Source of the DNA: Candidatus Sulfopaludibacter sp. SbA3
Lineage (GTDB): Bacteria > Acidobacteriota > Terriglobia > Bryobacterales > Bryobacteraceae
Reading direction: 5' to 3'
DNA: 64,000 bases
Assembly: GCA_945890485.1 (NCBI GenBank)
Contig: CAMDCN010000001.1
Span: 186,001 to 250,000 of the forward strand
Made by a program: the position numbers and the translations under genes. Shown piece by piece: positions 1 to 64,000 of the stretch; within the stretch, counting starts at the first letter, position 1, and the number at the start of each line of letters is the position of its first letter. The notes beneath the pieces were generated by a model. That model did no database searches and was not told where the DNA came from. It saw only the letters and a program-made list of their open reading frames with translations.

Positions 1-127
1 ACGGCTCACTCGAATATGCCGTCACCTCCGGAGCATGGCCGGGCGATTCACCTGGCGTCCGGAATAGATCCGGAACCTGCCCCGCCGCTCCCATCACGCC
101 CAACCAGAAACCAAGCAGGAACCGCAT
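1..127 (-). CDS. N-terminal part of a secreted protein (partial, runs off window)
   Basis: Reverse strand from ATG at 127 reads MRFLLGFWLGVMGAAGQVPDLFRTPGESPGHAPEVTAYSSEP..., signal-peptide-like, immediately downstream of the PQQ dehydrogenase in the same direction. Confidence 0.55.
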   Translation of the reverse strand, partial: MRFLLGFWLGVMGAAGQVPDLFRTPGESPGHAPEVTAYSSEP

Positions 128-142
128 CCCACTAACTATAGC

Positions 143-2392
143 CTACTCTTGCAGTAACCCGAACGATACAATAGTATTCCCCGCTGCAATCGCCACAAAC
201 TGCTTCCCATCCGCCAAATAAGTCATCGGACCTGCCCGCCAGTTCTGACCCGTATTGAAGTGCCATAGCAGTTTCCCACTCCCCGCATCCGCCGCCACAA
301 ACGCACCCCGTCCATCGCCGTACAGCAACAATCCCCCCGCCGTCGCCATCACGCCGCTGCCCAGAATCGATCCCCCTATGTCTGGTATCTCCCAGGCGAC
401 CTTCCCCGTCCGCACATCCACCGCCTTGAGTAGCTTCGCCCCTCCATCGGCCGCCGAATGCCTTGTCCCGCCCCCATAAAAGGATTGCCCCGCCTGCCAC
501 TCTTCGGCCCGTTTCGAATAGATTGTGCAGGATTCATGCGCGAAGAAGTAATACAATCCCGTTCGGCCATCAAACGCCGTTGAAGTCCAATTGGCCGCCC
601 CGGCCACAGACGGGCAAGTCCGTTGGCCAGCCGCATTCGGCTCATTCCCTGGCACCAAAATCGGCCGCCCATCAGCCCCAATCCCGCTCGCCCACGTCAA
701 CTTCTTCACAAACGGCTCCGCCCGCACCACCTTCCCGGTCAGCCGGTCCAACACATAAAAGAAGCCATTGCGGTTCGCCTGCACCAGCAACTTCTTCCCG
801 TCCAAGTCGGCCAACACGGGCGGTTCAGTCGCGTCCCAGTCATGCACATCGTGTGGAGTGAACTGATAGTGCCAGCGCAGTTTCCCCGTCGCCGGATCCA
901 GCGCCACCACGGAATCTGTATACAAGTTATCCCCCACCCGCTCGTCCCCGTTGTAGTCCGGGCAGGGATTCCCCGTCGGCCAGAATAAAGTCCTCGTCTC
1001 CGCGTCATAAGTCCCGGTTAGCCAGGTCGTCCCGCACCCGTGTTCCAGCGCATTCCCTTTCCAAGTCTCGGCTTCCTTATCCCCCCTTGCCGGAATTGTC
1101 CAGAACCGCCAAACCCGCTCTCCCGTCGATGCCTTGTACGCATCCAGAAACCCGCGTACCCCTTCGTCTCCGCCCGAAATCCCCGCAATCACCAGATCGT
1201 TCACCACCAACGGAGCCCCGGTCGCTCCGTAGTTCTGCCGGTAATCCGCCATCTCGATGTCCCAGATCACCTGCCCCGTCGCCCGGTGCAGAGCCAGCAG
1301 ATGCGCGTGGTCCGTCGCGACGAAAACCCGGTCGCCCAGCACGGCCACTCCCCGGTTGATCCCGCTTGCCGCATCCCCCGCCATCTCTTTCGTCCGCGGC
1401 CGTTTGAAATGCCAGATCTCCCGCCCCGTGCCCGCGTCGAGCGCATACACCTCGTTCACGCTGGTCACATACATCACCCCATCCACCACCACTGGGGTCG
1501 TCTGCAATCCACCCGGCGCGCCCTGCAGAGTAAACATCCACTGCGGCGCTAATTTACCGATGTTACTCACGCGAATCTGATCCAACGCGCTGAATCGGCT
1601 CCCGCTCATCTGCCCGTTGTAACTAGGCCAATCGCCGGGCCGCGGCTGCGCGATCTCCGCGAAAGCGATCCCTGGTCCCACCGATGCCCCTTCCGCCACG
1701 CCCACCGGCTCCCGCAACGTCTTTAGATAGGCCACCAAATTGCCAATTTCGCCCCGTACCGGCGCCATCAACGAAGGCCCCGCGACCGCCGACGCAACCG
1801 CCGCCGAGCGCAACAAATGCAGCTTCCCATCCATCCCGAGTAACTGCAGATCAAACGGGCTCTGATTTTTCGCCACTCCCTTTACGACGCGCCCATCCCG
1901 CAGCGTCACCGTCATTGACGCCCCTTTCCCGCCGCGTAGTGCAGCGGCTATTTGCGCCGGCGTCCGGTCCCGGCCCACTGCCGTCAAGTCTGGCCCCAGA
2001 ATGCCGCCTCGGCCCCGCACCATGTGGCATCCCGTGCATTGCGCGGCGAACTGCCGCTCTCCCGCCGCCGCATCGCCGTCGACCGTCACGCTCTTACCCG
2101 CCGCGGCCGTCTTCAGCCCCCACGCGTACTCCGCAATCGCCTCAATCTCCGCCGGCGGCAACGCAAACGCGGGCATGCCGCCACCCGGAATCCCGTTCCG
2201 AATCACGTCGCTCACCTGCGCCCGTGTCGTCGCCCGCGGCGCCTTCACGGTCAAGAAGCCGGGACCATGGCCCCCGCCGCTTCCGTCTTCTCCGTGGCAC
2301 CCCACGCAGCGCGCCAAGTACCCATTCTTGCCCGGCTGGGCCAACAGTCCCAACCCAGCCACCAATACCAACGCCGCGACGCGAAATCCCAT
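143..2392 (-). CDS. PQQ-dependent dehydrogenase (beta-propeller) with two N-terminal c-type cytochrome domains
   Basis: 749 aa; two CxxCH motifs (CVGCH, CTGCH); PQQ-type propeller repeats (YALDAGTGREIWHFKR, VVALDPATGKLRWHYQFTPHDVHDWD). Confidence 0.9.
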   Translation of the reverse strand: MGFRVAALVLVAGLGLLAQPGKNGYLARCVGCHGEDGSGGGHGPGFLTVKAPRATTRAQVSDVIRNGIPGGGMPAFALPPAEIEAIAEYAWGLKTAAAGKSVTVDGDAAAGERQFAAQCTGCHMVRGRGGILGPDLTAVGRDRTPAQIAAALRGGKGASMTVTLRDGRVVKGVAKNQSPFDLQLLGMDGKLHLLRSAAVASAVAGPSLMAPVRGEIGNLVAYLKTLREPVGVAEGASVGPGIAFAEIAQPRPGDWPSYNGQMSGSRFSALDQIRVSNIGKLAPQWMFTLQGAPGGLQTTPVVVDGVMYVTSVNEVYALDAGTGREIWHFKRPRTKEMAGDAASGINRGVAVLGDRVFVATDHAHLLALHRATGQVIWDIEMADYRQNYGATGAPLVVNDLVIAGISGGDEGVRGFLDAYKASTGERVWRFWTIPARGDKEAETWKGNALEHGCGTTWLTGTYDAETRTLFWPTGNPCPDYNGDERVGDNLYTDSVVALDPATGKLRWHYQFTPHDVHDWDATEPPVLADLDGKKLLVQANRNGFFYVLDRLTGKVVRAEPFVKKLTWASGIGADGRPILVPGNEPNAAGQRTCPSVAGAANWTSTAFDGRTGLYYFFAHESCTIYSKRAEEWQAGQSFYGGGTRHSAADGGAKLLKAVDVRTGKVAWEIPDIGGSILGSGVMATAGGLLLYGDGRGAFVAADAGSGKLLWHFNTGQNWRAGPMTYLADGKQFVAIAAGNTIVSFGLLQE

Positions 2393-2408
2393 TCCCCACT
2401 CTAACCGT

Positions 2409-3443
2409 CTAGGCCAAAGTCGGCAAATACGCCCGCGCGTAGTCGATGCACTCCTGGTTTAACTTGTCTTCCAACGCCAGCACGCCTTCCGGCGACAACC
2501 CGGAAGTCCTCGGGAGCGGCCGCTTCGGCGGATTGTTCCGTACCCAGGCAATCAACATTGCCAAGTCCCGCGGCGGCACCGGGCTCTTGTCGTCATAGAC
2601 TTTCCAATACTGCTCCGTGAACACCGGCACCTTCAACGGATCCCGGGTCAGCATCTCCAATTGGAACAGCATCTTCGGATCCTTCTTCTGGAACCGTGCG
2701 ACGATCCCGGCAAGATCCAGATGCCCGTCACCAAAAGCCACCTCGGAAAGCAGAATCCCTTCCGGGTAGAAGTCCACGCCAATGTCCTTAAAACTCACGA
2801 AAATCGTATACGGCGCCAAGGTGTCAATCGTCTGCTGCGGCGTCTCGATCAGCGAGACATTGTTCACCAGATCCAAACAAACCCCAACATACTCGCTGCC
2901 CGTCGACTTCACCCAAGCCGCCAGTTCGTCGCTCCGCCAACCCTTGTGGTTCTCGATCGCCAGCCGCATCTTGTACTTCCGCAGAATCGGCTCCACCCGC
3001 TGCACGGCCGCCTTGCAAGCCGCGTCGAACGCATGGAACTCGGCCGCCGACTTAAACTGCTCATAGCGCCGGCCGGAAAACGGATCGTGCACACATTCCA
3101 CCCGCCCGCCCATCTCGGCGCAGGCCTTCACCGCCGCCTCATACTTCGGCAGGTCCGCGTCGCTTTTCGCCGTCCGCAGCCCCACCGTCAACCGCATGTC
3201 GTACTTTTCCACCTGCTCCCGGATCTTCGCGATCCCTGCCGGATTCAGATCCATCGGTAGAGACGTGTGCGCCGCACCAAGGCCCTTCTCATGCGCGTAC
3301 TCCACAATGTCCCAAGCCTTACCCATCTTCCGGATCCGCGCCCCCAGCCCGGGCCCGGCCGTACCCATGTATCGCAACACCTTCGGCCCGGCCGCCATCA
3401 TTCCGGCCGCCACAGTGGTTCCCAACATTGTTCTACGTGTCAT
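2409..3443 (-). CDS. Sugar phosphate isomerase/epimerase family (xylose isomerase-like TIM barrel), Tat-type signal
   Basis: [14 protein letters not shown] leader; [16 protein letters not shown] and EMLTRDP motifs of AP-endonuclease-2-like TIM barrels. Confidence 0.8.
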
Positions 3444-3568
3444 GCAGTGAAGACAATATCACTTCTGTTCCCACAATTCCGGCCCCCTTCTCGAGTTCCG
3501 ACGATCGAAATCAATCGAAACCAAAACAAAAACGCCCCCCTTGCGGTGACCGCATCGTTCCCAGTAGA

Positions 3569-5563
3569 ATGCTTGATGTGAGCCGATACCCGCTATCCTT
3601 TGCATTGCTTGCGTTTTCTTTGTGCCCGGTCTGGGCGCAAAACCAGTCTTTCGCCGAGGGCGCCTTTCAGGTGCTCGAGAAGGCCGCTTGCCGAGCCTGT
3701 CACAATCCTGATGGCGTAGCTTCCGTCACCCGCCTCCTGTTTCCGGAAACCGACGCAACTCCCGACAAGATCGAACGCTTTGGCCAATCCCTCGTCGTAC
3801 TTGTCGACCGCCAGCAGCCCGCCGAATCGCTCCTGCTCAAAAAACCCACCAATAGAACCCCCCACGCCGGCGGCGCCCGCCTCACCGCGGGCAGCAATGA
3901 TGAACGCATGCTCGCCGCCTGGGTCCGCCAACTGGCCACCCTCTCTGGAAACGACCTCGCCCGCGCCCTCAAGTACCGCGAGGAAGAGGCGGCCGGCCAA
4001 GGCCACGCCGCCCCCAAAGTAGCCATCCGCCGCCTGACCCACAACCAGTACAACAACACGGTTCGCGACCTACTCGGCGACCAGACTTCGCCCGCCAACC
4101 AGTTCCCCCCCGAAGACTTCGTCAACGGTTTCAAGAATCAGTATCAGGCCCAGAATCTTTCTCCGCTCCTGCTCGAATCCTACGGCGCCGCAGCCGAGAA
4201 ACTCGCCCGCAACGCCTTCCGCGGCGGCGATACCCGGGGCCTCATCTCCTGTAAGCCTTCCGTCGCCTGCCGGACCCAGTTCGTTCGCGAGTTCGGGCTC
4301 AAAGCCTTCCGCCGCCCGCTCGAGGCCGAAGAGCAGCAGCGGTATGAAGCCCTGATGCGTAAGGGCGCTGACTTCTACAACGGTGCGCAACTCGCCGTCG
4401 AGGCGATGCTGCAGTCTCCCCACTTCCTGTTCCGTCTCGAAGAGACCGCGAATCCCAAATGGAAGAACTACGCTACTGCAGCGAGGCTCTCCTACACCCT
4501 TTGGGACAGCATGCCGGATGCCGCCCTGATGGACGCCGCCGCCAAGAATCAACTCGCCACGCCCGAAGCCGTCGAACGCGCCGCCCGCCGCATGCTCGAT
4601 CACACCAAGGCTCGTGACGCCTTCGACGAATTCGTCGCCCAGTGGATGCGGTACGACCGTATTTTGACCGCCAGCAAGGACCGCCGCCGCTTCCCGCAGT
4701 TCACCCGCGAAACGGCTTTCGCCATGACCGAAGAGGCCCGCGTATTCCTCGGCGATCTCGTTTGGAACGATCGCAACTTCATGGAATTCGTCCGCGCCGA
4801 CTACAGCTTCATCAACGGCGACTTAGCCGGAATCTACGGCGTCGCCGCCCCCGCCCGCGAGTTCTCCCGCGTCCAGTTCCCGCCGGCCTCCGAACGCGCC
4901 GGTGTTCTCGGCCAAGCCCTATTCCTGGCACTTACCGCCAAGCCGGATGAAACGGCGCCCACCGCCCGCGGCCTCTTCGTCCGCGAGCAGTTCCTCTGCC
5001 AACACGTCGCCGAACCGCCCCCTGGCATCAACACCAATCTGCCCGCCCCCACCGAAGCGAAGCCGCAAACGAACCGCGATCGCTTGAGCGGGCACGTCAC
5101 CAATCCAAGCTGCTTCACCTGCCATAACCTGATCGACCCCATCGGCTTCGGCTTTGAAAAGTTCGACGCCATCGGCGCCCGCCGCGAAACCTTTAAGCTC
5201 TCGTTCGCCCCCACCGGCAAAGGCGCGAACCGCCGGACGCCCCCGAAGATCGTCGAACTCGATATCGACACCAAAGGCCACGTTGCTGGCGTCGCGAATT
5301 CCAGCTTCTCCTCGCCCGCCGAACTGGGCAAGGTGCTTTTTGAAAGCGCCCAGTGCCAGGAATGCGTCGTGAAACAGTATTTTCGCTATGCTACGGGTAG
5401 GATGGAAACCTCCGGTGACCGGCCTCTCATCCGGAAGGTATTAGCCGATTTTCGTGCTTCGCAGTTTCGTTTTAAAGAGTTGATGGTGTCCTTCATCAAG
5501 TCAAAAGAGTTCCTCAACCCTGGAGAAACCGTTCATGTCGCAAATCATAACCAAGCGCGCTAG
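3569..5563 (+). CDS. DUF1592 domain-containing protein (DUF1587/1592/1588/1585 multidomain, planctomycete-type cytochrome c)
   Basis: Start chosen at [24 protein letters not shown] (signal peptide); CRACH and [25 protein letters not shown] motifs; [18 protein letters not shown] (DUF1587). Confidence 0.9.
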
Positions 5564-6878
5564 GCTTTCCCGCCGCACCATTCTGCAAGGCTTCACCGCC
5601 GCCGGTTCCGGCATCACGGTGGGCCTGCCGCCGCTCGTCTCGATGTTCAATTCGCATGGCACGGCCTATGCGGCAGCCCCGGCCACCAAGGCCGCCGCGA
5701 AACCCATCGAAACCCGCTTCGTACTCTGGTTCAATGGCAACGGCATCCCCGAACGGTACTGGATTCCTTCTGAAGAAGGCCGCGACTACCGGATGACGTC
5801 CTGCCTGTCGCCCTTGGCGCCCTATCGTCAGGATGTGCACGTCATCTCTGGCCTCGACAACTCCGCCGCGGCGGCCCCTGGCCCCGGTAACGGCCACCAC
5901 AAGTCGATGAGCGGTCTAATGAGCTGTACGCCTTTCAGCGGCCGTGGCGCCAGCGGCCCTTCGATTGATCAAGTCATCGCCTCGAAGATCGGTGGTGAAT
6001 CCCGCTTCCGTTCCATCCAGATCGGCGTCTCCCAGGAGTCGTTCGGCGAGAGCATCCAGCGCAATATGAGCTGGTCGGGTTACGAACGCGCGCTGCCCCC
6101 GGAAATGATCCCGCACAAACTCTTCGATCGCCTCTTCGGCGAACGCGAAGAGGGCTGGGTGAACCGCAAGCGCAGCATTCTCGACGCGGTCCGCAGCGAC
6201 GCGAACCTGCTCAAGAAGCACATCCCGAAGGATGACCAGGTGCGCATGGACGAGCATCTTTCCGGTATCCGCGATCTCGAGCGCGCTATCCAAGGGCTGC
6301 CGCCTGAGTATCGCCGGGTTGATGAGCCGGACTTTGACGGCGACATGAAAGATTGGCCGCGCATCGCCAAGCTGCAGAGCGATCTCCTTGCCGCGGCGCT
6401 ATCGACCCGCCAGACGCGCGTCGCCTCCTACATGCTGACGAAGTGCCAAGGCCTTGCGCGCTTCCCGTGGCTCGGCTTTACCGCCGCGCGTCATCACGAT
6501 TACACCCATGCCGATGGCAAAGCCCCTGGCTCGGACGGTGTAGAAGGGCAGCGCATTCTTCGCGACATCTGCAAATGGCACGTCGAGGAGTTCGCTTACC
6601 TCGTTGCGAAGCTCAAGTCGATTCCGGAAGGCGACGGCACCGTGTTCGATAACACCTGCCTTGTCTACACGCATGAACATGCCGAGGCCAACCCGCACAA
6701 GAACAGCGGCATGGCTCTGTTGATTGCCGGCCGCGCGGGCCGTCTCGCCACCGGTATGCACACGAAGATGACGGGCACCATCGGCGACCTCTATCTCACG
6801 TTGGCCGACGAAGTGATGCAGGCCCAAGTCGGGAAGTTCCCCACCGCCAGCCGCAAGCTCACCCAGTTGCTCGCCTAA
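5535..6878 (+). CDS. DUF1552 domain-containing protein, Tat signal
   Basis: [13 protein letters not shown] leader; [14 protein letters not shown] and GPSIDQVIA motifs; partner of the DUF1592 gene upstream. Confidence 0.88.
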
Positions 6879-6893
6879 ACCAAAACAAACCGC

Positions 6894-6938
6894 AAAGAAA
6901 ACGGGCCAGCTTGCAGAAGCTGGCCCGTTTTCTTTTTC
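6894..6938 (+). terminator. Rho-independent terminator for the DUF1592/DUF1552 operon
   Basis: AAAACGGGCCAGCTT-GCAG-AAGCTGGCCCGTTTT followed by CTTTTT; symmetric A/T tracts suggest bidirectional function. Confidence 0.85.
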
Positions 6939-6960
6939 AGTGCAGCTCTCTCCACAACGA

Positions 6961-6993
6961 AGAAAGGCCAGCCCATTGAATGCTGGCCTTTTC
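6961..6993 (-). terminator. Second intrinsic-terminator-like hairpin, probably for the convergent LRR gene
   Basis: AAAGGCCAGC-CCATTGAAT-GCTGGCCTTT stem, lying between convergent genes. Confidence 0.6.
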
Positions 6994-7016
6994 CATACCG
7001 TTCTGCAGACCCCTTT

Positions 7017-7946
7017 CTATTCCACCACCCGAACCAAGCCCGGATTGTCCCACTTGCCCGAGAACACTTTCGCCCCCGGCTTAGCCTGCCGCAGACCAGC
7101 CACCGCCTGCTCCGTCATCGCCGTACCTTTCAGGTCCACCGCCTTCAACATCGGCCACGAGGCAATTACCGCTGCCGCATCGTCGCCCACGCGCGTGCAG
7201 CCCTGCAGCGACAACCGCTCCAGCTTCGTTAGTACCTTGAGCCGCTCCAACCACCGCGAAGAGACCGGTAACCCATCCAGCTTCAAATAGCGCAGCTCCT
7301 TGAGTGTGGCGATCGCGCCCACTCCAAGCTCCGTCAAACTGACCGACCAGAGGCCGGAGTCCGTTCGCTGCATCCCCGTCAGATCCAAATGCGTTAATCC
7401 CGTCAAATACCGCAAAGACTGCAAGCCCGCATCGGTAATCTTGTTCCCGCCAACGGAAAGCTCTTTCAGATTCGTCAGGGTCGCCAAATGGTCGAGACCT
7501 ACGTCCGTCACCTGCGCATAGCCCACATCCAGCGCCATCAGTGACGGAGCGGAAGCGGCATGTTCGAGAGTCGAGTCCGTAATCCGGGTTCCGCGTACAT
7601 TCAGCCGCTGAAGCTTCTTCCAACCCTTAATCGCCGACATCCCTTCATCGGTAATCTGCTCGGCGTAGTAGAGGTTCAAATCCACAATTCCCGGCGCCGA
7701 TTTCAACTGCTGCATGCCCCGATCGGTTATTCGCGTCAGCGAAAGATCCAGCTTGGCCAGCTGCGGCAACTTGGCCAGCAAGGGCATGTCCGCATCAGTC
7801 ACCCAACTCGATCGCAGATCCACGCCGGTAATCCGGCCCGCCGCGTCGCGCGTCACCACGCCACCCGCTGCCGTAATCCAGTCGGCAGAGTCCGCCGCAA
7901 GCAACATCCCGGCCGACGCCAGACAAAAAGCAAAACGAGTGATCAC
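7017..7946 (-). CDS. Secreted leucine-rich repeat protein
   Basis: Signal peptide [19 protein letters not shown]; repeated TDAGLxxLxxLTxLxxLxLxGxxIT units. Confidence 0.85.
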
Positions 7947-9923
7947 CTAGGTTCTCCTCCGCACCGGCAACGACGAATCGCGGTCAAAAATGATCTTGCA
8001 TTCGGGCCTCGCCCGCTGCAGTTGCTGGAAGCCCTGTTCGGTTACCGTCGTGTGATACAAGTTCACCAGTTTCAACGCCGGCATCGTCTGCAGGATCGCT
8101 ATCCCTGCATCCGAAATGCCCGTTGTATCCAGGCGCAATTCCCGTAGGGTCGCATGGTCCTTCAGCGTGGCTAAGCCCTTGTCGTCCACCGATGTGTAGT
8201 CGAGCCCCAACACCGCCAGTTTCGGCAGACTCGCAATCGCCGCCATGCTCACGTTCGACGCCCGCGTCCGCAGCAGTTCCAACCGCTCCAGATTCACCAT
8301 CGGCCGCAGAAGCTCCAGACCCTTCTCCGTAAACCGCGTGTGATCCAGGTTCAGTTCCCGCAAGCTCACGATCGCCGCCACGTGCTTCAAGCCTTCGTCC
8401 CCCGCGTCGGTCCCCGCCAGGTCCAACGTCTGCAATTTGCTCAGCTTGCTCAGCTCGGCCAGCCCGGCGTTGGTGATGTCCGTATTGGCCAGCAGCAGCC
8501 GTTCCAAAGCCGGCATGCCCGCCAGTTGGCGCAGGCCCTCATCACTCAGAACAGAGCCTGTGAAATCGATCTCATTCAGACTCGGGAGCGCTTTCAACGC
8601 CGCCAGTCCTTCGCCGCGCACCTGGGTCCCGCCCAGCCGCAGAGCGCGCAAGCGCGTCAACCCAGCCAAGTGCGCCAACCCTTTGTCCGTGATCGTTGTA
8701 TGGCTCAGGTTCAGCCGGCGCAAATTCGCCATACCCTTGAGCGACGCCAAACCCATATCGCCCGCTTCCGTGGCCTCCAGATTCAACTCCTCAATGGCAG
8801 TCGCTGAAGCTAGGTACGCCAATTGCGCATCGCCAATGCCTGTCGACGCCATCGAAACCACCTTCAGCCGGCCGCCCGGCATCTCCGCCTTGCCGCCCAG
8901 CGCTTGGATCCACTCAGCCAACGCTTTCTCCGAAGTACCGGCTGGCTTAGCCGCCGCCAGCTTCCCACTTGCCGCCGCTGCGCCAACAAACTCAACCTTA
9001 CAGTTCGGCACCGCCGTCTTGAACGCCGCCAACGCCGTCGGCGTCACGCGGCTATACCGCAGGTCTAGCCCGGTCAGCCCTTTCAAAGTTCCCAGCCGCG
9101 ACAGCCCCGCGTTCGTAATCCGGCTCCGGTACAGGATCAACTCCGTCATTTTCGGCATTCCCGCCAACACCGGAATCGACTCGTCCGTAATCGCGGCACC
9201 CAGCAAGTTCAACTTCCGCATCTTTGTCAGATTCTTCAGGTGCGCCATGCCTGCATCCGTCACGCGGGTTCCACCCAGATCGAGATCCTCAAGCGAGGTT
9301 AACCCAGCGATCGATCGCAACCCCTCATCGGTCACCAAGGTATCGCGGAGGCTCAGGCGTTTTAAACCCTTCAACTGTTCGAGTCCCTTCATCGCCTCAT
9401 CGCTAAACTCGGAGTTGCTCAAATCCAGCGAATGCAAATTCTCAAAGGGCGCCAAGCTCATCTTTTCGAGCTTGCACTGCGAGCAGCGGAACTCTTTCAA
9501 CGCCGCCAGCCGCGTCAGAAGAGCGACGCCTTTGTCCTGCACGTTCACGTGGGTCAGGAAGTGAAGGCTAAACGAAAGCCGTTCCAGTTTTTGCAATCCG
9601 CCCAGGAACTTCAACTGCGCATTCGCGTCCAGCCGGCTTCCCGACGCCGGGTTGAACATTGGTCCCGGGAGATACAGCTCTTTCAGTTCCGTCAGCTCGC
9701 TCAGCTTGGCCAGTTCCGTGGCGCTGATCAACGTTCCAAAGAGGTCAACTCCGGTGATGCGAAATTCGCCCGCCGGAAGGGCCAGTAGATCACCATAGGG
9801 AGCCCGCTGCCCATTCAGCATCACCCGGCCGCCGTTGCGAATCACCCATTCCGCGGTCTCCCGCTCAGTCGCCGCCCAGCCAGCCATCGCCATCAAAAAG
9901 AACAATGCAGTGTGTCGGAGCAT
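7947..9923 (-). CDS. Secreted leucine-rich repeat protein (large)
   Basis: Start chosen at MLRHTALFFLMAMAGWAATE (9923); many repeats such as VTDAGMAHLKNLTKMRKLNLLGAAITDESI. Confidence 0.85.
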   Translation of the reverse strand: MLRHTALFFLMAMAGWAATERETAEWVIRNGGRVMLNGQRAPYGDLLALPAGEFRITGVDLFGTLISATELAKLSELTELKELYLPGPMFNPASGSRLDANAQLKFLGGLQKLERLSFSLHFLTHVNVQDKGVALLTRLAALKEFRCSQCKLEKMSLAPFENLHSLDLSNSEFSDEAMKGLEQLKGLKRLSLRDTLVTDEGLRSIAGLTSLEDLDLGGTRVTDAGMAHLKNLTKMRKLNLLGAAITDESIPVLAGMPKMTELILYRSRITNAGLSRLGTLKGLTGLDLRYSRVTPTALAAFKTAVPNCKVEFVGAAAASGKLAAAKPAGTSEKALAEWIQALGGKAEMPGGRLKVVSMASTGIGDAQLAYLASATAIEELNLEATEAGDMGLASLKGMANLRRLNLSHTTITDKGLAHLAGLTRLRALRLGGTQVRGEGLAALKALPSLNEIDFTGSVLSDEGLRQLAGMPALERLLLANTDITNAGLAELSKLSKLQTLDLAGTDAGDEGLKHVAAIVSLRELNLDHTRFTEKGLELLRPMVNLERLELLRTRASNVSMAAIASLPKLAVLGLDYTSVDDKGLATLKDHATLRELRLDTTGISDAGIAILQTMPALKLVNLYHTTVTEQGFQQLQRARPECKIIFDRDSSLPVRRRT

Positions 9924-10005
9924 AACTATTCCATCCAAATTGTATCGCAAAGCAATCGAAAGCAAAAGAAGTGTAACGGCAGTCTGAATCAGATAAGCTC
10001 TAAAG

Positions 10006-11133
10006 ATGCTTCGCCGCCACTTCCTTCTCGCCGCCGCCGCCCCGCACCGCAACTACCTGGTCTACTGGGGCACCTACACAGCCGGGGGCCCGCGCTATGG
10101 CACCGGCCAAAGCAAAGGCATCTACGTCTCGCGCCTGAACACCGCCACCGGCCAACTAAGCGCCCCGCAGCTCGCCATCGAAGCCGCCAACCCCTCCTAT
10201 CTCGCCGTCCACCCCAACCGGAAGTTCCTCTACTCCGTCAACGAGCACATCGAAATGGAGGGCGCGACCCCCGGCGAGGTGAGCGCCTTCTCCATCAATC
10301 CGGAATCCGGCCAACTCACCCTGCTGAATCGTGTCAACTCCCGTGGCGGCATGCCCTGCCACCTCGCCGTCGATGCCTCCGGCCGTACGCTTGGCGTCGC
10401 CAACTGGGCCACCGGCAGCCTGGCCAGCTTCCCCGTTCGCCCCGATGGCTCTTTGGGCGAATCTGCGGGCTTCTACCAGCACGTGACCGAGGGCACAGCC
10501 AAGGTCCATTGCCACGCCGTCGTCTTCTCGCCAGACAACCGGTTTCTGATCGAGACCGACACCAGCCTGAACACCATCTTCGTCCACCGCCTGAATGCGG
10601 CAAATGCCTCCATCGTACCGAACCGTCCACCCGCTCTCCGGCTGCAAAACCCGGCGAGTCCGCGCCACCTCGTCTTCCATCCCAACGGCCGCTGGGCCTA
10701 CGTCGCCAACGAGTCCGGCCCCGGCTGCACCATGCTCGAATACGATCGCCGGCGTGGAACCTTCCGCGAAGGCGCCGTCACGCGAACTGTCCCCGACTCT
10801 TATAAAGGTCGCGCCACCCCTGCCGAAGCTGTCATGCATCCCAGCGGAAACTTCGTGCTAATTTCGAACCGCGGCCACGAATCCATCGCCGTCCTGCGGG
10901 TCAACCCCGCCGACGGCTCGCTGACGCTGGTCGAAGCCTTCGCGCCTGGCGGCGTCGGAGCCCGCAGCTTCAACGTCGATCCCACTGGTCAATGGCTCTT
11001 CGCCCTCATGCAGCGGTCGAATCAAATCTTTCCGCTCCGCTTCGACTCCGCCACCGGTAAATTGAGCCGGCAGAGCGATCCCATCGCCTTGCCGGCTCCT
11101 GTCTGCGCCAAGTTCGTCGAAGTGTCCAGCTAA
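10006..11133 (+). CDS. Lactonase family protein (6-phosphogluconolactonase-like 7-bladed propeller)
   Basis: 375 aa; YVGTYT-like start (YWGTYTAGGPRYGTGQSKGIYV), NPSYLAVHPNRKFLYSVNE, HPNGRWAYVANE. Confidence 0.88.
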   Translation: MLRRHFLLAAAAPHRNYLVYWGTYTAGGPRYGTGQSKGIYVSRLNTATGQLSAPQLAIEAANPSYLAVHPNRKFLYSVNEHIEMEGATPGEVSAFSINPESGQLTLLNRVNSRGGMPCHLAVDASGRTLGVANWATGSLASFPVRPDGSLGESAGFYQHVTEGTAKVHCHAVVFSPDNRFLIETDTSLNTIFVHRLNAANASIVPNRPPALRLQNPASPRHLVFHPNGRWAYVANESGPGCTMLEYDRRRGTFREGAVTRTVPDSYKGRATPAEAVMHPSGNFVLISNRGHESIAVLRVNPADGSLTLVEAFAPGGVGARSFNVDPTGQWLFALMQRSNQIFPLRFDSATGKLSRQSDPIALPAPVCAKFVEVSS

Positions 11134-11172
11134 AAAGTAAGCCGGCGGTGCGAAATAATCGCGCCGCCGGCT
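11130..11172 (-). terminator. Intrinsic terminator of the Oar-like receptor gene
   Basis: AGCCGGCGG...CCGCCGGCT stem at 11140-11172; on the minus strand it is followed by CTTACTTTTTAG. Confidence 0.6.
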
Positions 11173-11199
11173 CTAGGTTATTGGAGAGGGAGTTCCCGG

Positions 11200-14100
11200 T
11201 TAAAACTGCAACCGGACCGTCAACTGCACCACCCGCGCCGGGCTACCCGAGTTCCGCGTGGTCAGAATGCCATCGCTGGCCACCGCAATCGGATTGTTCG
11301 GATTGTTCAGCACATTGAAGAAGTCGATGTTCAGCCGCAACGCCACCTTCTCGGTGATGTTAGTGAACTTGAACAGCGACGCATCCAGGAACCATTGGTT
11401 CGGAGCCCGCATGTACTGATTTCGCCACGGCACCAAGTTGTCGTTGAAGTTCAGCCGCTGCACGGTGTTGTTGTTCAGCGGAACCCAAACGTTGTTGGTA
11501 TCCCAGAACTGTCTGAGGTTAGTGTTCGCCGGTGCGTTCGCCGGCAAGGTCGTGCTGCCCCAAGGAATCAGGGGAGAGGCCGCCGGCTTGTAATTCGCCG
11601 GTACCCCCATCACCCCGTTCGGCCGGCCCTGCGCATCCGTACTGTTGATCTGGTTCGCTGGGATGTACCCGTTAAAGTACAGGAATCCAGGGAAACACCT
11701 GCCACTGCGGCAGTCTTCAATCGGGTACTGCTCGCCGTACCGTTCAATCGGATTACCGGTCGGATAGTTATTGGTCGGCAGGGTGAAGTAGTTGGACCGG
11801 AAATTACCCGTTCCGGCAAGCTGCCACCCGCCGATAATCTTGTCCACGAAGCCCCGCATATTGCTCCCGAAAGCCTTTCCTTTGCCTACCGGGATATCTG
11901 CGATCCAGTTCCAGCGAACCTGATGCTTCGGGGTATTCGCATCCCGTTGGAAGTTCAAGAACCGGTTCCGGTCCCGCTCGTCCTGTGGAATCGCGTTCGG
12001 CAGGAAGTTGTCCGCCTGCTGAATCACACCCGTTGTGCCCAAGGTGTTACCGGTTACCCAGAACAACTGGAACCCAAGACCTTTGCTGAAGCGCCGCTCC
12101 AGCTCAGCTTGGAACCCGTTCCAGGCTGCGTAGCCGGGGCTGCTCAACCGGTTCACGCTGCCGTAAACCTGCTGATCGTAGGGCCGCCGCGCGACGTTGG
12201 CAAACGCTCCCGTTGGCAGCGGAGTCCGCCGCGTGGCGAACCAGATATAGTCCGGAACGCTTTCGTTCAAGTTCACCGTCTGCAGGATGTTCGTCGTCCG
12301 ATTGCCAACGTAGGCCAACCGCACCACCATGTTGTCGAAGATCTCCTTCTCCACCGTCAGGTTCATATCCTGAACCTTCGGGTCGCGGAGGAACGGATCA
12401 ATCTGGATGGCGGTGAAGCCACGGGCGATCGTCCGCGTATCGTTGATGTTGATGATGTCGTTTCCTGAAGTGTTCACTCCGGCGAATAACGTCTGTGGCG
12501 TGCGCAACCCATAGTTTGGCAGGCCGTCCGGCGAGAGCGCGGTATTGGTTAGGCTGTTTTGGAAGCTCGCCGAAACAATCTGCTGATTCTGCTGGCTCCC
12601 GAACCAATCGGCAATGGGCTGTGTGTAGTAGGAGATCCGGTAACCGCCGCGGATCACCATGGCGCCCTTGCCCGAGAATGCTTTGTAAGCGAACCCGATC
12701 CGGGGGCCGAACTGCTTCCAGTTGTTGGTCACCAGGCTGCTCGACAGACCCGCTTCCTCGGCAGTAATAATCTTGCCGCCGAACCCAGTCAAAGCATTCA
12801 GATTGGCTGGCAATGTGGCCTGCCGTTCGAGGAAGTTGTCCACGCTCGAACCCACCACGTACGCCCGCTTTTCCGGGCTGAAGCTGGTCAACAAACCGTT
12901 CCGGTCGTTGAGCGGAGTCCGATACTCATACCGCAAGCCCAGGTTCAATGTCAGCCGTTGGGAAACCTTCCAGTTGTCCTGAATGTACGGCGCGTACTCT
13001 TGCCGCCGCAGAAAAGCCCACGGACGCCGGAACGTCGCGTTGTAGTTCATGCTACCCAGATACAGGTTCGCCATCGGATGGCCCGAGAACGGAGTCGCAA
13101 TCGGATTCTGCGGCGTCGAAACCGTGTCGTAGAGGCCTGTCGCCTGTGTGGCCGTATTGAAGTTGCCGGCGGCCGAAACGATCGATTTCGGAACGTCCTC
13201 CCAGCGGAACTGGAAGCCGAGACTGAGCTCATGTTTGCCAACGACTTTCGTCGCATTGTCCTGCGCCGTAATCAGATTACTTACGAGGAAGAACGGCTGC
13301 TCACCGCCCCACACATACTGGTCACCGGCGCCAAGCGACATCCCGTCAATAACCGGGAAGTTCACGGCACCAAACGGATTCGGCATCCCCAACAGGCCCG
13401 CATAGTTTGTCTTGTTGTCGCCCGCGCCGCGGTTGTGCCAGTCGCGCATGCCCGAAATCAGGATCTCGTTATTCAAGGTCGGCGAGAACGTATGGATCCA
13501 GGTCCCCGACAACGCATGATTCGGCCACCACCGCGTCGTCTGGTTGATGGTCTTGAAATCGTTCACCGGCAGGAAAGGCGCACTGTTGGCGCCGTACTGC
13601 TCGTAGTGCTGATTGTAGGCGTACCGGAAATACACCAAGTTCTTATCGGAGAACCGGTGGTCCACACGGATGTTCCGCGTATCCTGATGCAGCGGTCGTT
13701 GGAACACGCCGATCCAGTTTGCATCGACCAACGGGTTTACGCCCGGCAGATTCGGCATCGCCGTCCGGTCAAACATGAACTTCGCCACCGGGCTGATCCG
13801 CGCCGGGTTGATCATGTTCGTGATGCCATTGTGCGTCATCGGCAACCGGGACCAGTTCGCCTGCGTCGTCAGGGGGTCATACAGGTTAAACTGCCGACCC
13901 TGAGCGTCCCGCAAACCCCGGAAGTCGCCGTTGCGCATTTCCGCGGTCGGCACCGACATGCGCGTTGTCGTGTTCGCCAGGAAACGTGTCGATTCCCAGT
14001 TGAAGAAGAAGAAGGTCCGATTCTCGCCTTTGTACAATTTGGGAATGTTGATCGGGCCGCCCAAAGATAGGCCAAATTCGTTGCGGTTTACATAGGGAGG

Positions 14101-14898
14101 CTTGGTGAAGTTATCTTCGCGCCGCCGGGCCACGCCGTAAGCGCTATTGCGGTTCGTGTAGAACAGCACGCCGTGATACTGATTGGTGCCCGACCGCGTC
14201 GACATAATTACCGACGTCGGACGCGAGAACTTCGCCGATGCGTTGTTCACTTCGACGCGAATCTCCTCCACCGAGTCCAAGCTCGGTGTCCGCGCCACGT
14301 CCCATCCTTCCCACACTTCGTTCTGCGCCGATCCGTCCACCACCAGGGTGTTCGATCCGTTCCGCAAACCATTGCCGCGGACCATGCCGCCAATGCCGTG
14401 GCCGTGCGACGACCATTGAATACCCGGCACCATCACGAGCAGATTTTGATACCCGCGTCCATTCACCGGCAACTGTTCGATCCGTTGCCGTTCGAGCGAC
14501 GAGCCCAGGGAAGGGGAGTCGACCTTGATCATCGGCGTCACATCCTTCACCTCGACAATCGTGTTCGCCGTCGCTACCTGCATCACGATGTCCACCGTCG
14601 CGTCCTGCTGCACCTGCACGGTCAAATTGCCTTCGAAAGTCTGCAGGCCCGGCATCTCGACACGGAGACGGTAGGGGCCTGGAATCGTAGTCGGAAACAC
14701 GTAGAGGCCCGCGCTGTTCGTTACCGATTCGCGGACGACTCCCGTGGCTGTATTGAGCAAAGTCACCTTTGCGTTCGGAATCAGAGCTTGCTGAGCATCA
14801 GTCACCGCCCCACGCACGGTGGCGTTCGAAGCCTGGGACCACGCCATTGGCGCGGTGAGAAGCGCAACAAAGAAAAGTGTCGATCGAATGAGTGTCAT
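11200..14898 (-). CDS. Carboxypeptidase-regulatory-like domain TonB-dependent receptor (Oar-like)
   Basis: Start chosen at MTLIRSTLFFVALL; ATVRGAVTDAQQALIPNAKVTLLNTATG (CarboxypepD_reg) and C-terminal beta-barrel ending VQLTVRLQF. Confidence 0.92.
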   Translation of the reverse strand: MTLIRSTLFFVALLTAPMAWSQASNATVRGAVTDAQQALIPNAKVTLLNTATGVVRESVTNSAGLYVFPTTIPGPYRLRVEMPGLQTFEGNLTVQVQQDATVDIVMQVATANTIVEVKDVTPMIKVDSPSLGSSLERQRIEQLPVNGRGYQNLLVMVPGIQWSSHGHGIGGMVRGNGLRNGSNTLVVDGSAQNEVWEGWDVARTPSLDSVEEIRVEVNNASAKFSRPTSVIMSTRSGTNQYHGVLFYTNRNSAYGVARRREDNFTKPPYVNRNEFGLSLGGPINIPKLYKGENRTFFFFNWESTRFLANTTTRMSVPTAEMRNGDFRGLRDAQGRQFNLYDPLTTQANWSRLPMTHNGITNMINPARISPVAKFMFDRTAMPNLPGVNPLVDANWIGVFQRPLHQDTRNIRVDHRFSDKNLVYFRYAYNQHYEQYGANSAPFLPVNDFKTINQTTRWWPNHALSGTWIHTFSPTLNNEILISGMRDWHNRGAGDNKTNYAGLLGMPNPFGAVNFPVIDGMSLGAGDQYVWGGEQPFFLVSNLITAQDNATKVVGKHELSLGFQFRWEDVPKSIVSAAGNFNTATQATGLYDTVSTPQNPIATPFSGHPMANLYLGSMNYNATFRRPWAFLRRQEYAPYIQDNWKVSQRLTLNLGLRYEYRTPLNDRNGLLTSFSPEKRAYVVGSSVDNFLERQATLPANLNALTGFGGKIITAEEAGLSSSLVTNNWKQFGPRIGFAYKAFSGKGAMVIRGGYRISYYTQPIADWFGSQQNQQIVSASFQNSLTNTALSPDGLPNYGLRTPQTLFAGVNTSGNDIININDTRTIARGFTAIQIDPFLRDPKVQDMNLTVEKEIFDNMVVRLAYVGNRTTNILQTVNLNESVPDYIWFATRRTPLPTGAFANVARRPYDQQVYGSVNRLSSPGYAAWNGFQAELERRFSKGLGFQLFWVTGNTLGTTGVIQQADNFLPNAIPQDERDRNRFLNFQRDANTPKHQVRWNWIADIPVGKGKAFGSNMRGFVDKIIGGWQLAGTGNFRSNYFTLPTNNYPTGNPIERYGEQYPIEDCRSGRCFPGFLYFNGYIPANQINSTDAQGRPNGVMGVPANYKPAASPLIPWGSTTLPANAPANTNLRQFWDTNNVWVPLNNNTVQRLNFNDNLVPWRNQYMRAPNQWFLDASLFKFTNITEKVALRLNIDFFNVLNNPNNPIAVASDGILTTRNSGSPARVVQLTVRLQF

Positions 14899-14985
14899 GT
14901 GTTGGAAACCCCGGCGAACTGAAAGACTTTCGGAATAGTTTACGGGGCATGACAATCAGATGCAAGAGCTAAACTTGCTTTACTT

Positions 14986-17019
14986 TCATTTTCTTTCCGT
15001 ACTGAGGAGAGGTCCCACTTTCCAGCCTTCATCGAACACTCCAGCCATCGCCACATCTGGGTCTTCCTTCGTTCCCACGCGCAAGATTGCGTAGTCTCCA
15101 TACTGCGGAGCCGGGAAATCCCCCGCCCAGTCCTCCCACAACGCCGTCAATCCGCTGTTCAACACAACATACTTCTTCGGATTCAGCGGATTTGGATAGA
15201 TCATCGCCGGTAGCACCTCTCCCGCCGCGAACCGCTGCCCGCCCATCTGCACCGTCTCCCGCCCCCACGTCAACGGCAGTTTCCCGGCCACGCGCTCAAT
15301 CCAACGGTTACTTCCCGGATCCCCAAACAGCACCACGTGGTACTTCTCAAAATCCGCAGCCGTCACATCGCGGTCGTCCTTCACCCGCAACCGCCCTCGG
15401 TACGCCAATTGATACTGCCGGTCGAACCGCGCCAGAATCGCCAAGGCCTGCTCCTGCGCCGCCACATTCCAAGGTGTGCCCGTCGGCTTCACGATCAGAA
15501 AGGGCTCCAGAAACGCATCGTCGATCGGCCCTTGCAGCCCATGCCGTTTCCGCAGGCCTGTCTCAGCGCTACGAGCCACCTGCCACTTCCCGGCAGTCTT
15601 GGCCAACACCAACTCCGCCGCCCCCGCGACCGATAACGTCTGCCCGTCGATCACCACCGTCGTCGCCCGCTCCGTCTCCCGCAACGCCAGCCGATTCAGA
15701 TTCTTTGTCTTGATCTCATAGCGGCTCCGGTTCAACATTCGCCGAGCGTCAATCTCCGCCCGCTCGTAGTGCTTCTCCAGGCCCTCGAGCGTGGCCCAAT
15801 GGCTCTTGTTGTACCGAGTCGTATACGTCAGGAATCGCAAGTGGTCCGGCGACATCCGCCCCTTCTTTAAGTTCTCCAGATGCATCGCATCCATTCGCTT
15901 ACGAAACTCCGGGTCCGTCGCGTGCGGCGTGTTCGGCGCGACCAGAAACACAATGGAAGGGACTTCCTTGACGCGCAATCCCGTCGTGAACGACTCGCCC
16001 TCAAAGTGAAACCCTTCTTGCGCCAACTGCCGCCGCGCGGTCACATGCTTGGCGAAACTCCCATCAATTTCGCCCACATAGCCAATAAACGGCATATTGA
16101 ACGCGTTCAACATCCACTCATACGTGTTGTCGAAGATCCGGCACATCGCCTGCTGATGCGGCGCCAAGTCCGTCACCAGCCGCATCCGGTGCGACTCGGT
16201 ATCCCCGGCTCCCGCCTCCACCGTTGCCCACTCGCCCGGATGATGCAGCGCCGTATGCCACACCCCGGCGCCCCCCATCGAAAACCCACGCAACGCCACC
16301 CGGTCCTTGTCGACTTTATACGCCTTCGAGACCGCCGCGATACCTTCAAACACGTCCGCCTCTCCCGGCCAATGGAACGCATTGTTCCCCCTCCCGTGCA
16401 GCTCAATCTGAATCGTGCCCGGCAAGTATGGGCGGTCCGCCCCCCGCCGCTCAAACGCGTTGATGAACTCCACCTCGTACCGCGTCACATACCGCCCGTG
16501 TTCAATCACGTCCAACGGAAACGCCCGTGTTCCGTCATACTCCTCCGGTACCGTTAACCGGTAAGGCTGCACCGATCCGTCTACCGCCGACCGGTACCCA
16601 CGAACCAACCGTCCTTTCTGGGTCGTCCACGGCGACTGCCCTTTTTGTAGCAACGCCGCCCGCTCCGATCCCATCTCCATCACCGCCAACGTCGAAGCCA
16701 CCGACTCCTTGCGGAAGAACTCCTCCGGGAATCGCAGAATCCATCGCGCCGCCTCCGCGAAGATTTCGACATCCACCACCAACTCATCGCTCACGCCCTT
16801 CGCCCGCAGCGCGGCGATCTCTGTGTCGAGTGCCGCCAATTTCGCGGTAATCGCCTGCTTCTCTTCAGCGCTCGGCTCATACGGCGCCGTCCGCGGTCGA
16901 AACCGCGTCGTCGGCAGAATTTCTCCTGCCCGCCACTGTTTCGGCGACGGAACCTGAACCGTCTGGCTCAGCACCAGCCCGGCGCAAAGCAAACTCAGCG
17001 AAATCGCGATTGTCTTCAT
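14986..17019 (-). CDS. Secreted alpha/beta hydrolase / prolyl oligopeptidase-type esterase
   Basis: Start chosen at MKTIAISLSLLCAGLVLSQ; VALRGFSMGGAGVWHTALHHP (GxSxGG nucleophile elbow). Confidence 0.8.
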   Translation of the reverse strand: MKTIAISLSLLCAGLVLSQTVQVPSPKQWRAGEILPTTRFRPRTAPYEPSAEEKQAITAKLAALDTEIAALRAKGVSDELVVDVEIFAEAARWILRFPEEFFRKESVASTLAVMEMGSERAALLQKGQSPWTTQKGRLVRGYRSAVDGSVQPYRLTVPEEYDGTRAFPLDVIEHGRYVTRYEVEFINAFERRGADRPYLPGTIQIELHGRGNNAFHWPGEADVFEGIAAVSKAYKVDKDRVALRGFSMGGAGVWHTALHHPGEWATVEAGAGDTESHRMRLVTDLAPHQQAMCRIFDNTYEWMLNAFNMPFIGYVGEIDGSFAKHVTARRQLAQEGFHFEGESFTTGLRVKEVPSIVFLVAPNTPHATDPEFRKRMDAMHLENLKKGRMSPDHLRFLTYTTRYNKSHWATLEGLEKHYERAEIDARRMLNRSRYEIKTKNLNRLALRETERATTVVIDGQTLSVAGAAELVLAKTAGKWQVARSAETGLRKRHGLQGPIDDAFLEPFLIVKPTGTPWNVAAQEQALAILARFDRQYQLAYRGRLRVKDDRDVTAADFEKYHVVLFGDPGSNRWIERVAGKLPLTWGRETVQMGGQRFAAGEVLPAMIYPNPLNPKKYVVLNSGLTALWEDWAGDFPAPQYGDYAILRVGTKEDPDVAMAGVFDEGWKVGPLLSTERK

Positions 17020-17118
17020 CGGCTGTATCTTATCAGCGCGGCGGACCTTCCTAGAAGCGAAATCGAGTGGTAACCTCAGAAAGCACTCGAAGGCAAAACA
17101 AAGCAAAGGCAGATCCCC

Positions 17119-18816
17119 ATGATCCTGAGAACCCTCTCCGCTCTCCTCTTCCTCGCCGGCTCCCTCGCCGCGCTAGGCCCGGAACTCGAATTCAAAGACC
17201 CCTCCGGCCAAACCATCGCAAAATACGTCGTCGAAGCCCCCGAGAACCCCGCGCCGCAACTCGGCCTCATCTTCTGCTCCCAGGAGCACGACACCCCCAC
17301 CGGCAACGACATCTTCCCCGTTCGTCAAAGCCTCCTCCGCCTGGGTCTTGCGAACCAGTTCGTCCTCCTGTCCATCGCTCCCCAGTCCCGCAAGTTCGGC
17401 CCCGCCGACCACCAGCCCATCGAAAAGCTGATCGCCTGGGCGATGAAGACGTACCCCACCATCAATCCCCGCCGCGTCTACATGTTCGGCAAAGGCGAAG
17501 GCTCCAAGATCTCGATGGAGTTCACGATGACCCATCCCCAACTCAGCACCGCCGCCATCGGCTACAGTTGGGGCGCTTGGCTCATGCCTTCGGAAGTCGA
17601 TAAGCCCATCGACTTCGTCAACCAGGCCCCCGAACTCTACCTCACCCTCGGCCGCCGCGATCTCGACAACCATCTCACGTGCGTGCGTGACACCTATCCC
17701 CGGCTCAAGGCCAAGGGATATCACCTGATTCATCGCGAGTTCGACGAACTCGCCGACCGCAGCTACCACCCGGTGAGCAACGATGATGCCCTCTCCTGGG
17801 CCACCCGCCTTCGCAACAAGAACCTACCGCTCTCCGCCGAAGAAACCCGCCTCCTCCGCGCCTTCAACGGCAAGCCCCCAGCCCCGGTGAATGGCTACTA
17901 TCCCTCCCTCGCCCTCGTAGGCGGAGCCCCGGCCGGAGCCATCCTACAAAAGCTCTTTACCTCACCGGACCCATCCGTCCGCGCCGCCGCCGCCGAAACT
18001 GCCAAGCACGGCATCTATGGCGCCGCCACCACCGCCGCCCTGGCCAAGTTGACGAAAGACACCTCCCGCCCCGTCAGCCAGGCCGCCATCCGCGCGCTCG
18101 CTCTCCTCGCCAACTGGCGTTATCCAGAGGCGCAGTCTGCTCTCATTCAATTAGCCACGGACCCCACGGCAGACCACACCAGCCGCCTAGCCGCCGCCGA
18201 TGGTCTCGCCCATGCCGCCCGTCTCCAGGTGCAAGGCATCCGCCAGGACCCGGCGATCTTTGCCGCCCTTGCCTCCCTCGCCGCCGAAAAGGACGAGCCT
18301 CTCCGCGCAGTCGCCTCCGCCACTCTCGCCCCTGCCTACGTTCCGCCTCCCCCCGGCGCGCCCCGCCGCCGTTCGCCCGAAGGCGGCTGGCAAAAGTGGG
18401 TCGAATCTCTTTACGCTACCGAAAACGTCGAAACCAAGAAATACGAGATCTGCGCCTCTACCGGTCGCGAACAGGCCCTCGACAACTTCTGCCGCGGCGG
18501 CGAAGCCCTCCGTGCCCGCAACCTCGCCACAGGCTTCGCCTTAACTTTGAAAGCCGCCGAAGCCAATTACGTCCCCGCCCAAGCCGCCGTCGCCATGCTC
18601 TACGCCAACGGCCAAGGCGTCCAGCAGAACTACGCCGAAGCCGGTCAGTGGTGGCTCAAGGCGGGCGCCGCCGGAGACCTTGTCGCCGCCCGCCACGCCT
18701 GGAACCTCTACAGCAACGGCGAAGGCGCCGAACGCAACCCCACCCTCGCCAACCAAATGGCTCCCCTCATCGGAGAGCCTATCCGGCAGCCCCGCGCCGC
18801 CAAAAAGAAGAACTAA
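17119..18816 (+). CDS. Secreted multidomain protein: esterase-like N-terminus, HEAT-like repeats, C-terminal Sel1 repeats
   Basis: GYSWGAW motif; alanine-rich helical repeats; AVAMLYANGQGVQQNYAEAGQWWLKAGAAGD Sel1 signature. Confidence 0.7.
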   Translation: MILRTLSALLFLAGSLAALGPELEFKDPSGQTIAKYVVEAPENPAPQLGLIFCSQEHDTPTGNDIFPVRQSLLRLGLANQFVLLSIAPQSRKFGPADHQPIEKLIAWAMKTYPTINPRRVYMFGKGEGSKISMEFTMTHPQLSTAAIGYSWGAWLMPSEVDKPIDFVNQAPELYLTLGRRDLDNHLTCVRDTYPRLKAKGYHLIHREFDELADRSYHPVSNDDALSWATRLRNKNLPLSAEETRLLRAFNGKPPAPVNGYYPSLALVGGAPAGAILQKLFTSPDPSVRAAAAETAKHGIYGAATTAALAKLTKDTSRPVSQAAIRALALLANWRYPEAQSALIQLATDPTADHTSRLAAADGLAHAARLQVQGIRQDPAIFAALASLAAEKDEPLRAVASATLAPAYVPPPPGAPRRRSPEGGWQKWVESLYATENVETKKYEICASTGREQALDNFCRGGEALRARNLATGFALTLKAAEANYVPAQAAVAMLYANGQGVQQNYAEAGQWWLKAGAAGDLVAARHAWNLYSNGEGAERNPTLANQMAPLIGEPIRQPRAAKKKN

Positions 18817-19772
18817 CGCGCGAGCCGGTGCCAAAGCACCTGGTTTAAGTTGCCGCGGCCCGGATCGGAGAGCACCTCTCCCTTCCGGACCGCGTCCACT
18901 GAATGCAACCCCGGCGATTCAACATACCCCAACACTTTCCCCGTCTTCCGGTCCACGTTCACCAGCCACCCCGGCGCTTCATTGATCACGTTCCGCGCAT
19001 GCGTCCCGATCCAAAGGTTCCCGTCCGGTCCCGCCGTGATCGAAAACGTTTTCCCCAGATGTCCCCATTCGCCCAGATATTTTCCCTCTAGATCAAAACG
19101 CTGAATCCGTCCGTTTTGCCGGTCTGCCACGTAAATCACCCCATCCCGTAGTGCCAGCCCATGCGGCAAATTAAACTGCCCCGGCCCCGTCCCCGCGGTC
19201 CCCCACTGCTTCACCCGTTTCCCCGCCGCGTCATACTCCAAAATCCGCGCATTCCCATAGCCATCCGCGATAAACACCCGGCCCTTCGGTCCAAACGCAA
19301 TATCCGCCGTACCCCTCGATCGTCCCCTCCCCGCGGGCAACTCGCCCACTTCAATCCGTAGCAGTAGCTTCCCCTGCGGCGTAAACTTCAACACCACCGA
19401 ACTCCCCGAATCCACCGTCCACACGTTGCCCTCCGGGTCCAGTCGAATGCTGTGCGGATTCGTGTAAAGCCCCTTGCCCCAACTCCGCAAGATCTTGCCC
19501 TTTTCGTCAATCACGACCACCGCATCCTCACCTAGGTTCCGGTGAATCAAATACGTCTCCCCCTTCGGCCCCACGGCCACCGAGGAGATGTAATCCGTGT
19601 TCCAACCCTCCGTCCTCGCCTGAATCGCCAGCGGCGACGACTTCCACGGCAACTTCGGCGAACTTTGAATCAACGCCGTGAACCGTGCCGCCTCCTCGGC
19701 CGTCGGAGGATTCGGCGGCGACTGCGCCCCGCAAACGAAAGCAAAAATGCAAAGCAAAGGAAGTTGTCTCAT
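18813..19772 (-). CDS. NHL-repeat / SMP-30-like beta-propeller protein, secreted
   Basis: Repeats such as DGVIYVADRQNGRIQRFDLEGKYLGEWG and KGRVFIADGYGNARILEYDAAGKRVKQWG. Confidence 0.85.
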   Translation of the reverse strand: MRQLPLLCIFAFVCGAQSPPNPPTAEEAARFTALIQSSPKLPWKSSPLAIQARTEGWNTDYISSVAVGPKGETYLIHRNLGEDAVVVIDEKGKILRSWGKGLYTNPHSIRLDPEGNVWTVDSGSSVVLKFTPQGKLLLRIEVGELPAGRGRSRGTADIAFGPKGRVFIADGYGNARILEYDAAGKRVKQWGTAGTGPGQFNLPHGLALRDGVIYVADRQNGRIQRFDLEGKYLGEWGHLGKTFSITAGPDGNLWIGTHARNVINEAPGWLVNVDRKTGKVLGYVESPGLHSVDAVRKGEVLSDPGRGNLNQVLWHRLAR

Positions 19773-19807
19773 CGGGGAAGAAGAATATCACGGTCGCAGG
19801 CTATAAA

Positions 19808-20488
19808 ATGGGCCCCATGGCCCGGCATCTTCTTTTCCTCCTCCTCTTCGCCGGCCAAGCGACCGCGCAAGACGACCCCTCCGAGTGGCGGCGGATCGGC
19901 CTCGCCCACATCTCCGCCAACCGCTTGGCCGAAGCCGAACCGGCCCTCCTTCGCGCCTGCCAGCTGGAACAACCGCCGGTCGATAGCTGCTACTTCCTCG
20001 CCCGCAACCGCCACGCCCTGGGCCAGTTCGAACGCGCCCGTGAAGCCTTCGACCTCGCTCTCGCGGCCCCCTCAGCCCGAGTCCATCGCGCTGCCGGTCT
20101 CAACTATCTCGCCCTCGGCCGCGACGCCGACGCCGAACTCCATCTCCGCCGCGCCGTCGCCATCGGCCCTCTCACTCCGGACGATCCCCGCGTCGACCTC
20201 GGCGCCTTCCTCTTCCGCCAAGGCCGCCTGCCGGAAGCCGCCACCCTCCTCAAACAGGCAGCCAAAGCAGATTCCCCCCGCGCCCATCTTGAGCTCGGCC
20301 GAGTCCTCCTCCAGCAAGGCAACCTCGAACTCGCCGCCTATCACCTCGAACAAGCCGCTCGCCGCAACCCCGCCGACCCCAACGCCCACCTCCTCCTCGC
20401 CCGCGCCTACCAACGCCTCGGCCGCGACGCCGACGCCGCCCGCGAACTCGCCCTCGGCGAACAACAACGCCGCCGTAAACGACCCTGA
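19808..20488 (+). CDS. Tetratricopeptide repeat protein, secreted
   Basis: MARHLLFLLLFAGQATAQ signal; TPR-like repeats (AHLELGRVLLQQGNLELAAYHLEQAARRNPADPNAHLLLARAYQRLGRDADA). Start may be 19808 or 19817. Confidence 0.8.
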   Translation: MGPMARHLLFLLLFAGQATAQDDPSEWRRIGLAHISANRLAEAEPALLRACQLEQPPVDSCYFLARNRHALGQFERAREAFDLALAAPSARVHRAAGLNYLALGRDADAELHLRRAVAIGPLTPDDPRVDLGAFLFRQGRLPEAATLLKQAAKADSPRAHLELGRVLLQQGNLELAAYHLEQAARRNPADPNAHLLLARAYQRLGRDADAARELALGEQQRRRKRP

Positions 20489-20491
20489 TCG

Positions 20492-22102
20492 CTACTGCTC
20501 CTCCACATCAACCACCCGATCCCCCGCCACATCCCGCAACACCTGCTTCCGGCCCCCCGGCCAAACAATCTCCACTTCGGCCGCCCGCGCATCCGCCCCC
20601 AATCCGAAGTGCGCCACCCGGTCGCTCGAAGACCCATACCCCACCGCCGTCGTCACCCGGTTCCACTGCTCCCCAGTGGTTGTCCCCTTCACCCGGATCA
20701 TCGCCCCAATCCCATCCCGATTCGCCTTCCGCCCCCGCAGCCGGATCCCCAGCCAATGCCCCGTGCCCTCTGACGTATTCCGCAGCAACCCCGCCCGCTC
20801 CCCAATCCGCGTCACCGCCACGTCCACCCGGCCATCCCCATCGAAGTCCGCAAACGCCGCCCCCCGATGCATCGCCTCTCCTCCAGCCACCCCTGCATCG
20901 CGAAACATCCCGCCGCCTTCATTCACAAATACCCGGTTCGCCTGCTTCGACCGCCGATGCGAAAACTGTTCTGTATTCGAGTCAATCGACCCGCAAGCCC
21001 CAAACAGATCCTTCCGGCCATCGTTGTTGAAGTCGAAAATCCCATTGCTCCACCCGGTGAATGGCATCGTCGCCCGCCCAATGGTACTCGGGTACGTCTC
21101 ATCGCCAAACAGCCCCCGCCCCAGATTCACAAACAGCGGAAACGTCTCGTTCGCATTCGCGGTCACCCACAAATCTTCGCGCCCATCGTTGTTCACGTCC
21201 CGCGCATCCGCCCCCATCGAACTCAACGCCCGCCCATCCTCGTTCAGGCCCACCCCCGCCTGCATCCCCACCTCGCGGAACCGCCCCTCCCCCTCGTTCC
21301 GGAACAGAAAATTCGGAACCGTATCATTCGCCACGAACACGTCCAAATGCCCGTCCCCGTTGAAGTCCAGAAACGCCAGCCCCATCCCTTTCCCCACCGC
21401 TGCCCCAATCCCCGACTCCCCGGAAACATCGCGAAACGTCCCGTCGCCGTTGTTCCTGTACAACTGATTCGGCAGCCCCGCATAGTGCCGCGGATGGCAA
21501 TACGTTCTAACCCCACCCGTCCGGCATGGCGGATCCGCCCCCGGCTTCCAAGACACATAGTTCACGACAAACAGATCGAGATGCCCATCAGCGTCATAGT
21601 CGAACCATCCCGCCGAAACCGCCCAACCCTTGCCATTTCCCAACCCCGCCCGCTCGGTCCAATCCTCAAACGTCCCATCGCCCCGGTTCCGGTAAAGAAA
21701 GTTCCGGCCCACCCCGGCCACAAACAGATCCTGGTCCCCGTCGTTGTCGAAGTCCGCCGCCGCTCCGCCGATTCCGAACCCCTCACCGGCCAGCCCCGCC
21801 TTCGCCGTCACGTCGGCAAACGTGCCGTCTCCCCCGTTCCGGTACAACCGGTTTCCCTCGCCCGGCCTCGACGCCCCGTTCACAAAGAACAGATCCGTCC
21901 GCCCATCTCCGTCGAAGTCCACCGCCACCGCCCCGGCGACCATCGTTTCAATCTGTCGCCACTCGCCTGCCGCGCCGTTCCGCAGTACAAACTCAATCCC
22001 CGCCCGCCGTGCTACGTCCTCAAACGTAACCGGCGAAGCCCCCGCCCAAGCCCAGACACACAGCGCTGCCGCTGACCCAGCGGCGAGCCCCCACCTGCTC
22101 AC
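20492..22102 (-). CDS. CRTAC1-like FG-GAP/VCBS repeat and ASPIC/UnbV domain protein
   Basis: Repeated DFDGDGRTDLFFVNG, NGGDGTFADVT, DFDNDGDQDLFVAG; C-terminal ASPIC/UnbV-like VEIVWPGGRKQVL. Confidence 0.9.
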   Translation of the reverse strand: MSRWGLAAGSAAALCVWAWAGASPVTFEDVARRAGIEFVLRNGAAGEWRQIETMVAGAVAVDFDGDGRTDLFFVNGASRPGEGNRLYRNGGDGTFADVTAKAGLAGEGFGIGGAAADFDNDGDQDLFVAGVGRNFLYRNRGDGTFEDWTERAGLGNGKGWAVSAGWFDYDADGHLDLFVVNYVSWKPGADPPCRTGGVRTYCHPRHYAGLPNQLYRNNGDGTFRDVSGESGIGAAVGKGMGLAFLDFNGDGHLDVFVANDTVPNFLFRNEGEGRFREVGMQAGVGLNEDGRALSSMGADARDVNNDGREDLWVTANANETFPLFVNLGRGLFGDETYPSTIGRATMPFTGWSNGIFDFNNDGRKDLFGACGSIDSNTEQFSHRRSKQANRVFVNEGGGMFRDAGVAGGEAMHRGAAFADFDGDGRVDVAVTRIGERAGLLRNTSEGTGHWLGIRLRGRKANRDGIGAMIRVKGTTTGEQWNRVTTAVGYGSSSDRVAHFGLGADARAAEVEIVWPGGRKQVLRDVAGDRVVDVEEQ

Positions 22103-22944
22103 CCAGCCTCTCCGGCAAGCCTCGGAACCACCACGACGCTCAACCCTTTCTCCTCCATCACTGCCTTGTGCAGCGCGGAAATCCCACTATCGGTGATCAC
22201 CCGGTTCACCGCCGTAATCGGCGCGATCATCGACAAGCTCGACCGTCCAATCTTGCTCGAATCCGCCACCACTGTTACCTCCTTCGCGCACCGGATCATC
22301 GCGGCGTTCAACTCCGCCTCCAGAATGTCCGGCGTCGAAGGACCTATTTCCGGCTCTAATCCGTCCACGCCTAGAAACAAATGGTCCACGCGCAAATCCG
22401 CCAGCAGCTTCTGTGCCTGGGGCCCCGCAAAGGACCGCGAGATGTGCCGATGCATCCCGCCCACCATAATCAGACTGATCTCCGTCACCGGACTCAATTC
22501 CCACGCCACGGTCAACGAATTGGTCACCACGGTCACGCGCGCTAACTTCCGCCGGCGAATCGCCCGAGCTACTTCGAGCGTGGTTGTGCCCGAATCGAGC
22601 AACACCGTCTGCCCCTCGCGCACCAGCGCCGCTGCGGCCTCGCCAATTCCCACTTTCTCGTCGTGATGCTGCGACTCTTTCACTTCAAGCGGCGCATCGG
22701 CCGCCAGATCATGCTTCCGGATCGCACCGCCGTGCGACCGCACCAGCAGATCACGTTCCGCCATCGCATTTATGTCCGCACGGGCCGTCACCGCCGAAAT
22801 GTCAAAATGGCGCGAGACTTCAGAAATCACTACCCGCCCTTGACGCTCGATCATCTCGAGGATCGCTCTCCGCCGCTCTTCCGTCAAAAGCCGAGGCTTC
22901 CGCCCACCATGCTTGGCAGTGTCTTTGTTTTTAGCCGCTAACAT
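22099..22944 (-). CDS. DeoR/GlpR family transcriptional regulator
   Basis: ERRRAILEMIERQGRVVISEVSRHFDISAVTARADINAMAERDLLVRSHGGA; DeoRC sensor domain DSGTTTLEVARAI. Confidence 0.92.
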   Translation of the reverse strand: MLAAKNKDTAKHGGRKPRLLTEERRRAILEMIERQGRVVISEVSRHFDISAVTARADINAMAERDLLVRSHGGAIRKHDLAADAPLEVKESQHHDEKVGIGEAAAALVREGQTVLLDSGTTTLEVARAIRRRKLARVTVVTNSLTVAWELSPVTEISLIMVGGMHRHISRSFAGPQAQKLLADLRVDHLFLGVDGLEPEIGPSTPDILEAELNAAMIRCAKEVTVVADSSKIGRSSLSMIAPITAVNRVITDSGISALHKAVMEEKGLSVVVVPRLAGEAG

Positions 22945-22950
22945 CGATTG

Positions 22951-23898
22951 TTATTCTCTCTTACTCATTGTGGCGTAGGTTGCTCTGCCGCGCAGCAATC
23001 TCTCCACTTCCGGCCACGACGCCTGACCGCCGCACCCGCCCAGTTTCCGCGTCGAAAGCCCGCCGCAGATGGAACCGCACGCCAAACAACTCTCGAGCGA
23101 TGCACCCTGCAGCCAAACCCACAGAAAGCCGGCGTTGAAGGAATCGCCCGCACCGGTCGTATCCACCACATCCACGTCGATCGCCTCGGATTCATGGATC
23201 TGGCCGTCCGCCCACGCCGCACAACCCCGGGGTCCCAACTTCGCCACCGTCAGCCGGGCATTCCCGCCAATGGTCCGCAAGCCCTTGGCCACATCTTCCT
23301 TCCCCGAAAGTCCCGCCAACTCCACTTCGTTGAGGAAAAACACATCACAGTGCCGCAAGACGCCCAAAATATTCTGGCTCCAACGCTCCGCCGGATCGTA
23401 ACCAAGATCCAGCGACACCGTCAGGCCCATCTCCTTCGCCTGTGCGAAGAGCCCCGCCAGTCCTGGCTGTAACCCGCTCTGCAGGTAATAGGAACTGACA
23501 TGCAGGTGTTGGAACTCAGCCAGCATCGCCACCGTGATTTCACGGGCCGTCAACTCCGCAATCGCCCCGGGGTAAGTCACCAGAGCTCGATCCTCAGCAC
23601 TGAAAGAAGCGGTTATTCCCGTCTTTAAGCCCGGATCCGACCGCACCAGTCTGATATCCACACCCGCGGACTGCAGGGCATGCAGACAGAACGCTCCCAT
23701 CGCATCTGTGCCCACCTTGCCGAGAAACGAAACGGTCGCGCCAAGTTTCGCCAGCCCTGCCGCGCAAATCGCCGACGAGCTCCCCAGCTCGAGCGAAAAA
23801 TCATCCGCCAAAACCTCTCTACCTGGTTGCGGCAAGGAATGAAGACCACCGAAAACCAAATCGGCGTTCAACTCCCCAACCACCAGGATTTTCATCAA
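22951..23898 (-). CDS. PfkB family carbohydrate kinase
   Basis: LVVGELNADLVFGG, VDVVDTTGAGDSFNAGFLW (PfkB signature 2). Confidence 0.92.
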   Translation of the reverse strand: MMKILVVGELNADLVFGGLHSLPQPGREVLADDFSLELGSSSAICAAGLAKLGATVSFLGKVGTDAMGAFCLHALQSAGVDIRLVRSDPGLKTGITASFSAEDRALVTYPGAIAELTAREITVAMLAEFQHLHVSSYYLQSGLQPGLAGLFAQAKEMGLTVSLDLGYDPAERWSQNILGVLRHCDVFFLNEVELAGLSGKEDVAKGLRTIGGNARLTVAKLGPRGCAAWADGQIHESEAIDVDVVDTTGAGDSFNAGFLWVWLQGASLESCLACGSICGGLSTRKLGGCGGQASWPEVERLLRGRATYATMSKRE

Positions 23899-25130
23899 AC
23901 CTCTCCCACTGCCGTCCTGTGCAGTCTGAATTTGCCTACCACCCGCGTAATGGAATTCTCTACCGACGGCTCATCCGGACGCAACCCCTCGGCCCGGCAA
24001 CGCCGGAAAGCCAGCAATTGCCCCACCACCACGCTCGCCACGGCCACCCATTCATCCCCCATTCCTTCGAGTTCCGGCATCTCCACCACCAGATCCGGCG
24101 GCCCGGTCGATACACCTCCCGTCTGCGCTCCCACGAGGACCTTCCAGCCACCCAGACCCTTCCGGTCAATCTCTTCCATCAAGTCTGCGACGTACGCCCG
24201 CCGCGCCGCCTGCGACGGTAGCGGGACAAACACCAAGCTCCGTTCCCGCAGCGCACACATCGGACCATGCCGCAAGCCCAGGCTCGTCTCCGCACGCGTC
24301 AGCACGCGCCCATCGGTCATCTCCAGCATCTTTAGCGCCGTCTCCAGCGCAGCGCCCTGCAACGATCCGCTGCCCACCGCCAGCATGCGCTCGACGTGCT
24401 CCACCGGAAACTCTTCTATCGACTCGAGCGGCCCTTCCAGCAATCCGCTCACCCCCGTCGCCAGATTCTCGACGCTGGTTACATACTCACGCTCCGGATA
24501 ACCCAGCGCCAGGGCCGCCACCACCAGGCTCGTAAAACTGCTGGTCATCACCAGGCTCCGGTCACAGCAGCGTTCGTCAAGTACGACCACCGTCACCCGG
24601 GGATCGACCGCGAACCCCAATGCCATACGGCCTGCAGGATTGCAGGTAATCACGAGATGCTCTATAGCTGGCTCTTCATCTAGCAACCGCTCGATCAAGG
24701 CCCAACTTTCGGGGCTATCTCCCGACCGCGAGACAGACACCATCGCCAAGGGCCGCGCAGTTGGCAGCACGCCGGATCCGAGTAACAGCAGTTCCCCGGA
24801 TTCAATCGCGAGTACAGGCTTTCCTGTACGCTCCTGGATGACCGTTTCAACACACTTGCCGGCATAGTAAGAACTTCCCGACCCGGTCACGACTATCGCC
24901 GCCGCCCGGCTGATCAGCCCTTGCCAACGCTTCCGGGCCGAACCCATCCGCCGGGCAGTATCCCGCCAAACCTCCGGTTGCTGCCAGATCTCTGAAAGCG
25001 TATGCCCGTAACCCTCCGACCGCTGCAAGTCCTCCGCATAATCTCGTAACTCAGAAAAGGAGGCCTGCGCCGCAACGGAGCGATGCACTGTTGAACAGGA
25101 AAGATCAACCACTAAAACAAAGCATAGCAA
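23895..25130 (-). CDS. SIS domain sugar isomerase (AgaS-like, tandem SIS)
   Basis: VTGSGSSYYAGKCVE, SVSRSGDSPES and ETSLGLRHGPMC motifs; true start probably downstream of 25130. Confidence 0.82.
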   Translation of the reverse strand: MLCFVLVVDLSCSTVHRSVAAQASFSELRDYAEDLQRSEGYGHTLSEIWQQPEVWRDTARRMGSARKRWQGLISRAAAIVVTGSGSSYYAGKCVETVIQERTGKPVLAIESGELLLLGSGVLPTARPLAMVSVSRSGDSPESWALIERLLDEEPAIEHLVITCNPAGRMALGFAVDPRVTVVVLDERCCDRSLVMTSSFTSLVVAALALGYPEREYVTSVENLATGVSGLLEGPLESIEEFPVEHVERMLAVGSGSLQGAALETALKMLEMTDGRVLTRAETSLGLRHGPMCALRERSLVFVPLPSQAARRAYVADLMEEIDRKGLGGWKVLVGAQTGGVSTGPPDLVVEMPELEGMGDEWVAVASVVVGQLLAFRRCRAEGLRPDEPSVENSITRVVGKFRLHRTAVGEV

Positions 25131-25172
25131 ACTCTTGCGAAGGCATTGATTGACTTTTTGTTATAGGTTTCT

Positions 25173-26498
25173 TCATAGTTCGTTCGCATTCGTAACGATC
25201 CGCTCTGGAAGCACCTTCCCTGGATTCAAAATTCCACGCGGATCCAGCATCGCTTTGATGCCTCGCATGACTGCCACTGCCTCCTCTCCGTGTTCCGTCG
25301 CGACGAACTCGCGCTTCCCCATCCCCACGCCGTGCTCGCCAGAGGCGGTGCCGCCCAGCTCCAGACTCTTCCGCACGGCCGCGCGGTGAAAGCCCTCCAC
25401 GGCCCCCCACTCGCCTTCTCCTCGCCAAGGCAGGATCACGTGTAAGTTCCCATCCCCCGCATGTCCCAACAGGTACCCAGTCAGTTCCCGCCTGGCCAGC
25501 TCTGCTTGCAGGAACTCCACCATCTCCGCGAAAGCCCCAACCGGGACCGCCGTATCCGTCGTTAGTAGTCGCGCTCCCGGGTTAGCTTCCTGCGAAGCCG
25601 TGTAAGCCCGCAAGCGCGCCGCCCAAAGCGTTTCTCCCGCCCGCGAGACTTCTGTTGCTCCGCCGGCAAGGAAGATCGCTTCCGCCGCCCGGCCATGGCC
25701 TTCAGTATGAAACTCGCAGAACAGGGTATCGGCTGCCTCCTCGCCCAAAAATGACATGTACGACCGGTCCAGAAACTCAATCGCTCCAGCGTCCAGCGCA
25801 CGCATCGCACCCACGCACCGTACCGCTTCCCGAACAGAAGCGAACCGCGCGACCACCACCTCCCGGACGGCCGGCGTAGGCGTCAGCTTCACGATTGCCT
25901 CGGTGATCACGCCCAGCGTACCTTCGCTGCCGACAAAAAGCTGCGTCAGGTTATAGCCGCAGCTCTGCTTCCAGGTCCGTCCTCCGGTCCGGATCAGCCG
26001 CCCATCCGCCAGCGCCACCTCCAGGCCCAACACATGCGCCTTGGTCGAACCATACTTCACCGCCTTCGGACCAGCCGCGTTGTTCGCAATCATCCCCCCG
26101 ATCGTCGCGTCTCCCCCGATCTCCACGGCAAACTGCCAACCGCTTCCCGCCAGTTGCCGGTTCAATTCCCGGTACTTTGTGCCTGCCTCCACCACCGCCA
26201 ACCGGTCTTCGAGACGAATCTCTTTCACCCGGTTCATTCTTTCCAAACTCAGGCTGATCCCGCCCCGCACCGGAATCGGATTCCCCTCGACGCTGGTGCC
26301 CGCCCCCCAAGGCGTCACCGGAAGTTCCCGTTCGTTCGCCCACGCCAAGACGGCCGCCACCTGTACGGCACTCTCCGGCATCGCCACCACGTCTGGCCAG
26401 ACGGCATCATGTCCGCTGACGTCTCCCCCATGTCTGGCCCGCACCGCCTCGCCCGTTTCCACGGACACGAAACCCGCCAGTTCACTAACCCAATTCAT
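25173..26498 (-). CDS. FAD-binding oxidase (glycolate oxidase GlcD / D-lactate dehydrogenase type)
   Basis: VTPWGAGTSVEGNPIPVRGGISLSLERM, ATIGGMIANNAAGPKAVKYG, SGEHGVGMGKREF. Confidence 0.92.
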   Translation of the reverse strand: MNWVSELAGFVSVETGEAVRARHGGDVSGHDAVWPDVVAMPESAVQVAAVLAWANERELPVTPWGAGTSVEGNPIPVRGGISLSLERMNRVKEIRLEDRLAVVEAGTKYRELNRQLAGSGWQFAVEIGGDATIGGMIANNAAGPKAVKYGSTKAHVLGLEVALADGRLIRTGGRTWKQSCGYNLTQLFVGSEGTLGVITEAIVKLTPTPAVREVVVARFASVREAVRCVGAMRALDAGAIEFLDRSYMSFLGEEAADTLFCEFHTEGHGRAAEAIFLAGGATEVSRAGETLWAARLRAYTASQEANPGARLLTTDTAVPVGAFAEMVEFLQAELARRELTGYLLGHAGDGNLHVILPWRGEGEWGAVEGFHRAAVRKSLELGGTASGEHGVGMGKREFVATEHGEEAVAVMRGIKAMLDPRGILNPGKVLPERIVTNANEL

Positions 26499-26601
26499 GC
26501 CGACAGTCTACCGCCCCGGCAGGACACGGTCCTCACGGCAGCCACCCGAGGCTGGATCTTACCGCTCCACTGCCTCTCCAGAATACAATTGAGGAGCTTT
26601 C

Positions 26602-28380
26602 ATGGATCTAGTCATCGTCCTCCTCCTGACAGTCGCCGTCATCTACGCCCTGTCGACCGAAAAGTTAGCCGTCGATCTGGCGGCCATCTTCGTCGCCATC
26701 GTCCTCATCGTGACGCGGATCCTTACCCCCGAGCAGGGCCTCTCCGGCCTTGGCCACCCGGCTACGGTCACCGTGGCCGCTATGTTCGTGCTTTCAGCCG
26801 GCCTTTCCAAAACCGGCGCCCTCAACTCTGCCACCCGCAGCCTTTCCCAACTCGGCCGCCGCCAACCCTGGCTCGCCACCCTGCTTCTGATGGTACTTGC
26901 CGGCGCCGCTTCCGCTTTCGTGAACAATACTGCCGTCGTCGCCATCTTCCTCCCTATCGTCCTCGAGGTAGGACGCGCGGCCAAGCTTAGCCCTTCTCGC
27001 CTTCTCATGCCGCTTTCATTCGCCTCCATGTTCGGCGGAGTTTGTACGCTCGTCGGAACATCCACGAACATCCTGGTCTCGTCCATCGCTGAACGCAGCG
27101 GCCTTCGCCCCTTCGGCATGTTCGAGTTCTCGGAGTTTGGCCTGCTGATGGCCGCTGCTGGCATGATCTATATGTTCGCCATCGGCATCCGGCTCATTCC
27201 CGAAAGGCGTCCCGACGCAGACCTCACGGAGTCGTTCGGCATCGCCGACTACCTCACCGATGTCGTCCTCCTCCCTGGGGCGAAGTCCATCGGTTCTTTG
27301 GCCTCTGCCTCCGCCCTCGTCGTGGAACTCGACACCGAAATCCTGATGATCTTTCGTGATGGCCAGCCCATTCCCGCGCCCGCCTCCGAAATTGTTCTCC
27401 AGGCAAAGGACGTCCTGCGCCTCCGTTGCGATCTCACACAGATCGAAAAGCTCAAGGACCGTTTCGGAGTCTCCCTCGTCTCCAACCTCGGCTGGCAGGA
27501 CCACGACCTGGCCGCCCCCGACATCGAACTCGTTGAAGCCGTCGTCTCCTCCAATTCCCCCCTCGCTGGCCAGACGATCAAGGCTTCCCACTTCAAAGAG
27601 ACCTTCAGCGCCAAAGTTCTCGCCATCCGCCATCACGGTCGCCTCGAGCAAACCAAACTCGATGACTCCCCTCTCCACCCGGGCGACGCCCTTCTGATTG
27701 CGGTCCCTCGCGAACAGCTCGCCGACCTCGCTCGCAACCCGGCGTTTGTTCTCATTACCCCTACCGCCATGCCCGTCTTCAGGAAATCGAAGATTCTTCC
27801 CGCATTGCTAATCCTGGTCGGTGTCATCGCCGCTTCCGCATTCGGCGTGGTCCCCATCGTCGTCTCAGCGCTCGCTGGCTGTGCCCTCATGGTGCTCACT
27901 GGCTGCCTCCGGCCGACCGAGGTCTACCCTGCGGTTGATTGGAAGGTGATCCTGATGCTGGGCGGGCTCCTTCCGCTCGGCTTCGCTCTCGAATCCACCG
28001 GGGCAGCCAAGCTTCTATCCGATGCAATTGTCGTTGTCTTCGGCCCGTTCGGCCCCTGGGTGCTGCTATCGGCCCTGTACTTCGTGACGTCGGTTCTCAC
28101 GGAGATTATGTCCAACGCCGCCACCGCGGTCCTTCTCACCCCGATTGCCATCACGGCTGCTGCGGCCATGGACGTCGATGCACGGCCTTTTCTCATTGCA
28201 GTCACTTTCGCCGCCTCGTCCAGTTTCATGACCCCGGTCGGCTACCAGACGAACACGCTCATCTACGGGCCCGGTGCCTATCGATTTGCCGATTTCCTCC
28301 GGGTCGGCACTCCCCTCAACATTCTGTTTTGGATCTTGTGCACCGCCTTGATCCCCATCTATTGGCCATTCCACCCGTAA
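26602..28380 (+). CDS. SLC13 family permease with TrkA-C (RCK_C) domains
   Basis: 592 aa; multiple TM segments, SAFVNNTAVVAIFLPIV motif, VEAVVSSNSPLAGQTIKASHF RCK_C, EIMSNAATAVLLTPIAI. Confidence 0.9.
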   Translation: MDLVIVLLLTVAVIYALSTEKLAVDLAAIFVAIVLIVTRILTPEQGLSGLGHPATVTVAAMFVLSAGLSKTGALNSATRSLSQLGRRQPWLATLLLMVLAGAASAFVNNTAVVAIFLPIVLEVGRAAKLSPSRLLMPLSFASMFGGVCTLVGTSTNILVSSIAERSGLRPFGMFEFSEFGLLMAAAGMIYMFAIGIRLIPERRPDADLTESFGIADYLTDVVLLPGAKSIGSLASASALVVELDTEILMIFRDGQPIPAPASEIVLQAKDVLRLRCDLTQIEKLKDRFGVSLVSNLGWQDHDLAAPDIELVEAVVSSNSPLAGQTIKASHFKETFSAKVLAIRHHGRLEQTKLDDSPLHPGDALLIAVPREQLADLARNPAFVLITPTAMPVFRKSKILPALLILVGVIAASAFGVVPIVVSALAGCALMVLTGCLRPTEVYPAVDWKVILMLGGLLPLGFALESTGAAKLLSDAIVVVFGPFGPWVLLSALYFVTSVLTEIMSNAATAVLLTPIAITAAAAMDVDARPFLIAVTFAASSSFMTPVGYQTNTLIYGPGAYRFADFLRVGTPLNILFWILCTALIPIYWPFHP

Positions 28381-28386
28381 AGCGCC

Positions 28387-29241
28387 ATGCAAAGCTTCCT
28401 CGAATTTTTTGTCAAGCCGCTCGTCCCACTCGGCACCCAGGGCATTTCCCTCTGGGCATTGACCCAGATCACGGTTGCGGTTCTCGTCCTGTTTTTCGTC
28501 TCCTCCCGCATTCGCCGTTGGCTGCTGGCCGGCATCCTCTCGCGCACCTCGCTCGACACGGGACTTCGTCACACCATCGGCGTCATCTCTCAATACACCG
28601 TGGTTTTCGTCGGGCTCCTGCTGATCCTGCAGACGGCCGGCATTGACCTGACTGCGCTATCGGTCGTTGCTGGTGGCCTGGGGATTGGCATCGGTTTTGG
28701 CCTGCAAAATATTGCTAACAACCTGATCTCAGGCCTGATCGTACTCTTGGAGCGGCCGGTCAAAATTGGGGATCGCATCGAAGTGGCGGGAACAGAGGGA
28801 CAGGTGATGGCGATCCGCGCCCGCAGCACAACCGTACTCACGAACGACAACATCGCAATCATCGTTCCCAACTCTCGATTCATCACCGAGGAGGTCGTTA
28901 ACTGGAGTTACAACGACGCCAAGGTGCGATTTCGGATTCCGGTCACGGTGGGGTTCTCGACCGACGTTCGCTTGGTCGAACAGCTTTTGCTCCAGGTGGC
29001 TCGAGCCAATTCGGATGTCTTGGCGGATCCGGCTCCGGTGGTACGCCTTCTCGAGTTTGGAGATAACGGCTTGAAGTTCGAGCTTCGTGCTTGGAGTGCG
29101 AGCCTCATCCAGCGAAAGGGGAAGTTGATCAGTGATCTGAACTTCGCGATCCTAGAGAAGTTTACATCCCGGGGCATCGAGATCCCTTTTCCGCAGCGGG
29201 ACCTCCATCTGCGGACCGGTTGGCCCGAAGGCAAGCCCTAG
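28387..29241 (+). CDS. MscS-family mechanosensitive ion channel
   Basis: AGGLGIGIGFGLQNIANNLISGLIVLLERPVKIGDRIEVAGTEGQV. Confidence 0.92.
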   Translation: MQSFLEFFVKPLVPLGTQGISLWALTQITVAVLVLFFVSSRIRRWLLAGILSRTSLDTGLRHTIGVISQYTVVFVGLLLILQTAGIDLTALSVVAGGLGIGIGFGLQNIANNLISGLIVLLERPVKIGDRIEVAGTEGQVMAIRARSTTVLTNDNIAIIVPNSRFITEEVVNWSYNDAKVRFRIPVTVGFSTDVRLVEQLLLQVARANSDVLADPAPVVRLLEFGDNGLKFELRAWSASLIQRKGKLISDLNFAILEKFTSRGIEIPFPQRDLHLRTGWPEGKP

Positions 29242-29973
29242 TGGCGTGCTTCAAATCGTCAATAAGCTCCTGATCTCTGGCGGTCAAGAATATGGGCTCG
29301 GGCTCATTTCAGTTTGCAGCGTGGATACCGCTCAAACCGCCCTTGCGCCGTGCCGCTGACATCGGCTGCTCAACCGGCCCGTCGCCGTGTCGTTCGTAGG
29401 CGTGACTCGTCATCTCGGCCCACCCTCGCTGCGATAACAAAGTCGTTTTCCGGAATACCGCCACTTGGTACCAATCCTTCATCCGCGAAACCAACCAGGC
29501 CGAAGGACACATCGCCCGGCGAGTTCACCGGTTGCCATGCCATATCCGCCCACTTCGCCATCCAACAGCTCCGCCAGCATCTCGAGGGAACGCTCTCTCA
29601 CCCTGCCGCGCAACACGTATCGCGGTTTGTATGCCACCGCGCAGGCCCGACATGATGATTCCAACGCCATTCCAGATTTTATTTTCTTTATTTTCAGGGA
29701 GATAGAAGGCCCATGCGTCGGCGGCCAACGACGGCGCGTGTGAAAGTTGGGATGTAAGCAAGTCGCGTGGTTGAGTGCCCCGGACAGATGCGAGCGGTTG
29801 AGGGACCGCGGAGCGCCTGTCTGAGAGTTGCGGCTCCCACTGCGAAAATAACGGTGTCTCTAAACACTCGGGCAAGTGCCAGGAGACGCCGTTTGCTTAC
29901 GAAAAGCCAGGCTGTGTTCTGTGGCGGTTCGCAGCCTGGCTCTGGGATTTTGATCAACCACCGGACTTGCGAC

Positions 29974-30300
29974 TTAAGTCGCGGCGGGCAGACCCATCGG
30001 CGCTCGGGCGTCGTTGCGCGGCATCACCATCCAGAAAATTGGATAGGCGAGGAAGCCGACGCCGGTAAACAACGCGACGCCTAACCATAACAGGCGCATC
30101 ACGGTGACATCCCAGCCGAGCCATTTCGCCATGCCAGAACAGACTCCGGCAATTGTCTTGTCGTACATGTCCCGTTCGAGGCGACCCCGCGTGAGCGGAG
30201 GCGCTGCCCATTGGTATTGGCCCGTGTGGGCGGCTTTGCCGCAGCGCGCACAGTAGCGGTGCTCGCTTTCCATTTCAAATCCACAAGCGTTGCAGTACAT
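29974..30300 (-). CDS. PspC domain protein with N-terminal zinc ribbon
   Basis: MYCNACGFEMESEHRYCARCGKAA (two CxxC) then RDMYDKTIAGVCSGMAKWLGWDVTVMRLLW (PspC). Confidence 0.88.
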   Translation of the reverse strand: MYCNACGFEMESEHRYCARCGKAAHTGQYQWAAPPLTRGRLERDMYDKTIAGVCSGMAKWLGWDVTVMRLLWLGVALFTGVGFLAYPIFWMVMPRNDARAPMGLPAAT

Positions 30301-30356
30301 GCCAAGGTTTACGAGAGTTACCGCCTGGGTGTTCCCAAAATTTGTACAGTAGTAGC

Positions 30357-31262
30357 ATGTTGATTCGTATTCGGAAAGGTTGGGAAATTCGCGAGAGCGA
30401 GGCAACGCCGGAGTCGGCGTTTCTGAATCGCCGTCAGCTTTTGTCGGCGGCCGGTCTATCGCTGCTCCCCGCGCTGGCCAGCGCGGCGCCGAAGCGCAAC
30501 GAGAAATATACGCTCGACCGGCCAATTACCGAAGAGTGGGCCGCCACGGGCTACAACAACTATTACGAATTCAATCCGAACGCTAAGGAGGGCTTGGCCC
30601 CTCTCACCAGCGAATTCGTCATCTCGCCGTGGAAGATCGAAGTCACTGGTCAGGTGAACAAACCGCAGACGCTCGACCTGGACGACCTGTTGAAGAAATT
30701 CCAAGTGGAGGAGCGGCTGTATCGGTTCCGCTGCGTCGAACGCTGGGCAATGGCGGTGCCGTGGTCCGGATTCCAACTGAGTGAGCTGATCAAAATGGTC
30801 GAGCCCAAACCAGCGGCCAAATACATCCGTTTCGTGACAGCCAACCGTCCAAACCAGATGCCCGGCATGAAGCAGGCGCCGTATCCCTGGCCATATTTTG
30901 AGGGTCTCCGGATGGACGAGGCCATGAACGAGTTGACGCTGCTTACTACCGGCATCTACGGCAAACCGCTACCGAAGCAAAATGGGGCTCCGGTGCGTCT
31001 CGTGGTGCCGTGGAAATATGGATACAAATCCATCAAGTCCATCGTGAAAATTGAATTCACGTCGAGCGAACCCCCAACCTTCTGGAACAAGTTGAACGCG
31101 CAGGAGTACGGCTTCTATTCGAACATCGACCCGAAGAAGGCGCATCCACGGTGGTCGCAAGCGGTAGAACAGTTGATTCCGACGATGCAGCGGAAGCCGA
31201 CTTTGCTCTACAACGGCTACGAGCAGTACGTTGCTTCGATGTACAAGGGCAACGAGTTCTGA
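30357..31262 (+). CDS. msrP: Protein-methionine-sulfoxide reductase catalytic subunit MsrP (YedY, molybdoenzyme)
   Basis: Twin-Arg-like N-terminus; YRFRCVERWAMAVPWSGFQLSEL; KYGYKSIKSIVKIEF; C-terminal RKPTLLYNGYEQYVASMYKG. Confidence 0.93.
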   Translation: MLIRIRKGWEIRESEATPESAFLNRRQLLSAAGLSLLPALASAAPKRNEKYTLDRPITEEWAATGYNNYYEFNPNAKEGLAPLTSEFVISPWKIEVTGQVNKPQTLDLDDLLKKFQVEERLYRFRCVERWAMAVPWSGFQLSELIKMVEPKPAAKYIRFVTANRPNQMPGMKQAPYPWPYFEGLRMDEAMNELTLLTTGIYGKPLPKQNGAPVRLVVPWKYGYKSIKSIVKIEFTSSEPPTFWNKLNAQEYGFYSNIDPKKAHPRWSQAVEQLIPTMQRKPTLLYNGYEQYVASMYKGNEF

Positions 31263-31828
31263 GGCACGTCAGCGGTGGAGAGCCGTCCGCGGAGGACGGC
31301 GTAAGCGCGGCACAACAGGCTCTTCAGCGCGGGCACCGAGCAACCGATTGTTCGCGCGATGGCCTCGTAGTCTAACCCTTCGTATTTATGCAGGATGACT
31401 GCGATGCGCTGGCGCTCCGGCAGTGAGGCGATGGCGGCGCGAATCCGGTCGCGGTCTGCGACGTCAAGCAGGTGTTGTTCGGCCGTTCGCGAGGGGGTAG
31501 GAATTTGCAGGCGCGTCCCGAATACGGTGAGGCTCTCAAGACTCGCGGTCTGGCGGGCGTGGCGGGAATCCCGGATCCAATTGAGCGCCAAATTCGTAGC
31601 GATGCGATAGATCCAAGTGGAGAAAGTTGCGGACGTTTGGTACCGCTCCCGCGCCAGAAATACGCGTAGGAAGGTGTCTTGCGTCAGCTCCTCAGCGACC
31701 GCCGAGTTCAGCACCAAGCGCTGCAGAAACCGATGGAGCCGGATGGTGTACCGGCCGACGAGGCCTTCATAGGCGGCCATATCGCCCCCTTGAAACCGGC
31801 ACATCAACTCCGCGTCCGATAGTTCCAT
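31217..31828 (-). CDS. ECF-subfamily RNA polymerase sigma-70 factor
   Basis: AEELTQDTFLRVFLARERYQTSATFSTWIYRIATNLALNWIRD (region 2); LPERQRIAVILHKYEGLDYEAIARTIGCSVPALKSLLCRA (region 4). Confidence 0.93.
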   Translation of the reverse strand: MELSDAELMCRFQGGDMAAYEGLVGRYTIRLHRFLQRLVLNSAVAEELTQDTFLRVFLARERYQTSATFSTWIYRIATNLALNWIRDSRHARQTASLESLTVFGTRLQIPTPSRTAEQHLLDVADRDRIRAAIASLPERQRIAVILHKYEGLDYEAIARTIGCSVPALKSLLCRAYAVLRGRLSTADVPQNSLPLYIEATYCS

Positions 31829-31896
31829 CGACCTTACTGTAGTGGGTCAAGCGGCCGGGAACAACCGATTCTGTGCAAAGAATCGTAAAGTCCGCG

Positions 31897-32307
31897 TTAA
31901 GCTTTCCACTTGTAGAAATAGAACAGCAAGGGCTTCTTGCCCGTGTTGAGGATGCCGTGCGAGACGTTCGCCGCGCAATACATCATGGAGCCCGGTCCGA
32001 TGGCGACCGTCTTGCCGTCGCAGAACATCTCCCCGGTGCCTTCCGTGATCACCATGAACTCTTCCTCCGGATGAGTGTGGGGAGGGTGCGGCGTCGCGCC
32101 AGCATTCAGCAATAAGCTGCCGGCGGTCATCGAGCGCAGTTGATCGGTGGGACCGTCGAAGTAGATCCGCAGTTCGCCGAAGGGGTTCTTCTGCACCTTC
32201 ACGTCCTTGGCGTTGAGCGTTACGTTGGGCAGGCCACCCGGCTTGGCGGCGAATAGAGCGAAGGGAGCGGCGAGGGCGATGAGGTCACGGCGTTTCGGCA
32301 TAGCCAT
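31897..32307 (-). CDS. Cupin domain protein, secreted
   Basis: HPPHTHPEEEFMVITEGTGEMFCDG cupin motif 1; start chosen at MAMPKRRDLIALAAPFALF. Confidence 0.8.
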   Translation of the reverse strand: MAMPKRRDLIALAAPFALFAAKPGGLPNVTLNAKDVKVQKNPFGELRIYFDGPTDQLRSMTAGSLLLNAGATPHPPHTHPEEEFMVITEGTGEMFCDGKTVAIGPGSMMYCAANVSHGILNTGKKPLLFYFYKWKA

Positions 32308-32971
32308 CAGCGTAACCCGATTTCGGGTCCTTGTGCGCGTGGCAGATGTAGCCGAGGGTGTAGTCGGCTTGCCGGTCGAACTTGTCGAGCAATGGCAGCA
32401 GCAAGGCCGGGACGGCCACGGCGGCCAACCAAAGCCAACTGAGGGGTGGCGGGAAAAATTTATAGCCAGAGAGCAGGCGGCGGCTAAGCAGCCGGAAATA
32501 TCCACCGACAGGCTGAATTGAGTCGATCGTTAGGCCCGCGCGTTCGAGGAGCAGGCGACAGCCGAATCGGGTGTAGCGGAAGTAGTCATGGGGATGCTGG
32601 TGAACCTCCCATTCATGGGGGACGATCAGGAGCAAGCGTCCTGAGGGAGCGAGCACACGAGCCATCTCCGAGACAACGGCCTGCGGGTCCGTCACGTGTT
32701 CGAGGGTAACGATATTCAGCGCAGCGGCGAACGAACCGTCTGGGAAGGGAAGCGCGCGCAGGTCGGCAATCGCGTGAAGACGGCGATAGTCCCAGTGCGC
32801 GTCGCCGACACCGAGATCGACGCCAACATAGCGATGAGCAGTGAAGTGCCCAGCGTACTGCCCCTCGCCCGCGCCAGCGTCGAGCACGCGGCTGCCGGGT
32901 GCGAGCGCGGCCGCAAAACGATCGACCGCGCTCGCGATCGCCGCTTCGAAGTGCAGGACGTAAGCCTTCAT
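32285..32971 (-). CDS. Class I SAM-dependent methyltransferase
   Basis: PGSRVLDAGAGEGQYAGHF; VTLEHVTDPQAVVSEMARVLAPSGRLLLIVPHEWEVHQHPHDYFRYT. Confidence 0.85.
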   Translation of the reverse strand: MKAYVLHFEAAIASAVDRFAAALAPGSRVLDAGAGEGQYAGHFTAHRYVGVDLGVGDAHWDYRRLHAIADLRALPFPDGSFAAALNIVTLEHVTDPQAVVSEMARVLAPSGRLLLIVPHEWEVHQHPHDYFRYTRFGCRLLLERAGLTIDSIQPVGGYFRLLSRRLLSGYKFFPPPLSWLWLAAVAVPALLLPLLDKFDRQADYTLGYICHAHKDPKSGYADGYAETP

Positions 32972-33927
32972 TTCTTGCGGGCTTCCACCATGATGGTCGA
33001 GCCCGCGCGACAGGCGGCTTCGACGGCCGTGGGCACGATGCAGGCCAGCATCAGGGCGAAGTAGACGGCGTCCTTCACAAGCCGGACACGCGGCGATTCC
33101 GGTTGAGTTCGAATCCGCCTGGCCATGGGGTCGAGCCCGACCGCGAGCGTGGTCGCCAAGCCGGCCGGATTATCGCGGAGAGAAAAGTGCTTCCGGCGGA
33201 CGACTTCAAAGCCGCAAACGTCCAGAAGGTCAACCAGGTCTTTCTCCTTGAAGTTGACGAGATGGCGCGGGATGTCGATGCCGTTCCAGTGTTCGCCGAA
33301 CAGGAGAAACTGCCAGCAGGCGGCATTAGGGACCTGGATTACCAGCCTGCCGTCGTCACGCAGCAGTTCGCGCGCGGCGTCGCAGTAGCCGATGGGATCG
33401 TAGAGATGTTCAAGAACGTGGAACATCGTTATCGTGGAAAAGGTGCGCGGCGGAAGGGGAGCACGGGTGAGCGTGGCGCAAAGCGCAGGCACGCGGTTCT
33501 GTTTCCAGGCGACCTGGGCCGCGTCGAGCGAAAAATCGAGACCGACTACCCGATGACCACGTTCACGAAGCAAGCGGAGAAAAAGGCCGCCGCCACAGCC
33601 CACATCGAGAACCGGGCCGCGCTCCCCCGCCGCTTCAATGGCGCCCTCGACGAACCGGACATGGTCGCCAAGGACAAAGCGGCGGTAACGTTCCTCAAGC
33701 GGCGATGCGGCGGAATTCGCAGGATTGAACCAATAATTGGCGGGGTAGTACTTGCCCAGCTCAGCCGGATCTGGCTGGGGGAAAAGGCGGAGCAGACGGC
33801 ACTGCGTGCACTCAACGACGGTGAAACTGCGGTCGGTCGTGCCGTACAGGCGATCGGTACCATGGAATAGCGACTTGTACTCTTCGTGCCCGCAGGCGGG
33901 ACATTTAATGTGGCGCGGGTCTATCAT
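32968..33927 (-). CDS. Class I SAM-dependent methyltransferase with N-terminal zinc-ribbon-like Cys pairs
   Basis: CPACGHEEYKSLF...VVECTQC; GPVLDVGCGGGLFLRLLRERGHRVVGLDFS. Confidence 0.88.
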   Translation of the reverse strand: MIDPRHIKCPACGHEEYKSLFHGTDRLYGTTDRSFTVVECTQCRLLRLFPQPDPAELGKYYPANYWFNPANSAASPLEERYRRFVLGDHVRFVEGAIEAAGERGPVLDVGCGGGLFLRLLRERGHRVVGLDFSLDAAQVAWKQNRVPALCATLTRAPLPPRTFSTITMFHVLEHLYDPIGYCDAARELLRDDGRLVIQVPNAACWQFLLFGEHWNGIDIPRHLVNFKEKDLVDLLDVCGFEVVRRKHFSLRDNPAGLATTLAVGLDPMARRIRTQPESPRVRLVKDAVYFALMLACIVPTAVEAACRAGSTIMVEARKK

Positions 33928-34958
33928 TGGCCGTACATCGCCGCCGGTTCGGGTGCTTCCCGGCGCAGGAGTTCGGCCAGTTCGCGGCCACGGATTCGCG
34001 CGATACCGCGAATTTCACGGCGCTTGGCGAGAAAGCGGGGTAGAAGCAAGAGGGCGGCCAAGTCAGCGCGCAGAATCGCGCCGGCCAGCGCGAGCTTTCC
34101 GCGCCAACCGGGGAAGGCGGCCAAGTCGCCGGGTTGTCCCGCGGCAGCCAGAATGCGCCGCAAAAAGTAATAAGGGTTCAATACCAATAACCGCCAAGGG
34201 AATAGTTTAGCCGCAAGCAGAATGCGGTTTCGTTCAATCAGAAAGACGCGGCGCGGATTGCCCCGGCCGAGCGTGGCGCCCCGACGATGGCGTACGACCG
34301 CTTTGGGGGCGTAGGCGCATGCCCAGCCCGCGATGCGGGCCCGAAGGCCGAGCTCGGCGTCGTCGGCGTAGGCGAATAGGTCTTCATCGAAGCCGCCAAT
34401 CTGATCGAGCATCGCTTTACGATACATGGCCGCGCATCCATCCGGCCACCCCAAGCTAAGGGGGCCGTCGTATTGGCCGCGGTCCGGTTCGCCGGTACCA
34501 CGGCCGCGGTTCTGCCCGTCGAGGTAAAGGATGTGTCCGGCCTTGTCGATCAGGCCGGGCGATTCGTATTGAACGATTTTGCTGGCGGCCATGCCAATCG
34601 CGGAACCACTGTCGAGCGCGGCGGTGAGTTCGACGAGCCAATGGGCGTCGGCGGCGGCGTCGTTGTTGAGCAAGGCGATACGAGCGGCCCGGGCGGCGGC
34701 GATCCCTTGGTTATTCGCGCCACAAAATCCACGATTGGTTGCGTTTCTGATCAGACGGACGGCAGGGAATTCGGCCGTCACCGCTTCGGGAGAGCCGTCG
34801 TGAGACCCATTATCGACCACGATGACCTCGCAGGAGAAGGGGGTTCCGGCGTAAGTGACTTGTTTTTCAATGGATGCGAGACATTCCCGCAGGAACTCGC
34901 GACGATTCCAGTTGACCACAATCACAGTTACCAAGGGTACTGGGTCTTCGGTTGACAA
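33924..34958 (-). CDS. Glycosyltransferase family 2 (rhamnosyltransferase-like)
   Basis: VTVIVVNWNRREFLRECLASIEKQ, VIVVDNGSHDGSPEAV, IALLNNDAAADAHWL. Confidence 0.92.
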   Translation of the reverse strand: MSTEDPVPLVTVIVVNWNRREFLRECLASIEKQVTYAGTPFSCEVIVVDNGSHDGSPEAVTAEFPAVRLIRNATNRGFCGANNQGIAAARAARIALLNNDAAADAHWLVELTAALDSGSAIGMAASKIVQYESPGLIDKAGHILYLDGQNRGRGTGEPDRGQYDGPLSLGWPDGCAAMYRKAMLDQIGGFDEDLFAYADDAELGLRARIAGWACAYAPKAVVRHRRGATLGRGNPRRVFLIERNRILLAAKLFPWRLLVLNPYYFLRRILAAAGQPGDLAAFPGWRGKLALAGAILRADLAALLLLPRFLAKRREIRGIARIRGRELAELLRREAPEPAAMYGQ

Positions 34959-34994
34959 TGGTATATTATAGGCTGGTCGGCGATACCAGGTTCT

Positions 34995-35897
34995 ATGGCA
35001 AGTTTAGGGCAGCGTTTACGGGAAGAGCGGCTTCGGCAGGGTAGAGAAATCCGCCCCATCTCGGAGGAACTGCGGATTGGGTCGCGGTATCTTGAGGCGA
35101 TTGAGGCGGAACAATGGGAGCAACTCCCTGGCGGTTTCTTCAATCGGAGCTTCGTCCGTCAATACGCGCAAGCGCTTGGTTTAAATGGCCAGCAGTTTGA
35201 AAACGAGTACGCGGCGATTCTGAAACGCGATCCGGCCGTCGACCTGGAAGCAATCGGCGCGGCACGCGATCCGCGCGCCCGGCTGCTCGAAGAGAAAAAG
35301 TTGATTTCCATCGCCCCGGTCACGGAGCGCTCGTCGTCCTTCTTCGATGGGCGTACTGGGCTGGCTGTAGCGGCGCTTGTGGTTTTGATCGCCGGCGGGG
35401 GCCTGCTTTCGCTGCTTTGGGATAACCTCCGGGGTCCAGACGCGGCGAAAACTCCAGTGGCAACAGTGGACCGCCCGGTACTGCAACCCGTTGTTCCTGC
35501 TCAGCCTCCCCAATCCCAGCCCACCCCGGCTTCGAGCACTGAATCGGCCGTGACCCCGGTGGGCACAAGTGCCGCGACGGATGACAAAGGCGTGGTCGAA
35601 GGTGTGATGTCGTTGAACATCGCCGCCACGGAGAAGACCTGGATCGAGGTAACGGCTGACGGAAAGCGGATCTTTATGGGCGTCCTGGAGCCTGGTCAGA
35701 CGCAAAGCATGAATACATCCGAGACGGCGCGCATGGTGGTTGGCAACGCCGGGGGAATCACCGTACAAAAAGCTGGCCGGGACATCGGTCCAATTGGTCC
35801 GCGCGGACAGGTTCGCGTCGTACGGTTGACGAAAGATCAGGTCGAGATTATGGAGCCGAACCGGACCGCCCCGCCGAAGCCGGCCGGCGAAGTTTAG
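34995..35897 (+). CDS. RodZ-like HTH + DUF4115 membrane protein
   Basis: LGQRLREERLRQGREIRPISEELRIGSRYLEAIEAEQWEQLPGGFFNRSFVRQYAQALGL, central TM, DUF4115-like C-terminus. Confidence 0.87.
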   Translation: MASLGQRLREERLRQGREIRPISEELRIGSRYLEAIEAEQWEQLPGGFFNRSFVRQYAQALGLNGQQFENEYAAILKRDPAVDLEAIGAARDPRARLLEEKKLISIAPVTERSSSFFDGRTGLAVAALVVLIAGGGLLSLLWDNLRGPDAAKTPVATVDRPVLQPVVPAQPPQSQPTPASSTESAVTPVGTSAATDDKGVVEGVMSLNIAATEKTWIEVTADGKRIFMGVLEPGQTQSMNTSETARMVVGNAGGITVQKAGRDIGPIGPRGQVRVVRLTKDQVEIMEPNRTAPPKPAGEV

Positions 35898-35906
35898 TTT
35901 TCCGCA

Positions 35907-36263
35907 ATGGCTCCGCTGTTTTTGCTTCCGGAAACGGTTGTCCACTCGAATGGCGCTGCGCCGGCGATTGAAATCGAAGGTGACTGGCGAACTGCGCAAT
36001 TGACGCTCGGAATCACGTCAATCGTGGAGCAGGAGTCGCTCGACTTGGTGCTTGAGGGTTCGACCGATGGAGTCACGTGGATGGCGGCTCCTCTAGCTGC
36101 TTTTCCGCAGAAGTTCTACGTCGGGACGACGGCATTGCTTTTTGAGTTGCCGGCCGAGCTACCGGTCCGGTTCCTGCGCGTTCGCTGGACCGTCAATCGA
36201 TGGGGACGGGGCTCCTTAGAACCCCATTTCGGCCTTTATGTCGTGCTCGAGCCGATCGCTTAA
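35907..36263 (+). CDS. Hypothetical protein (118 aa)
   Basis: Complete ORF directly downstream of the RodZ-like gene in the same direction. Confidence 0.55.
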   Translation: MAPLFLLPETVVHSNGAAPAIEIEGDWRTAQLTLGITSIVEQESLDLVLEGSTDGVTWMAAPLAAFPQKFYVGTTALLFELPAELPVRFLRVRWTVNRWGRGSLEPHFGLYVVLEPIA

Positions 36264-36276
36264 GGTCGCCGATCGC

Positions 36277-37023
36277 TCAAGGCCGATTGATGAGGCTGGC
36301 CACGTAAGCGGCGCCAAAGCCATTGTCTATGTTGACCACCGTCACGTTGCTGGCGCAGCTAGTCAACATGCCCAGCATAGCGGCCAGACCCTGGAACGCG
36401 GCGCCATAGCCGACCGATGTAGGAACCGCGATCACCGGCACACTCACCAAGCCGCCGACGGCAGAAGGTAGCGCCCCTTCCATGCCGGCGCATACGACCA
36501 GCACCTTCGCCTCCATCAGCTTTTCGCGATTACTCATCAGACGGTGAATGCCGGCTACGCCAACGTCGTAGATGGAGAACACCTCGTTGCCCATCACCTC
36601 GGCAGTCACCCGCGCTTCCTCGGCGACCGGGATGTCGCTCGTGCCGGCACAGACTATGCCAACTTTCCCGCGCCCGAACATCGTCTTGTCCTTCCAGACC
36701 CGAATGCAACCCGAGAGTGGAAAGTACTCCGCATCCGGAATAGCCTCAAGCACCATCGCCGCGCATTCTTTGGTTACTCGGGTGATGAGCAGGTTGCTCG
36801 CCCGTTCCTGCAGCTTCTTGGCGATATCAACCACGTGCTCCGGAGCCTTGCCCAAGCCAAAGATGACCTCCGGCACGCCATGGCGCAGCGCTCGATGGTG
36901 ATCGACCTTGGCAAAGCCCAGATCTTCAAACGGCAGATGCCGCAGCCGTTCTGCCGCTGCCCCGACATCCGTTCGGCCGTCGCGCACCTGCTCAAGCAGG
37001 TCCCTCAATAAGTTTTGGTCCAT
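36277..37023 (-). CDS. larB: Nickel pincer cofactor biosynthesis protein LarB
   Basis: Start chosen at [19 protein letters not shown]-carboxylase-like [57 protein letters not shown]. Confidence 0.92.
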
Positions 37024-37024
37024 T

Positions 37025-37489
37025 TTAAAAATCGATCCTGTCGCCGACTTGCAACTTGTTCTTCTCGGCTTCGCCCGCCGCCATTTCGAGAACGTAGAGG
37101 GAGGTTCTCGAGCCGCCAAATTTCGGGCATTCGGAGCTCTTTTCGCTGGGGCACGGCGGAGTACGTGGGGAGATTTCCGTGACGATCTTGTACCTATCAA
37201 TCCACACAATGTCCAGCGGAATCCGCACTTGGTACATCCAATACGGATACAGCCCGGGTTCGCCGTGGATGAAAAGCATCCCGCGGTCGGCGGCCAACGA
37301 ATCGCGGAACATCATGCCCCGCATCACATCCGCCATCTTCGACATCGTCTCCACCTTCAAGACGGCGCCGTTCGGCAGTTTCACATCACGGAGATGGTAA
37401 TCGTCGGCCGTCACCGTCTTCCGGGGGCTCTGATAGCAGCCAACGAATCCGACGACGACAAACAGGAGCAAAAATGATCTGGCGAGCAT
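37025..37489 (-). CDS. DUF192 domain protein
   Basis: [45 protein letters not shown]. Confidence 0.88.
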
Positions 37490-37510
37490 CCAGTAAAATG
37501 GTAACGCAGA

Positions 37511-38392
37511 ATGTTTTGGGAACGGCTTCGCCTCACTTTAGGAATGATCAAATTTGAGCACTCGGTGTTCGCGCTGCCGTTCGCGCTGACCGGGGCGTTG
37601 CTGGCTTGGCGCATGCAGGGATTCCCCGGCGAGGGCGCTCTAGCGAAGCTTGTCTGGATTGTCGTCGCTATGGTGACAGCCCGAAGCGCGGCCATGGCCT
37701 TCAACCGGTTGCTCGACGCCGAAATCGACGCCGCCAATCCGCGAACGAAGAGCCGCGAAATCCCTGCTGGGAAACTGTCGAAACGCTTCACATGGGGCTT
37801 TCTTTTCGCCATGTCGTTCGCGTTCGTCTTTGCCGCGGGGGCGCTGGGTCAACTCTGTTTCTACCTCGCACTGCCGGCCTTGATGATCGTCTTTTTCTAT
37901 TCCTTCACGAAAAGGTTTACCAGCTTCTCGCATCTCGTACTGGGCTTTGCACTAGGCGTAGCGCCCGCAGCGGCCTGGATCGCCGTAACCGGAAGCCTCG
38001 ATCCGCGAATCCTCTGGCTCACGGCAGCCGTGACGTTCTGGACGGCCGGGTTCGATGTGATCTACGCCTGCCAGGATGTCGATTTCGACCGCTCCGCCGG
38101 GCTCTACAGTCTTCCTAAACGCTTCGGCATTGCTGGGGCGCTCTTGCTTTCGCGCGGACTGCATGTGGCAATGCTGCTTTGCCTCGCAATTCTGGTGCAA
38201 AGCTTTGGCCTAGGAACGCTGGCGTGGGCTGGCGTGGCCGCTGTCGCTGGACTGCTACTTTACGAGCACAGCCTCGTCAAGCCTCACGACCTCAGCAAAG
38301 TGAATGCTGCATTCTTTACTGTCAATGGCTATGTCAGTGTTCTCTTTTTCGCCTTCTGGGCCGCCGACGTTTATTGGAGCGCCAAACTATGA
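37511..38392 (+). CDS. UbiA-family prenyltransferase (MqnP/UbiA-like)
   Basis: MARSAAMAFNRLLDAEIDAANPRTKSREIPAG-type motif; WTAGFDVIYACQDVDFDRSAGLYSLPKRFG. Confidence 0.93.
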   Translation: MFWERLRLTLGMIKFEHSVFALPFALTGALLAWRMQGFPGEGALAKLVWIVVAMVTARSAAMAFNRLLDAEIDAANPRTKSREIPAGKLSKRFTWGFLFAMSFAFVFAAGALGQLCFYLALPALMIVFFYSFTKRFTSFSHLVLGFALGVAPAAAWIAVTGSLDPRILWLTAAVTFWTAGFDVIYACQDVDFDRSAGLYSLPKRFGIAGALLLSRGLHVAMLLCLAILVQSFGLGTLAWAGVAAVAGLLLYEHSLVKPHDLSKVNAAFFTVNGYVSVLFFAFWAADVYWSAKL

Positions 38393-39507
38393 TTCCGCAA
38401 TTTGAAGATGCCCGCCTGCTACCGATCCTGGAGAAGGTGCAGACCGAACGGCGGCTGTCGTTCGACGATGGCATGCTGCTCTATCAGACGTCCGACATCC
38501 TCGGCGTCGGCTACCTCGCTAATCTCGTGCGCGAGCGGATGCACGGCGACCTGACGTACTACAACGTCAACCGCCACATTAACCCGACCGATGTCTGTAC
38601 CGCCTCCTGCCGCTTGTGCGCTTTCGGCAAGAAGGCGAAGGACCCCAAGGGCTACACCATGTCGCTCGAAGAGGTCTGGCACCGCGCTGGCGAAGGGTAC
38701 ACCGAAGCGGTGAGCGAGTTCCATATCGTCGGCGGCCTCCACCCAGAGCTAACGCTCGATTGGTACTGCGAGATGATCCGCGGCCTGAAGGAGCGCTATC
38801 CGCAGGTGCACCTGAAGGCCTTCACGATGGTTGAAGTCTCGTATTTCGCCAAGCGGATGAAGATTTCAAATCGCGAAGTCCTGCAACGGCTGATCTCCGC
38901 CGGGATCGACTCGCAGCCCGGTGGCGGCGCGGAGGTTTTCAGCGAACGGATCCGGCGCGTCATCTGCGACCACAAAATTGATGGCGGCGAATGGCTCGAA
39001 ATCGCCCGGGAGTCGCACCAACTCGGCTTAAAGTCGAACTGTACGATGCTCTACGGCCACATCGAGACGGAGGCCGACCGCGTCGACCACCTGATGAAAC
39101 TGCGAGAGTTGCAGGACGAAACCAGCGGCTTCCAGGCGTTTATCCCGCTGGCGTTTCATCCGGCCAATACAGACATGGCTCACCTACCGACGACGACCGG
39201 CTTCGACGACATTCGAAACATCGCGATCTCGCGACTGATGCTCGACAACATCCCGCACATCAAGGCCTACTGGGTGATGATGTCGGAAGCGATAGCCCAA
39301 ATCGCACAACGGTTCGGGGCCAACGACATCGACGGCACAGTAGTCGAAGAGAAGATCTACCACGACGCCGGCGCCACGACGAGCCAGAACCTGCGGCGCG
39401 GCGACCTGCTGCGATTCATTCGCGAAGCGGGCCGCCAGCCGTTTGAACGGGACACGCTGTACCGGCCTGTCGTCCGAACCGAGACGGCGTTTACGATCCT
39501 GACGTAA
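38389..39507 (+). CDS. mqnE: Aminodeoxyfutalosine synthase (radical SAM)
   Basis: NPTDVCTASCRLCAFGKK CX3CX2C cluster; HIVGGLHPELTLDWYCEMIRGLK; overlaps the UbiA stop by 4 nt. Confidence 0.93.
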   Translation: MIPQFEDARLLPILEKVQTERRLSFDDGMLLYQTSDILGVGYLANLVRERMHGDLTYYNVNRHINPTDVCTASCRLCAFGKKAKDPKGYTMSLEEVWHRAGEGYTEAVSEFHIVGGLHPELTLDWYCEMIRGLKERYPQVHLKAFTMVEVSYFAKRMKISNREVLQRLISAGIDSQPGGGAEVFSERIRRVICDHKIDGGEWLEIARESHQLGLKSNCTMLYGHIETEADRVDHLMKLRELQDETSGFQAFIPLAFHPANTDMAHLPTTTGFDDIRNIAISRLMLDNIPHIKAYWVMMSEAIAQIAQRFGANDIDGTVVEEKIYHDAGATTSQNLRRGDLLRFIREAGRQPFERDTLYRPVVRTETAFTILT

Positions 39508-39607
39508 GCTCGGCTTGGGGCGCTCTATTGCGCCGTGATAGGCTCATGTAGAAATTCCCCCTTCCTGTCTCCGTCTGCCAGGCCCCATTTGCAAGGAGAC
39601 TATTGAA

Positions 39608-40369
39608 ATGTCCAATCAGAAGCCGGGATTCTCCCGGCGTGGGTTGATTCATCGTGTACCCGCGCTTCTCGGCGCCAGCGGCACACTATTAGCGCAGACC
39701 GGCCGGCCACCAGCACCTGGGACGCGCGTTCCGATCGTTATCCCTCCGGCGGCCGTGCCGCTGCGCGAACAGAAGCTTCTCCAGTCCATTCCCATTCCGA
39801 AGCAATCCGGGCGTGGTGTGATCGTTATGCGGGGTCAGCGCGTGAAAGTGATTAATCCGAAAGGCAAGCAGGTGGGCGATCTGTTTGCCTTTGCCCAGTA
39901 CTCAGCCGAAGAGTTCATCGCGCCGGCGTTTACCATGACCCGGAATCGGAACATCTACCTGCAGATCGGTAAGGGCCTGATGAGCAACTACGGAAATCCG
40001 CTGCTGGTGCTCGAAGAAGATACCTCCGGCCGCAACGACCTGCTGTATCCCGCCTGCTCCGGGTCCCAGAAACCCGGCATTCCGGCCAGCATTCCCAACT
40101 GCCGGGACAACATGCAGGCGGCGCTGCGCGCCATCAACTTCCCGGTGCCGAATCACCCGGAGATCGTCCACCCCCACAACCTGTTCCAGAACTCTCCGGT
40201 GATCGATCTCGACGGGAACATCGAAGTCCGCGAACCGATCGCCAAAGCTGGAGACTACGTGGTGCTGCGGGCCTTGGAGAACGTTTGTGTCGTGGTGACG
40301 GCCTGTTCCTCACCCTCCGTGGTGAACGCCAAGGAGCCGAAGGAGCTCCTGATGGAGGTCTACGGCTAG
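39608..40369 (+). CDS. DUF1989 urea carboxylase-associated-like protein
   Basis: GQRVKVINPKGKQVGDLFAF, NCRDNMQAAL, CSSPSVVNAK; N-terminal SRRGLIHRVPALLGASG leader. Confidence 0.75.
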   Translation: MSNQKPGFSRRGLIHRVPALLGASGTLLAQTGRPPAPGTRVPIVIPPAAVPLREQKLLQSIPIPKQSGRGVIVMRGQRVKVINPKGKQVGDLFAFAQYSAEEFIAPAFTMTRNRNIYLQIGKGLMSNYGNPLLVLEEDTSGRNDLLYPACSGSQKPGIPASIPNCRDNMQAALRAINFPVPNHPEIVHPHNLFQNSPVIDLDGNIEVREPIAKAGDYVVLRALENVCVVVTACSSPSVVNAKEPKELLMEVYG

Positions 40370-40376
40370 GCGGTTT

Positions 40377-40697
40377 CTAACGCCGGGGGATGCCCCGCCG
40401 GGTCTGGCCGATGTCGAAGCGGCCCAAGTAAATGGGGGCGACCGTCAGCGGCGTGCGCTCCCCGGTCCGAAAGCCCGGATAGGGATGGAGAGTTCCGTGC
40501 ACGGGAAATCCCCAGGTGTCGCCCGTTTCGAGATCGATCCACACTTTTCCCTGGACGGTGCCACCGCCTTTGACGGGGATCTCCTGCGTTCCCGGCTCGA
40601 CGTGGAAGTTGCCTTGCGCGATTCCTTGGGGACCTTGGGACCAAGCGAACAGGCCAAGTGCGAGGATCAACAACAGCGTCTGCATGGGTCGTGTCAT
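40377..40697 (-). CDS. Small secreted hypothetical protein
   Basis: MTRPMQTLLLILALGLFAWSQG signal peptide; 106 aa. Confidence 0.6.
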   Translation of the reverse strand: MTRPMQTLLLILALGLFAWSQGPQGIAQGNFHVEPGTQEIPVKGGGTVQGKVWIDLETGDTWGFPVHGTLHPYPGFRTGERTPLTVAPIYLGRFDIGQTRRGIPRR

Positions 40698-40770
40698 AGG
40701 CGGTAGGCTCTTGGCATGATGACGAGATTCTTCCGTACAATGTGCAGGCTATCTGCATACACTGTAGAAC

Positions 40771-42801
40771 GTGATGCCTATTTCTGCGCGCTCTCTCACC
40801 GCTTGTTTGTTGATGGTCCCCGCCACTCTATTTGGAGCCGAGATCCGAGCCGGCCACTCCCATAAGGGTGAAGCGTTTGATTCCGGGCCGAGGACGCGCC
40901 CGCAGGTGATGACGCAGATAGGAATGGTCCACTTTCCTATCACCCACAAAAACCCCGAAGTGCAGAAGTGGTTTGACCAGGGCAATACGTTGCTGCACTC
41001 CTTCTCGGATTTTGAAGCCGAACGGGCTTTTCGCTGGTGCGTGAAACTGGAACCGGAAAACGCCATGTGCTTTTGGGGCCTCGCCCGCGCGGCGGGGGAC
41101 GAACGGAGTGTCCCATTTATTCAGGAAGCCGCCAAGCGCAAGGCCGGTGTGACAGAGCGGGAACGGCTTTTTATAGAGGCGCTCGAAGTGCGCGAACGAA
41201 CGGACCGGCTGCGGGACCGCGGCGACGATTATCGTGAGCGCAACGTTCGCTACAAGAAGATCCTGGAGTCGCTGTGTCTGAAGTATCCGCAGGATGATGA
41301 GGCGCGGTTGCTACTCGCCTTGGCCAACATGGGCGACTCGCGGTACGGCACGGAATTGATCTTGCGAGAGGTGGAAAAGAGGCAGCCGAACCACCCAGGA
41401 GTTCACCACTACCGGATCCACAATTGGAATTATCACGAGCCGGAGGCGGCGCTCGACAGTTGCAAACGCTATGGCGCAATTGCGCCGAACATTGGGCATG
41501 CATTGCATATGCCGGGGCACGTCTATGCCCAGGTGGGGATGTGGCAGGAGGCGGCCATCGCCATGGACGCGGCGACGCGGACCGAGGTGAAGAACATGCA
41601 CGCCCAGCAGGTGTTCCCTTTCAACTACTGGAATTGGGGACACAACCGGCACTATTTGAGCTATATCCAGGAGCAGTTGGGGTTACCTGAACTGGCGCTG
41701 GCGGGCGCTCGCGAGTTGGTGGACGCCCCGCAGGATCCAAAGTCGAATGGTGACGCACCCTATAGTCCACATTCCCAAGGGATCCGGTCTTTGGCCAGGA
41801 CGCTCGTGAAGTATGAGCGTTGGAAAGAACTGCTGGATGAAAAGACGATACCGTGGCGAAAGTTGCCGGCCGACCAGCTATTGAAGGCGTACGTGCAGGC
41901 CCGGGCGCATTTCGCACTCGGCCAACGGGAGGAAGGGGAGAAGGCGATGGAGGCGCTCGAAAAGTTCGCTAAGGAGAAGGCCGTGGAGCGGCAATATCCG
42001 CTGATGGCAACGGATCTCAAAGCGCGCCTGGCGTTCTCGAAGGGGGAGACGTTGCTGGGTTTAGGGTTACTGAGCGAGGCGGCGGAGAAGCAGTATGCTC
42101 TCCAGTTGGGCGACAACGATCCGCCGTCGTATCCCGAGGTCCTCTTCAATTCCCTGGGCCACGCCTATCTGAAGGCCGGCGCGAAGGACCTCGCCGTTGG
42201 AGCGTTTCAAAAGGCGCTGGTGCTTACGCGGAATGACCGGTTCGCCCTCGATGGTCTCGATCGGGCGGGAGCGCCCAAGGTGGTTACCCTACCGGGAACG
42301 CAGCGGGAGTACAAGACGGAGGCGCTTAGGAATTTTGGCCCGGACCACTGGTCGCCGTTTGTCTCGCCGGCGCTCGATGTGGTGGATACGAACGGGAAAC
42401 CGCAGACCTTGGCGACCCAAAAGGGCCGGAACACGATTCTGGTTTTCTATTTGGGGAAAGAGTGCCCCCATTGTCTGAAGCAACTCCGCGAGTTGCAAGG
42501 CAAGGCGGCAGACTGGAAGCGCCTGGATACAGACGTGTTTGCCGTGAGTCCCAATGCGCCGGAGGCGAACAAGGCGTTGGGAGCCGAGGCGCCTTACTCG
42601 TCGATCCGATTGTTGTCCGATACCACGCGGGCTAATGCGAAACGGTTTCTGGCTTATGACGATTTTGAGGAGATGGAGATTCACGCCACGATCCTGATCG
42701 ATAGGGAAGGGAAGGTGCGTTGGTCGCGGATGGGAGGGGCTCCGTTTGAGGACTTAAAGTTTCTGGTCGAAGAGATCGAGCGAACTAACGAGAGACGGTA
42801 G
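40771..42801 (+). CDS. TPR-repeat protein with C-terminal AhpC/TSA (thioredoxin-like) domain
   Basis: TPR-like helices in the first ~480 aa; GRNTILVFYLGKECPHCLKQLRELQGKAADWKRLDTDVFAVS. Confidence 0.85.
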   Translation: MMPISARSLTACLLMVPATLFGAEIRAGHSHKGEAFDSGPRTRPQVMTQIGMVHFPITHKNPEVQKWFDQGNTLLHSFSDFEAERAFRWCVKLEPENAMCFWGLARAAGDERSVPFIQEAAKRKAGVTERERLFIEALEVRERTDRLRDRGDDYRERNVRYKKILESLCLKYPQDDEARLLLALANMGDSRYGTELILREVEKRQPNHPGVHHYRIHNWNYHEPEAALDSCKRYGAIAPNIGHALHMPGHVYAQVGMWQEAAIAMDAATRTEVKNMHAQQVFPFNYWNWGHNRHYLSYIQEQLGLPELALAGARELVDAPQDPKSNGDAPYSPHSQGIRSLARTLVKYERWKELLDEKTIPWRKLPADQLLKAYVQARAHFALGQREEGEKAMEALEKFAKEKAVERQYPLMATDLKARLAFSKGETLLGLGLLSEAAEKQYALQLGDNDPPSYPEVLFNSLGHAYLKAGAKDLAVGAFQKALVLTRNDRFALDGLDRAGAPKVVTLPGTQREYKTEALRNFGPDHWSPFVSPALDVVDTNGKPQTLATQKGRNTILVFYLGKECPHCLKQLRELQGKAADWKRLDTDVFAVSPNAPEANKALGAEAPYSSIRLLSDTTRANAKRFLAYDDFEEMEIHATILIDREGKVRWSRMGGAPFEDLKFLVEEIERTNERR

Positions 42802-42824
42802 GCGGGTGGGAGAGAATAGGGGGA

Positions 42825-45425
42825 ATGCGGACGAAGATCGTGGTGGAGTTGGCGGCGTTGTGGTTTGTACCCGCGGCGCTATCCGCGGAGGGACCGAGTT
42901 TGACGGTGTCCGCCGCTTCCAGCCTACGCATGGCGATGGAGGAGATCCAGCGCGCCTTTGCAGTGCAAAATCCCAGTGCGCGGATAGTATTCAACTTTGG
43001 TGCTTCCGGCGCGCTGCGGCAACAGATTGAACAGGGCGCTCCTGTAGACGTGTTTCTGCCGGCGGCTTCGCGCCAGATGGACGATTTGGCGGCCCAAGGC
43101 CTGTTGGCGCCTGGGACCCGGCGAAACCTGCTGGTGAACGAGGTGGTGCTGATTGCGCCCATTGGCAGGGAACAGCCACGCGATTTCGCCGGGTTGGCAA
43201 GCAGGGAACTGCGGTTCGTGGTGCTGGGTGATCCGGCCAGTGTACCTGCGGGCGAGTATGGGCAGCAGGTTTTGCAATCGCTCGGATTGTGGGAGCGAGT
43301 TGCGCCGCGCCTGGTTCTCGCAAAGGATGTCCGGCAAGTTCTCACGTACGTCCAGGCCGGAAACGCAGATGCGGGGATTGTGTATGCAAGCGACGCCAGC
43401 GGAGCCGAGCTGGTGCGTGTCGTGGCGACTGCGCCGAACGGAACCCATCGGCCAATCCTCTACCCGGTGGCAGTGCTCGCGGGGACCAGAGAACCAGCCT
43501 TGGCTCGGGAGTTTGTGGCATTTTTGTCGAGCCGGGCGGCGGAGAGCGTCTTCCGGAAATTCGGGTTCCTGCCTGGTGGGTCTCTCGAAAACACTTCGTC
43601 GGTTATCGGTGAGAAGAGCATGGACCTTTCACCGCTGTGGATCTCGATCCGGACTTCGCTGGTCGCCACGGCACTGACCTTCGTGCTTGGCTTGACGGCT
43701 GCGTATTGGATGAGCGCCTACCGGGGGCGGGCCCGAAGCTTCATTGACGGCCTCTTTATCTTGCCGCTTGTGTTGCCACCCACGGTAATCGGCTTCTTGT
43801 TGTTGCTGCTGTTCGGACGCAACAGCGCGTTGGGACAACTGCTGCAGGAGATTGGCGTGACCATTGTGTTCTCCTGGTCGGCCACAGTAATTGCGGCGAC
43901 AGTTGTGGCCTTTCCGATGATGTATCGCGCGTCGCTTGGAGCGCTGGAGCAGGTGACGCCCACACTGCTAGATGCGGCCCGAACACTGGGCGCATCGGAG
44001 TGGCGAGTGTTTCGCCAGGTGACTCTTCCGTTGGCATGGCCGGGGATTCTGGCAGGCACCGTTCTAGCCTTCGCGCGAGCGTTAGGCGAGTTCGGCGCCA
44101 CACTAATGCTCGCCGGAAACATACCCGGCCGGACGCAGACGATGCCCGTGGCGATCTTTTTCGCGGCGGAGGGCGGGGAGATGAACCGGGCTCTGGGATG
44201 GGTTCTGTTAATTGTGGCGGTGTCGCTGGTCGTGATTGTCGGACTCGGATACTGGTCGCGCTACACGCCAACGCGGCGAACGAACGGCCTGGCGGAAGAG
44301 TGGGAGAGTCGGGTGTCGGACGGGGAATATCAACTGGGCAAGGAGTCGCCCGTTGCGGTCGGCAAGGCTTTGCAGTTTTCGGCAAAGAAACGGCTCGTGG
44401 GCTTTTCGTTGGGAGCTTCGTTCGACGTCCAAGGCGGATCGCTGGGACTGCTGGGGGCGTCGGGATCGGGCAAGAGCGTGTCGTTGCGGTGCATCGCAGG
44501 GATTGAGACGCCAGACGAGGGACGGATCGTTTTAAACGGTCGGGTGCTCTTCGATCATGCCGAGGGCATCGATCTACCACCCGCTGATAGGCGGATCGGG
44601 ATCTTGTTTCAGGACTATGCGTTGTTCCCGAATATGACTGTTGCTGAGAACGTTGCCTTCGGGTTGTATGCGATCTCGCGAGCGGAGCAGGAAGTGCGCG
44701 TTACGGACGCGCTACGGTTGGTTCGGCTGGATCAGCTTCGGGAGCGATATCCGGGGGAACTGTCGGGTGGGCAAAAGCAGCGGGTGGCGCTGGCCCGCGC
44801 GTTGGCGACCCATCCGGACGCGTTGCTGTTGGACGAACCGTTTTCGGCGCTCGATCCCCATCTGCGGCGGCAGTTGGAGAGCCAACTGCGAGAGGCATTG
44901 AGGGCGTATGAGGGTGTCGTTGTGTTTGTGACTCACGATATGGAGGAGGCATTTCGCTTCTGCCAGGAGTTGGTAGTTCTAGACCACGGGAGCGTGGTTG
45001 CCGCTGCACCGAAGCGGCAACTGTTCGAGCAGCCCGGCACGACGGCTGCGGCGCGGCTCACGGGCTGCAAGAACATTTTCACCGCGGAGGTACGTACCGA
45101 TGGACGGATCGAGTTACCACAGCTCGGCGTTTCGTTGTCCGTGGCGCAGAGATTGGCGCCAGATGTGACTCATGTAGGGATCAGAGCCCGCCATCTGCGT
45201 CTGGTCGCGGACGGGACCGGACGGGCCAACGTGTTCCCTTGCTGGCTGCGCGAGACAAGTGAGTCGCCGCACGAGATGACGCTGTACCTGCAAATAAGCG
45301 AAGTCTTAGCTCATCCACACTTAGAGATGCAGATGGCCAAAGAAGATTGGAAAGCTCTTGAAGGAAAAGAGCAGCCGTGGTTTGTGGAGTTGGCTCCGGA
45401 CCGGCTAATCCTGTTAGCGGGTTAG
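42825..45425 (+). CDS. modABC: Single-polypeptide molybdate ABC transporter: ModA (binding protein) - ModB (permease) - ModC (ATPase) fusion
   Basis: One uninterrupted 866-aa ORF: signal peptide + LTVSAASSLRMAMEEI (ModA); PLVLPPTVIGFLLLLLFGRNSALGQLL and ARALGEFGATLMLAGNIPGRTQT (ModB); GASGSGKS Walker A, LFQDYALFPNM Q-loop, LSGGQKQRVALARAL signature, LLLDEPFSALD Walker B, VTHD H-loop (ModC). Confidence 0.93.
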   Translation: MRTKIVVELAALWFVPAALSAEGPSLTVSAASSLRMAMEEIQRAFAVQNPSARIVFNFGASGALRQQIEQGAPVDVFLPAASRQMDDLAAQGLLAPGTRRNLLVNEVVLIAPIGREQPRDFAGLASRELRFVVLGDPASVPAGEYGQQVLQSLGLWERVAPRLVLAKDVRQVLTYVQAGNADAGIVYASDASGAELVRVVATAPNGTHRPILYPVAVLAGTREPALAREFVAFLSSRAAESVFRKFGFLPGGSLENTSSVIGEKSMDLSPLWISIRTSLVATALTFVLGLTAAYWMSAYRGRARSFIDGLFILPLVLPPTVIGFLLLLLFGRNSALGQLLQEIGVTIVFSWSATVIAATVVAFPMMYRASLGALEQVTPTLLDAARTLGASEWRVFRQVTLPLAWPGILAGTVLAFARALGEFGATLMLAGNIPGRTQTMPVAIFFAAEGGEMNRALGWVLLIVAVSLVVIVGLGYWSRYTPTRRTNGLAEEWESRVSDGEYQLGKESPVAVGKALQFSAKKRLVGFSLGASFDVQGGSLGLLGASGSGKSVSLRCIAGIETPDEGRIVLNGRVLFDHAEGIDLPPADRRIGILFQDYALFPNMTVAENVAFGLYAISRAEQEVRVTDALRLVRLDQLRERYPGELSGGQKQRVALARALATHPDALLLDEPFSALDPHLRRQLESQLREALRAYEGVVVFVTHDMEEAFRFCQELVVLDHGSVVAAAPKRQLFEQPGTTAAARLTGCKNIFTAEVRTDGRIELPQLGVSLSVAQRLAPDVTHVGIRARHLRLVADGTGRANVFPCWLRETSESPHEMTLYLQISEVLAHPHLEMQMAKEDWKALEGKEQPWFVELAPDRLILLAG

Positions 45426-45444
45426 CTGATAAAATCGGGGGCAG

Positions 45445-46569
45445 ATGTTCAGTCGCGCAATCCCCCTATGCTGCGCCTTGCTTCTCGCGATGGCGCCTCT
45501 CCTGACCGCGCAAAAGAAGAAGAGCAAAAAAGAGAAAAAAGAAGAGCTTACGCAGGTATTGGAGATCCCGCCCGATCCGCCGGCGGCGGTGACCGTCGAG
45601 ACGGGACGATTGGAGTTTCTGGTTTCGCCGATGTCGGGCAAAGGGTTGCTTTCGGCGCAGGTACGCGAAGCGATCAAGGCTCTGAAATCGCAATCAAAGG
45701 GCGGCCAGATTGTTAAGCTGCGCGCATTCGTTGCGGGTACTGGGGATTTGCGACGCGTTCAGGCGATTGTCAGCGAGGAGTTCAGCGAGAAGCGGCAGCC
45801 GATTCCGGCGCTTTCGACGATCCAAGTGGGGTTGCTACCGGCGGAAGGGGCACAAGTGGTAATCGAAGCGGTCGTAGTGGCCAAAAAGGCGGTTAATCCG
45901 CACGGACTGGGCCTACTTTCAGGAATGGGGGGATACGGGAAGGAAGAGCCAGATCAAGTGTTGCCGATGTTGGATCGAGCGTTGACGGACTTAGCAAAGG
46001 CATCGCAGGTGGCGGGAAGCTATAAGAGCGATGTTTTGAAGGTGACGTGCATGTTGTCGTCGCTGGCGCAGATTGGCGAAGTTCGGACGCGGGTGGCGAC
46101 GGCGTTTCCTTCGGCCGTATTTGCGGCGTTCCAAGCGCAGCGGGGACATGGCGTCGCGCTGGCGGAATGTGAGGGTGTCGTTCGATTGACAAAGGCTCCG
46201 GCTACGCCGGTCGTGTTCATGAATCCCGAAGATATGGCGCCTTCGCCGCGGTTTTCGAAGTTTGTGTTGGTTGGTGCTCCGCGCTTGGTTTTGACGGGGA
46301 CGCAGGTGGCGTTCAACTTCGAGGAGAACGACGTGCGCTTGGCGTTTCAACGAATGGCGAAGGTTTTGGAGGGGCAGAAATCGGGGATGAAGCAGGTGGT
46401 GTTCTCGAATTTGTATCCGATCTCGAACCGGATATTGGAAACGGCGCGGAAGGTTCGCTTTGAGTTTTTCGATACGGCAAAACCGCCGGCGAGCACGGCG
46501 TTGGTGTTTGAAGGGCTGCCAAGCATGGATGCTTCGCTGGCGATTGAATTGGTGGCGGTTCCGCAATGA
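45445..46569 (+). CDS. Secreted protein with tandem RidA/YjgF-like domains
   Basis: Signal peptide; IPALSTIQVGLLPAEGAQVVIEAVVVAKK and PPASTALVFEGLPSMDASLAIELVAV match RidA C-terminal strand patterns at least twice. Confidence 0.65.
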   Translation: MFSRAIPLCCALLLAMAPLLTAQKKKSKKEKKEELTQVLEIPPDPPAAVTVETGRLEFLVSPMSGKGLLSAQVREAIKALKSQSKGGQIVKLRAFVAGTGDLRRVQAIVSEEFSEKRQPIPALSTIQVGLLPAEGAQVVIEAVVVAKKAVNPHGLGLLSGMGGYGKEEPDQVLPMLDRALTDLAKASQVAGSYKSDVLKVTCMLSSLAQIGEVRTRVATAFPSAVFAAFQAQRGHGVALAECEGVVRLTKAPATPVVFMNPEDMAPSPRFSKFVLVGAPRLVLTGTQVAFNFEENDVRLAFQRMAKVLEGQKSGMKQVVFSNLYPISNRILETARKVRFEFFDTAKPPASTALVFEGLPSMDASLAIELVAVPQ

Positions 46570-47189
46570 TCGAAGGGCAGGACCTGTACGATCCGGAACG
46601 GCCTCTCGATTGGTTCGAGGAGATTTATCGGAAAGCGGCCGGAGACATGGGTGTGATTCCGTGGGGGAGTGGAGCGCCGAACCCGAATCTGGTGGTTTGG
46701 TGTGAACGAGAGGGTCGACCGCGACAAGGCGAGCGCGTGTTGGTTGTGGGATGTGGATTGGGGGATGACGCGGAATATTTGGCAAGTCGAGGCGCGACGG
46801 TAACGGCGTTCGATCTGTCGGGGACGGCAATCGGCTGGTGCCAGAAGCGTTGGGCGGGATCGCCGGTGAAATACGTTCACGCGAATTTGCTGGAGGCGGA
46901 TTGGGGAGACGGCTTCGACTTGGTCATGGAGATTTACACGTTGCAGGCGATGCCACCGCAGATACGAGCGGAGGCTTTTGGCAAACTCGCGGCGGCAGTG
47001 GCGGGAGAGCTGTTGGTAATCTGTCGCGGCCGGGATGAGGAAGAAGACGCTGGTGGATTGCCTTGGAAGCTGACGAAGGCAGAGTTGGAAGCAGGACTCG
47101 CGGAGTTGGAGTTGGCGGCGTTTGAAGACTTCGAGGACGCGGTGAAAAAGGGGACGCGACGGTTTCGTGGGGTTTGGAAGCGGCGCTAA
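46566..47189 (+). CDS. Class I SAM-dependent methyltransferase (thiopurine methyltransferase-like)
   Basis: GERVLVVGCGLGDDAEYLASRGATVTAFDLSGTAIGWCQKRWAGSPVKYVHANLLE. Confidence 0.88.
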   Translation: MIEGQDLYDPERPLDWFEEIYRKAAGDMGVIPWGSGAPNPNLVVWCEREGRPRQGERVLVVGCGLGDDAEYLASRGATVTAFDLSGTAIGWCQKRWAGSPVKYVHANLLEADWGDGFDLVMEIYTLQAMPPQIRAEAFGKLAAAVAGELLVICRGRDEEEDAGGLPWKLTKAELEAGLAELELAAFEDFEDAVKKGTRRFRGVWKRR

Positions 47190-48559
47190 TTTGCCGGTTT
47201 GAGCGACTGCGAGATGCGTTGCGCATAGGCTCGTGCGGCGGCTAACACGCGAGCGCGATCGAGCGTTTGGGGAACTCGCTGCTTCACGACGATGCGGCCA
47301 TTGATCACGACGTCCTGAACGTCTGAACCTTTCAGCGCATACACGAGTGCCGAGTAGACGTTGAAGAGCGGGACGGCCTGCGCTTCGTTCAGCGAGACGG
47401 TGATGAGGTCGGCTCGCTTTCCGACTTCGAGTGAGCCGATCTCCTTTTGCATTCCGAGGACTCGCGCGCCGTCAATCGTGGCCATGGCGAATAGTTTCGC
47501 GGCCGGGAGTGCGGTTGGATCATTCGCGGTGACTTTGGCGAGTTTGCCGGCGAGGTCCATCTCCTCGAACAGGTTTAAATCGTTGTTCGAACCTGCAGGT
47601 CCGTCGGGACCTAATCCGAGCGCAACATCCATGCGCAAGAGCTTCAACACGGGCGCGATGCCGCTGGCGAGTTTCATGTTGCTGCTGGGGCAATGCGCGA
47701 CGCCGACTCCGCGCTTGGCGAGCGTGGCGATATCGTTGTCGTCCAACCAGACTCCATGCGCGGCTACTGTTCTGCCGGTTAAGACTCCCAACTTTTCGAG
47801 CGCTTGAGTTGGCGAGAGACCTCTCTGCTTTTGGGTGTCGTCGTTCTCTTTCCTGGTTTCTGAGAGATGAATGACGAGCGGGGCGCCGTACTTGTTGGCG
47901 AGGGCGCGCGAGGCTTGGAGGGTTTCGTCGGAGTTGGTGTAGATCGCATGCGGCGCGACGGCGGCGGTGATGAGCGGGTCGCCGGCGAACTGCTTCAGGA
48001 ACGCTTCCGCGCGCTTCAGGGCATCGGCTGGCGTCTTCGCATCGGGAACGGGAAAGCCGATGATCGTTTGACCCAATACGGCGCGCATGCCGGCCTTGCG
48101 CGTCGCTTCGGCGATGACCTCTTCGAAGTAGTACATGTCGGTGTAGGTCGTCGTGCCGGACAGCAGCATTTCGAGCACGGCGAGGTCGGTGCCGACGCGG
48201 ACGAATTCGGGGCTGACGTTCTTGGCTTCGGCGGGGAAGATGTAGCGTTCGAGCCATTCCTGCAAACGGAGATCGTCGGCGATGCCGCGGAGGAGCGTCA
48301 TCGGAGCGTGGGTATGGGTGTTGATCAGACCGGGCGCGAGAATGGCATCGGGGCGGTTGATTCGGCGCTTCGCTTTATGGAGCTTCAGGATTTCGGCGGC
48401 GGGGCCGACGGCGACGATGCGATCTTTCTCGATGGCGACGGCTCCATTCTCGATGACGCGACGGACGGCGTCCATCGTCACGACATAGCGCGCGGTGATG
48501 ATGAGGTCGGCCGCGCTTAAGGTGGAGAGGAAGCAGAGGCTAGCTAAGAAACGAATCAT
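47186..48559 (-). CDS. Secreted amidohydrolase (MtaD/SAH deaminase-like)
   Basis: Start chosen at MIRFLASLCFLSTLSAAD; LAPGLINTHTHAPMTLLRG (HxH), AVAPHAIYTNSDET, VIHLSETRKE, VGVAHCPSSNMKLASGIAP. Confidence 0.9.
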   Translation of the reverse strand: MIRFLASLCFLSTLSAADLIITARYVVTMDAVRRVIENGAVAIEKDRIVAVGPAAEILKLHKAKRRINRPDAILAPGLINTHTHAPMTLLRGIADDLRLQEWLERYIFPAEAKNVSPEFVRVGTDLAVLEMLLSGTTTYTDMYYFEEVIAEATRKAGMRAVLGQTIIGFPVPDAKTPADALKRAEAFLKQFAGDPLITAAVAPHAIYTNSDETLQASRALANKYGAPLVIHLSETRKENDDTQKQRGLSPTQALEKLGVLTGRTVAAHGVWLDDNDIATLAKRGVGVAHCPSSNMKLASGIAPVLKLLRMDVALGLGPDGPAGSNNDLNLFEEMDLAGKLAKVTANDPTALPAAKLFAMATIDGARVLGMQKEIGSLEVGKRADLITVSLNEAQAVPLFNVYSALVYALKGSDVQDVVINGRIVVKQRVPQTLDRARVLAAARAYAQRISQSLKPAN

Positions 48560-48845
48560 TGAACGACTCCGGCAGTAGCTCTGCCACGGTGAATTCACGG
48601 GTTTGGCCTTGCAGGTTCACGAGGGTGATGGTGGCTTCCGGTGCAAATTCGGAGAGGATCTGGCGACAGGCTCCGCATGGCGGCGTTGGGCGCTTGGAAT
48701 CCGCGGCGATGGCGACGCGTTCGGCACAGACGGTTAAACCGTAGCTCGCGTTCTCGATGATGCGCCGGCTGGCGTCCATAGTGATGACGAGATCGGCGGC
48801 GCTCAGCGCGGTGACGAACAGGAGGCTAGCGAATAAACGAATCAT
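48540..48845 (-). CDS. Chimeric ORF: amidohydrolase-type signal peptide fused to the zinc-binding core of cytidine deaminase
   Basis: MIRLFASLLFVTALSAADLVITMDASRRIIEN joined to ASYGLTVCAERVAIAADSKRPTPPCGACRQILSEFAPEATITLVNLQGQTREFTVAELLPESFNDSFLS; intact 101 codons. Confidence 0.75.
   Translation of the reverse strand: MIRLFASLLFVTALSAADLVITMDASRRIIENASYGLTVCAERVAIAADSKRPTPPCGACRQILSEFAPEATITLVNLQGQTREFTVAELLPESFNDSFLS
48551..48758. repeat. Direct repeat copy A (partial cdd duplicate)
   Basis: ACGAATCATTGAACGACTCCGGCAGTAGCTCTGCCAC... near-identical to copy B at 48837-49098, lacking an internal 54 bp. Confidence 0.9.
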
Positions 48846-49218
48846 TGAACGACTCCGGCAGTAGCTCTGCCACTGTGAATTCTCTGGTTTCACCCTGCAG
48901 GTTCACGAGGGTGATGGTGGCATCCGGTGCGAATTCGGAGAGAATCTGGCGGCAGGCTCCGCACGGCGGCGTTGGGCGCTTGGAATCCGCGGCGACGGCG
49001 ATGGCGCGGAATTCGCCCGGCTTCACTCCTTCGCTCATTGCCTTCCAGATGGCGACGCGTTCGGCACAGACGGTTAAGCCGTAGCTCGCGTTCTCGATAT
49101 TGCAGCCCGTGTAGATCGTGCCGTCTATTGTCTCGACGGCGGCACCGACGAGGAAGCCCGAATACGGAGCGAAGGCCTTCTCCCTCGCGGCGATCGCGAG
49201 TTGGGCGAGCTTAGTCAT
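48826..49218 (-). CDS. cdd: Cytidine deaminase
   Basis: GAAVETIDGTIYTGCNIENASYGLTVCAERVAI, PPCGACRQILSEFAPD. Confidence 0.95.
   Translation of the reverse strand: MTKLAQLAIAAREKAFAPYSGFLVGAAVETIDGTIYTGCNIENASYGLTVCAERVAIWKAMSEGVKPGEFRAIAVAADSKRPTPPCGACRQILSEFAPDATITLVNLQGETREFTVAELLPESFNDSFIR
48837..49098. repeat. Direct repeat copy B (inside the complete cdd)
   Basis: Same sequence as copy A, offset 286 bp at the left edge. Confidence 0.9.
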
Positions 49219-50026
49219 GGAGATTGGCGACGATAGAACGAAGCAGCTTCTGGAAGCGGTCGGCTTGTTGGCGGCCGGTTTCGAGAACCTCTTCGTGGTT
49301 TAGTTCCTGATTCAACATTCCGGCGGCCATGTTGGTGACGCAGGAGATGGCCAGAACCTTCATCCGCATATGCACGGCAACGATGACTTCGGCAACGGTG
49401 GACATGCCGACGAGATCCGCGCCGATCGTCCGCAGATAACGAATCTCGGCGGGGGTTTCGTAGCTCGGTCCCAACAATCCGGCGTAGACGCCTGTGGGTA
49501 GAACGAAGCCGAGTTCTTCAGCGCGGCGCTGCGCCATCTCGCGGTAGGCCGGGTTGTAGGCGAACGTCATGCCGGGGAAGCGTTCGCCCCACGCGTCGTG
49601 ATTCGGTCCGACGAGGGGATTCGATCCTTGGAGGTTGATGTGATCGGTGATCAGCACGAGATCGCCGGGTTGATAGTCGGGATTGATGCCGCCGGCAGCG
49701 TTGGTGAAGACCATCGAACGAACGCCAAGCGCGCCGAGGACGCGAACGGCAAAAGTGGCCTGTTGCTGGGTGTAGCCTTCGTAGAGATGCGCGCGGCCGG
49801 CGAGGACGGCGACGGGTTGTCCGGCGATGCGTCCGACGACGAGTTTGCCAGCGTGGCCGACTGCCGTTGATGCCGGCCAGTGGGGGATCTCGCTGTACGG
49901 GATGACGGTCGCGTCGACGACGATATCCGCGAAAGCGCCGAGGCCGCTACCGAGGACGATGCCGATTTCGGGCAGGAGCGACAGACGGTGTTTGAGTTCG
50001 AGGACGGCGGCGTCGATGGTGATCAT
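49211..50026 (-). CDS. Purine-nucleoside phosphorylase
   Basis: IVLGSGLGAFAD, GHAGKLVVGRIAGQPVAVLAGRAHLYEGYT, TNAAGGINPDYQPGDLVLITDHIN, CVTNMAAGM. Confidence 0.95.
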   Translation of the reverse strand: MITIDAAVLELKHRLSLLPEIGIVLGSGLGAFADIVVDATVIPYSEIPHWPASTAVGHAGKLVVGRIAGQPVAVLAGRAHLYEGYTQQQATFAVRVLGALGVRSMVFTNAAGGINPDYQPGDLVLITDHINLQGSNPLVGPNHDAWGERFPGMTFAYNPAYREMAQRRAEELGFVLPTGVYAGLLGPSYETPAEIRYLRTIGADLVGMSTVAEVIVAVHMRMKVLAISCVTNMAAGMLNQELNHEEVLETGRQQADRFQKLLRSIVANLHD

Positions 50027-51237
50027 ACGAGTAACCCGGCGATACAGGCGGACATGAAGTTGGCGAGTGTTCCGGCGGCGACGGCGCGGAGACCGAGGCG
50101 GGCGAGATCGGATTTGCGCGAAGGCACGAGCGCGCCGATGCCGCCGACCTGGATCGCGATGGAGGAGATGTTGGCGAAGCCGCAGAGCGCGTAGGTCGCA
50201 ATGACCTTCGAGCGGGGATCGAGGATGATGCCTTGTTCGGGGAGTTTGCCGAGGTCGATGAAGGCGACGAACTCATTGAGGACGAGGCGCGTGCCGAGGA
50301 GTTTACCGACGTGTGGCGCGTCCTGCCACGTGACGCCGAGGAGGTACGCGACGGGCGCGAAGATCCAGCCAAAGAGCTCCTGCATCGTCGACGGGAACCA
50401 CGCGGCCATGGAATGTCCCCAGCCAAAGAGTCCGTTGACGAGGGCGATGAGCGAGACGAAGGCGATGAGCATGGCGCCGATGTTGAGCGCGAGGTGCAAG
50501 CCGTCGCCGGCGCCGCGGGCGGCGGCATCGATGACGTTGACGCCGTTCTTCTCGATCTCGATCTTGATGCCGCCGAGGGTTTCGGGCTCCTCTGTTTCTG
50601 GGATGAACATCTTGGCGAGAAGGATGGTGGCGGGAGCGGTCATGATGACGGCGGTGAGCAGGTGTCCGATTTCGACCTTCGCGAACATGACGTAGGCGGC
50701 CATGACGGCGCCGGAGACGTGCGCCATGCCGGAGGTCATGATGGTGAAGAGCTCGCTTTGCGTGAGGCCTGCCAAGAAGGGGCGGATGGTGAGTGGCGCT
50801 TCGGTTTGCCCCATGAAGATGCTGGCGGCGACGCAGGTGGACTCCGCGCCGCTGGCTCCCATGACGCGGCGCATGAGCAGGGCCATCGCTTTGATGATGA
50901 CCTGCATGACGCCGAGATAGTAGAGGATGCCGAAGAGGGCGGCGATGAAGATGACGATGGGCAGGACCTGAAACGCGAACAGGACCCCGAAGGGTCCTGT
51001 CGATTTGCCTAATGGTCCGAAGAGGAACGAAGAGCCTTCTTCGGCGTAGCGGAGAAGGGCTTCTACTGCACGGCTAGCCGTTTCAAACGCCCCGCGGAGG
51101 GGCGTCTTGAGAACGAGAAGGGCGAAGAGCAACTGCAGGCCAAGTCCCCATGCCAGAAGGGAGGGGCGGATGGCGCGACGGTTCGTCGAGAAGAACCAGG
51201 CCACCGCGAGGATGACGACCAGCCCGACGACGCCCAT
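50023..51237 (-). CDS. nupC: NupC-type concentrative nucleoside transporter
   Basis: MGASGAESTCVAASIFMGQTEAPLTIRPFLAGLTQSELFTIMTSGMAHVSGAVMAAYV. Confidence 0.94.
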   Translation of the reverse strand: MGVVGLVVILAVAWFFSTNRRAIRPSLLAWGLGLQLLFALLVLKTPLRGAFETASRAVEALLRYAEEGSSFLFGPLGKSTGPFGVLFAFQVLPIVIFIAALFGILYYLGVMQVIIKAMALLMRRVMGASGAESTCVAASIFMGQTEAPLTIRPFLAGLTQSELFTIMTSGMAHVSGAVMAAYVMFAKVEIGHLLTAVIMTAPATILLAKMFIPETEEPETLGGIKIEIEKNGVNVIDAAARGAGDGLHLALNIGAMLIAFVSLIALVNGLFGWGHSMAAWFPSTMQELFGWIFAPVAYLLGVTWQDAPHVGKLLGTRLVLNEFVAFIDLGKLPEQGIILDPRSKVIATYALCGFANISSIAIQVGGIGALVPSRKSDLARLGLRAVAAGTLANFMSACIAGLLV

Positions 51238-51242
51238 GGGGA

Positions 51243-52547
51243 TTAGCTGACGACTTCGAGGATGTTTTCGCGCTCGTCAGGCACCGTGGCCGAGATGCGG
51301 AAGGCATCTTCGACGAGTTCGGCGGCTTCTTCCACGTTGGTTTCGTCGCGGTAGTAGAGGCGGCAGAGAATGGTGCCCGGATCGATCTTCTGGCCGACTT
51401 TGACTTCGAGGATGACGCCGACCGCGTGGTCGATGACATCGTCTTTGGTGTTGCGGCCAGCGCCGATGAGGGTGGAGGTTGCGCCGATGACCTGCGCATC
51501 GACGGCGGAGACATAGCCGCCACGGGTGGTGACGATGTCGCGAGCGCCGGTGGCGTTCGGGAGGAGCTCGAACTTGTCGAGGACGTTCGGGTCGCCGCCC
51601 TGGGCCTTGATGACCTCTTTGAGCTTCTTGTAGGCGGAGCCGTCGACGAGGCGGCGCTGCGCGATCTCGCGGGCTTCGTCGATAGTCGGGACGACTTTGC
51701 CGAGGTGGATCATCCGCGCGGCAAGCTCGATGGAGAGGCGCGTGAGATCGATGGGGCCGGCGTTCTGGAGGGTCTGCGAGACCTCCATGATTTCGAGGGC
51801 GTTGCCGATGGCGTATCCGAGCGGCTGATTCATGTCGGTGATGAGCGCCTGGACGCGCTTGCCGTGACGGCGGCCGATGGCAACCATCAACTGGGCGAGG
51901 CGGCGGGCATCGACCTGCTTCTTCATGAACGCGCCGGAGCCGACTTTGACATCGAGGACGAGGGCGTCGAGGCCGACGGCCAGTTTCTTCGACATGATCG
52001 AGCTAGCGATCAGCGGGATGGACTCGACGGTACCGGAGGCATCGCGGAGGGCGTACAGCGCGCCGTCAGCCGGGGCGATCTCGGCGGTCTGGCCGATGAA
52101 AGCCAGCTTGTGCTTGGCGACCTGCGCCTTGAACTCGTCGATGGTGAGATTCGTGCGGAAGCCAGGGATGGACTCGAGCTTATCGAGGGTGCCGCCAGTG
52201 TGGCCGAGGGCGCGGCCCGAGATCATCGGAACGATGACGCCGGCCGCAGCAGCGATGGGGGCCGCGATGAGGCTGGTTTTGTCGCCGACGCCGCCTGTCG
52301 AGTGTTTATCCACTTTCAGGCCCGGGATATCAGAGAAATCGACCGTACCTCCGCTCTTCAGGAGCAGTTCGGTGAGGATCCCCACTTCCTTCTCGGTCAT
52401 GCTCGAATAGAAGGTGGCCATGAGGAACGCGGACATTTGATAGTCCGGGATCTCTCCGCGCATGTACCCTTCCACGAGGTAGGCGAGCTCTTCGGAAGAG
52501 AGTTCCTCGCCGTCTCTTTTGCGGGTGATCAGGTCGACGGTACGCAT
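51243..52547 (-). CDS. deoA: Thymidine / pyrimidine-nucleoside phosphorylase
   Basis: Start chosen at MRTVDLITRKRDGEELS; KHSTGGVGDKTSLIAAP, SGRALGHTGGTLDKLESIPGF. Confidence 0.94.
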   Translation of the reverse strand: MRTVDLITRKRDGEELSSEELAYLVEGYMRGEIPDYQMSAFLMATFYSSMTEKEVGILTELLLKSGGTVDFSDIPGLKVDKHSTGGVGDKTSLIAAPIAAAAGVIVPMISGRALGHTGGTLDKLESIPGFRTNLTIDEFKAQVAKHKLAFIGQTAEIAPADGALYALRDASGTVESIPLIASSIMSKKLAVGLDALVLDVKVGSGAFMKKQVDARRLAQLMVAIGRRHGKRVQALITDMNQPLGYAIGNALEIMEVSQTLQNAGPIDLTRLSIELAARMIHLGKVVPTIDEAREIAQRRLVDGSAYKKLKEVIKAQGGDPNVLDKFELLPNATGARDIVTTRGGYVSAVDAQVIGATSTLIGAGRNTKDDVIDHAVGVILEVKVGQKIDPGTILCRLYYRDETNVEEAAELVEDAFRISATVPDERENILEVVS

Positions 52548-52601
52548 GTTAGATCCCCAGCGTACCATGTTAATTCGTTGAAAGTAAAACGCTAGAAGCA
52601 A

Positions 52602-53234
52602 TTAATACGGGTTCGTTTCGAGCAGTTTCGGGAACTCCCTGGTGGCGGGCCAAACGGCCAGGGCGAGGGCAATGGCGAGGTCGTCGTGCTTGGCTTGACC
52701 GCCATGGAGGCTGATATTGAGAAGCTCCTCGCGCAGGGAGGGCCATTCTTTGAGCCCCGGATGGATGCGCAGGTTTCCGGCTTCGAAGACCATACGAAGA
52801 TTGGCGACGAGTTCCCGCCGCGGTATGGTGAGTTTGCCGTCGGGGTGAACGACGGCCTGGTGGCCGGCGGTCAGATGGACGGATTGCAGCCGCGCGGGCA
52901 ATCGTTGCGAGCGCAGGAGATCGACAATGGGCCGTCCGGGACCGGCGGCGTCAATGTAGAGATCGAGATCCACCTTTGATGAGGCGCCGAAGGGCTGACG
53001 GCGTTGCACTTCGGCAATGAGCCGCTTCACATGGGATGGTACTAAGACGTAGTCAGTACCAAGAGGCAAGCGGGCGGCGAAGAGCAGCCGGAGTTTTGGC
53101 CAGCGTTTGCGCTCCATGGAGACGTGATCGAGACCGTGATCGGTGTACACCAGATCGAGCGCCGTAAGTGCGGTGTGGTCCCGGCTTTGGCCGAGATCGA
53201 GACCGAGGATAAATTTGGGATAGAGAAGTGTCAT
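52602..53234 (-). CDS. Terminase large subunit-like nuclease domain (RNase H fold), separate ORF
   Basis: FILGLDLGQSRDHTAL, DLYIDAAGPGRPIVDLLR, KHDDLAIALALA: acidic triad positions of the TerL nuclease. Confidence 0.8.
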   Translation of the reverse strand: MTLLYPKFILGLDLGQSRDHTALTALDLVYTDHGLDHVSMERKRWPKLRLLFAARLPLGTDYVLVPSHVKRLIAEVQRRQPFGASSKVDLDLYIDAAGPGRPIVDLLRSQRLPARLQSVHLTAGHQAVVHPDGKLTIPRRELVANLRMVFEAGNLRIHPGLKEWPSLREELLNISLHGGQAKHDDLAIALALAVWPATREFPKLLETNPY

Positions 53235-54103
53235 ACACCGTTTCCAAAGAAGGGTTCATAGGCATCGTCCTGACAGATGGTGAGGATCTCCCGGTCGAAA
53301 ACCTGGCTTGCGGCGGCGCGAAATTCGCACATGAACTCTTCCCAATAGCGGACGGGATGGATTGCCCTCATTTCTTCGAGGAACTCCGCCGGAATGCGTG
53401 GACATTGATCGGCCGTGAGACGGAATCGATGCCAATGGGACAGTTTTTCGTTGTGCCAGAGATCGTAGAACAGCCCGGTTTGTCCTTTGGGGGTGGAGAT
53501 GACCCACATGGTTCCGTTCGAAGTCGCCAGAAATGGCATGACGGCGACATAGAGTTCCGCGGAGGCATAGGCGGCCTCGTCGATGACCAACAGGGCGGTA
53601 CCGGAGAAGCCACGAACGGTGGCTGGCGCATCGGGCAGGCCGACGATGCGGCTCCCGTTGGGCAGCACTAGCGACTGGTGGTTCACCCCGTCCGACTTGG
53701 GTCGCAAACCGAGTTTGGGTAGAAGCGACTTTACTTTGAGAAACAGTTCGCCGGACTGCCGTTCGCCTGGTGAGGCGATGATGATACTGGAGCCCGGATA
53801 GTGAACGGCTTGATGAATGATTCGGGTGGCTGCCATCTGGCTTTTGCCGAATTGGCGGCTGGCATTGAGAATGACTCGTTTCGCCGGGCAATCGAGCACC
53901 TCTTTTTGCAGCGGATCGGCGTTAAAACCGAGCGCTTGCGCTGCCCAAGCGGAAACAGACGGAACAACTGCGGGGCCTTCGTCCCTTGCACCGGGCTTTG
54001 TAACGGGTGGAGGACCCAACGCTGGCCTGCCGGGCGACCCGAATTTGAAAGCGGGCCATCGCTCGGCGATTTGCGGCGCCGGTCTGTTGGTCCATCGCTC
54101 CAA
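53231..54103 (-). CDS. Terminase large subunit-like ATPase domain, separate ORF
   Basis: LNASRQFGKSQMAA (TerL-type Walker A), ALLVIDEAAYA (Walker B), VISTPKGQTGLFYDLWHN (coupling motif); stop overlaps the nuclease ORF start by 4 nt (ATGA). Confidence 0.85.
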   Translation of the reverse strand: MERWTNRPAPQIAERWPAFKFGSPGRPALGPPPVTKPGARDEGPAVVPSVSAWAAQALGFNADPLQKEVLDCPAKRVILNASRQFGKSQMAATRIIHQAVHYPGSSIIIASPGERQSGELFLKVKSLLPKLGLRPKSDGVNHQSLVLPNGSRIVGLPDAPATVRGFSGTALLVIDEAAYASAELYVAVMPFLATSNGTMWVISTPKGQTGLFYDLWHNEKLSHWHRFRLTADQCPRIPAEFLEEMRAIHPVRYWEEFMCEFRAAASQVFDREILTICQDDAYEPFFGNGV

Positions 54104-54204
54104 AGCCGCTGTTCCTCCCTTGCTTCGACATTAGCGAGCGGAAGGCCGCGGACAAGACGGACTACTCCCAAAACGGCTGAATTTAAGGGGGAAATAAAGT
54201 TCAA

Positions 54205-55005
54205 TTAGGCGTTAACGGGCCTTTTCTCGGCGGTTAGCCGGGGCTCGACGCCCCGGCTGGCCGCAGCCGGTGGCCGCTTTTCGGCGGTGACTTCGGTTTC
54301 CGGGGCGGGCTTGGACTGCGCCGAGACCGAACCGTTGGATCGCGTTTGCGTAGCCGCTTGCGACGGTTCCGGCTGATGTGTTTTGTTTTCAATAGGTTGT
54401 GGTGCTTTGGCGATTGGTTCGTTCCAGAGTTCGGCCTCGGCTTCGAGTTGAGCTTCGGCCTGCACCAGGTTGCGGACTTCCGGATCCCGGAGCGCGCCGC
54501 CGTGATGCTTTTGCAGATGGGTGACCATGCGGCAGAAGGTGTTCCAGGCCTTGAGATGCCCGGCGCGGCGCCGTTCGATGCTGCGGTAGATTTTCTCGGT
54601 TTCCATCATATTGAGCGCGGCGGCAGCGGACTTGACGTAGTTCGAATAGTCGGGGTAGTCCTTGAAGGCCTTGTCGAAGTTCCTTTCGTCGAGGGCGCAC
54701 ATCATGTCGCCGAGGCGGTTGTACATCCAGAGTTCGGCGGTGAGCTGGCGCACGATTTTGGCTTGGGTTTCGGTGGCGACCTGGAATTGGCGGGTGTTGT
54801 CTTTGAGTTCCAGGGCGAAGCCTTCCTGGACTTCGACGCTGAGCAGGACATAGTTTGGGGGCATGAGGCTACGGTCGACGTAGCGGCCGTGGCGCATGGA
54901 GTTTTGTTTGGCGGCTTGTTTGCCGGCGGCGGTGACGGGACCGCGGCTTTTGGCTCCGTTTTTGCGAGCGGTTTCGCGTTTCTTCTCGAGCTGTTCGGGG
55001 GTCAT
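54205..55005 (-). CDS. Hypothetical protein with N-terminal NGAKSRGPxTxxGKxxxxxNSMRHG motif, upstream of the terminase ORFs
   Basis: MTPEQLEKKRETARKNGAKSRGPVTAAGKQAAKQNSMRHGRYVDR; same strand and order as the terminase ORFs; highly charged C-terminus. Confidence 0.7.
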   Translation of the reverse strand: MTPEQLEKKRETARKNGAKSRGPVTAAGKQAAKQNSMRHGRYVDRSLMPPNYVLLSVEVQEGFALELKDNTRQFQVATETQAKIVRQLTAELWMYNRLGDMMCALDERNFDKAFKDYPDYSNYVKSAAAALNMMETEKIYRSIERRRAGHLKAWNTFCRMVTHLQKHHGGALRDPEVRNLVQAEAQLEAEAELWNEPIAKAPQPIENKTHQPEPSQAATQTRSNGSVSAQSKPAPETEVTAEKRPPAAASRGVEPRLTAEKRPVNA

Positions 55006-55196
55006 GATCAGGGTCTCCTTCCTGCTTTGAATTTGGCAGGCGGTCAAGCGGATTCCCGGGAGGGGTTTCGCGGGAGGGCCGTGGTTATTGGGGGAAAATA
55101 TTTCGATGTACTGTGACCAGGCGTTTCGGTTGGCTCGGCGGGGCAGGGAAAATGGCGCCGGAGGTGAGAACCCGACTATTCTAAGTGAGGGTGCGA

Positions 55197-55457
55197 ATGA
55201 TGACTCGGGTGGTCGTGAGCTATCGGAGGTTGGGGGATCCTTCGTTGGGGGAGCAGGAAGCCGTGGAGAGGGAGTTGGCGGGTCTCTCGGTGGTGGACCG
55301 GATGCCCGGGGCGATCCTGGTGGAAGGGACGGAACAGGAGGTACGGTCTCTGCTAGCGGGTAGAGGGTCCGACTGGTCCGTTAGTGAGGTGCGGGAGTTG
55401 CATTCGCCGGCGCCGAACTTGAAAACGAGGTCTATCGCCGACAAAGGACCGCGCTAG
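55197..55457 (+). CDS. Small hypothetical protein divergent from the terminase cassette
   Basis: MMTRVVVSYRRLGDPSLGEQEAVERELAGLSVVDRMPGAILVEGTEQEVRSLLAGRG... protein-like composition; no family recognised. Confidence 0.4.
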   Translation: MMTRVVVSYRRLGDPSLGEQEAVERELAGLSVVDRMPGAILVEGTEQEVRSLLAGRGSDWSVSEVRELHSPAPNLKTRSIADKGPR

Positions 55458-55609
55458 CGAACTTTCAGCGGACCTCGCCGATATCGCAATCCGATCTTGC
55501 ACACCAGATCCTGAAGCACCCCTACCACTTTGGTTTCCTCTCACTTTCCGATGAAGAAGCGCGAGGGCCGATGATAGCGTTGTTGGACAGGGGCGGAGCC
55601 GGCGCCGTG

Positions 55610-55939
55610 TTAGCTGGCTTTGGTGACTGGAACTGCGTGGAGTTCAATCCGACGCCCAAGCGCAATAGCGATGCGGCGCAACATTGCGAGCGTGTGGCCG
55701 TGGTAATCCGCGGCTTCCATCCGGCAAATGACGCTGGCGGTGGTTCCTACCCGCTTGGCGAGCTCGCGCTGCGATAGGCCGGCGATGGTGCGCATTTCGT
55801 ATAGCAGTTGCGATGCCTCCATCTGGATCAAGATGTCGTCCTGCTCCTGTTCGAGAACAGTTTTCTGATCCGGACCACCGGCGGAGAGCTGGTCGCACAG
55901 TTGCTGTAGGGCGCCGGATTGGAATTGCTTGGTGGACAT
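55610..55939 (-). CDS. XRE/HigA-type antitoxin
   Basis: LLYEMRTIAGLSQRELAKRVGTTASVICRMEAADYHGHTLAMLRRIAIALGRRIEL HTH. Confidence 0.88.
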   Translation of the reverse strand: MSTKQFQSGALQQLCDQLSAGGPDQKTVLEQEQDDILIQMEASQLLYEMRTIAGLSQRELAKRVGTTASVICRMEAADYHGHTLAMLRRIAIALGRRIELHAVPVTKAS

Positions 55940-55942
55940 GGT

Positions 55943-56320
55943 TTAGCCTCTGAATGTATGTTTGGTGGGATCCGCGGCAAATTTCCGTTTACGTTCAATA
56001 GCCCTTTCAGTTTCATCAGGTGGAACCGCAGCCTCTTTCATGATTCCATGCGAGACGACGACAATGTCTCTGCCGCTGAAGAAGTACAGGATCCGGTAAT
56101 TGATGCCGTGCAGAGAAGGGCGCAATTCATAGATTCCGTCCTGCAAAAGATCGGCCACGGGTCGCCGGAGTTCGTGACCTTGGGCTTCGAGTTGGCCCAA
56201 GTAGACGAGCACTTTTCGTTGCGCCTTTACGTGAATGAGTTTTAGCCAATCGAGAAAGTACACTTCATTGCCGTCCCGATAGAACACAACTTCTGTTTGC
56301 GGCACGCTACATGTTCGCAT
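55943..56320 (-). CDS. RelE/HigB-type toxin
   Basis: Start chosen at MRTCSVPQTEVVFYRDG; GIYELRPSLHGINYRILYFFSGRDIVVVSHGIMKEAAVPPDETERAIERKRKF. Confidence 0.88.
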   Translation of the reverse strand: MRTCSVPQTEVVFYRDGNEVYFLDWLKLIHVKAQRKVLVYLGQLEAQGHELRRPVADLLQDGIYELRPSLHGINYRILYFFSGRDIVVVSHGIMKEAAVPPDETERAIERKRKFAADPTKHTFRG

Positions 56321-56515
56321 ATACGCGAACGGCTGCCAATGCGCGCTGCAACGAGCGCCGTAGTTTGAGTCGTCTAGGAACTTTCTGAAAAGCCGGCTTC
56401 GATGAGTCGCTCTCTCTCCCAAAGTTCTTGTCAGTAAGGATTTTGGGTTGAGCGAAGTGTCCCCGCGACCCCTCGCACCGCCCTCAGGCGGCCATTCGGC
56501 GCCCCCGCGCGCCGC

Positions 56516-57580
56516 TTACGCATGGCTCTCCCTCAGCTTCGGAATTCGGAGTAAGTTGTAGGCCGCGCAGCTAAACACAAACAACCAATCCACCCTCGGT
56601 AGCCCTCGGAGCTTCACCTTCCGGATCGGCCCTGTCTGCTTCAGCCACCCAAACGCCTTCTCCACCAACCACCGCTTGCTCAAGCTCTGCCGGTAACCCT
56701 CGTGACGCGTTGTCCGCCCGTCAATCGCGCTCCGCCGGTTCTTATTGTTCTGCGCCACATGTGGCGTCACCTTCAACTCCCGCACCGTCTTCACGAAGTT
56801 ATTGACATCGTAGGCCTTATCCGCGCCCACCGTAATCGTCCGCTTCCCTTCGTTGATCTCCCGCAGCAACAGCAGCGCCGCATCCGGCTCCGCCGTGCCG
56901 TCCGCCGTCGTCGTCATCGCACCGGCAATCAGTCCATGGCGGTTCTCGGTCACGATGTGGCCGAGAACCGCCAGTTTGGCCTCCTTGCCCGCCGACTTCT
57001 TATATAGCCGCGCTGAGGGATCCGTCTTCGATTCGTGCGTCTCGTTGGTGCGTTTGTCCCCGTGGAAATTTGTGCCGTCGCCAGAGGAATCGTCATCCTT
57101 GGGACGGAAGCTCTTGTGGCTGGCCCAGGCTTCGATCAATGTGCCATCGACGGTAAAGTGTTCATCCGACATCAGATCGGCGGCTTGCTGCTTGACGCGG
57201 GCAAAGAACTGACGGGCAACGACTTGGTTGAGTAGGCGGTCGCGGTTCTTGCTAAATACGGTGGGTGCCCAGACGTCGTCTTCCAACGACAGGCCGACGA
57301 ACCAGCGGAACAGGAGGTTGTAGTTGAGTTGTTCCATCAGCATGCGTTCACTGCGAATGGTGAAGAAGACTTGGAGCAGCAGGGCACGGAGGAGGCGTTC
57401 GGGAGGGATCGAGGGCCGGCCGACGGCGCTATACATCGCGTCGAACTCCGAGGTCATGCTGGTGAGGACCAGATCGGTCACCTTGCGGACTTTCCGCAGG
57501 GGGTGCGTGGCAGGAATCCGGTCCTCCAGAGCCACATAGCTGAACATCCCTTCCTGAATCCGCTCGTCGTTGCCACGCAT
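56516..57580 (-). mobile_element. IS5-family-like transposase, apparently intact (IS boundaries not determined)
   Basis: 354 aa; FDAMYSAVGRPSIPPERLLRALLLQVFFTIRSERMLMEQLNYNLLFRWFVGL; FTVDGTLIEAWASHKSFRP; KRWLVEKAFGWLKQTGPIRKVKLRG. Confidence 0.92.
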
Positions 57581-57750
57581 ACCAGAGTGACGTCTAAAAC
57601 ATTTCCGGGGTATCGTGTCGCGGTTGATTTTTGAGCAAGCTCCTAAGTCCTCCTTGGGCTCGCAAAACGGTGTCGAGAACTGGAGTCGACTCCGTTGCTG
57701 GCGAAAATTCGGAGTGCTACCCTTCTACTGTCCACATAACAAGGAGCAAC

Positions 57751-58497
57751 ATGAATTCCCTCGTGATTATGCGAATTGCCACGGCCACTGCCGTTCTCTT
57801 GTTGGGTGCGTCAATAGCAAGCGCACTACCTGCTTACCTCCCACCAGGCGTGGGGTACGGCGAGAGTTACCGCCTCATTTTTGTAACGGATTGGAACACA
57901 GATAGCTATTCTCGCAATATCGATGATTACAATGCTTTCGTAACGTCCGAGGCTCTTCTCAGTCCGGACTTGGCAGGGCTCAGCACAACGTGGAGAGCCG
58001 TGTTCTCCACCGATACAATCAACGCACTTGAGAATATTGGCACATTCGGGACGCCGGTCTATGGCTTAAACGGCGCCAGGGTCGCGCTAGGTTCGCAAGG
58101 CCTGTTTTCCGGATCTCTGGAATCTCCCATTTATCAAAACCAGTATGCCCAGGGAGTGTTCTCCCAACTGGTTAAGACGGCAACCTACCCCAACAACGGC
58201 AATCTCTTCTACGACAGCGGCCTTGTTGGTATTACAAACACTACCTCACGAGAGTGGCTTGTCTTTCAAACGCCACAATATCCAACTTGGTCTGACGGCA
58301 CGCCGCTGCGAATGTACGCTATTTCTGGAGACATTTTAGTTGCTCAGCCGGATGAGGTTACGGCGGTTGCTATACCTGAACCGGGGTGTTTTGGCCTTGC
58401 TTGTCTCGGTCTGGGATGCGCTGCTGTGGGTTGCATGCGGCACGGGGCATCGGCGCGCCGATCCCGGTTAGCCCGAACCAGCACATCATCCGAGTGA
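57751..58497 (+). CDS. PEP-CTERM sorting-domain exported protein
   Basis: Signal peptide MNSLVIMRIATATAVLLLGASIASA; C-terminal AIPEPGCFGLACLGLGCAAVGCMRHGASARRSR. Confidence 0.75.
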   Translation: MNSLVIMRIATATAVLLLGASIASALPAYLPPGVGYGESYRLIFVTDWNTDSYSRNIDDYNAFVTSEALLSPDLAGLSTTWRAVFSTDTINALENIGTFGTPVYGLNGARVALGSQGLFSGSLESPIYQNQYAQGVFSQLVKTATYPNNGNLFYDSGLVGITNTTSREWLVFQTPQYPTWSDGTPLRMYAISGDILVAQPDEVTAVAIPEPGCFGLACLGLGCAAVGCMRHGASARRSRLARTSTSSE

Positions 58498-58499
58498 TG

Positions 58500-58935
58500 T
58501 CTGGCGACCAGGCATCGGCCGCTTGTCTGGCTACCATTCTGCCAAGAAAAGAGAGGGGACCGCCGTTCGATGCAGAGTTGTCGGCGGAGTTCGACGGCGA
58601 ACGCGGCTTCTCGCTGCTCGACCGCTTCGAGTCGCCCCTGCGGCGTTTGGAGCCGTCATAGCCGCTACGTGCGCCACTCTCCGGCGTCGATTGCACGGTT
58701 CTGCTGTCCAGAATCACCGCTGGCGGTTGCGCCTTGCGTCCTTCCCGCAGGCGCAACACTTCCCACAGATCATGCACCATCGCCTCAAACACTTGGGCGC
58801 GTATCCATCGTTGCGTCTGTTGGTACACCACCTGCCAATGCGGCAGATCATGCGGGATCATCCGCCATGGCGTTCCGCCTCTAGCCAGATACCGCACTTC
58901 GCGCAACGGATAGAGCCGCTGTGGCGCGGCTTCCT
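58500..58935 (-). pseudogene. Degenerate IS5-family transposase remnant
   Basis: LYPLREVRYLARGGTPWRMIPHDLPHWQVVYQQTQRWIRAQVFEAMVHDLWEVLRLREGRKAQPPAVILDSRTVQSTPESGARSGYDGSKRRRG, no catalytic middle region; edges approximate. Confidence 0.78.
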
Positions 58936-59097
58936 CCATAAGAACTCCACCCTCGTGATGGCTGAGAAGAATATGGGGTCTCCGGCAGCTGTTGCACTGT
59001 CCAGGGCGGCTGTCGCAGAGCGGGGGATGCGAGGGTCGGCAGATAGGTACCAAAGGATCGCGTGGGTGTCGGCAAACACTGCAGCTACTAAATGTCT
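58930..59097 (-). pseudogene. Truncated PIN-domain toxin (VapC-like)
   Basis: VAAVFADTHAILWYLSADPRIPRSATAALDSATAAGDPIFFSAITRVEFLWRK, then runs into the IS remnant; C-terminal PIN motifs missing. Confidence 0.75.
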
Positions 59098-59312
59098 TCC
59101 TTGGGGAAGTTCTTCCACATCTCGCGTCTGGCTTCGTCAATGTCGTCCGCTGAAACAGAGATCCCTCGGCCAGCAAGAATGCCCTTGATGCTTTGGAACG
59201 GCATCTTCGGCGCCGTCTGGTCGCGGAGGCGGGTGGCATGGCTCAAGATCTCTTGTTGCTTGTCGAGCGGAAGTGTTCGCACGGCTTCCAGAATCGCTTG
59301 TTCCACTGACAT
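59088..59312 (-). CDS. Antitoxin of a VapBC-like pair
   Basis: MSVEQAILEAVRTLPLDKQQEILSHATRLRDQ...GILAGRGISVSADDIDEARREMWKNFPKEDI; overlaps the PIN toxin start. Confidence 0.75.
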   Translation of the reverse strand: MSVEQAILEAVRTLPLDKQQEILSHATRLRDQTAPKMPFQSIKGILAGRGISVSADDIDEARREMWKNFPKEDI

Positions 59313-59795
59313 GTCGACCTCTCTTCATATCATCACGAATCTTGTCGGCAACTTCGACGGCGATGGGAGCAAAGAGCCGCGATGACTGCTGAAACCCGGG
59401 ACTAACGCTATGCGCTCGCGGTAGGGGCCAGATCACGGGCAGTCCTACGGTTCAATCCACTCCGGCAATTGCTGGCCGGAGAACTTCGCCGAGGCCGGAT
59501 TCAACCCCACGCCGAGTAATGATCGTCTCATCGAGCGTTCTCCCCGCCGGACTACATCTTTAGCACGTGTTGGCCGCCGTTTCCGCGCGGCACTTCGTTA
59601 CTCTTTCGGTAGCACGGCCGCCGGATCGATCGATCCTGAAACGGCGTCGATGGGAACCCCACCAACCCGCAGGTATCGAGACTGGCGTTGTTTCCACCGC
59701 GGCATGGCCCCCGTGGCGTGAAGGCTGCCTGCATCCAGTGAACTTCCAACCAGGCACATCTTGATACCTTGTGCCAACGGCTGTATTCGTTGTTT

Positions 59796-60092
59796 ATGGC
59801 AACGACCCGGACCACCGTCAACATTTCGATTACCCCGGAGCTGGATGCCTTCCTACAAGCCCGTGTCCATTCGGGCCGATACCAGACGACGAGCGAAGTC
59901 GTCCGGGAGGCTCTCCGGTTGCTGGAACGTCAGGAGGCCGAGCGGGACCAAGCCGTTCAGCAGCTCAGGGCGAGACTCGAACAAGGCGCCGCGGAAGCGT
60001 CGCGAGGCGAACTTCTGGATGGCGATGCGGTATTTGAGGAGCTGCGCGAGATGATTGAGGAGCGCCGCCGAGCTCGGATTGTCAATTCGTGA
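59796..60092 (+). CDS. parD: ParD-family (ribbon-helix-helix) antitoxin
   Basis: MATTRTTVNISITPELDAFLQARVHSGRYQTTSEVVREALRLLERQE. Confidence 0.92.
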   Translation: MATTRTTVNISITPELDAFLQARVHSGRYQTTSEVVREALRLLERQEAERDQAVQQLRARLEQGAAEASRGELLDGDAVFEELREMIEERRRARIVNS

Positions 60093-60400
60093 GGCAGAAC
60101 TTCGTCGTGACCCCTGAGGCTAAGGCAAGCCTTCGGGACATCTTGTCTGATTTTGCCGAGGACAGTCCCGAGGCGGCCCATCGTCTGCGTCTGCGCCTCT
60201 ATGAGGGATTCCAATTGCTTGGGCGTTCTCCTGGGATGTCACTTCCAGGAAGAACTGCTGAACCGACAGTTCCGGTTTCGGAACTTCTATCTTTTGTGGC
60301 GGTCTACGCTTGGGAAACCAGCCCGATTCAAATTGTCAGTATCGTGCATGGCGCGCGAGATTTGGCGATTATCTTGACCCTGCGAAATGACTTGAACTGA
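60089..60400 (+). CDS. parE: ParE/RelE-superfamily toxin
   Basis: GTG start overlapping the parD stop (GTGA); VTPEAKASLRDILSDFAEDSPEAAHRLRLRLYEGFQLLGRSPGMSLPGR; QIVSIVHGARDLAIIL. Confidence 0.88.
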   Translation: MRQNFVVTPEAKASLRDILSDFAEDSPEAAHRLRLRLYEGFQLLGRSPGMSLPGRTAEPTVPVSELLSFVAVYAWETSPIQIVSIVHGARDLAIILTLRNDLN

Positions 60401-60870
60401 GGCGGCCAGAGTGCCGTCTGGCTGCGTCGATGCTCTCTCGTAATGTGGGGCGCCCCTGCGTTTCGAAGGTGCTGACGTGGATTTCGGCGAAGGGAACGTA
60501 GTGGGTGCCGGGCGGATCCGCGATCAACTTCGCGATTTGCCATGGAGTATCGAAGGGCGGAGACAACCTAATCGAAGTCCAGAAGCAACTCGCGCGCTAC
60601 GACCGAGGCTATCGGCGAAGAGCTTGCGGCGGCTGTACTGAAATGAGCAGTCAGTTTTCCTGGCTTGCCAATCCTATCGGACGAAGCGATCACCCTTGCC
60701 GACCAACACCCATACCGTACATAGGTGCAGGTACTAATCGATGCACACTGGTAGCGTCCCGGGACCTCGACCGCAGACTCCAGTCGCAACAGATCGGGAA
60801 GTGCGCGACGATGCGTAAGGTGCAAGGGCCGGGGCTTGCGGAATTCTTGAGCCGGTACTATCGGTGATCC

Positions 60871-60912
60871 AGAAAGAAGCTCCCATCGGATGGGGATGGG
60901 AGCTTCTTCTGG
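60871..60912 (-). terminator. Perfect 14-bp-stem hairpin directly after the sugar phosphate isomerase stop
   Basis: AAGAAGCTCCCATC-GGATGGG-GATGGGAGCTTCTT. Confidence 0.75.
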
Positions 60913-62082
60913 CTACGCCTTGGAGGTGCGCAGGGCGGACTTGTGCAAGGCGTTCATGGAGCCGAGCAGGTAGGCGAGGCCCGGATGGGGGCGGTACTCG
61001 CCGGTGGTGGCGCCACGGCTTGTGTCGGGTTGAGAAGGATCCGTACCGACGGCGGGGATGTGATCCGGGATCACGATACCGTCAAACTTCACGTCGACCA
61101 GGGCCTGCATGGCCTTGGACATGTCGTAGTAGCCGTCGTCGATCAGAGCTTCCACGAAGTGTGGCAATGGCGCTGTCACGTTGCGGAAGTGAACCTTGAA
61201 CAGCTTCTTCTTGGCGGCGAAGTATTTTATGACATCGACAGGGTCGGCGCCGGTCACCTTCTCTCCACCTTCGAGCCAGGAGCCGATGCAGAAGCAGACG
61301 CCGATGTTGGGACTGTCGGCAATCTCGATCGCCTTTTTATAGCCTTCGAAGTTGGAGAAGATGCAGCGGGGTACGCCGGCGAGCATGCGCATGGGCGGGT
61401 CGTCAGGATGGATGCCGATTCGGACGCCGGCCTCTTCGGCGACAGGCTTCACCTTCTTGATGAAGTAGGTGTAGTTGTCCCAGATTTCCTGCTCGGTGTA
61501 GACGCGTCCATGGGAAAGCGGACCAGTGAAGGTTTTGCCGGCCCAGGTTCCTTTCCAATCGGGACTGTTGGCATTGCCATCGCGGGCGGAGTAGCCGCGG
61601 GCGCTGACGACGCGTCCGCTGGACCAGATGCCGTTGCCCATGTGGGCATAGGTCGAGTACGGCACCTGGGCCTTGCCTAAGTAGCGGATGTAGTTGAGGT
61701 ATTCCTCAATCTTCTGGTCGCGGCCAGGAAGGTTGAGCGTGACCTCGGACATGTTGTGGAGGGAGCCGGATGGGCCGACGCCGCTGCCGATGTTGTAGAC
61801 CTTGAAGCCGCCGTCTTCCCATGCCGCCTTCTGCTTGATGAAGCCTTCGGCGGTCGCTTCGGCCTGGATGGGCGCGACACTGAGCCACTGGACTCCCAAC
61901 TGTTTGAGATAGGTCATGTACTCGGGGCTGGGACGATTGGCGGAGACGCCGATCTTGAGGCCCGGAGGGATGGGAATCATGGGCTTGGCGGAGGCTGCGG
62001 GCGCGACGGCCAAGGCTGCTGCGCCGGCAAGAGCCATGCCTGCGATGTCCCTTCGGCTCGGATCGTGTTTCTGATCGCTCAT
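60913..62082 (-). CDS. Mannonate dehydratase / sugar phosphate isomerase-like TIM barrel, Tat signal
   Basis: DPSRRDIAGMALAGAAAL leader; VRIGIHPDDPPM, IGVCFCIGSWLEGGE, YYDMSKAMQALVDVKFDGIVIPDHIPAVG. Confidence 0.85.
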   Translation of the reverse strand: MSDQKHDPSRRDIAGMALAGAAALAVAPAASAKPMIPIPPGLKIGVSANRPSPEYMTYLKQLGVQWLSVAPIQAEATAEGFIKQKAAWEDGGFKVYNIGSGVGPSGSLHNMSEVTLNLPGRDQKIEEYLNYIRYLGKAQVPYSTYAHMGNGIWSSGRVVSARGYSARDGNANSPDWKGTWAGKTFTGPLSHGRVYTEQEIWDNYTYFIKKVKPVAEEAGVRIGIHPDDPPMRMLAGVPRCIFSNFEGYKKAIEIADSPNIGVCFCIGSWLEGGEKVTGADPVDVIKYFAAKKKLFKVHFRNVTAPLPHFVEALIDDGYYDMSKAMQALVDVKFDGIVIPDHIPAVGTDPSQPDTSRGATTGEYRPHPGLAYLLGSMNALHKSALRTSKA

Positions 62083-62107
62083 AGAAAACTCCGTTTACTT
62101 AGAAGAA

Positions 62108-62605
62108 TTAGACCCGGAGGCCGAGTTGGATGTTGCGAGGAGCGCCGCCGGTCAGCACCTGGCCGAACTGTGGTGCACCGATGGTAACACTGGAGCCGGT
62201 TCCGTGGTTGAGAGCCGGAGTGTTGAAGATATTGGTGATGCCGGCGCGTAGCTGCACGAGGAAAAGTTCACCGAGGGTTGGTTGCGAATGAAGCCCATGT
62301 CCCAGTTGCGGCGGCCATGGTTGCGAAGCTGGGGCTGGGTGAGAGAGTCGGCCGGGATGGTGTAGGCGGGCGACTGGGTGAAGGCGGAGGTGTTGAAGTA
62401 GCGGTTGGTGGTGCGTTCGTCGGAAGGCAGGAAGGGGTTGGCGAAACGATTGCCGCGACCACCGGAGAGAGCGAAGTCATAGAGGAAGGTATTATCAGCG
62501 CGGGCGATGCGGATGGGCGTGCCGGACTGGAATGCGGTGATGCCGGAGACCTGCCAGTTGCCGCTGATGGAGGCGAGGACACCTTCAGTGACGAACTGAT
62601 TTCGC
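62108..62605 (-). pseudogene. C-terminal fragment of an Oar-like TonB-dependent receptor, truncated and frameshifted
   Basis: Reverse strand reads GVLASISGNWQVSGITAFQSGTPIRIARADNTFLYDFALSGGRGNRFANPFLPSDERTTNRYFNTSAFTQSPAYTIPADSLTQPQLRNHGRRNWDMGFIRN; then, in another frame, LVQLRAGITNIFNTPALNHGTGSSVTIGAPQFGQVLTGGAPRNIQLGLRV*. Confidence 0.82.
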
Positions 62606-62609
62606 TACT

Positions 62610-62834
62610 CTAATGTGGCTCATTTCGATGGCCTGATTTGGCCCACCTATGACGCCCTGAACCGGCTCGATCTGAAAGGCTGGCAGGACGCAAAGGAGAG
62701 CCAAGATGGATATGTTTGAGAAGATTCGGCGGGAGTATAGAGCCGGGGAGACAATCAGCGCGTTAGCCTGCGGGGCGTTTCACGATGTCGCCCCGCTCGC
62801 ATCTGGACCCACAATTGCAAGCATAGTTCCATGA
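62610..62834 (+). mobile_element. IS21-family remnant (left end plus first ~21 codons of istA)
   Basis: ORF from 62706 reads MDMFEKIRREYRAGETISALA (IstA N-terminus) then diverges and stops at 62834; preceded by TGTGGCTCATTTCGATGGCCTGATTTGGCCCA. Confidence 0.7.
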
Positions 62835-63847
62835 GTCACACTCGCGCCCCGCAAGCTGTATGCGGGATTCTCCTTCTCTTTGCGCAACTTGCCAGTAGCG
62901 CCGACGCGAAAGCCCGGCCAAAACAGCGCCCTCGCAAAGTGGACCCCAGCATTGCATTGGAAAAGGTAAACGACGCGACCGACACAAGTTCGCTCGGGGC
63001 TGGATCCTCTGGCGTCCGGGTGATCCGCGCGCAGATTCTCCTTGACCGGGCCCGTTTTTCTCCGGGGGAGATCGACGGCAGTTTCGGCCCCGATTTGGAA
63101 ATCGCAATCAAGGGCTATCAAGAACGGCACAACCTAAAAGCAACCGGAACCATCGACAAGGAACTGTGGGACTTGCTCAACGAGGAAACGGAAGACTTGC
63201 TTGCCTTCTACACGGTCACGCCACAAGATTTGCGCGAGTCCCTGGTCACCATCCCGAAAGACACACCGGAACAGGCAAAGCTTAAACGCATGGGCTACGA
63301 AACGGCGGACGAACGGATGGCGGAAAAGTTCCATCTCTCGCCGGCGCTCCTGCGGGAGCTCAATCCGAAGAAGACGTTCAATACCCCCGGAGAAGAACTG
63401 CTCGTGCCCCGCTTGCGTCCCTATGGGGCGTCGCGCGCCGCCAAAGTGGTCGTATCCAAGTCCAAACGGACGGTGACCGCGATATCGTCCGCCGGTATCG
63501 TCCTCGGTCAATACCCGGCGACGATCGGCGGTCCCCACGATCCTCTGCCGATCGGACCCTGGAAGATCACTGTCGTGCAGCCTTACCCGGTTTTTTACTA
63601 CAGCCCGGAGAGATTCTGGAATGCCAAGCAAGATGCACCCAAGGCGCAACTGCCTCCGGGACCGAACAATCCTGCCGGCACCGTCTGGATCGGGCTCTCG
63701 AAGCCACACTATGGCATCCACGGAGGGCCCGAACCCGGTACCGTCCGCCGCTCAGAATCGTACGGCTGCATCCGCCTGACCAATTGGGATGCCTCCAGCC
63801 TGGCAAAAATGGTTCGCCAGGGGACTCCCGCAATTCTCGAGGAATGA
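62831..63847 (+). CDS. L,D-transpeptidase (YkuD) with peptidoglycan-binding domain
   Basis: RAQILLDRARFSPGEIDGSFGPDLEIAIKGYQERHNL (PG_binding_1); YGIHGGPEPGTVRRSESYGCIRLTNWDA (YkuD HxnSxGCIR). Confidence 0.93.
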   Translation: MSHTRAPQAVCGILLLFAQLASSADAKARPKQRPRKVDPSIALEKVNDATDTSSLGAGSSGVRVIRAQILLDRARFSPGEIDGSFGPDLEIAIKGYQERHNLKATGTIDKELWDLLNEETEDLLAFYTVTPQDLRESLVTIPKDTPEQAKLKRMGYETADERMAEKFHLSPALLRELNPKKTFNTPGEELLVPRLRPYGASRAAKVVVSKSKRTVTAISSAGIVLGQYPATIGGPHDPLPIGPWKITVVQPYPVFYYSPERFWNAKQDAPKAQLPPGPNNPAGTVWIGLSKPHYGIHGGPEPGTVRRSESYGCIRLTNWDASSLAKMVRQGTPAILEE

Positions 63848-64000
63848 TGCGCCGCCGTAGCTTTCTCCAAGTCCCATTCCTAGCTCCGCTGGTGGCGTCG
63901 GTACAGGCTCAGGAATTAAGCGGCCCGCCAATCGCCGGACTCACCCCCAAGGATCTCCGTGATACGTTCTATGAGCGTCGAGGCAGCGGCAGACACGAGG
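63844..64000 (+). CDS. Secreted protein N-terminus (partial), coupled to the L,D-transpeptidase gene
   Basis: MMRRRSFLQVPFLAPLVASVQAQELSGPPIAGLTPKDLRDTFYERRGSGRHE..., start overlaps the upstream stop. Confidence 0.65.
   Translation, partial: MMRRRSFLQVPFLAPLVASVQAQELSGPPIAGLTPKDLRDTFYERRGSGRHE

Follow-up and report, generated by a model that had tools for sequence, protein, structure and literature searches.

A candidate capsid-less terminase unit dispersed in many copies over the chromosomes of a single Acidobacteriota genus

A three-gene terminase cassette in the genome of Candidatus Sulfopaludibacter sp. SbA3 is best explained, with a probability that we put at roughly 0.6, as one copy of a capsid-less TerS-TerL unit that has been amplified and dispersed in the chromosomes of a single genus of Acidobacteriota. 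The cassette was analyzed within a window of 64,000 nucleotides, which is the whole stretch of DNA considered here, and was compared with related loci in the same genome, in other genomes of the genus, in other Acidobacteriota, and in phages. Terminases are known as the packaging motors of phages. A terminase unit occurring in dozens of copies without other phage genes would, if this reading is true, represent an unrecognised mobile-element lifestyle, and the link between the RNase-H nucleases of terminases and those of transposases would become testable. Terminase genes are furthermore used in practice to flag active prophages, and a family of this kind could be misread in that manner; prophages of Acidobacteria have been counted as active if they hold a capsid, terminase, or portal gene (PMC5900883). 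No paper on a multicopy, capsid-less terminase was found in the open-access literature.

The cassette and the neighboring host gene used as a landmark are arranged as follows.
55095..55117, minus strand: left-end motif GTCACAGTACATCGAAATATTTT, at which similarity to the loci L018 and L034 stops
54205..55005, minus strand: NGAKSRGP-motif gene (266 aa, NGAKSRGPVTAAGKQAAKQNSMRHG), gene and protein being referred to as SRGP; small-terminase-like by position
53231..54103, minus strand: TerL ATPase ORF (290 aa, TTG start), a terminase by profile matches in Pfam, PHROG, and PDB
52602..53234, minus strand: TerL RNase-H-fold nuclease ORF (210 aa), with an ATGA overlap with the ATPase ORF
52602..55117, minus strand: whole unit of left-end motif, SRGP, ATPase, and nuclease (approximately 2.5 kb)
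51243..52547, minus strand: deoA, a host gene (thymidine phosphorylase, named from its protein sequence), outside the unit

The three ORFs, their motif sets, and the ATGA overlap are present on the minus strand where the original prediction had placed them. The TTG start of the ATPase ORF is preceded by GGAGG a few bases upstream, and the Walker A (SRQFGKS) and Walker B (LLVIDEAAY) motifs are intact and conserved. The profile search proposed with the original prediction identified a terminase: the ATPase scores 39.4 bits against Pfam Terminase_6N (cut-off 22), matches the PHROG terminase families phrog_7579 (4.6e-42) and phrog_2 (8.8e-29), and its profile matches solved TerL structures, T4 gp17 among them. 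Judged by sequence, it is a TerL ATPase carrying both Walker motifs. The catalytic motifs of the nuclease ORF (GLDLGQSRDHTAL, IDAAGPG, and KHDDLAIALALA) are likewise intact, and residues D13, D95, and D184/D185 are invariant among 12 relatives; no Pfam family was matched by this ORF, which matches phrog_27743 (2.9e-18), and the profile of its family matches the solved TerL nucleases 5m1q, 5m1f, and 5tge at about 6e-7. The predicted RNase-H-fold nuclease of TerL, with its catalytic acidic residues, is present in the window as a separate ORF. The SRGP protein has no significant match in Pfam, PHROGs, NCBIfam, or PADLOC, and its AF2 model is all-helical and of low confidence (pLDDT 58.5), too poor for a fold search. 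None of the PADLOC defence models is matched by the cassette, and nothing points to the role in defence or DNA uptake that had been suggested for it.

At the deoA locus, the same three genes occupy the same place upstream of deoA in Acidobacteria bacterium Ga0077553 (L017, genome G001) and in pond C4_MAG_00032 (L018, genome G009), with 81-85% nucleotide identity, and this shared order at a shared locus rules out chance. Codon comparisons among the window, L017, and L018 yielded dN/dS values of 0.07-0.09 (nuclease), 0.14-0.20 (ATPase), and 0.32-0.37 (SRGP), so that all three proteins have been kept functional; the earlier argument that retention of the catalytic motifs speaks against decay is borne out by purifying selection on both halves of TerL. 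The cassette directly adjoins the 5′ region of deoA, and, among the 17 genus genomes in which deoA was matched, only three have it there. In the six closest other relatives (G006, G010, G012, G013, G016, and G017), the deoA promoter occurs without the cassette, other genes lie upstream of deoA, and unrelated sequence precedes the conserved promoter; comparison with these cassette-free loci shows that the cassette ends, on its right side, at the stop codon of the nuclease. The idea of an empty deoA locus with both flanks conserved was considered and rejected, as the left flanks of the window and L018 match no relative; because the left flanks of the relatives are unlike that of the window, the empty deoA site is matched on the right side only. 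The best-supported interpretation of the window copy is that of a probably old resident, under purifying selection and vertically kept in three species. The left flank of the cassette (55610-60092 of the window) contains a Gp49-type toxin with an HTH partner, an IS5-type transposase, and other small ORFs that look like toxin-antitoxin pairs. Elsewhere in the window, an ORF at 48540-48893 consists of partial copies of the neighboring cytidine deaminase and amidohydrolase genes and is apparently a scrambled partial duplication.

The family to which the cassette belongs is multicopy and largely restricted to the genus. The genome of the window has 13 TerL-ATPase matches and 32-40 SRGP matches, and the family is present in 19 of 19 genus genomes, with 2-22 TerL and 2-60 SRGP matches per genome; these copy numbers are approximate because the compared genomes are drafts: fragments count as matches, and copies that are nearly identical have probably been under-counted. 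TerL is absent at 1e-10 from six other genera of the same taxonomic family, and among 395 other Acidobacteriota it occurs in only eight (E up to 1e-20) and SRGP in only four (E up to 1e-10). The original prediction had staked itself on conservation of the three-gene order, and this order recurs at further loci of the same genome and in other genus genomes. Among fetched loci with an intact TerL and sufficient upstream sequence, SRGP precedes the genus TerL in all cases (6/6 in the genome of the window and 46/46 elsewhere); the truncated TerL copy L029 is without SRGP. The nuclease is fused to the ATPase, encoded as a separate ORF, or absent. In a tree of the copies, some are orthologous between species and others form bursts within one genome, and several copies are truncated or contain stops. 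In genome G004, six SRGP-ATPase units are 84-90% identical in nucleotide sequence over about 1.5-1.95 kb and three further units are 90-94% identical, in both cases within unrelated surroundings, and most of the recent G004 copies are without the nuclease. A second contig carries a copy 94% identical to the SRGP gene of the window, with no TerL beside it, and three contigs of the same genome terminate in an identical 133-bp stretch inside TerL, as repeats break assembly. Multiple dispersed copies of recent origin, a feature of transposable elements, are thereby indicated by sequence comparison. Beside the units, no gene family recurs at 33 loci of this genome and 19 loci of G004, except paralogs common to a few loci that resemble the usual large families found in these genomes; nor do integrase, regulatory, or replication genes of the PICI type recur at these loci. 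Three G004 loci (L206, L211, and L214) have nearly identical SRGP-ATPase coding units, and L211 and L214 carry different leaders, which suggests that leaders were swapped between copies and that recombination also shapes the family.

Most SRGP genes are preceded by the motif GTCAC-(N)-AAATATTT, located at 55095-55117 in the window. A model of this motif, learned on copies of the same genome and tested on 54 regions upstream of SRGP in other genomes, reached a median of 17.2 bits versus 6.4 in controls (p = 5e-28, a generous value because some of these regions duplicate, or nearly duplicate, others in the set), and 81% of the regions exceeded the 95th percentile of the controls. Similarity stops at the motif in three of four groups of copies (window/L034/L018, L206/L209/L210/L213, and L025/L035/L043), two groups having an identity of 0.82-0.98 inside versus 0.28-0.48 outside the left end; in the fourth, a subfamily of the same genome (L039/L040/L044/L048), similarity runs about 100 bp past the motif. 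The family has a predicted left terminus that is well defined, as in transposable elements, with one deviating subfamily; the motif could instead be a promoter or operator. On the right side, neither a universal end motif nor a target-site duplication was found. The candidate CTTCGAACCG..CTCTTTGAAAA..CGAAGTGT was discarded as a universal right end, being confined to some SRGP-only subfamilies, and right-end-like sequence is common only within some subfamilies. The only precise junction is the one at deoA, on the right, and the comparisons yield no right terminus accompanied by a target duplication or a precise empty site. The L036 site was also rejected as a clean empty site: the corresponding 137-bp interval in G016 and G017 contains a stretch resembling the right part of the unit and is therefore scar-like rather than empty, and in G009 and G010 the intervals are longer, with other sequence and no intact unit. 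A universal leader hairpin was likewise dismissed, as it is strong in several subfamilies and missing from the group of the window. Strong terminator-like hairpins approximately 70 bp upstream of the SRGP start occur at L026, L033, L039-L042, L045, L052, and L055; their sequence differs between subfamilies, and the window copy has none. REP-like palindromes (GGGGCATCGAGCCCC) are scattered over the genome of the window, some lying just upstream of SRGP units (near L028, L030, L038, L050, and other loci), and in G012 four copies spaced by ~240 bp (contig C25:104-913) resemble sequence downstream of some SRGP-only copies.

The relation of the family to phages was assessed on IMG/VR contigs. In two of them (L237 and L242), the gene of an SRGP-motif protein overlaps or abuts the next gene, TerL, which is followed by a portal gene. 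In L242, the portal matches phrog_30703 (2.6e-45) and TerL matches phrog_5909 (2.4e-5); the L237 gene has no PHROG match and is called TerL because of its similarity to L242 and its position. The SRGP homologues of these two contigs lie directly upstream of TerL, as small terminases do, and this position supports the small-terminase role that the original prediction had offered as a possibility. In the phage contig L019, the ATPase and nuclease are separate ORFs followed by a portal; splitting therefore occurs in phages too, and, with fused, split, and ATPase-only copies coexisting in the genus, the idea that the split is a sign of domestication had to be given up. The description of the module as phage-free holds: in the genome of the window, which is 97% complete, a search for phage head genes covering the Pfam families of HK97 capsid (PF05065) and portal (PF04860) had no match, and four control genomes were positive. 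For these families, the genome carries no prophage or prophage remnant. In other Acidobacteriota, seven loci (L132-L138; genomes G426, G138, G091, G278, and G216) have a related TerL that is split, its ATPase ORF being followed by as many as four RNase-H nuclease ORFs in tandem. Some of the loci also contain a tyrosine integrase, an HTH protein, and a primase-like gene of the DUF3631 type, and SRGP lies beside TerL in none of them. These loci look like an uncharacterised satellite-like element, and their tandem nucleases hint at more such elements.

The unit, as observed, comprises the left-end motif, SRGP, and the TerL ATPase, with the nuclease fused, separate, or absent, and unrelated flanks. 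Small terminases bind to pac or cos sites that lie within terS or next to it. By analogy with phage terminases, SRGP would bind the left-end motif, which lies a short way upstream of the SRGP gene, and load the TerL motor there; cutting by the RNase-H-type nuclease would then allow DNA to be processed directionally from the left end into the unit. Copies with an intact left and a variable right end, including those consisting of SRGP only, would be products of this one-ended processing, and short copies would use TerL in trans. The moved DNA would either be reinserted directly, in the manner of a transposon, or first be carried in the capsid of another phage. Because most of the recent G004 copies are without the nuclease, movement driven by the terminase is a step that we only infer; the non-universal right end, the lack of a target duplication, the one-sided match of the empty deoA site, the possible promoter or operator nature of the left motif, the leader exchange, and the L039-type group crossing the left motif also count against this explanation. 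A more specific version, in which the terminase takes the place of a transposase and the family constitutes a new transposon-like class, with SRGP recognising the left end, the TerL ATPase and nuclease mobilising the unit, and SRGP-only copies moved in trans, seems to us rather doubtful.

Four other explanations were weighed. SRGP and TerL may serve packaging alone, redirecting the capsids of an infecting phage to chromosomal DNA from the left-end motif and spreading in the manner of a minimal satellite or a gene transfer agent. The conserved sequence just upstream of a terS-like gene, the TerS position of SRGP proteins in phages, the lack of head genes in the unit, and the related integrase-primase-terminase elements of other Acidobacteriota, in which no head genes were recognised in the segments seen, are consistent with this possibility; however, the unit has no integrase or replication genes, no helper phage was identified, and packaging alone leaves the spread to new loci within one genome unexplained, which makes it unlikely overall. 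A terminase gene family amplified passively, through segmental duplication, IS activity, or repeat recombination, would account for the REP-like repeats and leader exchange near copies, for the subfamily extending past the left motif, and for the IS5-type transposase near the window cassette, but is distinctly improbable given that, on the left, the duplicated blocks do not extend beyond the unit in three of the four groups and that neither an IS nor any other gene recurs next to them.

The window copy may have been domesticated by its host, for example for the translocation of nucleic acids, for competition, or for defence, and the other copies would then be relics. Its synteny in three species, its dN/dS of 0.07-0.37, and the orthology of some other copies between species fit this interpretation, whereas the absence of the cassette from the same locus in other genus genomes examined, the lack of a defence-family match, and the intact, mobile-looking copies in the same genome render it quite improbable. 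The domesticated system of the original prediction does not stand as a single system, since the family is multicopy, lineage-specific, and mobile-element-like; only the window copy fits it, and fits an old resident equally well. Finally, the copies may be remnants of many independent prophages from a single phage lineage that have each lost all but the terminase genes, which would explain the phage-type TerL and SRGP proteins and the several copies that are truncated or contain stops. This is highly improbable, as it is always the same minimal unit that recurs, on its own, the copies within one genome have duplicated recently and share their left end, and relics of a portal or capsid do not recur.

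The amplified and dispersed TerS-TerL unit that we prefer can be compared with several known systems. With the TerS-TerL module of tailed phages (Terminase_6 or T4 gp17-type), it has in common an ATPase and an RNase-H nuclease with conserved catalytic residues, and SRGP in the TerS position as in L237 and L242; it differs in that no portal, capsid, or other phage genes were recognised beside the cassette, in its many dispersed copies, and in the nuclease being a separate gene or missing in some. Gene transfer agents comprise packaging enzymes of phage origin that the host retains under purifying selection. The cassette also consists of phage-derived packaging enzymes under purifying selection, but no head or tail cluster was found and the copies are dispersed and lineage-specific. 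Among phage satellites, PICIs and SaPIs have their own TerS, and cf-PICIs have TerS, TerL, and capsid genes (PMC10690885). Like these, the cassette is a chromosomal unit with packaging genes that could redirect a helper; unlike them, it has no integrase, regulation, replication, or capsid genes, measures only ~2.5 kb, and occurs in up to tens of copies per genome. The integrase-primase-terminase elements (L132-L138) have a related split TerL ATPase and nuclease, although L137 has a tyrosine integrase and a DUF3631 primase-like gene, the nuclease ORFs number up to four, and SRGP is not found beside TerL. Insertion sequences and other compact transposons are compact units with recent dispersed copies, conserved ends, and truncated and non-autonomous forms. 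The cassette differs from them in that it encodes terminases in place of any known transposase, with no universal right end or target-site duplication found, and resembles them in its compactness, its recent dispersed copies, its conserved left end, and its shorter, non-autonomous-looking and truncated copies.
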